Of a stretch of 32,145 bases of DNA, positions 1 to 32,145 are shown piece after piece. The notes beneath the pieces were generated by a model. The model ran no database searches, was not told the DNA's origin, and saw only the letters and a list, made by a program, of their open reading frames with translations. The DNA is from a virus, in IMG/VR virus record IMGVR_UViG_3300032050_000514, positions 1 through 32,145 of that record; one strand, 5' to 3'. Both the position numbers and the translations under genes were made by a program. How positions within the stretch are numbered: the stretch's first letter is position 1; every line of letters starts with the position of its first letter.

Positions 1-1
1 G

Positions 2-1390
2 GAACGTCATCTCGAAGGTGTTGACCCTTCTCTTGGCATCATTCCTATTCGCGCTGACAATAGTTGCATATGGGGCTGCATTGATATTGATCAGTATCCG
101 ATTGATCACAAGGGTTTGGTTGAGAAGATTCAATCGCTCAAACTCCCGTTAATCGTCTGCCGCAGTAAGTCCGGTGGCGCACATTGCTTTCTGTTTGTGC
201 GTGAGCCTATTCCTGCGCGTGATATGCAGGACTACCTCAAAGCGTGTGCTGCGCTGTTGGGCGAGGCTGGCCGCGAGATATTCCCCAAGCAAGCAGAAAT
301 CCTCGTGGACCGAGGAGATACCGGCAACTTCTTAAATCTTCCGTACTTCGGTGGCGACAATGGCACACGATATGCATTTAACCTTGACGGCTCGGCAGCT
401 ACGCTTGAAGAGTTTTTTACTCTTTACGAAGCGTCCGTCCAGAGCGGCCCGCTTGTCGTACCAGAGCCGCCGAAAATGGCAGAGGCTCCGATCAAAGATG
501 GTCCGCCGTGCCTTCAAGCCCTCTGTAGTCAGGGCTTCCCTGAAGGAACGCGCAACAACGGGCTCTTTAATGTCGGTATTTACCTTAAAAAACTTGCGCC
601 TGCGAGTTGGGAAGATCGAGTCGTCGAACATAATCTGAAGTACTTCGGGCCACCGCTACCAAACAACGAGGTGCAGCTTGTCATCAAACAACTCCAGAAG
701 AAAGAGTATCGATACAAGTGCAAGGACGCGCCGCTCAATAGTTTCTGCAACAGCGGTCTTTGCCGGACTCGTCGCTTTGGGATTGGCGGACATGGTCCCG
801 ACTCGCCCACGCTTTCCTCGTTATCTAAGTACGCGTCTGAGCCGCCTCTTTGGTTCTTGGATATCAATGGTAGGCGGATCGAACTGGAAACAGACAGTCT
901 ATTCAACCAAGCTGCGTTCCAAAAGGCTTGCTTGGAGAAGCTTAATACATTACCGCCTACGCTCAAGAAGAGCGATTGGGAAAATATGCTTAATGCGCTT
1001 CTCAAGGAAATGGTTGAAACAGAACAGATATCGGAAGCCAGTGAGGACACTTCAGTTACGGGACGGTTCATGGACTTGCTCGAAGAGTTCACAACCCATC
1101 TACAACAGGCCATGGATCGTGATGAAATTTTGATGGGCCGTCCTTGGATTGAACCCGATGACGGTAAGTGTTACTTCAGGATGAAGGACCTCGAAGCGCA
1201 TCTGGTGCGTAACAACTTCAAAGGCATGACCGCACCTAAGATGGCGCAGCGTATGCGTGATCTTGGCGGTGAGCCAATGAGTATGTTCTTGAAAGGCAGA
1301 ACCGTGCGCTGTTGGCGTATCCCACGTTTTGCTGGGCAAGACGCACCTTTCGTCACTGAGACTGTACGACAGCAGGGAAGTCCGTTCTGA
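2..1390 (+). CDS. Archaeo-eukaryotic-type DNA primase (TOTE-like), 5' partial
   Basis: The frame is open from the left edge, so the start lies outside the window; the TTG at 116 is internal because typical primase sequence precedes it. The visible part keeps the catalytic signature of archaeo-eukaryotic primases: an acidic pair in WGCIDID, then the RSKSGGAH block and the later ILVDRGDTGNF segment. The order and wording resemble the primase domain of TOTE-type conflict systems and many environmental phage primases, which make RNA or DNA primers at the fork. No helicase motif is seen in the 460 or so visible residues. The C-terminal part (EPDDGKCYFRMKDLEAHL) looks like a winged or PriCT-like accessory region, which is inference. 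Helicase and polymerase genes follow on the same strand. The stop TGA is at 1388-1390. Confidence 0.85.
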   Translation, partial: ERHLEGVDPSLGIIPIRADNSCIWGCIDIDQYPIDHKGLVEKIQSLKLPLIVCRSKSGGAHCFLFVREPIPARDMQDYLKACAALLGEAGREIFPKQAEILVDRGDTGNFLNLPYFGGDNGTRYAFNLDGSAATLEEFFTLYEASVQSGPLVVPEPPKMAEAPIKDGPPCLQALCSQGFPEGTRNNGLFNVGIYLKKLAPASWEDRVVEHNLKYFGPPLPNNEVQLVIKQLQKKEYRYKCKDAPLNSFCNSGLCRTRRFGIGGHGPDSPTLSSLSKYASEPPLWFLDINGRRIELETDSLFNQAAFQKACLEKLNTLPPTLKKSDWENMLNALLKEMVETEQISEASEDTSVTGRFMDLLEEFTTHLQQAMDRDEILMGRPWIEPDDGKCYFRMKDLEAHLVRNNFKGMTAPKMAQRMRDLGGEPMSMFLKGRTVRCWRIPRFAGQDAPFVTETVRQQGSPF

Positions 1391-1488
1391 TGTATAGTTA
1401 CGGAGGCCTAGCTCGACGGAGCGAAAAACAGTTCCCTTACTGTCTGGCCTTTCTTTTCCATAAGGGGCGTATTGAAAGGGACAATACA

Positions 1489-1890
1489 ATGAACTTCATT
1501 TGGCTTTGCGCCTGTGGGTGTGGCCACCCAGCTCCTATAGCAAAAAGAACGAGAAGCCAAAGAGGGCAAATTAAAGGCCAATTCTTACGCTTCATTAGTG
1601 GCCATAACGCCAACTTATTTGACAGTGAAGAGCAAAGACGAAGAGCATCTTTCCGCAACCCCGATTCTTTGCGGTATAGCGGAAGTAGAGAAAATTACGT
1701 CAAATATAAAGGTCGTCACATGCATCGTGTTGTGGCTGAAAAAATATTAAATAGACCTTTGGCCCCGGGAGAAATTGTTCATCATATTGATGGAGACAAA
1801 TGGAACAATGATCCATCAAATTTGCAAGTGATGACACAGTCTGAACATATAAAGCTTCATCTACACTTTAAAGGGAGTAAGGGCCAATGA
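1489..1890 (+). CDS. HNH homing-type endonuclease
   Basis: A 133-residue protein starting at ATG 1489, preceded by a GAAAGGG box. A longer frame begins at 1390, but it overlaps the primase stop and has no domain content before residue 34. The C-terminal half carries the HNH fold: HMHRVVAEK (His77, His79), then VHHIDGDKWNNDPSNL with His98-His99 and the Asn pair, then SEHIKLH. The N-terminus has CACGCGH, as seen in phage HNH proteins that bear a small Cys-rich element. Free-standing HNH genes like this behave as homing endonucleases that invade phage genomes between or inside replication genes. It separates the primase from the helicase, and its last codons run into the helicase start. Its codon use is more AT-rich than that of its neighbours, which fits recent acquisition. 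Confidence 0.88.
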   Translation: MNFIWLCACGCGHPAPIAKRTRSQRGQIKGQFLRFISGHNANLFDSEEQRRRASFRNPDSLRYSGSRENYVKYKGRHMHRVVAEKILNRPLAPGEIVHHIDGDKWNNDPSNLQVMTQSEHIKLHLHFKGSKGQ

Positions 1891-1919
1891 CTGCGCATAT
1901 TCGCAAAGTCTTTGGCCCT
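1880..1919 (+). other. Long hairpin over the HNH stop and helicase start
   Basis: AGGGCCAA at 1880-1887 pairs exactly with TTGGCCCT at 1912-1919. Inside it GACT (1889-1892) pairs with AGTC (1907-1910), and GCG (1893-1895) pairs with CGC (1902-1904) around a six-base loop. The HNH stop and the helicase ATG (1887) sit in the 5' arm, so the structure could occlude helicase initiation. It is not followed by a T-run, so it is not a standard terminator. Confidence 0.6.
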
Positions 1920-1949
1920 CCGTAGCTGGGGTCAGGGAAAACTACCTAC
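1887..1949 (+). pseudogene. Helicase N-terminus with P-loop interrupted by an in-frame TAG
   Basis: From ATG 1887 the helicase frame reads MTAHIRKVFGPP, then a TAG at 1923-1925, a Leu codon, and GSGKTT. Related phage helicases read FGPPG[ST]GKTT without a gap, so the sequence looks like an intact start plus a six-base in-frame insertion (TAGCTG, or GTAGCT shifted by one) inside the Walker A codons. TAG ends other genes in this window (TerL, the VRR-NUC gene), so it is probably a true stop here. The 5' piece alone would be a 12-residue peptide. Confidence 0.6.
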
Positions 1950-3398
1950 TTGCTGAACCAAGTGGAGCAGGAGCTATCGGACGGTGTTTTTCCGGGAAGG
2001 ATCGGTTACTTTTCTTTCACCAGAAAAGCGGCTAACGAAGCGCGGGACAGAGCTATTGCGAAGTTCCCCGACCTCAATGCAAAGACCGACTTCCCGTACT
2101 TCCGTACACTGCATAGTCTTGCCTTCCACTGCCTCGGCACCAAGGCTGATGACATCATGCAGCCGGAGCACTACACCGAGTTCGCTGCGCAGACAGGGAT
2201 CGCACTCGAGATATCAAAGGATGAGGAAGAAGGCTTCGCCAAAGCCGATAACCCTATTCTGAATGAGATCAACCTCGCTCGTATCCGTGGCGTTGACTTG
2301 CGCACCCACTACAACGCGTCGGATATCAACATCGAATGGCACCACTTTGAGTTCGTCGAACGCTCGTACCGGCACTACAAAGCCTCCCGCAATCTGCTCG
2401 ACTTCACGGACCTGTTAGAACTGGCCTGCCTTGACCCATCGCGGCTCCCGCGCCTCGAGGTACTCATCATCGACGAAGCACAGGACTTGTCCCGATTACA
2501 GTGGAACCTCGTCTTCGAGCTCGTCGCAAAGGCTAACCGCGTATTTGTTGCCGGGGACGATGATCAAGCCGTGTTCACATGGGCAGGCGCAGATGTCAAA
2601 GCCTTCCTCGACTTCGAGGGTGATGTTCACGTGCTACAGCAGTCCTATCGCATCCCTGCCACCGTCCACAGTCTTGCCAATGGAATCGTCAAGCGCATCC
2701 GCAAGCGGCAAGAAAAGACGTGGTATCCACGTGACTACATCGGCGCAATCAAACAGTATTACCGCTTCGAAGACGTACAGGTGGATGATGGCGAATGGCT
2801 GATTCTTGCCAGCACCAATTACCTGCTCAACCCCGTCCATGAATGGCTGAAGAGCAACGGCGTATTGTTTGAGCGTAACCACGTCCCGAGCATCTCGCCC
2901 AACGTCTTAAAAGCCGTGATCGATTGGGAGCGGCTGCGCAAAGGCTTGTCCATCAGCATCACAGACGCGCAGAACATCTACAAATACCTCGGCACAAATG
3001 ACGTGGCCCGAGGACACCGGAACTTCAAAGGACAGGTAGACATCATTGAGTATGATTTATCCACCCTGCGTGAGCACTTCGGTCTATTGACTGATGCCGT
3101 GTGGCACGAAGCGCTGACCAAGGTCAGCGAGGACAAGCGGGAATACCTCCGTGCCGTCCTGCGTCGTGGCTACAAAGTATCTACGGCGAACCGCATCAAA
3201 CTCTCCACGATCCACGGAGCCAAGGGCGGTGAGGCCGACAATGTCGTGATGTTGTTGGACTTATCCCCCAAGTTCGCTAAGCAGTATTCCGTCGATTCAG
3301 ACAGCGTCAACCGCCTGCTCTACGTCGGCGTTACAAGAGCCAAGAAAACGCTACATCTCGTTATGCCAAAGAACTACGACAGAGGATTCAGACTTTGA
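1950..3398 (+). CDS. UvrD/Rep-like superfamily 1 helicase (body of interrupted gene)
   Basis: The open frame downstream of the TAG gives 482 residues from TTG 1950. SF1A helicase motifs are present in order: FSFTRKAANEARDRA (motif Ia region), VLIIDEAQDLSRLQW (Walker B, Asp175-Glu176), VAGDDDQAVFTWAGA (motif III), QSYRIP (motif IV), KLSTIHGAKGGEADNVV (motif V) and LLYVGVTRAK (motif VI). These proteins unwind DNA 3'-5' using ATP, here probably at the phage fork with the neighbouring primase and polymerase. The Walker A residues GSGKTT are encoded just upstream of this start, after the TAG, so a product starting at 1950 would lack ATP binding. The start is weakly supported because no good Shine-Dalgarno lies near it. 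Readthrough, an unrecognised start or inactivation are all possible. The stop overlaps the polymerase start. Confidence 0.85.
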   Translation: MLNQVEQELSDGVFPGRIGYFSFTRKAANEARDRAIAKFPDLNAKTDFPYFRTLHSLAFHCLGTKADDIMQPEHYTEFAAQTGIALEISKDEEEGFAKADNPILNEINLARIRGVDLRTHYNASDINIEWHHFEFVERSYRHYKASRNLLDFTDLLELACLDPSRLPRLEVLIIDEAQDLSRLQWNLVFELVAKANRVFVAGDDDQAVFTWAGADVKAFLDFEGDVHVLQQSYRIPATVHSLANGIVKRIRKRQEKTWYPRDYIGAIKQYYRFEDVQVDDGEWLILASTNYLLNPVHEWLKSNGVLFERNHVPSISPNVLKAVIDWERLRKGLSISITDAQNIYKYLGTNDVARGHRNFKGQVDIIEYDLSTLREHFGLLTDAVWHEALTKVSEDKREYLRAVLRRGYKVSTANRIKLSTIHGAKGGEADNVVMLLDLSPKFAKQYSVDSDSVNRLLYVGVTRAKKTLHLVMPKNYDRGFRL

Positions 3399-5260
3399 AA
3401 ACACTACCCCTCTTCCCAATGAAGTCCGATTGGGTTGCTCCAGAGACGTTCCCAAACCTCTCTACCGCCAAAGAAATCGCCATCGACCTAGAGACCTGTG
3501 ATCCGCATCTGGAGTCTATGGGCCCCGGCTGGCCAAGGAACGACGGCTTCATCGTCGGCTACGCGGTGGCCGTGGATGGCTGGTCAGGGTATTACCCTGT
3601 TGCCCATGCCGGAGGCGGAAATCTCGATAAAAAGCGTGTGGAAAAATGGATGGCTGATGTACTAGCCACACCTGCCGACAAGATCATGCACAACGCTGCC
3701 TATGATATGGGTTGGCTACTATCGTCAGGCTATAAGATAAATGGCCGTATTCTAGATACGATGATCGCGGCCCCGCTGCTGGACGAAAACCGCTTCTCTT
3801 TCTCTCTTAACGCGCTAGGCTTCGACTACCTCAAAGAGGTAAAGAGCGAGGCAGGGCTGAAAGAAGCGGCCGGGGACTTCGGTGTGCACCCCAAGAAGGA
3901 ACTGTGGAAGCTACCCGCCATGTATGTTGGGGAGTACGCTGAGCAGGATGCTGCGCTGACGTTAAAGCTCTGGCAAGCCTTCAAAATCAAGCTCAAACAG
4001 GAGGATGTCGAGTCCATCTTTGATCTGGAGACGCGCCTGTTCCCTGTGCTTCTATCGATAACGGCCAAGGGTGTTCGCTTTGACCGTAATCGATGTGAGC
4101 AGACTATCGCGGAACTGGTCCTCCGGGAGCGTGGCTTGGTGGCTCAAATAAAGAGCCTGTCCGGGGTTGGCGTGGACATCTGGGCCGCCGCCTCGATTGC
4201 TAAAGCCTTCGACAAGCTAAGCGTCCCCTACCCAAAGACCGATACCGGCTTGCCAAGCTTCACCAAATCTTTCTTGGATGAATGCCCGCACGAGATCGGC
4301 AAACTAATTATCGAGGCCCGCGAGACCAATAAGACGCACAGCACATTCCTGCGGCCTTACCTTGAGTTCTCTGCCAAGAGTGGGCGTATCCACCCCCACA
4401 TCAACCAACTGCGCTCAGACGATGGCGGAACGGTCTCAGGGCGGCTATCAATGGCCAACCCAAACCTCCAGCAGGTACCTGCCCGGCACGAGGTCATCGG
4501 CCCGCTGGTGCGCTCTCTGTTCCTGCCCGAGGAAGGCGAACTGTGGGCCTCTAATGACTTCTCTTCCCAAGAGCCGCGCCTGCTAGTGCATTACGCCTCG
4601 CTGCTGGACCTACCCGGCTCGGAGACCATGGTAGACGCGTACCGGAACAACCCCGACACCGACTTCCACCAGATGGTGGCAGACATGGCAGGAATTAAAC
4701 GCAAGGCCGCCAAGACCATCGGCTTAGGACTAATGTACGGCATGGGCGTGGCCAAACTCGCCACACAACTCGACCTGTCCCACGAAGAAGCCAAGGAACT
4801 AATCGACACCTTTCACAAGAAGGTGCCATTCCTAAAAGGCACGGTGAACTCGGTCATGCGCCGTATCGACCATCCGGCTGCCGGTGGCGCTATCCGTACC
4901 CTCTTGGGCCGCAAGTGCCGCTTCCCTCTGTGGGAACCCATGCAGTGGGGCGTGAACAAGGCGCTGCCTTACGAACAGGCCGTCGTGGAATACGGACCAC
5001 GGATCAAGCGGGCAGGCACCTACAAAGGATTGAACCGCCTGATTCAAGGATCAGCGGCGGATCAGACCAAGATGGCCATGGTGGCTTTGCATGAGGCCGG
5101 AGAAAACCTCCTGCTCCAAGTGCACGATGAACTGGTGTTGTCAGTAAAAGACCGCGCTCAGGCTGAACGGGCTGCGGAGATTATGGCGAACTGCGTCAAA
5201 ATGGAAATCCCCAGCCGGGTAGACGTAGAAGTCGGCCCGAACTGGGGAGAGGCGAAATAA
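3395..5260 (+). CDS. Family A DNA polymerase with 3'-5' exonuclease
   Basis: A 621-residue phage replicative polymerase. It starts at TTG 3395, overlapping the helicase TGA, with AGAGGA eight bases upstream; the first ATG is at 3419. The N-terminal DEDDy proofreading exonuclease is visible: IDLET (Asp31, Glu33), NAAYD (Asn100, Asp104) and YAEQD (Tyr181, Asp185). The polymerase domain has motif A with Asp388 (NDFSSQEPRLLVHY), the O-helix motif B with Arg436, Lys440 and Tyr448, and motif C VHDE (His577-Asp578-Glu579). There is no 5'-3' exonuclease domain, as in T7-type enzymes. The O-helix position equivalent to E. coli Phe762 is Leu444. It is the last gene of the rightward replication block and ends ten bases from the end of the convergent operon. 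Confidence 0.97.
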   Translation: MKTLPLFPMKSDWVAPETFPNLSTAKEIAIDLETCDPHLESMGPGWPRNDGFIVGYAVAVDGWSGYYPVAHAGGGNLDKKRVEKWMADVLATPADKIMHNAAYDMGWLLSSGYKINGRILDTMIAAPLLDENRFSFSLNALGFDYLKEVKSEAGLKEAAGDFGVHPKKELWKLPAMYVGEYAEQDAALTLKLWQAFKIKLKQEDVESIFDLETRLFPVLLSITAKGVRFDRNRCEQTIAELVLRERGLVAQIKSLSGVGVDIWAAASIAKAFDKLSVPYPKTDTGLPSFTKSFLDECPHEIGKLIIEARETNKTHSTFLRPYLEFSAKSGRIHPHINQLRSDDGGTVSGRLSMANPNLQQVPARHEVIGPLVRSLFLPEEGELWASNDFSSQEPRLLVHYASLLDLPGSETMVDAYRNNPDTDFHQMVADMAGIKRKAAKTIGLGLMYGMGVAKLATQLDLSHEEAKELIDTFHKKVPFLKGTVNSVMRRIDHPAAGGAIRTLLGRKCRFPLWEPMQWGVNKALPYEQAVVEYGPRIKRAGTYKGLNRLIQGSAADQTKMAMVALHEAGENLLLQVHDELVLSVKDRAQAERAAEIMANCVKMEIPSRVDVEVGPNWGEAK

Positions 5261-5267
5261 ACGCAAG

Positions 5268-5277
5268 TAGCTAGCTA
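5268..5277. other. 10-bp palindrome at the convergent gene junction
   Basis: TAGCTAGCTA is a perfect palindrome in the short gap between the polymerase stop (5260) and the stop of the leftward operon (TAG on the minus strand, 5273-5271). No terminator with a T-run is visible, so the two convergent transcripts probably read into each other. Confidence 0.4.
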
Positions 5278-5468
5278 TCTTCGTTCCAAAACTTTTCCTT
5301 CTCGACGTGCCGCATCACTGCGGCCGCGTCGATGAAGTCCTTATCCTGATAGCGGAATGTCCCGTCCAACACGTTGTACGTAACGCGGGCCATGATCATC
5401 CCGTCACTATCTACGTAGGCAATGTTGCCATTACCAAGTTCCGCCCACCGGGGCTTTTTCTTTGCCAT
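5271..5468 (-). CDS. Small hypothetical protein, last gene of leftward operon
   Basis: A 65-residue acidic-ended protein (starts MAKKKPRW). The start ATG overlaps the upstream gene's TGA in a 4-base overlap, and AAGGA lies six bases before it on the minus strand. Sequence such as GNIAYVDSDGMIMARVTYNVLDGTFRY suggests a small beta-sheet fold. No family was recognised. It is the terminal gene of a run of 17 small leftward genes, a position usually held by dispensable early or host-takeover genes. Confidence 0.7.
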   Translation of the reverse strand: MAKKKPRWAELGNGNIAYVDSDGMIMARVTYNVLDGTFRYQDKDFIDAAAVMRHVEKEKFWNEDS

Positions 5469-5677
5469 CAGTCTTCCTTCTTGCCACGAAAGATATGGTA
5501 AAGCTCACCATACGCAGCCTTACTCTGCTCGTAGCTGGTAGCCATGACCACGTCTCGCGCGGCATCCATGATGTGGTGAAGCTCCCGCAGCCATTTGGCC
5601 GCTGACAGATCGTCCTCATCCCGCGCACGATCCTCCAAGTTACTGGCAACACGCTCAATCTCGTTCCCACTCACCAT
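5468..5677 (-). CDS. Small helical hypothetical protein
   Basis: 69 residues from ATG 5677 (MVSGNEIERV), with AAAGGGG five bases upstream. A GTG at 5692 in the same frame would add five residues and overlap the preceding stop. The protein is highly charged and predicted all-helical (DLSAAKWLRELHHIMDAARD). No catalytic motif or known domain was recognised. Its stop overlaps the start of the next small gene by four bases, so the two are translationally coupled. Confidence 0.72.
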   Translation of the reverse strand: MVSGNEIERVASNLEDRARDEDDLSAAKWLRELHHIMDAARDVVMATSYEQSKAAYGELYHIFRGKKED

Positions 5678-5688
5678 CTTCACCCCTT

Positions 5689-5925
5689 TCACAGGAACCC
5701 CTCAATCCGCTCCACCGGCCATCCCGTTGTCTTGTGAACACGCAAGATGAAATCCGAACTTACAGCATTCGTCCCGTGCCGAATCTTAGACATCGTGCTG
5801 CGCGACACCTTCAAAAAGTCACACAACTGACCGTCCGAGGACAACGCAAACTCCCACTTCAATTGGTCTATCAGGGGGTGTGCAGGCAGTGGTGTACAGT
5901 TACTCGAACCCTTTGGCCTTCCCAT
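5689..5925 (-). CDS. Cro/CI-like helix-turn-helix DNA-binding protein
   Basis: 78 residues starting at ATG 5925, with GAGAGGAAA upstream. A longer frame to 6045 overlaps the neighbouring gene and is not needed. Residues about 25-65 form an XRE-type helix-turn-helix: SSDGQLCDFLKVSRSTMSKI, then RHGTNAVSSDFILRVHKTTG, with the conserved turn around KVSRSTMSKIRHG. Proteins of this family bind palindromic operators as dimers. It is the only obvious small transcription factor in the window, so it is a candidate ligand for the palindromic operators at 11980-14226 (inference). It sits late in the leftward operon. Confidence 0.85.
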   Translation of the reverse strand: MGRPKGSSNCTPLPAHPLIDQLKWEFALSSDGQLCDFLKVSRSTMSKIRHGTNAVSSDFILRVHKTTGWPVERIEGFL

Positions 5926-5926
5926 C

Positions 5927-6133
5927 TTATGTTTCCTCTCGGTTATGCTTGAAAAGATAATCTTCGCGATACTCTGTTGGTGGCACCCACCCATACTTGC
6001 GCCAAATCGCCTGTACATTTGCCCCCGGCCGCCATTTGAAGTCATCCAGCAACCGAGCGTGTTTAGCCGAGGTACCGTACAGATTGACTTCCGGCACCAC
6101 CATGTAATCTTCCGTAACGACTTTGAATTTCAT
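5927..6133 (-). CDS. Small hypothetical protein
   Basis: 68 residues starting MKFKVVTEDYMVVPEV, with a strong AAGGAGG eight bases before ATG 6133. The central part (AKHARLLDDFKWRPGANVQAI) and Trp-rich WRKYGWVPPTEYRE are typical of a short globular protein. The family was not recognised. The stop lies one base before the start of the helix-turn-helix gene, so the two are co-translated. Confidence 0.75.
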   Translation of the reverse strand: MKFKVVTEDYMVVPEVNLYGTSAKHARLLDDFKWRPGANVQAIWRKYGWVPPTEYREDYLFKHNREET

Positions 6134-6144
6134 GACCCGCCTCC

Positions 6145-6408
6145 TTATTTGTTGCCTTCATGGACCACGAACTCCACAAAATCGTCCATGTCCGTTCGCA
6201 CAATAGGCTCCTTGCTCAGCCCATACTCCTGTAAGACTACCTCACGCATCATGGTCAACGAAGCTTCCACGATGTTCGCATGAGTTGCTACAAATGCATG
6301 TAGCCCAATCTGCTCAATCTGCCCTAAACCCTCAATCAGCTTATCCAAGACATCCGCAGCCTCATTAGCAATATGCTGCTGCTCTGCCCATCGTTCTTGT
6401 TCACCCAT
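6145..6408 (-). CDS. Small acidic helical protein
   Basis: 87 residues starting MGEQERWAEQQH, with GGGAG seven bases upstream on the minus strand. The sequence is acidic and mostly helical, with heptad-like spacing around VLDKLIEGLGQIEQIGLHAF, so a small coiled coil is possible. No domain was recognised. It lies 11 bases upstream of the next gene and 11 bases after the preceding one. Confidence 0.72.
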   Translation of the reverse strand: MGEQERWAEQQHIANEAADVLDKLIEGLGQIEQIGLHAFVATHANIVEASLTMMREVVLQEYGLSKEPIVRTDMDDFVEFVVHEGNK

Positions 6409-6419
6409 TGCTGTTCTCC

Positions 6420-6590
6420 CTAGTCTTCCACATGTGATAGCCCCGTGGCCCCTTCACGGCCATGAAGCGCTTGGCGGTACTCGTCTAACAACTCATGGGC
6501 CGCGTCCCACGATCTCTCTGGTCTCAACAACGCGCATTCCAGCATCACGGCTAACCGGTGCGCGAACCGATCTCCAACATCATCCACCAT
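6420..6590 (-). CDS. Short hypothetical protein (56 aa), overlapping start
   Basis: The minus-strand frame from ATG 6590 to TAG 6420 encodes 56 residues: MVDDVGDRFAHRLAVM near the start and AAHELLDEYRQALHGREG toward the end. It begins inside the last codons of the gene above (11-base overlap). Its Shine-Dalgarno AAGGAG is supplied by the Lys-Glu codons of that gene's KLKEKNGG tail. It is probably a small helical protein. The function is unknown. Its fit in the otherwise gap-free operon is the main support. Confidence 0.68.
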   Translation of the reverse strand: MVDDVGDRFAHRLAVMLECALLRPERSWDAAHELLDEYRQALHGREGATGLSHVED

Positions 6591-6813
6591 TCTTCTCCTT
6601 TAGCTTGGCTTCGATGGCACGGACTGTATCTACCCATCCGGGTGGGAGCCTGACTGCACCGGGCAACAGCGACATAACTTCCTCCTCCGTCAGCCCCTGC
6701 CATTCGCGCTGTGCTTCGACTGAGCGGTTCATCATCTCTGCGTAGTTTTTCAGCCGGTGCAACTCCAGTTCGACTTCTTTAAGTTTTTCAATTGCTGCAA
6801 ATGTTTTATCCAC
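6580..6813 (-). CDS. Small phage protein with REWQGLT / EAKLKEKNGG tail
   Basis: 77 residues. The start is a GTG (6813-6811) that overlaps the stop of the upstream gene; AGGAG seven bases before it lies inside that gene's coding tail. The N-terminal half is a charged helix (IEKLKEVELELHRLKNYAEM). The C-terminal half has QREWQGLTEEEV and ends in RAIEAKLKEKNGG, a pattern recurrent in phage small proteins of unknown function. The tail is shared at both protein and DNA level with the next gene upstream, so the two are partial duplicates. Confidence 0.75.
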   Translation of the reverse strand: MDKTFAAIEKLKEVELELHRLKNYAEMMNRSVEAQREWQGLTEEEVMSLLPGAVRLPPGWVDTVRAIEAKLKEKNGG

Positions 6814-7246
6814 CGTTCTTCTCCTTCAGCTTGGCTTCGACAGTTCGCATAAGTTCATGCGCTTCGTGATCTAACAACGCTTCGCATGGGTCTGCCTCAA
6901 CCAGACAATCATTACGCTCCTTATACGTCAGACCCTGCCATTCGCGCTGTGGCAATCCTGAGTACAAAGGCCAACCATCAATCAGCGGCTCCCCTGTCAT
7001 TGGGTTGTACTTCCATTCCTGTTCAGGCTGCGCGAGTCGGGCGCGGAGGGTATTGATTGCTTCGTTGTGGCGGATATTTGCCCAAGCCTCTGCTGCTTTT
7101 TTCAAAGCATATCCAACTGATTCTTGACTACGCTCATCATCGGCAACATCTAACACGGTGAACTCAAAGGTTCCATCCCAGTGATGTGTAATGACCAACG
7201 TATAAGTCACCGGCTGGCGCTTCTTGGCTAAATCAATCACAGTCAT
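6806..7246 (-). CDS. Phage hypothetical protein sharing the REWQGLT / EAKLKEKNGG tail
   Basis: 146 residues from ATG 7246 (MTVIDLAKKRQPVTYT), chosen over an upstream frame extension because ATG 7246 overlaps the previous TGA and follows GAGGGG. The N-terminal 60 residues look like a small beta-alpha domain (YTLVITHHWDGTFEFTVLDV). The middle holds a helix (LKKAAEAWANIRH). The C-terminus repeats the tail of the adjacent gene (QREWQGLT ... RTVEAKLKEKNGG). The function is unknown. The shared tail ends with codons that double as the Shine-Dalgarno for the following overlapping gene. Confidence 0.77.
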   Translation of the reverse strand: MTVIDLAKKRQPVTYTLVITHHWDGTFEFTVLDVADDERSQESVGYALKKAAEAWANIRHNEAINTLRARLAQPEQEWKYNPMTGEPLIDGWPLYSGLPQREWQGLTYKERNDCLVEADPCEALLDHEAHELMRTVEAKLKEKNGG

Positions 7247-7455
7247 GGCGCACCCCTCTCTCTCACCAACAACGCAGCGGCTAAGGTCCCATACCCCTCC
7301 ATGCCCGCCTTCTCTACGACCACGGCACACGCCTCGCGCTCCGCTGATGCGACTAGCTTGGCAAAGCGTTCGAGTTCAGGCATGAAGTCGCGGAATATTC
7401 CCCAGTCATTGCCGCCAGCTTCCCGCGCCATGCGGATGATGTCCTCGGCATTCAT
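7243..7455 (-). CDS. Small phage protein (MNAEDIIRMAREAGG type)
   Basis: 70 residues starting at ATG 7455, with GGAGG eight bases upstream; an in-frame extension to 7503 has no such signal. The opening NAEDIIRMAREAGGNDW and the later LERFAKLVASAEREACA are a recurrent pattern in small phage proteins of unknown role. Stop and start overlap by four bases with the following gene. The likely fold is helical. No catalytic residues were recognised. Confidence 0.78.
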   Translation of the reverse strand: MNAEDIIRMAREAGGNDWGIFRDFMPELERFAKLVASAEREACAVVVEKAGMEGYGTLAAALLVRERGAP

Positions 7456-7649
7456 CGTTTGTCCTCCCTCGCTTTCATCATTGCGTCTGCCAATCTGTAA
7501 CAAGTAATTGCTACGTCATCAACAGTACCAAAATCAATGCCTGTTACCGATGAGATTCCACTTAAAACTTTAGCAGCAAAATAATCGCGCAAGTCCATGC
7601 CCTCGCAATCGTCAAACTTGTTTACCGCTTTCAATGGAAACGCTTTCAT
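7452..7649 (-). CDS. Small phage protein with LRDYFAAKVL motif
   Basis: 65 residues from ATG 7649 (MKAFPLKAVNKFDDC). This start follows GGAGG by five bases and overlaps the preceding stop by four bases, so it is preferred over ATG 7667. The segment GMDLRDYFAAKVLSGISS resembles a widespread family of short phage proteins that begin MTLRDYFAAKAMQ and have no known function. The C-terminus (VDDVAITCYRLADAMMKARE) is a helix typical of that family. Confidence 0.8.
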   Translation of the reverse strand: MKAFPLKAVNKFDDCEGMDLRDYFAAKVLSGISSVTGIDFGTVDDVAITCYRLADAMMKAREDKR

Positions 7650-7855
7650 CAAATCCTCCGTTGGCAATTAAAGGCCTGTATGTCAGCGCGGAAGCTCCCA
7701 GCAAACTTGCAATCACTCACAATCCGCCCCTCCGCCATCACCCCACCAATCCATAACCCTATATAGAACAACACAATCGCAGCAAGGGACTTGGCCCACA
7801 AAGCATTTACCCAGTTCCACGCAGTCTTAATGTAAGAAGTATCAAACGGCATCAT
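7649..7855 (-). CDS. Small single-pass membrane protein
   Basis: 68 residues from the paired ATG codons at 7855 (MMPFDTSYIKTAW), with GGGAGA five to six bases upstream; a start at 7867 is less likely. One hydrophobic segment, SLAAIVLFYIGLWIGGVMA (about residues 24-43), spans a membrane. The C-terminal tail holds two Cys residues (VSDCKFAGSF and AFNCQRR). It could be an inner-membrane protein or a spanin-like or superinfection-exclusion factor, but nothing specific supports any of these. Confidence 0.72.
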   Translation of the reverse strand: MMPFDTSYIKTAWNWVNALWAKSLAAIVLFYIGLWIGGVMAEGRIVSDCKFAGSFRADIQAFNCQRRI

Positions 7856-7868
7856 TTTGTCTCCCATA

Positions 7869-8207
7869 TCAATCCACCATCCTAATATTTGACGAACTCA
7901 AACATACCCTCGTGTGAAAGTCATACATCGTACCCGTCACCACATCGACATACACCTTCCGCGTCCACTCCTGCTTTTCCTGCTTCTTCGGCTTTTCAGC
8001 CCTCATCCAATCGTATGGACTACGATCTTCAGGCTCCTTCTCCACCTTCCGCGTCCATATCTTCACCTCAGCAATGCAAAATTTACGCGTCTCACGGCCC
8101 AAGATACTTTCAATCTTCATCTTCACCTTCGGGGCCCGACGCAATAACACCATGTCCGTTTCCTTCACACAGCCATAGCTGTGCCGTATCTCACGCGCTT
8201 CTGTCAT
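7869..8207 (-). CDS. Basic hypothetical protein
   Basis: 112 residues from ATG 8207 (MTEAREIRHSYG), which follows AAGGAGCAAGG; a longer frame to 8324 would overlap the gene above for its whole added length. Lys/Arg-rich, with a repeated WTRKV motif (KIWTRKVEKEP and EWTRKVYVDVV) about 35 residues apart and a charged linker (RAEKPKKQEKQ) between. The basic character suggests nucleic-acid contact (inference). No known family was recognised. Confidence 0.7.
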   Translation of the reverse strand: MTEAREIRHSYGCVKETDMVLLRRAPKVKMKIESILGRETRKFCIAEVKIWTRKVEKEPEDRSPYDWMRAEKPKKQEKQEWTRKVYVDVVTGTMYDFHTRVCLSSSNIRMVD

Positions 8208-8367
8208 GTCCTTGCTCCTTTCTCTGCGCCAGCCTCTCGGCCGTCTTAGCCACGCAACTGCGGCATATCCAACGCTTGGCCTTTCCAAAATAACGGAACT
8301 CGCCACCCTCCTCCACACGATCAAATTGACACGTCGTGCAGAACCGTTTCTTCACCCGCTCTTCCAT
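8191..8367 (-). CDS. Short zinc-ribbon protein (58 aa)
   Basis: The minus-strand frame from ATG 8367 to TGA 8191 encodes 58 residues. It carries two Cys pairs 24 residues apart: FCTTCQ (Cys10, Cys13) and ICRSCV (Cys35, Cys38), a zinc-ribbon or treble-clef arrangement, followed by a basic helix (AKTAERLAQRKEQG). The start overlaps the stop of the exported-protein gene by four bases. Its end overlaps the start of the next gene by 17 bases. Small zinc ribbons in phage early operons often bind DNA, RNA polymerase or other host proteins, which is inference here. Confidence 0.78.
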   Translation of the reverse strand: MEERVKKRFCTTCQFDRVEEGGEFRYFGKAKRWICRSCVAKTAERLAQRKEQGHDRSA

Positions 8368-8654
8368 CACCGCTTCCTGTACTCAAAATCCTTCGGATCA
8401 AACGACGACGTACCACCGCCCTCCCAGACAATATGAATCATGTCCGCCAACACGTACCAACACCCATTCGTGTTCGGGCCCGCAGGACTCGTCGCAATTA
8501 CCATCCGCCCATGCTCCGCACCCTTCAATGAGCACTTGTGCGCCAGCAGCAAAATCTTCCCGCCCGCCTGATTCTTTAATTCCATCCACTCTTCGGCCGC
8601 CGCCCCGGCTACCAACGGCAACAGCAACGCCATCCCAACAATTAACTTCTTCAT
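8367..8654 (-). CDS. Exported protein with signal peptide
   Basis: 95 residues. The first 21 form a classic Sec signal peptide: MKK, a hydrophobic core LIVGMALLLPLVAGAAA, and an AAA|EE-type cleavage site. The mature part is small and beta-rich, with two Cys (HKCSLKG and NGCWYVL) that could form a disulfide and a Trp-containing WYVLADMIHIVW segment. Similar short exported proteins are frequent in phages of aquatic bacteria, with unknown function. Overlaps of four bases at both ends tie it into the operon. A periplasmic location is expected in a Gram-negative host. Confidence 0.8.
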   Translation of the reverse strand: MKKLIVGMALLLPLVAGAAAEEWMELKNQAGGKILLLAHKCSLKGAEHGRMVIATSPAGPNTNGCWYVLADMIHIVWEGGGTSSFDPKDFEYRKR

Positions 8655-8914
8655 GACAATTTCCTCTCTCCCTTCTTAAACGCCACCTGCTCAGCAATAA
8701 TCAACGCCCTCTCCGGCGTGTAATCCACCAAGCTCTCTATGTCCCCACACTCAGGACACCAATTCAACCCCTCACCACTAAAAGAACACTGACCACCCGG
8801 AATCTCCGACCAATCATCAATAAAGCCACACTTGTAGCAAATCGCTAACTCCCACTCGTCCAGATTCTCTATCTCCGCAGGATTCACGCCACGCGAACCA
8901 TTGTGCTCACTCAT
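8651..8914 (-). CDS. Zinc-ribbon phage protein
   Basis: 87 residues starting MSEHNGSRGVNPAEIE. Four Cys in two CxxC pairs, AICYKCGF (about residue 26) and NWCPECGD (about residue 52), plus one between (GGQCSF), form a rubredoxin-like zinc ribbon. The rest is acidic N-terminally and helical C-terminally (PERALIIAEQVAFKKGER). The role is unknown. Overlaps of four bases with both neighbours show translational coupling. Confidence 0.8.
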   Translation of the reverse strand: MSEHNGSRGVNPAEIENLDEWELAICYKCGFIDDWSEIPGGQCSFSGEGLNWCPECGDIESLVDYTPERALIIAEQVAFKKGERKLS

Positions 8915-9189
8915 AACAATTCCCCCAATTCCGTCTCAATCAAGTCCTCGTAATACCCTAATAAACGAGGATTCCTATGCACCGCCTCGTCCGCATCCTT
9001 CCAAAGGGTTTTACTCGGCTGCAAAATGTCAAATACCACCTCTCGATAGCCGTAACAATCTATATCACTGTCCGCGACCCACGGGTCAGCACCCCCGGGC
9101 AATACCGTGAAATGGATCACGCCCAACAAACAGGGCATGTCGTTGTACTCCGATTCGATTAGATACTTATAGCGAATGGCTGCTCTCAT
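8911..9189 (-). CDS. Hypothetical protein
   Basis: 92 residues from ATG 9189 (MRAAIRYKYLIESEYNDM), two bases after the stop of the 34-residue gene, with GGGG upstream. The frame can be extended to 9222, but that would overlap the upstream small gene and lacks a ribosome site. Mixed alpha/beta, Tyr-rich and acidic C-terminally (LLGYYEDLIETELGELL). Family not recognised. Confidence 0.72.
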   Translation of the reverse strand: MRAAIRYKYLIESEYNDMPCLLGVIHFTVLPGGADPWVADSDIDCYGYREVVFDILQPSKTLWKDADEAVHRNPRLLGYYEDLIETELGELL

Positions 9190-9190
9190 G

Positions 9191-9295
9191 TCATACCCCG
9201 TGTAAGAAAAGCGATATAACAATTACTGCAATTGCGCAGCCAATGATTGCACCAAGAATACCTGCGATTAAGGTTACGATTTCATCAGGGTCCAT
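9191..9295 (-). CDS. 34-residue membrane peptide, first gene of leftward operon
   Basis: The minus-strand frame from ATG 9295 to TGA 9191. After MDPDEI the sequence is one long hydrophobic helix (LIAGILGAIIGCAIAVIVIS) with a GxxxG-like pattern, ending LFLHGV. AAAGGATAG nine bases before the ATG matches the start box used by the island genes at 11208-14248. As the first leftward gene after the divergent control region it is probably expressed early. Such peptides can be holin-, exclusion- or leader-like, but the function is unknown. Confidence 0.66.
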   Translation of the reverse strand: MDPDEIVTLIAGILGAIIGCAIAVIVISLFLHGV

Positions 9296-9484
9296 GCTGT
9301 GCTATCCTTTCTGTGTTGGTGGTTGGTTGGTTAGTTATGGAACGCGGACCGGGGACCGGGTAGTAATTACATAGGTTTCACGATTTACCGGAGTTATGGT
9401 AAGGCATGAATGGTATTGATGCAAGGAAAATCTTTGTGGGGATTAGATCGAAAAGTTATGGAAACGCGGTTTTTTATATGTTTG

Positions 9485-9519
9485 AAGGGTTCCCTATAGA
9501 ACTTTTTTCACTAAGAAAT
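9485..9519 (-). promoter_or_regulatory. Leftward copy of the CTATAGG element
   Basis: Read on the minus strand, this 35-nt stretch runs from ATTTCTTAGTGAAAAAAG to TTCTATAGGGAACCCTT. It matches the rightward copy at 9691-9723 except for one substitution and three single-base length differences. It points toward the leftward operon, 190 bases before its first gene. The CTATAGGGA core resembles single-subunit phage RNA polymerase promoters, but no such polymerase is in the window. Confidence 0.5.
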
Positions 9520-9548
9520 TATTTTTGATTTTTTTTTGTGAAATTAGG

Positions 9549-9572
9549 CGTAATAGACGTAATGCCGTAATA
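9549..9572 (+). repeat. Three CGTAAT iterons
   Basis: CGTAAT occurs at 9549, 9558 and 9566, spaced 9 and 8 bases, in the middle of the control region. Short phased direct repeats in AT-rich DNA are typical of initiator binding at phage or plasmid origins, or of operator arrays. Confidence 0.45.
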
Positions 9573-9690
9573 AACGAGTACTGGTGCGGGTTTTCAGACT
9601 TACGTTAGCATCACGTTTATATTTAGGAAACGTAAGAAATACAAATATTCAGGGGGGACCCGTGAGACTGCTTTTTTTGTTTCATTTTTT

Positions 9691-9723
9691 TTTCTTAGTC
9701 AAAAAAAGTCTATAGGAACCCTT
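9691..9723 (+). promoter_or_regulatory. Rightward copy of the CTATAGG element
   Basis: A 33-nt stretch from TTTCTTAGTC through AAAAAAAGTCTATAGG to AACCCTT, the inverted near-duplicate of 9485-9519. It faces the rightward genes, ending 92 bases before ATG 9815. It is either a phage-polymerase-type promoter or a paired binding site. Confidence 0.5.
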
Positions 9724-9757
9724 GGATTGGTTTGGGGGTTGGTGTTCGGAAGTTTCC

Positions 9758-9786
9758 TTGACTATACGAGTTTCGCTGCGTAATAT
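9758..9786 (+). promoter_or_regulatory. Sigma70-type promoter for the 9815 gene block
   Basis: TTGACT (9758-9763), a 17-base spacer and TAATAT (9781-9786). The predicted start is near 9793, about 20 bases before ATG 9815, and AGGAGG lies between. This is one of the best consensus promoters in the window. Confidence 0.72.
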
Positions 9787-9814
9787 CTAGGCAGTTGGTT
9801 TAGGAGGTTATACG

Positions 9815-10030
9815 ATGTATGAAATTGATCAGAATGTAGAGATTCCAGCGAGTCGGACGCGGTATCCGTTTCCTGACATGGAGCCCGGCGATAGCATTTT
9901 CTTTTCAACGGAACGACAGGCTATCTCGGCGCGTGTAGCGGCCGTCAGGTACGCTGCCAAGTACAAATCCGATTGGAAGTTCACCCTGCGTAGGATTGAA
10001 GACGGTTGGCGCTTGTGGAGGCTTTCGTAA
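9815..10030 (+). CDS. Small conserved phage protein (DUF7303-like)
   Basis: 71 residues starting MYEIDQNVEIP, with AGGAGG eight bases before the ATG. The pattern of a short acidic start, YPFPDMEPGDSIFF, a run of Ala/Arg helix (ARVAAVRYAAKY), then WKFTLRRIEDGWRLWRL is shared with a widespread family of short phage proteins (I recall it as DUF7303). These have no established function, though the layout looks like a small DNA-binding fold. The stop overlaps the next ATG by one base, so it is co-translated with the small terminase. Confidence 0.8.
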   Translation: MYEIDQNVEIPASRTRYPFPDMEPGDSIFFSTERQAISARVAAVRYAAKYKSDWKFTLRRIEDGWRLWRLS

Positions 10031-10719
10031 TGCCAAAGAAGGATGTTTGGAACGTCCCGCCTGTGGTGCCGAAGAAGGCCGCGCAGCGGATGTCTGAAAA
10101 GGTGCCGTCGCTGTCCTCTTTGAAGACAATGACGGGCCGCAAGCGGATGGTCACGCCCAAGCATTGGAAGTTCATTACCGAGTACGTATCAGGCGACGGC
10201 CGGGTGACGATGAAGGAAGCGGCTATTCGGGCGGGCTACAACGAAAAAAGCGCTTCTGTTATCGCTTGGCAGTTGACTAACCCGGACATCAATCCGCACG
10301 TCGTTGCGGCTATCCAGCAATACCGGGCCGAACTGGCTTCGAAGTACAACACGTCGTATGAGCGGCATATGAAAGACCTGCAGCTAATTCGCGATAAGGC
10401 GCTGGAGGCGGGCGCTTTTGCTGCTGCTGTTCAGGCTGAGTATCGGCGGGGGCAGGCATTGGGGACGATTTACGTTGAGCGGAAGGAAATCCGGCACGGC
10501 ACTATCGATTCAATGAGCAAAGAGGAAGTACAGCGCAAACTTGACGAGTTGAAAAAACTCTATGGCGGCCCTCCCCCCACCGCCATAATCGATCTGGAGC
10601 CCTCAGACGTGCGTGAGAGCGCCGAAAAGGACGTGGACCCTGCTTTCACCCTCCCGGTGGAAAATCCGCCTCCTGACGTGTTTGAGAGGCTTTCAGAGGA
10701 CGATGGCGAGGAAACCTGA
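10030..10719 (+). CDS. terS: Terminase small subunit
   Basis: 229 residues from ATG 10030, with TGGAGG eight bases upstream. Residues about 40-75 (KHWKFITEYVSGDGRVTMKE then AAIRAGYNEKSAS) form the DNA-binding helix-turn-helix of small terminases, followed by NPDINPHVVAAIQQYRAEL and a long helical oligomerisation region. The later segment IYVERKEIRHGTIDSMSKEE followed by a KLxELKKLYGG helix is typical of phage small terminases of this type. It recognises the packaging site and passes DNA to the large subunit encoded at 14963. About 4 kb of accessory genes lie between the two subunits. The C-terminal tail is acidic and Pro-rich. Confidence 0.82.
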   Translation: MPKKDVWNVPPVVPKKAAQRMSEKVPSLSSLKTMTGRKRMVTPKHWKFITEYVSGDGRVTMKEAAIRAGYNEKSASVIAWQLTNPDINPHVVAAIQQYRAELASKYNTSYERHMKDLQLIRDKALEAGAFAAAVQAEYRRGQALGTIYVERKEIRHGTIDSMSKEEVQRKLDELKKLYGGPPPTAIIDLEPSDVRESAEKDVDPAFTLPVENPPPDVFERLSEDDGEET

Positions 10720-11128
10720 ATCTGTTTTTTCGGATTATGTCCGGGAGCGGTTGCGAGATGTGGATATATCCCGCGTTGAATCGGTGGCCAATCTTGGCTT
10801 TCCTGATATGGTGGTGGCCGATAAGCTTGGCGGCGGCCGCGTTGGCTTTTTGGAAAATAAGGTGGTGCGGCGCGGATTAAAGGTTGACGTTCGGCCGCAT
10901 CAAATCTCTTTTCTTTTTCGCCATTGGTCCTATGGGTGCCCGGCCTTTTTGCTTGTGAAGCATTTGCCTATTGGGAAGCGAATCGGCTTAGTTTTTCTCT
11001 ATCACGGTGGCCAAGCCCCCGATGTTGCTCTCGAGGGCTTGCGCGTTGCGCCCGTGCGCCGATGGTCCTCTGATGCTGTGGATTGGGAAGAGCTTAGAAA
11101 ATTGCTATTAGGAATTGAAAAACCATAG
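10703..11128 (+). CDS. VRR-NUC / PD-(D/E)xK-like nuclease
   Basis: 141 residues from ATG 10703, overlapping the small terminase end by 17 bases; AGAGGA lies just upstream. The core motif is NLGFPDMVVADKLGGGRVGF followed by LENKVV: the Asp in FPDMVV and the Glu-x-Lys in LENK fit the PD-(D/E)xK nuclease signature. HQISFLFRHW with YGCPAFLLVKHL resembles the region after the active site in VRR-NUC and Holliday-junction-resolvase-like phage proteins. A role in resolving branched DNA before packaging is plausible given its position beside the terminase gene. The stop is TAG, showing TAG serves as a stop in this genome. Confidence 0.78.
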   Translation: MARKPESVFSDYVRERLRDVDISRVESVANLGFPDMVVADKLGGGRVGFLENKVVRRGLKVDVRPHQISFLFRHWSYGCPAFLLVKHLPIGKRIGLVFLYHGGQAPDVALEGLRVAPVRRWSSDAVDWEELRKLLLGIEKP

Positions 11129-11207
11129 GAAAAATAAACTGTAATTGATGCGCGGAAAGTGTATCATGTGGTTGTCGGGTTGTCCGACTATTAGAGAGGA
11201 TAGAGAG

Positions 11208-11900
11208 ATGCTGAAGACTGTCGCGATATCAGGGAACCGAAAAACCGGCCCGATTGCTGTTACCTACCGATCAGGTGAACATCAGACTTATGGCACGTGC
11301 CCGAAAACGTGTGGCTTACACCCAAAAAGCGAAACCGGCGCGAATCAAATTGATTCGGAATACTTGCAGGCTATATCTGACGCGGTGCCGCGTAACGGCA
11401 AGGCGTGGACTTATTCTCACTTTGCCGCTGATGCGCTGCCGCTCCCGGCCGAGGGGAAAACCGTCATTAATGCTTCGTGCGATACCACGGCCGAAGCGGT
11501 TCGGGCTTACTCACTCGGCCGCCCGGCCGTATATGCTGCCCCGGAAAATACACAGTGGCCGCAAAAAATCGAGGGGGTTCGCTTCGTGCGTTGTCCGGCC
11601 GAATTGTCGGATTCATTCACTTGCCAGCAATGCGGCGATGGTAGCCCGCTATGCGCCCGGCCGACTCGGGATTACGTAATCGTTTTTGTTGCGCATGGCA
11701 CTGGTAAAAAACGTGTCGGCACTGGTGAGGGGGGTTGTTATGCTGCAAGCGGCCCGACCGCTATACAGTGGCATGGCACCAAAAAAACCGGCGCGGCTAA
11801 TGATGCCGAGGCGCTTCGCGCTTTTGCTCGTTCGCTGCCCCCGGGTTCGCTGTTGCGTCATCATGTGGCCGGAGATATCGGCCGAGAGGTAGCCGCATGA
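11208..11900 (+). CDS. Conserved Cys-rich phage protein of unknown function (DUF7227-like)
   Basis: 230 residues from ATG 11208, preceded by the island start box TTAGAGAGGATAGAGAG; the longer frame from 11145 lacks this signal. It opens MLKTVAISGNRKTGPIAVTY and has a Cys pair in YGTCPKTCGLHP (about residue 28), a second cluster FTCQQCGDGSPLCARP (three Cys, about residue 145) and a further Cys in GTGEGGCYAASG. The end has SLLRHHVAGDIGRE with adjacent His residues. The Cys arrangement suggests a metal or Fe-S site, and the layout loosely recalls phage radical-SAM-like Gp37/Gp68 proteins, but no clear signature was seen. I believe related phage and plasmid proteins exist as a DUF (possibly DUF7227). 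The gene is very rich in CGGCC words. Confidence 0.72.
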   Translation: MLKTVAISGNRKTGPIAVTYRSGEHQTYGTCPKTCGLHPKSETGANQIDSEYLQAISDAVPRNGKAWTYSHFAADALPLPAEGKTVINASCDTTAEAVRAYSLGRPAVYAAPENTQWPQKIEGVRFVRCPAELSDSFTCQQCGDGSPLCARPTRDYVIVFVAHGTGKKRVGTGEGGCYAASGPTAIQWHGTKKTGAANDAEALRAFARSLPPGSLLRHHVAGDIGREVAA

Positions 11901-11965
11901 TTATTCTGTTAATCGTTATTTTTGTGGTTTTGTGGTGGCTTGCTGATCTCGGGAGCTGGAAATAA
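11897..11965 (+). CDS. 22-residue membrane microprotein
   Basis: ATG 11897 overlaps the preceding TGA (ATGA) and follows GAGAGG by seven bases. The frame reads MIILLIVIFVVLWWLADLGS, then WK and TAA. It is almost wholly hydrophobic and long enough to span a membrane once. The tight coupling to the upstream gene and the ribosome site support translation. The function is unknown. The small size means it could also be chance. Confidence 0.5.
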   Translation: MIILLIVIFVVLWWLADLGSWK

Positions 11966-11979
11966 TCGGCGCTCAATAG

Positions 11980-12007
11980 TTGATTGAAAAAATCAATTAG
12001 CTAATAT
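11980..12007 (+). promoter_or_regulatory. Promoter with palindromes over -35 and -10 (DUF932 gene)
   Basis: TTGATT (11980-11985), a 16-base spacer and TAATAT (12002-12007). TTGATT and AATCAA (11991-11996) form an inverted repeat over the -35. AATATTCC (12003-12010) and GGAATATT (12012-12019) form one over the -10. It parallels the three promoters at 13245-14226, where the -35 is also inside a palindrome. Confidence 0.55.
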
Positions 12008-12034
12008 TCCCGGAATATTGGATTATTCAGACAT

Positions 12035-12055
12035 CGGCCGGTGGCGGCCGTTTTT
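12035..12055 (+). terminator. Hairpin plus T-run before the DUF932 start (possible attenuator)
   Basis: CGGCCG (12035-12040), GTGG, CGGCCG (12045-12050), then TTTTT and immediately the AGAGAGGATAG start box. It has the form of an intrinsic terminator but lies between the promoter and the coding sequence, so it may attenuate the gene or end upstream transcripts. Confidence 0.45.
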
Positions 12056-12070
12056 AGAGAGGATAGAGAA

Positions 12071-13063
12071 ATGGCTCACATGATTGATCAAACAACCGGC
12101 CGCGCTGCAATTGCTTACGCTGGACAAACCCCATGGCACGGCCTCGGCCGCCAATTGTCGGAAGGCGCGACAATTGAACAATGGACTCAGGAGGCCGGGC
12201 TAGGCTATACCGTCGAGACCTCCGATGTTCAATACGTCACTCCGGCCGTCACTGGCTTGCAGGTTTGGCCTGATCGCAAAGTATTGACACGCTCAGACAC
12301 AGGTGCCCCGCTGGCAGTGGTGAGTAAGGATTACAACGTGGTCCAGCCCGGGCAAGTGATGGACTTTTTCCGCAAGCTTTCCGACATCGGCGGGTTTCAA
12401 ATGGAAACGGCCGGGGCGTTATCTGACGGCCGCCGGGTTTGGGCGCTGGCCCGTGTTGGTGATGCTGCCCCGGTGGTAGATGGTGACTTAGTGAAGCCGT
12501 ACCTATTACTCGGTACCAGCTACGACGGCACAATGGCCACGATTGCAAAATTCACCGCTATCCGGGTGGTTTGTAATAACACCATCACCCCGGCCGTTAA
12601 CGGCCGCGCTGATGAGACGGACAAGGGTTATCTAAAATCAAGTGTCCGGGTTTTGCACTCCGAGCGGTTCGACGCTGATGCGGTTCGCCTGCAGCTTGGC
12701 ATCGTCGCGAATCAATTCGAGCGGTTTATTGTTCAGTCGCGCCAGCTATCGCACATCCCTATGTCGGCTACTGATTCCGATTTATTCATTTGCGAATTAT
12801 TGAAGCCTTATCACCAGAGTAAGCTTGATATCAGAGAGACCAAAGCATATAAGCGGGTTTTGGACTTGTTCGAAAACCGCAAGGCTATCGGTTCCGACAT
12901 CCCGGGTGTTGCTGGTACCCGTTGGGCGATGCTCAATGCTGTGACGCAATTGGTAGACCACGAGCGCGGCCGCTCGGACAATACGCGCCTCGAATCAGCG
13001 TGGTTTGGCACTGGTGCGGCGCTTAAAAACCGGGCGCTGGAATTGTTAAATTCTGCAGCGTGA
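12071..13063 (+). CDS. DUF932 phage/plasmid-like protein
   Basis: 330 residues from ATG 12071, with the AGAGAGGATAGAGAA start box. The beginning (AYAGQTPWHGLGRQLSEGAT) and IEQWTQEAGLGYTVE match the DUF932 (TIGR03299-like) family found on phages and plasmids. Other family-typical blocks are DTGAPLAVVSKDYNVVQP, YLLLGTSYDGTMAT, AIRVVCNNT and NRKAIGSD..GTRWAMLNAV near the C-terminus. The molecular function is not established; the family often sits in accessory regions near recombination or anti-defence genes. It has its own promoter and is followed by an intrinsic terminator, so it is a stand-alone transcription unit. It contains intragenic palindromes at 12152-12176 and 12591-12606. Confidence 0.88.
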   Translation: MAHMIDQTTGRAAIAYAGQTPWHGLGRQLSEGATIEQWTQEAGLGYTVETSDVQYVTPAVTGLQVWPDRKVLTRSDTGAPLAVVSKDYNVVQPGQVMDFFRKLSDIGGFQMETAGALSDGRRVWALARVGDAAPVVDGDLVKPYLLLGTSYDGTMATIAKFTAIRVVCNNTITPAVNGRADETDKGYLKSSVRVLHSERFDADAVRLQLGIVANQFERFIVQSRQLSHIPMSATDSDLFICELLKPYHQSKLDIRETKAYKRVLDLFENRKAIGSDIPGVAGTRWAMLNAVTQLVDHERGRSDNTRLESAWFGTGAALKNRALELLNSAA

Positions 13064-13098
13064 TTAAGTAACAATTCATTTTTGCGGTTTTCCCTATG

Positions 13099-13125
13099 AG
13101 CGCCGGGTTATCTCGGCGCTTTTTT
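13099..13125 (+). terminator. Intrinsic terminator after the DUF932 gene
   Basis: AGCGCCG (13099-13105), an eight-base loop and CGGCGCT (13114-13120) run into six T. It isolates the DUF932 unit from the palindrome-promoter units that follow. The remaining stretch to the next promoter (13126-13244) is GC-rich with no gene seen. Confidence 0.8.
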
Positions 13126-13244
13126 CCGCTTAATCTGCCACTGGTAAACCTGCCCCCGGGCCTCGGTCCCTCCACCGCTCGTCGCTGGCCGGTGGTCCTC
13201 GGGCCCCGGCCGGTTGCCCTTGGCCCGCGTTGCGCTGGCCGTGG

Positions 13245-13304
13245 ACTATTGACTCGCGGCAATAGTTCCGTTACATTATCGGAACCGGCCCGCCGGTTCC
13301 GATA
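13245..13304 (+). promoter_or_regulatory. Palindrome-bracketed promoter, module 1
   Basis: TTGACT (13249-13254), a 17-base spacer and TACATT (13272-13277). The -35 lies in an inverted repeat ACTATTG (13245-13251) / CAATAGT (13260-13266). Directly after the -10 is a perfect palindrome with 13-nt arms (TATCGGAACCGGC and its complement, two-base centre, 13277-13304). Then follows GAGAAAGGATAGCGAA before ATG 13328. Confidence 0.75.
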
Positions 13305-13327
13305 AGCTTTTGAGAAAGGATAGCGAA

Positions 13328-13564
13328 ATGAAAAACCTATATTTTTTGCGCATTGATAATGACTCGCTTGATGATGCCCGCGCTTACCAGACACTGGCCG
13401 GTGCCAAACGTGCTTTCCGCATTGTCGCGGCCGAACTCTGGCGCTATGGCCAAGCCTGCAGTGCGACAGTGCATATTGCGCCACGGCCCGCCGAGCTTGC
13501 TGAATATCCGGATTATGTTTTGATGCTCGGCCCGCGCGGCGGGCTGCAGGTGGACCGGGCCTGA
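13328..13564 (+). CDS. Small hypothetical protein, island module 1
   Basis: 78 residues from ATG 13328 (MKNLYFLRIDNDSLDD), with the start box AAAGGATAG; an upstream in-frame ATG at 13310 lies inside the leader. The likely fold is small alpha/beta (AYQTLAGAKRAFRIVAAELW). It ends with YPDYVLMLGPRGGLQVDRA. The family was not recognised with confidence, although similar short proteins are common in phages. It has its own palindrome-bracketed promoter. Confidence 0.76.
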   Translation: MKNLYFLRIDNDSLDDARAYQTLAGAKRAFRIVAAELWRYGQACSATVHIAPRPAELAEYPDYVLMLGPRGGLQVDRA

Positions 13565-13566
13565 TA

Positions 13567-13626
13567 AACTATTGACGCGCGTCAATAGTTCAGATACATT
13601 ATCGGTACTGGCTAGCCAGTACCGAT
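13567..13626 (+). promoter_or_regulatory. Palindrome-bracketed promoter, module 2
   Basis: TTGACG (13572-13577), a 17-base spacer and TACATT (13595-13600). The -35 is inside a perfect 24-bp palindrome (arm AACTATTGACGC, 13567-13590). A perfect 26-bp palindrome (arm ATCGGTACTGGCT, 13601-13626) abuts the -10 and covers the expected start point. The start box CTAGAGAGGATAGAGAG precedes ATG 13651. Confidence 0.8.
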
Positions 13627-13650
13627 TGACAACCTAGAGAGGATAGAGAG

Positions 13651-14163
13651 ATGAGCAAATACGAATTAGCCGCCAGCATCAAAGTAGGAATTTTCGCTTC
13701 CCGCGATACACTCGAAGAGGCTTTCGAGTACACCGAGACGATGTTCAATTCAATGCCCGATCCGGCCCACCGGGCTGCAGCGCGGACCGCGCTGCACGTG
13801 ATGTTGAACTCGGTGGCCAAGCAAATTATCGCGTTGCCCGATCCGCTGCCGCTGCCCCCGGCCGAGGTTCGCATCTCGGTGGAGGATAATCCTGCGACTG
13901 GCACCGAGGCGCGGCAAGACCTGCAAAGTGTGCTCGAGCCAGTGATGGTATCGGTGCCGCGCGACGAGTTGAACCGCATCATCGACGCGCGTGTCAGCGA
14001 ATGGCTAGATGACCGCTTCGATAGCATGGCCAGCGAATGGTTCAACGACAATGTCGATATCGATGAAAAGGTGCAGGAGTATCTCGACAGTGAGGTGGAC
14101 TGGACTGACATTGTGCGTGACCAGCTCTGCCACAATCTAACGCTCAGTGTATCGGTTGAGTAA
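13651..14163 (+). CDS. Acidic hypothetical protein, island module 2
   Basis: 170 residues from ATG 13651 (MSKYELAASIKVGIF). The N-terminal half is helical (TLEEAFEYTETMFNSM, then AHRAAARTALHVML). A Pro-rich linker (LPDPLPLPPAEV) follows. The C-terminal half is very acidic, with repeated short helices (WLDDRFDSMASEWFNDNVDI, DEKVQEYLDSEVDWTDIV). No known family was recognised; the acidic tail might mimic DNA or bind a basic partner, which is speculation. It contains a perfect 21-nt palindrome at 13776-13796. Confidence 0.78.
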   Translation: MSKYELAASIKVGIFASRDTLEEAFEYTETMFNSMPDPAHRAAARTALHVMLNSVAKQIIALPDPLPLPPAEVRISVEDNPATGTEARQDLQSVLEPVMVSVPRDELNRIIDARVSEWLDDRFDSMASEWFNDNVDIDEKVQEYLDSEVDWTDIVRDQLCHNLTLSVSVE

Positions 14164-14168
14164 TAGAG

Positions 14169-14226
14169 TATTGACGGCCGTCAATAGTTCGGGTACATTA
14201 TCGGTACTGGCTAGCCAGTACCGATA
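14169..14226 (+). promoter_or_regulatory. Palindrome-bracketed promoter, module 3
   Basis: TTGACG (14171-14176), a 17-base spacer and TACATT (14194-14199). The -35 is inside an 18-bp perfect palindrome (arm TATTGACGG, 14169-14186). A 28-bp perfect palindrome (arm TATCGGTACTGGCT, 14199-14226) follows the -10. The start box CTAGAAAGGATAGTGAG precedes ATG 14248. Confidence 0.8.
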
Positions 14227-14247
14227 AACCCTAGAAAGGATAGTGAG

Positions 14248-14538
14248 ATGAAGACCACCAAAGTAAGCACCATCAAGATCGGCGGAATTGAATTTGCAAT
14301 TCCGCCCGGTATGACTGACAAGGAAGTTGCAGCATTCTGCGGAATTGCGCTGCAATTCCGCAAGCTAGATTATTTCCACGCCAACGATTACCGCAAGCCC
14401 TTCACCTATTTCGACGGGTACGTCGAAGTGTCACGCGGTACGCGTGACACTTTCGAGACCGAAGAGGAAGCCCGCGCGGCCCGCGATGCGCGCAACGCGG
14501 AACTCGAGGCGGCCGAGAAGGCGAAGGCCGAAGCCTGA
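14248..14538 (+). CDS. Small hypothetical protein, island module 3
   Basis: 96 residues from ATG 14248. The opening MKTTKVSTIKIGGIEFAIPP and the middle (DYFHANDYRKPFTYFDGYVE) suggest a small beta domain. The C-terminus is a long charged Ala/Glu helix (EEARAARDARNAELEAAEKA). The function is unknown. Its coding sequence contains four perfect inverted repeats (14281-14306, 14338-14362, 14410-14427, 14426-14452), two of which share the same GCGGAATTG arm. It is followed by two strong hairpins, so the unit is closed. Confidence 0.78.
   Translation: MKTTKVSTIKIGGIEFAIPPGMTDKEVAAFCGIALQFRKLDYFHANDYRKPFTYFDGYVEVSRGTRDTFETEEEARAARDARNAELEAAEKAKAEA
14281..14362. repeat. Two copies of a GCGGAATTG / CAATTCCGC inverted repeat inside a gene
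   Basis: Copy 1: GGCGGAATTG (14281-14290) with CAATTCCGCC (14297-14306). Copy 2: TGCGGAATTGC (14338-14348) with GCAATTCCGCA (14352-14362). The arms are identical for nine bases in four places, 57 bases apart, and both lie in the coding sequence of the 14248 gene. Confidence 0.7.
14410..14452. repeat. Two adjacent perfect inverted repeats inside a gene
   Basis: TTCGACG (14410-14416) / CGTCGAA (14421-14427) with loop GGTA, then AAGTGTCACGCG (14426-14437) / CGCGTGACACTT (14441-14452) with loop GTA. The two share bases 14426-14427, so they would be alternative or stacked structures. Confidence 0.65.
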
Positions 14539-14542
14539 TACA

Positions 14543-14565
14543 CCAGACCGGCAGCGCCGGTCTGG
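14543..14565 (+). terminator. Perfect hairpin directly after the module 3 gene
   Basis: CCAGACCGGC (14543-14552), AGC, GCCGGTCTGG (14556-14565), four bases after the stop codon. It has no T-run and probably works with the terminator that follows, or protects the mRNA 3' end. Confidence 0.5.
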
Positions 14566-14572
14566 ATCACCG

Positions 14573-14598
14573 AACCCGGGCCGTGGCCCGGGTTTTTT
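14573..14598 (+). terminator. Strong intrinsic terminator
   Basis: AACCCGGGCC (14573-14582), GT, GGCCCGGGTT (14585-14594), followed by TTTT. Ten perfect GC-rich pairs and a T-run make this a canonical Rho-independent terminator closing the island transcripts. Confidence 0.85.
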
Positions 14599-14962
14599 AT
14601 TGCCTGCTACTCTGCACACTATCAGCGCGGCCGCGCTGATAGATACAATTGTCTTGACTTATAGGCCGGGCGCTGCCCGGCCTATAACAGCGCAGCACCC
14701 AGCACACGCACCCGCCCCCTGTCCAATTGCATATGACTATCGGCTATAGCTGAGCGATAGCTTGACATTCCCCGTGTCGCGACACGGGGAATGAGATAGA
14801 AGGAAGGGGGGAGGGCCATTTTCAGACCCGTCAGCTCAGGCTCAGCCTTCGCCCAGTTTTTGGCCCAAGACAGGCACAGGAAAACCTTTTTATTTACCCC
14901 CACCCCCATAAAACCACCCCTTTGTTTGTACAATGCGAACATGGGGTATATATTAGGAAACT
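14599..14962. other. Gene-free stretch with three large perfect palindromes upstream of terL
   Basis: No gene was found. Palindromes: 14619-14642 (24 bp, arm CTATCAGCGCGG), 14659-14687 (13-nt arms TTATAGGCCGGGC, loop GCT) and 14766-14793 (28 bp, arm CATTCCCCGTGTCG). The weaker CTATCG / CGATAG pair at 14737-14760 lies between them. TTGACT and TTGACA sit at the left edge of the second and third, but no matching -10 follows at 16-18 bases. 14820-14960 is plain G/C-tract DNA. Possible roles are a packaging site, operators or a replication element. Confidence 0.6.
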
Positions 14963-16423
14963 ATGAAACCTGATGAAATCGAAGCAGAACGCTTGCGCCT
15001 CGAGCTACGGCTCTCGCTCCTCGAAGCTCGAGAAAAAGCATCGTCTAACTTCTTAGACTTCTGCAAGTACGTCTGGCCAGAAATGCTGGTGGGTGAACAT
15101 CATCGCCGTATAGCGAAGGCCCTTGACCGCGTTGTGTCAGGCGAGTGCAAGCGTCTGATGATCGCGATGCCTCCCCGTCATGGCAAAAGCCAGATGGGCA
15201 GTTACCTGTTCCCCGCGTATCTAATGGGTAAAAAGCCGGATTCGAAATTGATTGTGGGTTCGCACACGGCGGAGTTAGCGCAGCGTTTTGGCCGGATGAT
15301 TCGAAATCTGGTGGAGGACGAGCGGTACTCGGAGATATTTCCTGAGATGAAACTGTCGGTGGACAGTAAGGCTGCCGGACGGTGGAACACGGCCCACGGT
15401 GGGGAAGCCTTTTTCATTGGTAAGGGCGGTGCGATGACCGGTCGCGGCGGTGATGTGGTTGTGTTGGACGACATCTTGGATGAACAGGATGCTGTGTCTG
15501 AGACGGCGATGGAGAACACGTGGGAGTGGTACACGAGCGGCCCTCGTCAGCGTTTGCAACCGAATGGCGCAATCATTGTCATTAACACAAGATGGAAGAC
15601 CGATGACTTGTCGGGAAGGTTGCTAAGGCAGCAGGGGCAGTTGAAAGCGGACCAGTGGGAGATATTGGAGTTCCCGGCGATATTGCCGAGTAACACGCCG
15701 CTGTGGCCGGAGTATTGGAGTCTTGACGAGTTGGAAAAGGTCAAGATGTCGATTGGTTTGAAGAAGTGGAATGCGCAGTGGCAGCAGCAGCCGACCAATG
15801 ATGATGGGGCGATTCTGAAGCGCGAGTGGTGGCGCAAGTGGAAGCATGATGAGCCGCCGCACTGTGAGTACATTTTGCAGACCATGGATACGGCGTACAG
15901 CAAGAAGGAGACGGCTGACTTTTCCGTGATCGCTACGTGGGGCGTGTTCCACGCTTCTGCTGACTCTGGCCCTAATTTAATTTTGTTGTCTGTGCAGAAG
16001 GGGCGCTGGGATTTCCCTGAACTGAAACGTATAGCGCGGTCCGAGTACCTGTATTGGAATCCCGATAATGTATTGATCGAGGCGAAAGCGACGGGGACCC
16101 CGTTGCAGCAGGAATTACGGAAGATGGGTATTCCTGTGACGATGTATAGCCCGGGGGGTAGGAGGAGTGGGCAGGATAAGGTAAGTCGGGCGAATGCTGT
16201 GGCTCCGTTGTTGGAGAGTGGGATGGTGTGGTATCCGGAGGGGGAGGAGTTTGCGCAGGATTTGGTGGAGGAGTGCGCGGCGTTTCCGAACGGGAGCAAT
16301 GATGATCAGGTGGATGTGACGGTCATGGCCTTGATGCGATTTAGGCAAGGCAACTTTGTGAAGTTAGATGAGGATGATGATTCTGAGCGGGATTTGGAGT
16401 CGCGGGTGATGGAGTATTACTAG
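14963..16423 (+). CDS. terL: Terminase large subunit
   Basis: 486 residues from ATG 14963, with TTAGGAAA upstream. The N-terminal ATPase has Walker A MPPRHGKS (residues 69-76) and Walker B VVVLDDILDE (Asp169-Asp170), with a coupling-type SGPRQRLQPNGAIIVINTRW segment. The C-terminal RNase H-like nuclease has Asp309 in MDTAYSKKETADFSV, LIEAKATGTPLQQE in the middle and NDDQVD (Asp447-Asp448) near the end. It cuts concatemers and pumps DNA into the prohead through the portal. It is the first gene of the packaging and head block. The small subunit lies 4 kb upstream, separated by the palindrome island. The stop is TAG. Confidence 0.97.
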   Translation: MKPDEIEAERLRLELRLSLLEAREKASSNFLDFCKYVWPEMLVGEHHRRIAKALDRVVSGECKRLMIAMPPRHGKSQMGSYLFPAYLMGKKPDSKLIVGSHTAELAQRFGRMIRNLVEDERYSEIFPEMKLSVDSKAAGRWNTAHGGEAFFIGKGGAMTGRGGDVVVLDDILDEQDAVSETAMENTWEWYTSGPRQRLQPNGAIIVINTRWKTDDLSGRLLRQQGQLKADQWEILEFPAILPSNTPLWPEYWSLDELEKVKMSIGLKKWNAQWQQQPTNDDGAILKREWWRKWKHDEPPHCEYILQTMDTAYSKKETADFSVIATWGVFHASADSGPNLILLSVQKGRWDFPELKRIARSEYLYWNPDNVLIEAKATGTPLQQELRKMGIPVTMYSPGGRRSGQDKVSRANAVAPLLESGMVWYPEGEEFAQDLVEECAAFPNGSNDDQVDVTVMALMRFRQGNFVKLDEDDDSERDLESRVMEYY

Positions 16424-16465
16424 GAAATATGGTAGCTTGCGGGCAGTCTTGTTGAGGATTTTGCC

Positions 16466-19400
16466 ATGGCCGAAGAGAGCTTTGATAGGGACCGCATTAA
16501 ACAATTAATCATGGAGCAGGCGACTGCCCGTGGGGTGGACCCGGCGGTGGCGTTACGGATCGCGGAGAAGGAGAGTTCGTTAAATCCGACGGCGAAGAAT
16601 CCGAAGTCTTCGGCGTATGGGTTGTTTCAGATTATAGATCCGACGTGGGAGCGGTATGGGGGTACGAAGGAGAATCGCGGAAGTGTGTTGGACAATATCC
16701 GTATTGGGATGGACATTATTGCGGATAGCGAGCGGACGTATATAAAGAAGTTTGGCCGCGCCCCGAGTCCCGCTGAGCTTTATTCGATGCACTTTTTGGG
16801 TAGTACGGGGGGCCCTAGGGTTTTGGGTGCTGATCCGAATTCCCCATTGTCCTCGGTTGTTTCTCCGAAGGTGATAAAGCAGAACCCTGACTTGCGTGGC
16901 AAGACGGTGGGTGAGTTTATTGCGTCGATGCAGAAGAAGATGGGTGCGGTAGGGGATACGGCGTTAGCCCGCCGGTCTGTCAAGGAGCAAGGCTCGGGGA
17001 CCGTGCCTATGCCGCAGGCTCCGAAGGAGACGATGCGTGGGCGTGAGCGGTTGCAGCCGTTGGCGCAGGATATGGTGAATCAGTTAGGGCCGAATTATCA
17101 GGCGGCGTTAGCTGCGATGGCGTTGGCGGATACGCGGGAGGATGATGAGGATGATGAGAATTCCTTGTCGCGCCAGTACCGAGATCAGATAGCCGCGCAG
17201 GAGACAGAGGATATTTTCAGTACGCCCCAGCGTATTGCGGGGTTGGAGTTAGGTGTGCAGTCGCCGTTCCCTGAAGAGCAGCAGCCGTTGATGATGAAAG
17301 ATGGTGGCGAAGCACGTCTTTCCACTACTTTTGGTGAGAGCGCGGTGCCGGAGAATGCGGCGGCGGAGTATGCAAAGTTTTTGGAGGCTTCAAAAAAGTC
17401 TAAAGTGCCTGCGCCTTTGCCTGCCATGCTTAAAGAAAAAATCTTTGATCCGCTCACAAAAGGAGGGCTGCAAGAGGAGGGGGTGTACTACGACACCATG
17501 ACTCCGCAGCCTATCACCTCTAAATCACCAACCACGTTATTTGCTGGCGTTCCCGGTGCAAAGGTAGTTGAGCTAGGAGGATTGCAAGACACTACCCTCG
17601 GCGGGTTTGTGTTTGCGCGGCCATCTAGTAAGGGGAAGATGGTAGAGGATGTAGTCTTTGTTGCCCCACCATACTCGAAAAGAGCTTCGGATATTTTATT
17701 TCGTAGGGCACCGGAAAGATGGGTAGAAAACCCCAATCAAGAGCTTGAGCGTCAGGTGCTTCTTGGCCATGAGACAGAACACTTGTTGAAGCGCCGTGGC
17801 AATCGGGACATTAACGAAACCTTTGATCAACTAGCAAAGCAAGCAAGAGAAGAGGACTTTATCGGGTCCTTCTTTAAAAAGCCTGCGTCTGCGTTACGTT
17901 CAAAATTTGTCAAGGATGCGGCAGGTTCTGCATCGTACTTAAAAGATAGATTTGGAGTGACGCTGCCCTCTTACTTTGATCCTAAGAAGGTAGGAAACTA
18001 CACTTTCCATGAGCAGGTAGCGACACTTGCTGGCATTGAGCAGGCGTTTGGTGTGGATTTAACGCAGGACCCTGTGCTTCGTAAGACATTGTTTGAAGAC
18101 CCGGATGTCCGCCGTGCGTATTCCGCAGTCACGGGCTTGCGTCAAACGCGACTAGACCCGAGAGACTTGCCGCCTTATACGTTGCAGCCCGACATTCCGT
18201 ACAACCCAAAGGCAGCAGAGATTCGTACTAAGCCGGTAAAGAAGGCTAAGGGCGGTGAGATGTTTGCTGACCCGATGGGTGTGCCAGATAGTGGGCCAGT
18301 CACGGCAGATACTCGCAGAGCGCTGACCACGCGCCAAGGCTTGAATGCCGCTGAGATGATGCGTTTGTTCCAGAACGTAGGTCGGGAAGGAGTGAGCAAT
18401 CTTGAATCTTTGGCTCGTGGGTCCGTATCTGCTGTTCCCGGTGTGGTTGGAGATATTGAGTCCATTTTTCGGGACGATAAGAATCGTCGCTTCGCCACTA
18501 GCAAAGAAGTCGAGCGACAGTACCTCCCACAGCGCCTAACCAAACCGACCAAGGAGTCGGAAGGCTTTGTTGAGTTGGGCACCTACATTGATCCAACCAT
18601 TGCCAAGCCGGTGGCAAAAGCAGCGGCTAAGGCAGGTAAGGCGTTAGGCCCTACAGCAGCAGAGATGCTGGAGAGAGTCACACCGGAATTGGCAAAGCCG
18701 ATGTACATCGTAAAGCCTACGGGGGGTACTCCGTATCCGGCAGGAATGGGGTCGAAGCTAGATGATTATCTTCTTCGCCTTCATACTGGGGTGACACAAT
18801 ATGGTGGGGAAGGACTAAAAGGCAAAGATGCCAAGAAGCTTAGCGAGTTCATTGATACAAAAGGACGCGATTTCTTTACAAAGCGATTTGCTAGTCCTAC
18901 CGATCAAATAAGAGAAGCGTTGTTCGAGGGCCGCATTTCTTTAACTGGTAGTGATCTTGAGCTATTTCCAAAATCGTTGTTACATCACGCACGTGAGGGT
19001 TATCCACAGTGGATGGAGAAATTGGAAGAGACCTATGACAAAGCAACAGGAATGCGTGGGACACTTGTATTAAATCCCACGGGCACGGAAACCGAGGCGG
19101 ACATAACTAACCGGTTTATTAATGCAGTCAACGCGGAAAAAGCAAAGCTTGCAAAAGAAGGTGCTTCTCCAGAAGAGATCAATTTAAAAATAGATGATGT
19201 CATGCGTAATGAGTTAGGTAAGGAGTACGGCTCTTCTGATGCAGCAAGAGAATTGCGTAAATTTTTGAAGGAAGAAAAAACACCGCCTGAGAAGGCTTCT
19301 TCCGTGATGTATGCGGCGATGAAGGGCGAACCTATCTACGATTTGGAAACAGCATACCCTCAAATGGAGTTTATGCAGCCAAACACAGTAATTCCTGCAT

Positions 19401-20056
19401 TAGCATCGGTGGTGGATGATTTAGATCGGATGTCCTTCCCCGAAGCGTTGATAAGAGGATTGCAGAAAACAGATATCTTCCGTAATGAAGAAGCGGCAAT
19501 TGCGAGAGAAGCAGATGGGAAGAAGGTTCCTTCCTCTCTTTTTGATAAAGGCGTAGCGCCCATTTCAAACTTAGGTGACTTTTCCTTAGTCCAAATAAAA
19601 ACGCCATTTGCGGTTAGGTTGGAAGGGGCCGCGATGAAGCATTCGATTGGAAATTACGGGACCAATAAGGATTACGGTTTTGGCGGCAAAGATGCGTTTT
19701 TGGAAGGGTTCACCAAAGTTTATTCCATTAGAGATGCGGGTAACAGGCCAGTTGTTTCTATGGATGTAGCCGCACAGTATCGAACGCCAAGTATCGGTGA
19801 AATAAGATCTGTTTTTAATAGTGCGCCTAACGCAGAAGAAAAGCAGGCGGTGTTTAGGGCGTTTGATACGATCTTAAAAGATGAAGCACAAGAATACATG
19901 CGGATTGGTGACAGTACCGCCCTGAGCGACGCTTTGCCTGTCAACATTTATACAAAATCAAGGGAAGGCAAAACACTTCCTAAAGAAGACAGAATAAGTA
20001 TTGATTGGTGGCAGGAATATACGAATTACCTGAAGAGGAAACAAAATGCCGATTGA
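16466..20056 (+). CDS. Multidomain virion protein: transglycosylase, HExxH, PcfJ-like
   Basis: 1196 residues from ATG 16466, with GAGGA seven bases upstream. Residues about 10-165 are a lysozyme-like SLT transglycosylase: RIAEKESSLNP (likely catalytic Glu36), SAYGLFQIIDPTW and a FGRAPSPAELYSMHFLG segment. Around 435-439 is HETEH, an HExxH zinc-protease signature, in VLLGHETEHLLKRRG. Residues about 590-600 have KKAKGGEMF, also seen in other phage virion proteins. The C-terminal segment around 1050-1130 (LEGAAMKHSIGNYG, then KVYSIRDAGNRPVVSMDV) resembles PcfJ domains, with Ser replacing the usual Cys of HCVG. Such polyvalent proteins are packaged in the head and ejected; the transglycosylase would open the cell wall. 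Its place between the terminase and portal genes is unusual. The end overlaps the portal start by 11 bases. Confidence 0.85.
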   Translation: MAEESFDRDRIKQLIMEQATARGVDPAVALRIAEKESSLNPTAKNPKSSAYGLFQIIDPTWERYGGTKENRGSVLDNIRIGMDIIADSERTYIKKFGRAPSPAELYSMHFLGSTGGPRVLGADPNSPLSSVVSPKVIKQNPDLRGKTVGEFIASMQKKMGAVGDTALARRSVKEQGSGTVPMPQAPKETMRGRERLQPLAQDMVNQLGPNYQAALAAMALADTREDDEDDENSLSRQYRDQIAAQETEDIFSTPQRIAGLELGVQSPFPEEQQPLMMKDGGEARLSTTFGESAVPENAAAEYAKFLEASKKSKVPAPLPAMLKEKIFDPLTKGGLQEEGVYYDTMTPQPITSKSPTTLFAGVPGAKVVELGGLQDTTLGGFVFARPSSKGKMVEDVVFVAPPYSKRASDILFRRAPERWVENPNQELERQVLLGHETEHLLKRRGNRDINETFDQLAKQAREEDFIGSFFKKPASALRSKFVKDAAGSASYLKDRFGVTLPSYFDPKKVGNYTFHEQVATLAGIEQAFGVDLTQDPVLRKTLFEDPDVRRAYSAVTGLRQTRLDPRDLPPYTLQPDIPYNPKAAEIRTKPVKKAKGGEMFADPMGVPDSGPVTADTRRALTTRQGLNAAEMMRLFQNVGREGVSNLESLARGSVSAVPGVVGDIESIFRDDKNRRFATSKEVERQYLPQRLTKPTKESEGFVELGTYIDPTIAKPVAKAAAKAGKALGPTAAEMLERVTPELAKPMYIVKPTGGTPYPAGMGSKLDDYLLRLHTGVTQYGGEGLKGKDAKKLSEFIDTKGRDFFTKRFASPTDQIREALFEGRISLTGSDLELFPKSLLHHAREGYPQWMEKLEETYDKATGMRGTLVLNPTGTETEADITNRFINAVNAEKAKLAKEGASPEEINLKIDDVMRNELGKEYGSSDAARELRKFLKEEKTPPEKASSVMYAAMKGEPIYDLETAYPQMEFMQPNTVIPALASVVDDLDRMSFPEALIRGLQKTDIFRNEEAAIAREADGKKVPSSLFDKGVAPISNLGDFSLVQIKTPFAVRLEGAAMKHSIGNYGTNKDYGFGGKDAFLEGFTKVYSIRDAGNRPVVSMDVAAQYRTPSIGEIRSVFNSAPNAEEKQAVFRAFDTILKDEAQEYMRIGDSTALSDALPVNIYTKSREGKTLPKEDRISIDWWQEYTNYLKRKQNAD

Positions 20057-22418
20057 ACGCGTACAAAATCTGCCAGAAGGCGATGTGGAAGTCCTGATGG
20101 AGGGCGAAGGTCCTCTACCTGAGATCGAAATCGAGTTTGATGAAGACGGTGGTGTTGTCGTCAACATCGGCGAAGAGGAAGATGCTGAGGTTCCGTTCGA
20201 CGCGAACTTGGCAGAGGTATTGCCGGAAGACGTGTTGAGCACCATGTCGCAGGACTTGATGATGCTGTATGAGGCAGACAAGTCTTCTCGTGATGATTGG
20301 GAAAAGCAATACGCCAAAGGTTTAGAGCTGCTTGGCTTCTCGATGGAGGAGCGCACCAAGCCATTTAAGGGCGCGTGTGGCGTGTATCACCCACTGCTGT
20401 CCGAGGCGATTGTGCAGTTCCAAGCACAAGCGTTGAAGGAGTTGATGCCTGCGGAAGGCCCTGTGCGTACACAAGTCTTGGGCAAAGAGACGCGTGAGAA
20501 GTTGATGCAGGCGCAGCGTGTGAAGGAGTTCATGAACTACCAGATCACGACCAAGATGCCGGAGTACACACCTGACTTTGATCAGATGCTGTTCTACGTT
20601 GGCTATGGCGGCTCTGCGTTTAAGAAGGTTTACTTCGATGCTGACAAGGGCCGTATGGTCAGCAGAATGATCCCAGCGGATAACTTGTACATCCCGTACA
20701 ACGGCTCATCCGTCATGAGTGAGTGTGAGCGGATCACGTACCGCTTTCCTATGTCGGTCAATTCCTATCGCAAGGCAGTTGTGCGCGGGCAGTACTTGGA
20801 TATTGCTGAACCGTCGTCCGTGCAGGAGACCACCAAGATTCAGGACGAGAAGGACAGGAAGGTCACGGGTGTTGTTCCTGCGGGGGACGAAGAAGAGATG
20901 ATGTTCTTGGAGTTTCAGGTGGACTACGATCTGCCGGGCTTTGAGGATACGGATGAAGAGGGCGAAGCAACTGGCATCAAGCTACCGTACATCGTGACGA
21001 TAGATGAGGTGTCAGCCAAGGTGATTGGTGTTCGTCGTAATTGGAAGGAAAAGGACGACATCAAAGAGCGTTGCGAGTACTACGTCCATTACTTGTTGGT
21101 GCAGGGTCCCGGGGCCTATGGCTTGGGCTTTTTGCATTTGATTGGTGGCTTGTCGAAGACGGCTTCGGCGGCACTGCGTCAGTTGACCGATGCGGGTACC
21201 TTGAGCAACTTGCCTGCTGGCTTTAAGGCCAAGGGTGCGCGGATTGAGAACGATGATGTGCCGATCTCTCCGGGCGAGTGGCGTGACATTGATGCGGGCG
21301 GTATGGAGTTGACGCAGTCATTGTTGCCATTGCCGTACAAGGAGCCAAGCCAGACGCTGTTTTCGCTGATGGGTTTCTGTGTGGATGCGGGCCGTCGGAT
21401 GGCGGCAATTACCGATCTGCAGGTAGGCGACAGTAACCAGAATGCGGCGGTAGGGACGACGATTGCGTTGCTTGAGAAGGGGTCGTCGGTCATGTCGGCG
21501 ATACACAAGCGCCTGCATTATTCCCAGAAGCTCGAGTTCCAGTTGTTGGCCAAAGGTTTTGCCGATTATCTGCCAGACGAGTACCCGTATGAGGTTCCGG
21601 GCGAGTCGAAGAAGATCAAGCGAAAGGACTTTGATGACCGTATCGACATTCTGCCGGTGTCCGACCCCAACATCTTCTCCGTCGCCCAGCGCATCACTAT
21701 GGCGCAAACGGAGTTGCAGTTGGCGCAAAGCGCACCTCAAATGCACAACATGCATGAGGCATATCGCCGCATGTATGAGGCCATTGGGGTAAGGGATATT
21801 GATGGGTTGCTGACCAGTCAGGACATTGATAAGCCGAAGGACCCAACCAGTGAGAATGCGCAGGCGCTAGATGGTTCGCAGTTGAAGGCGTTTGCGGGCC
21901 AGCAGCATGATGCGCATATTATGAGCCATATCATGTTTGGTCTGTCCCCAATGATGGCAGCAATGCCAAATGTGGCGATTATTCTGCAAAAGCATATTTT
22001 TGATCACATTACCAAGAAGGCAGAGGAGTGGGTCGAGGCGGAATTGTTCAAGCAATATGGGACGGACCCCGATCAGTTGGTATCTCCCTTGCAGCGTGAG
22101 GCGATGATTGCGTTGAAGTGCGCCGAATTCTTCCAAGAGGTCAAGAAACTGCAGGATGAGTTGTCTGGAGCCAACCAGCAACCGCCTGATCCGTTGATTG
22201 AGTTGAAGAAGCAGGAGTTGGCGCAGGCTGCCCAGCGTGATCAGACCAATGCGCAGATAGATCAGGCACGGTTGTCCTTTGACCAGCAGCGTGAACAGAA
22301 CGATATGGCGGTGGATCAGGCCAAACTGCAGCAGACTCAGGCGTTGGCTATGGCCAAGATGGACCAAAACGTCATGAAGATGGCCCAACAAGGAGGCAGA
22401 AATGCGCGGCAAACCTAA
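20046..22418 (+). CDS. Portal protein
   Basis: 790 residues from ATG 20046, with AGAGGAAAC upstream. An acidic N-terminus (EIEIEFDEDGGVVVNIGEEE) is followed by the portal core: RSSDDWEKQYAKG-like helices, PFKGACGVYHPLLSEAIVQF, MPAEGPVRTQV, FYVGYGGSAFKKVYFD and IPADNLYIPYNGSS. The middle holds GDSNQNAAVGTTIALLEKGS, a segment common in P22-like and large environmental portal proteins. The C-terminal 150 residues are a Gln/Lys-rich coiled-coil barrel (QQREQNDMAVDQAKLQQTQA). The dodecameric portal is the DNA gate and nucleates head assembly. The size and barrel fit podovirus-like portals. The last codons overlap the next small gene. Confidence 0.93.
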   Translation: MPIERVQNLPEGDVEVLMEGEGPLPEIEIEFDEDGGVVVNIGEEEDAEVPFDANLAEVLPEDVLSTMSQDLMMLYEADKSSRDDWEKQYAKGLELLGFSMEERTKPFKGACGVYHPLLSEAIVQFQAQALKELMPAEGPVRTQVLGKETREKLMQAQRVKEFMNYQITTKMPEYTPDFDQMLFYVGYGGSAFKKVYFDADKGRMVSRMIPADNLYIPYNGSSVMSECERITYRFPMSVNSYRKAVVRGQYLDIAEPSSVQETTKIQDEKDRKVTGVVPAGDEEEMMFLEFQVDYDLPGFEDTDEEGEATGIKLPYIVTIDEVSAKVIGVRRNWKEKDDIKERCEYYVHYLLVQGPGAYGLGFLHLIGGLSKTASAALRQLTDAGTLSNLPAGFKAKGARIENDDVPISPGEWRDIDAGGMELTQSLLPLPYKEPSQTLFSLMGFCVDAGRRMAAITDLQVGDSNQNAAVGTTIALLEKGSSVMSAIHKRLHYSQKLEFQLLAKGFADYLPDEYPYEVPGESKKIKRKDFDDRIDILPVSDPNIFSVAQRITMAQTELQLAQSAPQMHNMHEAYRRMYEAIGVRDIDGLLTSQDIDKPKDPTSENAQALDGSQLKAFAGQQHDAHIMSHIMFGLSPMMAAMPNVAIILQKHIFDHITKKAEEWVEAELFKQYGTDPDQLVSPLQREAMIALKCAEFFQEVKKLQDELSGANQQPPDPLIELKKQELAQAAQRDQTNAQIDQARLSFDQQREQNDMAVDQAKLQQTQALAMAKMDQNVMKMAQQGGRNARQT

Positions 22419-22545
22419 AGACCTTATGAAAAATAAGGGACAGATGCCCAAACGGGGCAAAAATGTTCCACGTGAAACATTGTCAGACCCTCGGGTGACC
22501 TATGTTTACCGCAAAGATGCATTTAAAAAGGTAAAAATCGCATAA
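22402..22545 (+). CDS. Small basic protein (47 aa) overlapping the portal end
   Basis: ATG 22402 is preceded by AAGGAGG, seven bases upstream, inside the portal gene. The product reads MRGKPKDLMKNKGQMPKRGK at the start and DPRVTYVYRKDAFKKVKIA at the end: strongly basic, with no Cys and no membrane segment. A minor head or DNA-binding role is possible. Its codons for Asn-Val-Pro-Arg-Glu-Thr contain the perfect parS-type site at 22464-22479. No family was recognised. Confidence 0.68.
   Translation: MRGKPKDLMKNKGQMPKRGKNVPRETLSDPRVTYVYRKDAFKKVKIA
22464..22479. promoter_or_regulatory. parS-type ParB binding site
   Basis: TGTTCCACGTGAAACA fits the bacterial chromosomal parS consensus TGTTNCACGTGAAACA at all 15 defined positions. 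It is an inverted repeat with one mismatch (position 5 against 12). A 15-base match is not expected by chance in 32 kb. No ParB gene is in the window, so a host or distant phage ParB would be the ligand. It sits in a coding sequence, so chance conservation of the VPRET codons is the main alternative. Confidence 0.6.
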
Positions 22546-22550
22546 AACAC

Positions 22551-22570
22551 GTGTATTTTTATAAATACAC
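22551..22570 (+). other. AT-rich hairpin after the small basic gene
   Basis: GTGTATTT (22551-22558), TTAT, AAATACAC (22563-22570). Eight perfect pairs lie in the 87-base gap before ATG 22633. There is no T-run after it, so it is a weak terminator or processing signal at best. Confidence 0.4.
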
Positions 22571-22632
22571 ATGCATAATTGTTATGTAGCCTTCAGATAG
22601 GGCCTGTACTGTCTGCGTACTTGGGGTAATCC

Positions 22633-22818
22633 ATGCTTGAGTTTACTGAAAAAGTGCTCTACGCCGTCCGAAACCTAAGAAAACAGTCCGAAGAGATGAT
22701 TGTTTCGGGTGGAGTCAAGGACATGGAACATTACAAGTTCCTGATGGGCAGGATAGAAGGCTACAAATTCGTCGAGAACGAAATCTTAGCGCTTCTCAAG
22801 AAAAATCCTGACTCATAA
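22633..22818 (+). CDS. Conserved small head-region phage protein
   Basis: 61 residues, MLEFTEKVLYAVRNLRKQSE, then EMIVSGGVKDMEHYKFLMGR and a C-terminal helix (VENEILALLKK). The pattern of two amphipathic helices around SGGVKDMEHYKFLMGRIEG is recurrent in environmental phages at exactly this place between the portal and capsid genes, with unknown function. GGGG lies eight bases before the ATG. It might be a head-assembly accessory. Confidence 0.82.
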   Translation: MLEFTEKVLYAVRNLRKQSEEMIVSGGVKDMEHYKFLMGRIEGYKFVENEILALLKKNPDS

Positions 22819-22829
22819 GGAACTATGTT

Positions 22830-23282
22830 ATGACTTTGACAGCATTAGAAGAAAAATGGGCCAAAGAAGCGGACGAAAAGGAGCCTAGCCTTGACGACGC
22901 TTACTCAGAAGACGGCAGTCTTACTGTCGAAAATCTTGATGGCTCAGTCTTGGACCGTGTCCCACAGCCAACAGGCTGGCGTGTCGTCATTCTCCCCTAC
23001 CGTGGGGCCGAAAAGACCAAGGGCGGTATTGTTCTGTCCGATCAAACCCGCGAAAAACAGCAACTGACCACGGTTTGTGGCTACGTTTTGGCTGTTGGGG
23101 ACCTAGCTTACAAAGACGAAGGTAAATTTCCTAATGGTCCTTGGTGTCAAAAGGGCGATTGGGTAATTTTTGGCCGCTATGCGGGTGCGCGTATCGGTCT
23201 AGACGGTGGGGAAATCCGAATCTTGAATGATGACGAGATTCTCGCCCGCATCAACAATCCAGAAGACATTCTGCACATGTGA
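22830..23282 (+). CDS. GroES-like co-chaperonin (phage Cpn10)
   Basis: 150 residues from ATG 22830, with AAGGA upstream. After an acidic 40-residue extension the sequence follows the Cpn10 fold: GWRVVILPYRGAEKTKGGIV (the GroEL-binding mobile loop is around EKTKGGIVL), a beta-barrel core TVCGYVLAVGD, CQKGDWVIFGRYAGARI with the usual GDxVxF block, and GEIRILNDDEILARI at the end. Phage co-chaperonins such as T4 gp31 redirect host GroEL to fold the capsid protein. Its place just before the scaffold and capsid genes fits that role. Confidence 0.92.
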   Translation: MTLTALEEKWAKEADEKEPSLDDAYSEDGSLTVENLDGSVLDRVPQPTGWRVVILPYRGAEKTKGGIVLSDQTREKQQLTTVCGYVLAVGDLAYKDEGKFPNGPWCQKGDWVIFGRYAGARIGLDGGEIRILNDDEILARINNPEDILHM

Positions 23283-23289
23283 GGCCCTT

Positions 23290-24219
23290 ATGACGAATAC
23301 CGTACCTGATTCACAACTGGAATTTAATTTGGGGGAAGGCGAACAGGAGACATTGGTTGATGTTCCTGAGCTTGAATCGCCAGAAGAATCGCCCGCGCCG
23401 TCGGCAGCAAAGCCGGAACCTGCCCCAGAGACGGCTCAAAGCAAGCACAGCGAGGAACTAGATAACGTCAGTGAGAATGTGCAAAGGCGCATTTCCAAAT
23501 TGACAGCAAAAATGCGGGAAGCGGAGCGCAGAGAGCAAGCCGCGCTGGAATATGCCCGTAGCGTTCACGCCAAGGCACAAGAGCTAGAGCAAAAGCTGGT
23601 GGTGACCGATACCAATCGGTTGAGTGAGACAAAAACTCGCATAACCACGCAGGCAGATCAGCTCAAGGCCATTATTCGCCGTGCTCGGGAAGAAGGGGAC
23701 ATTGATACTGAGACAGAAGCTCAAGAGCGGCTGATGCAGTTGTCATTGGAGCAGCAGCAAGTCAATTCATGGCTCCAGTACCAGCAACAGCAGCAAGCGC
23801 AGGCTCCGGCTCCACAGCCCGCCCCGGTTCAACAAGCCGCCCCTGCCAAACGCCCTCCAAGTATGAAGGCAGAGGATTGGGCCTCGAAAAATGAGTGGTT
23901 CGGTAAAGACAAAACCATGACATATGCGGCATGGGGTATCCATGCAGCCATGGTGGATGAGGAAGGATTTGACCCGGAATCTGACGAGTACTATACTGAA
24001 TTAGACAACAGGATCAGACAGGAGTTTCCACACCGGTTTGCCCCTGCTCAACAGACTCAACAGAGACAACGGCAGAACGTGCCCGCCGTTGCTCCTGCGA
24101 CCCGAAGTTCCGGGGTTAGTAGTGCACGCCGTTCGGTGAAATTAACACCGAGTCAAGTTGCTATCGCAAAGAAATTGGGTGTTCCTCTCGAGGAATATGC
24201 CAAATACGTGAAGGAGTAA
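23290..24219 (+). CDS. Scaffolding protein
   Basis: 309 residues from ATG 23290, with GAGG five bases upstream; the longer frame from 23227 overlaps the co-chaperonin. The acidic Pro/Glu-rich N-terminus (ESPEESPAPSAAKPEPAPE) is followed by a long coiled coil (VQRRISKLTAKMREAERREQ ... DQLKAIIRRAREEGD), a Gln/Ala/Pro linker and a basic C-terminus (SVKLTPSQVAIAKKLGVPLE). This is the usual make-up of phage scaffolds, which guide capsid assembly and leave before or during packaging. The C-terminal helix-turn-helix-like tail probably binds the capsid protein. Confidence 0.85.
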   Translation: MTNTVPDSQLEFNLGEGEQETLVDVPELESPEESPAPSAAKPEPAPETAQSKHSEELDNVSENVQRRISKLTAKMREAERREQAALEYARSVHAKAQELEQKLVVTDTNRLSETKTRITTQADQLKAIIRRAREEGDIDTETEAQERLMQLSLEQQQVNSWLQYQQQQQAQAPAPQPAPVQQAAPAKRPPSMKAEDWASKNEWFGKDKTMTYAAWGIHAAMVDEEGFDPESDEYYTELDNRIRQEFPHRFAPAQQTQQRQRQNVPAVAPATRSSGVSSARRSVKLTPSQVAIAKKLGVPLEEYAKYVKE

Positions 24220-24222
24220 GAA

Positions 24223-24693
24223 ATGACCCAAGAGAAAATGACTATCGACCGCGCCCCCCGTAATTCACGGGAAAAGGAGGCTCGTCGCAAGCCTTGGACT
24301 CCTCCATCACGGTTGGACGCACCCCCTGCCCCTAAAGGATTTCAGCATCGCTGGATTCGTTCGGAGATCAATGGTTTTGAGGACAAGCAGCATGTTTATG
24401 GCCGTCTTCGTGAAGGCTATGAACTGGTGCGTAACGAGGAACTGCCAGAAGAGTACCGCAACACCCTGCCTACTATCGAAGATGGTAAACACGCTGGTGT
24501 GGTAGCTGTTGGTGGCCTTTTGCTTGCTCGTATTCCAGATGAGACTTTGGCGGAACGCAATGCACACTATGCCGGTAAGGCGCGGGATCAGATTCATGCG
24601 GTGGACAATGAGTTGATGCGTGAAAACGCTCACTCGACAATGCGTATCCAGAACCCCGAAAGGAGTTCTCGCACTACTTTTGGTAGTCGTTAA
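24223..24693 (+). CDS. Conserved head protein of unknown function
   Basis: 156 residues from ATG 24223, with AAGGAG seven bases upstream. The Arg/Pro-rich start (RAPRNSREKEARRKPWTPPS) is followed by FQHRWIRSEINGFEDKQHVY, where a sheet-forming block (GRLREGYELVRNEEL), GVVAVGGLLLARIP and a helical end are seen. Proteins with this layout recur between the scaffold and capsid genes of environmental phages, often acting as capsid-vertex or minor head components. The exact role is unknown. Confidence 0.8.
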   Translation: MTQEKMTIDRAPRNSREKEARRKPWTPPSRLDAPPAPKGFQHRWIRSEINGFEDKQHVYGRLREGYELVRNEELPEEYRNTLPTIEDGKHAGVVAVGGLLLARIPDETLAERNAHYAGKARDQIHAVDNELMRENAHSTMRIQNPERSSRTTFGSR

Positions 24694-24720
24694 GACTATA
24701 TAACCCTTTAGGAGCTATTC

Positions 24721-25314
24721 ATGGCAAACGTCGATAAAGCCTATGGTCTCCGCCCTATGGGTAACCTATCTGCTACTGGTGCACAGAAGCAGTATGGCTA
24801 CCTGATCGCGGACAACCAGTCGGGCGCAATTTTCCAAGGCGACTTGGTTACTATTGTTGGTGGTTATGTTGTTAGATTTGATGCAGCATCGCACACTGTT
24901 GCGGTTGGTGTATTCAACGGCTGTAACTACGTTGATCCAACTTCAGGCAAGCCCACATGGTCGAACTACTATCCGGGTTCCGTCAACATCACTACTGGCC
25001 AAATCACGGCTGATGTAGTTGACGATCCTAACCAATTGTTCACCATTCAAGCTGACGAAGATATCGTTCAAGCTGACTTTGGTAAGAATGCTGCTATTGC
25101 TTACACAGCAGGTAGCGTTGTTACTGGTGTCTCAGCCACTGAATTAGATTCTTCAACTATTGCTAATACCAATGCTGCTGGATTGGTGCTAAAGCTAGTT
25201 GGTTTGAATACACTACCGAGCAATGAATTGGGTTCTAACTTTACCCAAGTCATTGTTAAGATCAACAAGCATTTGTATGGCAGCGAGGGTGTTGCCAACG
25301 TCGCACCCACCTAA
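24721..25314 (+). CDS. Capsid decoration or structural protein
   Basis: 197 residues from ATG 24721, with TTAGGAG upstream. The start MANVDKAYGLRPMGNLSATG is typical of a phage virion protein found next to the capsid gene. The sequence is Gly/Thr/Val-rich and predicted mostly beta (GDLVTIVGGYVVRFDAASHT, then VAVGVFNGCNYV). No enzyme motif is seen. It is probably a head decoration or stabilising protein of the DUF-type found beside Mu-like capsids, which is inferred from position. Confidence 0.82.
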   Translation: MANVDKAYGLRPMGNLSATGAQKQYGYLIADNQSGAIFQGDLVTIVGGYVVRFDAASHTVAVGVFNGCNYVDPTSGKPTWSNYYPGSVNITTGQITADVVDDPNQLFTIQADEDIVQADFGKNAAIAYTAGSVVTGVSATELDSSTIANTNAAGLVLKLVGLNTLPSNELGSNFTQVIVKINKHLYGSEGVANVAPT

Positions 25315-25327
25315 TAGGAGCTAAATC

Positions 25328-26251
25328 ATGGCTATTTCTCGTTCGCAACTAGTTAAAGAACTAGAGCCCGGCCTGAACGCTCTGTTCGGGATGGAGTACA
25401 AGCGCTACGAAAACGAACACGAAGCAATCTTCTCGATTGAGTCGTCGGATCGTGCGTTTGAAGAAGAAGTTATGCTGACCGGTTTCGGTGAGGCACCGAC
25501 GAAAAACGAAGGTGCTGGCGTGAACTACGACTCCGCACAGGAATCGTTCACCGCTCGTTACACTCACGAGACCGTTGCACTGGCGTTCGCGCTGACTGAA
25601 GAGGCCATCGAGGATAACCTCTATGACCGTCTGGCATCGCGTTACACCAAGGCACTGGCCCGTTCGATGTCCTACACCAAGCAGGTGAAGGCAGCTTCGG
25701 TGCTGAACAACGCGTTCAACACCACTGGCCCATACAACGGCGGTGACGGCGTTTCGCTGTGTAACAGCGCACACCCAACCGCACTTGGTCCTAACTTCAG
25801 CAACGTGCCTACAACGGCCGCTGACCTGAATGAGACCTCGTTGGAACAGGGCATCATCGATGTAGCAGGCTTCACCGACGAACGTGGCCTGAAGGTCGCT
25901 CTGTCGGTTCGCCGCATGATCATTCCGAAGGAACTGCAATTTACCGCAGAGCGCCTGATGAAATCGACCCTGCGTACCGAAACCGCAGACAACGACATCA
26001 ACGCCATCAAGTCGATGGGCATGGTTCCAGAAGGCTACTTCGTGAACCACTTCCTGACCGATCCGGACGCATGGTTCCTCATGACCGATGCACCGAACGG
26101 CCTGAAGATGTTCCAGCGTTCCGACATCAAGACTGCCTTTGAAGGCGACTTTGATACCGGTAACGTCCGTTACAAGGCCCGTGAGCGTTACAGCTTCGGC
26201 TGGTCCGATCCCCGTGCAATTTGGGGTTCAGAAGGCTACACCCCAGCCTAA
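25328..26251 (+). CDS. Major capsid protein (HK97 fold, Mu-like)
   Basis: 307 residues from ATG 25328, with TAGGAG upstream. The start (MAISRSQLVKELEPGLNALF) with GMEYKRYENEHEAIF and the block EEVMLTGFGEAPTKNEGAGV fit the Mu-gpT-like branch of HK97-fold capsid proteins. Later TARYTHETVALAFALTEEAI forms the long helix region, and GMVPEGYFVNHFLTDPDAWF with a DPRAIWGSEGYTPA end is family-typical. It assembles the icosahedral shell around the scaffold. The codon use is more uniform and GC-rich than that of its neighbours, as expected for the most expressed gene. A strong terminator follows. Confidence 0.94.
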   Translation: MAISRSQLVKELEPGLNALFGMEYKRYENEHEAIFSIESSDRAFEEEVMLTGFGEAPTKNEGAGVNYDSAQESFTARYTHETVALAFALTEEAIEDNLYDRLASRYTKALARSMSYTKQVKAASVLNNAFNTTGPYNGGDGVSLCNSAHPTALGPNFSNVPTTAADLNETSLEQGIIDVAGFTDERGLKVALSVRRMIIPKELQFTAERLMKSTLRTETADNDINAIKSMGMVPEGYFVNHFLTDPDAWFLMTDAPNGLKMFQRSDIKTAFEGDFDTGNVRYKARERYSFGWSDPRAIWGSEGYTPA

Positions 26252-26262
26252 TTAGGGGAACG

Positions 26263-26293
26263 AGAAAAGGGGCCGATTGGCCCCTTTTCTTTT
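26263..26293 (+). terminator. Strong terminator after the capsid gene
   Basis: AGAAAAGGGGCC (26263-26274), GATT, GGCCCCTTTTCT (26279-26290), then TTT. Twelve perfect pairs with a T-rich end. It closes the head transcript. Confidence 0.9.
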
Positions 26294-26315
26294 ATTGGCA
26301 ATAGTGTATATTGCA

Positions 26316-26399
26316 CGTATTCCGGGGCTTCCCGGCGTATTCGACAGACCCGGCTGACGACATGCAGACGGATACGCCCAACTCGCATGTGAGGACAAT
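26316..26399 (+). ncRNA. Probable structured RNA leader with pseudoknot
   Basis: In the 106-base gap before ATG 26400, GGCGTAT (26334-26340) is fully complementary to ATACGCC (26372-26378), and ACATGC (26360-26365) is fully complementary to GCATGT (26385-26390). The two helices interlock as an H-type pseudoknot. A hairpin CCGGG / CCCGG (26322-26335) precedes it. The GAGGA ribosome site follows directly, so the structure could regulate translation. It is not a known riboswitch to me. Confidence 0.5.
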
Positions 26400-26837
26400 A
26401 TGGCGAATACTACGTTCACCGGCCCGGTGATCTCTGATAACGGTTTTATCGGTCCTGCGGCTGTATCTACCGCAACTGCTGCCAACACTTTGACTGCAGC
26501 CGATAGCGGCAAAACCATTTTCCTGAATTCGGCTACCGAATTTGTAACTACGCTTCCGCTCCCAGCAGCCGGTCTGCGCTTTACCTTTATCGTTAAAGCT
26601 GCTCCGGTAGGCACTGCTTACACCGTGGTAACCAATGGCGGCGCAAACATCATCAAAGGTCAGCAGTACAACGCGGCAGGCGCAGCGGGTGATACTGGCA
26701 CCGCAGATGACACCATTACCTTTGTGGCAAGTTCCTCGGTTGCAGGTGACCGTGTAGAACTGATCAGTGACGGCACAAGCTGGTTTGCATACGCATTCTG
26801 CACTTTGGCTGCATCGATCCTGTTCTCTGCTACCTAA
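26400..26837 (+). CDS. Virion structural protein (beta-rich, decoration-like)
   Basis: 145 residues from ATG 26400, with GTGAGGA eight bases upstream. It is Ala/Thr/Gly-rich: MANTTFTGPVISDNGFIG, TAADSGKTIFLNSATEFVTT, LPLPAAGLRFTFIVKAAP. This layout resembles short beta-sandwich or fibre-adhesin head-surface proteins common in environmental phages. No catalytic motif was recognised. It is the first gene after the capsid terminator and the structured leader, so it may be expressed at a level set separately from the capsid. Confidence 0.8.
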   Translation: MANTTFTGPVISDNGFIGPAAVSTATAANTLTAADSGKTIFLNSATEFVTTLPLPAAGLRFTFIVKAAPVGTAYTVVTNGGANIIKGQQYNAAGAAGDTGTADDTITFVASSSVAGDRVELISDGTSWFAYAFCTLAASILFSAT

Positions 26838-26850
26838 TTAGGAGGTCGCC

Positions 26851-27129
26851 ATGGGGTACATGAGCGATTTACAGAGTACCTATCGCACGACGGATGGGGC
26901 CATTTTTACTGGCCGTACCCGTATTAAGGCGGTGTATGTCTCTCCTGATGCGGGAACGGGTTCCGTATCGATTACCGATGGTAATGGTGGCACCGTTCTT
27001 TACAGAATAGACGTTCCTGCTGGCAGTAGTGCCATCTATATGTCACTACCGGAGGACGGTATTTTGTTTAAGAACGGGGCATACGCTGATCTAACAACTG
27101 TCATTTCGGCAACATTCTTCTGGGCATAA
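26851..27129 (+). CDS. Small beta-rich virion protein
   Basis: 92 residues from ATG 26851, with TTAGGAGG upstream. The sequence (TDGAIFTGRTRIKAVYVSPD, then GTVLYRIDVPAGSSAIYMSL) alternates short strands and turns with almost no helix, as in jelly-roll trimer or head-fibre proteins. The final FKNGAYADLTTVISATFFWA is recurrent in this class of phage proteins. The family name is unknown to me. Confidence 0.76.
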   Translation: MGYMSDLQSTYRTTDGAIFTGRTRIKAVYVSPDAGTGSVSITDGNGGTVLYRIDVPAGSSAIYMSLPEDGILFKNGAYADLTTVISATFFWA

Positions 27130-27140
27130 AGGATCAAATC

Positions 27141-27425
27141 ATGATGATGAAAATGAACAAGCGCCGGAAGAAGTCCGGTATGAGCATGGATAAGGGCATG
27201 AGTTACGCCAAGTCCTCCAAAAAAGGCATGGCTGGCGACGATATGCTGTCTATGGACTCCAAGCCTATGAAAAAAATGGGCGGCGGTATGATGGGTTATG
27301 CCGCAGGCGGTATGGTCAGCCCTCGCAAGAAGATGGCCATGGGCTACGCTTCTGGAGGCATGGTTGAGACTGTTCAGTCCCGTGGTAATGGTGCTGCGCG
27401 TGGCAAGAAGACCCGTATCTGCTAA
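27141..27425 (+). CDS. Met/Gly/Lys-rich virion protein with AxGGMV repeats
   Basis: 94 residues starting with MMMKMNKRRKK. It is very low complexity: Met, Lys and Gly dominate. Two near-identical motifs, MMGYAAGGMVSPRKKMA and MGYASGGMVE, occur in the second half, and KKMGGG precedes them. Similar GGMV motifs appear in the 27949 and 16466 products. It is likely disordered and basic, perhaps packaged with DNA. AAAGGA lies before the ATG run. The function is unknown. Confidence 0.72.
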   Translation: MMMKMNKRRKKSGMSMDKGMSYAKSSKKGMAGDDMLSMDSKPMKKMGGGMMGYAAGGMVSPRKKMAMGYASGGMVETVQSRGNGAARGKKTRIC

Positions 27426-27427
27426 TC

Positions 27428-27715
27428 ATGCCTAGAAAGCGTGAAAACCCTATTGCAACTTCGGTCAAGTCGGGCAATTTTCGCCCGACTAAGTCCGGTG
27501 CTGGGATGACGAAGCAGGGGGTAACTGCTTATCGTCGTGCTAATCCCGGCAGTAAGTTGCAGACTGCGGTGACAGAGGACAAGCCTTCGGCCGCACGTGC
27601 GGCGCGAAGGAAGTCTTATTGCGCTCGTAGTGAGGGTCAGATGAAGAAGTTTCCAAAGGCTGCGGCAGACCCGAATAGTCGGTTGCGGCAGGCCAGAAAA
27701 CGGTGGAAGTGCTGA
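27428..27715 (+). CDS. Basic conserved phage protein (DUF6321-like)
   Basis: 95 residues starting MPRKRENPIATSVKSG. The block NPGSKLQTAVTEDKP followed by ARRKSYCARSEGQMKKFP and AADPNSRLRQARKRWKC matches a small family of basic phage proteins (I recall it as DUF6321), which keep two Cys and a Trp near the C-terminus. It could bind nucleic acid in the virion. It begins two bases after the preceding stop. Confidence 0.85.
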   Translation: MPRKRENPIATSVKSGNFRPTKSGAGMTKQGVTAYRRANPGSKLQTAVTEDKPSAARAARRKSYCARSEGQMKKFPKAAADPNSRLRQARKRWKC

Positions 27716-27716
27716 A

Positions 27717-27959
27717 ATGGAAGTCATGGTATGGAACATAGTACTTTCAGTCCTCCTTGGCTTGGTTGGGTGGGTTCTGAAAGAAAAGTCAGCCGAGGTT
27801 CATCGGCTGCAGGTATTGCTCAATCGCACTCGTGAAGAGATTGCGAAGGAATACGTCACAAAAGCGGAAGTCCACGCTGATATTAATCGGGTATTGGACA
27901 GACTTGACCGGTTGGAGATGAAGTTAGACCGGCTAATGGAGGCTAAAAATGCCAGCTAA
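27717..27959 (+). CDS. Membrane-anchored coiled-coil protein
   Basis: 80 residues from ATG 27717. One N-terminal transmembrane segment (VWNIVLSVLLGLVGWVL, about residues 5-21) is followed by a charged coiled coil (EVHRLQVLLNRTREEIAKEY, then INRVLDRLDRLEMKLDRL). The topology resembles XhlA-like or holin-associated phage proteins but in the reverse order. It may be a lysis accessory or virion membrane component. The start follows the previous stop by one base, and the end overlaps the next gene by 11 bases. Confidence 0.8.
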   Translation: MEVMVWNIVLSVLLGLVGWVLKEKSAEVHRLQVLLNRTREEIAKEYVTKAEVHADINRVLDRLDRLEMKLDRLMEAKNAS

Positions 27960-28281
27960 AAGCGCCAAACAGAAGAAGTTGATGGATGCGGCAGCGCATA
28001 ACCCGGCTTTTGCGAAAAAAGTTGGCATTCCTGTCAAAGTGGCAAAGAAATTCAGTAAAACCAGCAAGGGCATGACCTTTGGCAAAGGCGGCAGTATTAA
28101 TCGCGTAGGTGATGCGGTTACGCCTAGTCGTAGAGACCCTGATATTGGCAAGATGGTAAAAGAAATCAAACCGCCAAGCGTTAAACATAGTGGCAAAGCG
28201 GGGTTGAACCAAGGCAGATTCGGTGGCTCAAAAGGTACTCGGTATGCTTCTGGCGGCATGGCGAAGAAAAAAGGATGCTAA
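27949..28281 (+). CDS. Basic virion protein with DUF3008-like start
   Basis: 110 residues from ATG 27949, with GGAGG upstream in the overlapping gene. The start MPAKSAKQKKLMDAAAHNPA with FAKKVGIPVKVAKKF is a common phage and bacterial pattern (DUF3008-like). The rest is Gly/Lys-rich, with FGKGGSINRVG and RYASGGMAKKKGC at the end, matching the GG-containing motifs of the 27141 product. It is strongly basic and probably DNA-associated in the head. Confidence 0.82.
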   Translation: MPAKSAKQKKLMDAAAHNPAFAKKVGIPVKVAKKFSKTSKGMTFGKGGSINRVGDAVTPSRRDPDIGKMVKEIKPPSVKHSGKAGLNQGRFGGSKGTRYASGGMAKKKGC

Positions 28282-28953
28282 ATGGCAACCTCTGGAACAA
28301 CCACCTTCAATCTGGAATTTGATGACCTGATTGAAGAGGCGTATGAGCGTTGCGGGCTTGAGGGTCGCGACGGCTACGACATGAAGACCGCTCGTCGGTC
28401 TTTGAACTTGTTGTTCCTAGAATGGGCAAATAGAGGACTCAATCTGTGGACGATTGAGCAACGGCAGGTATCTATGGTATTTGGGCAGGCGGAATACACG
28501 CTGCCTGCTGACACCGTTAACGTCTTATCTGCGGTGATTCGTACAGGTTCTGGCCAAACGCAACAGGACATTACGATTGACCGAATCAGCCAGAACGAAT
28601 ATCTCCATCTCCCGGACAAGAATACGCAGGCGCGGCCAGCGCAGTATTACGTTCAGCGTACAAGTAGCCCAAAACTCTTTGTTTACCCTGCGCCGGACAA
28701 TTCGGAGCCATATATCTTCCGTTATTACGCCGTTCGTCGGATGGAAGATGTGGGGGCATATACGAATACCGCAGATGTAGTGTTTCGCTTTTTGCCTTGC
28801 TTAGCGGCAGGATTAGCCTATTATTTGTCTTTAAAAAAGGCCCCAGATCGCACAGTCATGCTGAAGCAGTTGTATGAAGAAGAGTTTGCGCGGGCAGCGC
28901 AGGAAGATCGGGATATTGCCAGTGTGTATTTAACGCCAGACTTAGGATATTGA
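28282..28953 (+). CDS. Head-tail adaptor protein (P22 gp4-like)
   Basis: 223 residues from ATG 28282, directly after the preceding stop. An N-terminal helical bundle (DLIEEAYERCGLEGRDGYDM, then ARRSLNLLFLEWANRGLNLW) is followed by a beta region (EYTLPADTVNVLSAVIRTGS) and a helical end. The EYxLP pattern after LLxxW is typical of the adaptor proteins that attach below the portal in short-tailed phages (P22 gp4 and T7 gp11 type). It would connect the portal to the tail hub. It pairs with the related gene at 29284. Confidence 0.83.
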   Translation: MATSGTTTFNLEFDDLIEEAYERCGLEGRDGYDMKTARRSLNLLFLEWANRGLNLWTIEQRQVSMVFGQAEYTLPADTVNVLSAVIRTGSGQTQQDITIDRISQNEYLHLPDKNTQARPAQYYVQRTSSPKLFVYPAPDNSEPYIFRYYAVRRMEDVGAYTNTADVVFRFLPCLAAGLAYYLSLKKAPDRTVMLKQLYEEEFARAAQEDRDIASVYLTPDLGY

Positions 28954-28954
28954 G

Positions 28955-29287
28955 ATGGCGGGGTATGCAACTGGCAAATATTCGTTAGCCATATGTGATC
29001 AGTGTGGCCAACGGTTCCCGTATTCAGAATTAAAGAAGGAATGGACGGGGTTTAAAGTTTGTCAGGAGTGCTACGAACCAAAGCACCCACAACTTGAGCC
29101 GAAGCGCGGGATTAATGAGCCGATAGCTATTTATGAACCGCGTCCAGAAAGTGTTTCAACGGTGACTGTTTTTGCAGGAGCCCCCGGAGATTCGTTGTTT
29201 GAATCAATTGGGATGCAACCTTCTCCTGTAGCACAGGCATTAATTGGCGGATTTAGTTTAGGCAGTGTTACGGTAGAAATCACATGA
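28955..29287 (+). CDS. Zinc-ribbon phage protein in the connector region
   Basis: 110 residues from ATG 28955. An N-terminal zinc ribbon, ICDQCGQRFPYSEL and VCQECYEPKHPQ, contains two CxxC pairs. The remainder (EPRPESVSTVTVFAGAPGDS) is a beta or linker region. Similar proteins lie beside adaptor genes in environmental phages; the role is unknown, perhaps a virion plug or assembly factor. Its stop overlaps the next ATG by four bases. Confidence 0.85.
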   Translation: MAGYATGKYSLAICDQCGQRFPYSELKKEWTGFKVCQECYEPKHPQLEPKRGINEPIAIYEPRPESVSTVTVFAGAPGDSLFESIGMQPSPVAQALIGGFSLGSVTVEIT

Positions 29288-29949
29288 ACTACACGGAACT
29301 TTTTGCTGCGATAGAGGATTACACCGAGAACACCTTTGCTTCTGGGGTGGTAAACACGTTTATCAAGCAGGCTGAAAAACGTATTTATAACACTGTGCAG
29401 CTTGCGGCCTTACGCAAAAATGTCACGGGAACAATGGCGGCTAGTAACAAGTACGTTCAATGCCCTTCGGATTTTCTTTCCGTATTCTCTCTTGCAGTGA
29501 TTAAGCCGGACGGAGAATATGTGTATCTGCAGAACAAGGACGTAAACTTCATTCGTGAGATTTATCCTACTCCGACATCTACTGGGGTGCCAAAATACTA
29601 CGCAATTTTTGGTCCTTCGGTTCAAAGCAGTGTGATATCGGATGAGTTGGCGTTTATTTTTGGTCCTACGCCTGCTGCTGCATATGGGATGGAGCTACAT
29701 TATTACTACTATCCAGAATCAATCACGACAGCCCCGGACGGACAAACATGGCTAGGAGATAACTATGATCCTGCCTTGTTGTATGGGTCTTTGGTAGAGG
29801 CAAATATCTACCTAAAGGGAGAGCAGGACATGATGGCGTATTACGAGAAAAAGTTTCAGGACGCATTGGCGCAACTCAAGCGGCTGGGCGATGGCCTTGA
29901 GCGTGGTGATGCATATAGGGATGGACAAGTGAAGTACATGGTGACCTGA
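29284..29949 (+). CDS. Second head-tail adaptor or tail tubular-like protein
   Basis: 221 residues from ATG 29284. It opens MNYTELFAAIEDYTENTFAS, then VNTFIKQAEKRIYNTVQLAA, and continues with YVQCPSDFLSVFSLAVIKPD and a Tyr-rich ELHYYYYPESITT block ending in a helix (YYEKKFQDALAQLKRLGDGL). This is the typical layout of T7 gp11/P22 gp4-like connector proteins. Together with the 28282 product it would form the ring stack below the portal. The stop overlaps the next ATG by one base. Confidence 0.85.
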   Translation: MNYTELFAAIEDYTENTFASGVVNTFIKQAEKRIYNTVQLAALRKNVTGTMAASNKYVQCPSDFLSVFSLAVIKPDGEYVYLQNKDVNFIREIYPTPTSTGVPKYYAIFGPSVQSSVISDELAFIFGPTPAAAYGMELHYYYYPESITTAPDGQTWLGDNYDPALLYGSLVEANIYLKGEQDMMAYYEKKFQDALAQLKRLGDGLERGDAYRDGQVKYMVT

Positions 29950-30368
29950 TGAGTTTTACGCAAACATATACAAACTCTTTTAAGCAACAAGTCCTGCAAG
30001 GTAATCAGGACTTGGTGGGAGATACTTTGTATATTGCATTGTATACAGACCTCGCGACACTGGGCGCTTCAACGACGGCATATTCGACAACAAACGAAGT
30101 ATCTGGGACAGGTTATACCGCTGGCGGGAAACCATTGCAGAACGCCACTATCGGTTTTTCCGGAGGCACTGCTTACATAGATTTTTCTGATGTATCGTGG
30201 CCGGGGGCTTCTTTTACTGCAAGAGGAGCGCTCATTTACAACACGTCTCAAAGCAACACTTCTGTAGCTGTGTTGGATTTTGGTACGAATCAGACCTGTA
30301 ACAACCAAAACTTTACGATCAGAATGCCGTCAAATACGGCCACAACAGCGATTTTTCGCTTTAATTAA
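29949..30368 (+). CDS. Virion structural protein, paralogue A
   Basis: 139 residues from ATG 29949. It is beta-rich: DTLYIALYTDLATLGASTTA, then GTGYTAGGKPLQNATIGF, WPGASFTARGALIYNTSQSN, and a VAVLDFG..FTIRMPS.TATTAIFRF ending. The product of 30669 has the same order of blocks, so the two are paralogues. Such proteins occur near the tail-fibre region of many phages and are likely fibre or head-surface elements. No enzyme motif was found. Confidence 0.82.
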   Translation: MSFTQTYTNSFKQQVLQGNQDLVGDTLYIALYTDLATLGASTTAYSTTNEVSGTGYTAGGKPLQNATIGFSGGTAYIDFSDVSWPGASFTARGALIYNTSQSNTSVAVLDFGTNQTCNNQNFTIRMPSNTATTAIFRFN

Positions 30369-30385
30369 AAACAGGAGTTTCCTGC

Positions 30386-30667
30386 ATGATAGGTGGCGGT
30401 GTGTTACTAGGGGATATTAAAGCGGTAGCCGTTTCGGGGCGAGGATTTACTCCGGAAGAGGTTGCCGAAATGGCGTTAGAAAAAATTGTATACATTGGGG
30501 AAAGTTCTCACCCGGTCATACGTGATCAGGCAGAGGCGTTTAAGACCCAAATACGTGAGGTATTGGTGCGGTATATGCGTCAGGCGGTAACTTCGCATAA
30601 CACCACATTAGCAAATCGACTCCGTGAATCGGGGCATCCTGAATTGGTAAAACTTTTGGAGAATTGA
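30386..30667 (+). CDS. Conserved small helical phage protein
   Basis: 93 residues from ATG 30386, with AGGAG upstream. After a Gly-rich start (MIGGGVLLGDIKAVAVSG) it is a long helix set (VAEMALEKIVYIGESSHPVI, IRDQAEAFKTQIREVLVRYM, and TTLANRLRESGHPELVKLLE). The last block is a frequent ending in phage proteins of this layout. The function is unknown. It sits between the two paralogous structural genes. Confidence 0.82.
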   Translation: MIGGGVLLGDIKAVAVSGRGFTPEEVAEMALEKIVYIGESSHPVIRDQAEAFKTQIREVLVRYMRQAVTSHNTTLANRLRESGHPELVKLLEN

Positions 30668-30668
30668 T

Positions 30669-31136
30669 ATGCCTATCACTATAACCACTGCAATGCCGAC
30701 ATCGTTTAAGGTTTCTGTGCTTAGAGCCTTTCATGATTTCACGGCATCTACTGGTAATACATTTAAGCTGGCGTTGTTAAAAGCAACAGCGTCTGGAAGT
30801 GGCACCTTTGGTGCAGCGACTACCAACTACAGCGACCTTGGCTCAGATGAGCTAGGCAGTGGAAGTGGGTATACCACTGGTGGCAATACATTAACTTCGA
30901 TTACTCCGACTTCGGATGGCACAACGGCAATCTGTGACTTTGACAACACGACTTGGTCAGCGGCTACGTTTACTACTTGTGGTGGTCTGATTTATAACTC
31001 TTCCACAGTCGGTGGTACGTCAGGACGCGCGTGTGCTGTTTTAAGTTTTGGCGGAGATCAGCAGGTAAGTTCTGGCGATTTTCAAATCCAGTTCCCGGCG
31101 GCTGCTGCTTCTACTGCAATTATTCGTATCGCCTGA
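30669..31136 (+). CDS. Virion structural protein, paralogue B
   Basis: 155 residues from ATG 30669. It shares with the 29949 product the blocks F-x-LALLKAT, SGYTTGGNTLTSITPTSDGT, TWSAATFTTCGGLIYNSST, CAVLSFGGDQQ and the end FPAAAASTAIIRIA. It has an extra Ser/Gly-rich loop near GSGTFGAATTNYSDLGSDEL. It is likely a beta-sandwich virion protein. Duplication and divergence of the pair is the simplest origin. Confidence 0.82.
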   Translation: MPITITTAMPTSFKVSVLRAFHDFTASTGNTFKLALLKATASGSGTFGAATTNYSDLGSDELGSGSGYTTGGNTLTSITPTSDGTTAICDFDNTTWSAATFTTCGGLIYNSSTVGGTSGRACAVLSFGGDQQVSSGDFQIQFPAAAASTAIIRIA

Positions 31137-31148
31137 TAGGAAAAGAAT

Positions 31149-32078
31149 GTGCCAAATCTTGTCAAGGCTTGGGATGAAGGTGCATGGGGGGATGCTACTT
31201 GGGGTGGCATCCCGGACACCAACATATCAGGCTGGGGAATTGGTGCGTGGGGCGATAGTGGTGTTAGTTGGGGTGGCATTATTGAGGCCACCGTTGTTAT
31301 CCCGACAGGCGTATCGGGGACAGGTGATGTAGGAAGTGTTACTACAGTTGTTGCACCATCTATTACCGGGGTTTCCGGAGCGGGGGCGGTAGGGGATGTA
31401 ACTACAACAACTGAAGATGTTGTAGTACCCACTGGGATAGAAGGAACAGGGCAGGTCGGCACGATTACGCCGCTCTTGACTTTCGCCCCATCGGGCGTAC
31501 AGGGAGTAGGCCAAATTGGCAACTTCTCTGTGCAAGTCGATGATATCGTTATACCTATTGGGGTAGAGGGTATCGGCGCAGTTGAAAACGTAGTGATTTC
31601 AACCGGCCGGGTTATTACTGTCACAGGGGTATCTGGGACAGGTGCAATTGAGAATGTAATACCTCAAGTGAGCATCACCGCAGTAGGGGTAGATGGCACT
31701 GGAGCGATAGGTGCGGTTGCGTTTTCAATAACCTCAATTTATGCTGTCACTGGCGTTGAGGGAACAGGTGCTGTAGGACAAGTAACTCCGTTCTTTGGAA
31801 CCGCGATTGACGTTAACGGGGTTGCAGGAACAGGTGCTGTTGGAACTGTTTCACGGGTCATTGAAGAAACTCCGAATGGCGTTTCTGGATTAGGGATAAT
31901 CGGTACCGTTGTAGTTAAAACGGACGACAGCGTAACAGTTACAGGGGTATCTGGAACAGGGCAAGTAGGCTCAGTATTAATAGGCGGATGGACTGTGATT
32001 AATAATTACCAAGACCCTAACTGGGCGGTAATCAATAATTACCAAAATCCGGCATGGGTTGACGTTCAAGCAGCGTAA
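31149..32078 (+). CDS. Repeat-rich fibre-like virion protein (GVxGTGxVGxV)
   Basis: 309 residues from GTG 31149, with AGGA about eight bases upstream. After a Trp/Gly-rich N-terminus (EGAWGDATWGGIPD, GWGIGAWGDSGVSWGGI) comes a tandem array of eleven about 21-residue units built on GVxGTGxVGxV (for example GVSGTGDVGSV, GVSGAGAVGDV, GVEGTGAVGQV), then a WTVINNYQDPNWAVINNYQN ending. This is a solenoid or beta-helix-like composition, typical of phage fibres and virion decoration. The receptor-binding part may be in the next gene. Confidence 0.85.
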   Translation: MPNLVKAWDEGAWGDATWGGIPDTNISGWGIGAWGDSGVSWGGIIEATVVIPTGVSGTGDVGSVTTVVAPSITGVSGAGAVGDVTTTTEDVVVPTGIEGTGQVGTITPLLTFAPSGVQGVGQIGNFSVQVDDIVIPIGVEGIGAVENVVISTGRVITVTGVSGTGAIENVIPQVSITAVGVDGTGAIGAVAFSITSIYAVTGVEGTGAVGQVTPFFGTAIDVNGVAGTGAVGTVSRVIEETPNGVSGLGIIGTVVVKTDDSVTVTGVSGTGQVGSVLIGGWTVINNYQDPNWAVINNYQNPAWVDVQAA

Positions 32079-32087
32079 GGAAAAAAC

Positions 32088-32145
32088 ATGGCTAGTACTT
32101 TTTCAAGACTCAAGATTGAATTGATCGGTACCGGTGAGCAAGCCG
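32088..32145 (+). CDS. Virion protein, 3' end beyond the window
   Basis: ATG 32088 with TAAGGAAA upstream begins MASTFSRLKIELIGTGEQA and runs off the right edge. This opening is widely seen in phage virion structural proteins of the tail or fibre region. Nothing more can be said from 19 residues. Confidence 0.75.
   Translation, partial: MASTFSRLKIELIGTGEQA

Follow-up and report, generated by a model that had tools for sequence, protein, structure and literature searches.

In one genome region of an uncultured phage clade, almost all small genes are predicted to have their own promoter and 5' hairpin

Results

We found that, in one stretch of the genome of a clade of uncultured phages, nearly every small gene is preceded by its own predicted promoter and by a predicted hairpin at the 5' end of its transcript. 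The palindrome that forms this hairpin, referred to below as P2, carries no shared sequence code: pairing, not sequence, is conserved. We propose that P2 acts mainly as RNA, the small genes being transcribed separately and the 5'-terminal stem-loop capping each mRNA and slowing its decay, a reading to which we assign a probability of roughly 0.6. P2 is thus regarded here as probably a protective cap that slows mRNA breakdown and not as a binding site for a repressor.

Three promoter modules upstream of the terminase gene

The window, i.e. the whole stretch of DNA that was analysed, is a linear virus record of 32 kb (32,145 nt) with early genes on its left side and the terminase, transglycosylase-domain and portal genes on its right side. 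Three small genes, encoding proteins of 78, 170 and 96 aa, lie between a DUF932 gene (12041..13063, plus strand) and the gene of the terminase large subunit, TerL (14963..16423, plus strand); the genes for the transglycosylase-domain protein and the portal begin at 16466 and 20046, respectively. The small genes, hereafter cassette genes 1 (13328..13564), 2 (13651..14163) and 3 (14248..14538), are all on the plus strand, and their families are represented in alignments A6, A5 and A4, respectively. A near-identical ribosome-binding site (RBS) leader close to AGAAAGGATAG precedes all three ORFs. Comparison of the cassette proteins with Pfam and PHROG assigned them to no family and returned weak scattered matches only. 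Structure models were confident for the products of cassette gene 1 (pLDDT 92) and cassette gene 3, and these two models matched no solved structure in the PDB and gave one weak match to a viral model. A search of the window for known RNA families (Rfam) found none in the cassette region, its only match being int-alpA at 1401-1466 (53 bits, above the gathering score), at the start of a 166-aa ORF.

A preliminary description of this DNA reported three modules with the promoter TTGAC(T/G)-17-TACATT, each with a palindrome on the -35 element (P1) and a longer one, P2, at the -10 element and the start, and all of these elements are present. The promoters, all on the plus strand, are TTGACT-17-TACATT at 13249..13277 in module 1 (-35, 13249-13254; -10, 13272-13277; predicted +1, 13284) and TTGACG-17-TACATT at 13572..13600 in module 2 (-35, 13572-13577; -10, 13595-13600; predicted +1, 13607) and at 14171..14199 in module 3 (-35, 14171-14176; -10, 14194-14199; predicted +1, 14206). 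As described, P1 is perfect in two of the three modules: it is an imperfect palindrome around the -35 element in module 1 (13245..13266, plus strand, ACTATTGACTCGCGGCAATAGT) and has perfect arms of 12 bp in module 2 (13567..13590, plus strand) and 9 bp in module 3 (14169..14186, plus strand), with the -35 element inside. P2 is perfect in all three modules, with 14-bp arms around a 2-bp centre in module 1 (13276..13305), 13-bp arms in module 2 (13601..13626) and 15-bp arms in module 3 (14198..14227), all on the plus strand. Its perfection was therefore correctly reported, but its length is 26-30 bp rather than 26-28 bp, and instead of starting at the -10 edge it takes in the final two positions of the -10 element in modules 1 and 3. 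Read as RNA from the predicted +1, P2 is ACCGG-CCCG-CCGGU in module 1 and ACUGG-CUAG-CCAGU in modules 2 and 3; modules 2 and 3 are identical in P2, and module 1 differs in the inner bases yet stays symmetric, as had been noted. In predicted folds of modules 1 and 3, the RNA from +1 begins directly on the stem, which is only 5 bp long.

Counting inverted repeats with arms of at least 9 and a spacer of at most 8, we found 17 in the window, 14 of which fall within 13.2-14.8 kb, whereas about one would be expected in all 32 kb: ten randomised versions of the full window, generated with a first-order Markov model, had 0-2 each. Some lie within the small genes, at 13776-13796 in cassette gene 2 and at 14281-14306, 14338-14362 and 14426-14452 in cassette gene 3. 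The cassette array ends (14543..14601, plus strand) with inverted repeats at 14543-14565 and 14573-14594, the latter of which, with the T run behind it, is likely an intrinsic terminator. Three more palindromes are located between the cassettes and the terminase gene (14619-14642, 14659-14687 and 14766-14793); the preliminary description mentions neither these nor the palindromes inside two of the three small genes. Two of the three are found directly 3' of CTTGAC, with no -10 element at normal spacing. CTTGACA followed by a palindrome is kept in four related loci (L013, L014, L017 and L021), with a different palindrome sequence and, in several, a AGGGGGGAGGGCCAT-like stretch downstream. The palindrome at 14619-14642 belongs to another type, CTATC(G/A)..(C/T)GATAG, with conserved ends and a variable inside, which is found upstream of cassette promoters (L059, L074, L080, L082 and L088), often right after a stop codon and ahead of a AAACAATTCATT-like stretch.

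Distribution of the leaders among related phages

Relatives were found by searches with the terminase as bait, which recovered the locus from over 100 phage contigs of environmental origin; their terminase identity to the query is mostly 74-100%. Repeats cluster in the 2.5 kb before the terminase gene in all 66 loci examined that had enough upstream sequence (3-15 vs 0-4 elsewhere in the locus), and in two records of ~61 kb most of the long repeats fall in this one region. The families of small genes recur in the clade, and so do the DUF932 gene and a DUF7227-type gene, which have leaders of the same type as the small genes, including 5'-end hairpins on the DUF932 orthologues. Single-gene promoter cassettes, as first proposed for the window, are supported. 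Isolates at 50-63% TerL identity (DSL-LC04, 023Pt_psg01, HTVC027P and HTVC023P) are devoid of the leader pattern, which therefore marks this clade. A DNA-level search of a phage collection returned no close relatives, the protein of cassette gene 3 used as a query matched only near-identical contigs, and a scan of bacterial genomes for the host revealed no relative. Phage leaders of this kind were not met with in the literature searched, although this does not prove that they are undescribed. Of 81 clade promoters, 44 have an extended -10 element (TGN in front of the hexamer). A -35 element matching 4 of 6 positions was observed in under half of the clade cassette promoters.

Position of the hairpin relative to the predicted start

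To locate P2 independently of any start site, we used 126 distinct leaders containing exactly one exact TATAAT within 75 nt before the RBS, and counted stems from the hexamer on. A stem lies downstream of TATAAT in 104 of them, compared to 5.4 expected after shuffling. With +1 then predicted as the seventh base after the hexamer, 96 of these 104 stems start at -3 to +1. The same edge was observed in 86 stem-anchored leaders, for which the choice of the -10 element mildly favours starts near the stem, making the TATAAT set the cleaner test: the frequency of Watson-Crick pairing is 0.94-1.00 at +2..+11 and 0.74 at +1, and falls to 0.57 at -1, 0.37 at -2 and about 0.2 further out. In predicted folds of these leaders, the number of unpaired 5' bases is 0 in 65, 1 in 19 and 2 in 2, and only about 25 of 86 shuffled leaders have 0-1 unpaired bases. 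Hence, measured against the predicted +1, the stem sits at the 5' end of the transcript or within 1-2 nt of it.

In the relatives, the P2 stem is usually 8-11 bp long with a 4-nt loop, compared to 5 bp from +1 in the window. The non-pairing spacer is exactly 4 nt in 42 of 90 P2 stems, and 77 of the 90 are perfect. The end of the stem is mostly 6-10 nt upstream of the conserved AGAAAGGATAG-like RBS leader, and in predicted folds the 8-nt RBS core is unpaired 82% on average. In the module 2 leader of one relative (L012, at about 3400-3490), the P2 loop is expanded by a long insertion (GGGGCTTTTGGGGTTTCCC), the surrounding stem being kept.

Conservation of pairing and divergence of sequence

For the gene closest to the terminase, we aligned 22 distinct leaders, redoing the alignment without two window-lineage leaders that were the source of gaps in its first version. 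In this alignment, 99.4% of the cells are paired, and double changes occur at all 8 pairs, with 66 double-change cells vs 17 after shuffling. The covariation score is 1.05, compared to 0.27 for shuffled alignments and at most 0.11 for slid controls. This strong covariation supports the earlier proposal that symmetry is selected.

The arms of P2 are free to diverge. Their identity is 33.6% between different genes of one phage, 30.6% between different genes of different phages and 35.2% between alleles of the same gene; the arms CGGGAGGCA, TTATTGACCGGG and GCACTGGATC, all from L017, illustrate this divergence inside one phage. Because arms within a phage are hardly more alike than arms from different phages, it is unlikely that a single sequence-specific protein reads P2, and the single dual-operator regulon initially suggested is not borne out for this palindrome.

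Stem mismatches are biased on the sense strand toward G-T over A-C, at 10 vs 2 in the strictest set and 12 vs 3 and 20 vs 4 in two wider ones, the three counts overlapping (binomial P = 0.04, 0.04 and 0.0015, respectively, uncorrected for shared ancestry). The bias is modest in the strict sets, and as few as 10 of 789 pairs are G-U, both of which count against the RNA reading. Taken together, the G-U-biased mismatches, the mostly 4-nt loops and the freely covarying sequence point to an RNA hairpin, and we infer that RNA rather than DNA is the selected form.

P1 and the pairing of P2 upstream of +1

In the window lineage, i.e. with TACATT promoters, perfect pairing of P2 continues to -5..-8 in 6 of 6 distinct alleles, and this extension shows compensatory differences (GGT/ACC, GAT/ATC, GGA/TCC and TTGAT/ATCAA). 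Transcription had been proposed to start inside P2, and in this lineage P2 does reach 6-8 bases beyond the predicted +1 on its upstream side; even so, the transcript would begin on a hairpin, of 5 bp. The upstream arm at -5..-8 lies outside the transcript of the window-lineage promoter. It could be half of an operator, part of a longer RNA produced by an earlier start or by read-through, or a by-product of palindrome repair; both hairpins are predicted to fold in a read-through RNA.

Most promoters lack P1: a score of at least 7 is reached by 29 of 137, compared to 1.9 after shuffling. Its position varies. It is centred near -28, over the -35 element, in the window lineage, where its motif TATTGAC-N4-GTCAATA is conserved, and inside the spacer, at about -22 to -24, elsewhere. 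Mismatches in P1 are too few to distinguish RNA from DNA. Both P1 and the part of the window-lineage P2 that lies upstream of +1 may be DNA-level elements. A role of P1 as a hairpin at the 3' end of the gene before it was also considered and rejected: P1 shows no clear association with a stop codon close upstream (17 of 26 promoters with P1, 37 of 78 without), and P1 of module 1 is about 180 nt after the preceding gene.

Inverted repeats inside the small genes

Perfect repeats (arm of at least 9) are also abundant within coding sequence. We counted 68 in 80.8 kb of distinct clade small genes, a 14-fold excess over the 5.0 obtained by synonymous shuffling, and 2 vs 1.0 in TerL, where enrichment is not clear. 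The spacers of the in-gene repeats are scattered, and no clear G-U bias was detected. Folding energy of the small genes did not differ between sense and antisense strands, giving no sign that the in-gene repeats act in RNA. Since perfect repeats are enriched here without a G-U bias, another process acts in this region. A good candidate is template switching, which would perfect palindromes that selection then fixes at 5' ends.

Discussion

5'-terminal hairpins are textbook stabilisers of bacterial mRNA, and the evidence for this comes from a few single leaders. Those of E. coli ompA and papA are cited as such in PMC3997798 (Emory et al. 1992; Bouvet and Belasco 1992; Bricker and Belasco 1999). 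In E. coli, stabilisation by 5' structure is explained by the need of RppH and RNase E for single-stranded 5' ends, and RppH of Bacillus requires at least 2 unpaired 5' bases (PMC3997798). We suggest that the small genes of the clade are separate transcription units expressed from sigma70-type promoters, and that each transcript would open with a stem-loop that begins to pair at +1 or at most one or two bases away. Because it would have 0-1 unpaired 5' bases, such an mRNA should resist both RppH, which acts on the 5' triphosphate, and the cleavage by RNase E that depends on the 5' end. Each small gene may thereby give rise to its own long-lived and well-translated mRNA. These enzymes are known from E. 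coli and may not be those of the phages' host. Separate mRNAs with a protective 5' hairpin are favoured here because 0-1 unpaired bases is the form expected of a stabiliser, and stabilisation is the benefit that we infer.

Like the ompA and papA stabilisers, P2 combines a stem-loop at the extreme 5' end and few unpaired bases with an open RBS downstream. Unlike these single leaders, P2 is found at most genes of one phage region and in a whole clade, with an unconstrained sequence. Hairpins also lie close to phage promoters in N4-type hairpin promoters and put antitermination RNAs; in contrast, the clade has a sigma70 -10 element, often extended, upstream of a hairpin of unconserved sequence. 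Hairpins of phage mRNA leaders are likewise known from T4, where they either overlie the start region or are recognised by a protein through their sequence (PMC3014915), whereas those of the clade sit at the predicted +1 and leave the RBS mostly free. If our reading is correct, the clade would have a cheap, promoter-local means of setting mRNA lifetime, and its dozens of promoters that keep the stem edge at the first base of the transcript would form a large natural experiment in 5'-end-dependent decay. Furthermore, its more than 100 distinct alleles make the origin and persistence of perfect stems testable, by stepwise compensation vs template switching.

The hairpin might instead act in translation, by opening or insulating the RBS, or as an RNA site whose shape is read by a protein of phage or host or, as in put-like antitermination, by RNA polymerase. 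The largely unpaired RBS core of the predicted folds and the 6-10 nt between stem and RBS are in keeping with this unlikely role, but insulation has no need of a stem that starts at +1. Moreover, put-type RNAs and translational operators are conserved in sequence, and the clade hairpins are not; for translational operators, this conservation is documented (PMC3014915). Somewhat less likely still, P1 and P2 could be DNA operators for a dimeric repressor or activator, possibly phage-encoded, a reading that the preliminary description preferred to an RNA hairpin. It draws on the conserved P1 motif over the -35 element, on the extension of P2 upstream of +1 in the window lineage and on the identical P2 of modules 2 and 3. 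Across the clade, however, symmetry begins at the predicted start and not upstream, which, together with the G-U bias and the 4-nt loops, favours RNA over DNA. Furthermore, no P2 motif is shared within one genome, and P2 sequences of different genes of one phage, as in L017, are nearly as different as those of different phages. One regulator put forward, a CI-like HTH protein encoded at 5689-6045 (minus strand), is missing in three near-complete relatives of 60 kb in which the hairpins occur, which argues against a regulator travelling with the leaders as far as this protein is concerned. Among 8 relative records, it was found in one, the 60-kb record of L027; this match is interrupted by stop codons, and a second, weaker one is close by.

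An mRNA-protecting hairpin must also be weighed against an origin of the symmetry that is mainly mutational, in which template switching during replication perfects imperfect repeats that have little or no function. Template switching is documented as a source of hairpin stems and as a means of their repair (PMC8794818), and the excess of perfect in-gene repeats with scattered spacers and no G-U bias, as well as the perfection of most P2 stems, is consistent with such a process. As with template-switch hairpins, the stems are perfect, compensatory changes span several bases and G-U pairs are scarce; unlike the cases described in PMC8794818, which concern RNA genes such as rRNA, the repeats of the clade lie in phage mRNA leaders, promoter spacers and coding sequence. 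Mutation alone leaves unexplained why nearly all leader stems start at -3..+1 and why leader loops are mostly 4 nt when in-gene spacers are scattered, and as a full account it appears improbable, to about the same degree as the operators. Template switching may well supply variants that selection keeps. A broader scheme, which we regard as doubtful though less so than any of these alternatives, is that a 2-3 kb region of the clade undergoes continual, replication-linked writing and repair of perfect palindromes, which selection uses as sequence-free caps placed exactly at mRNA 5' ends and, secondly, inside promoter spacers.

Finally, P2 was considered as an intrinsic terminator or attenuator and rejected as such: no U tract follows it, and the sequence behind P2, in the relatives as in the window, is (AC)AACCTAGAAAGG-like.
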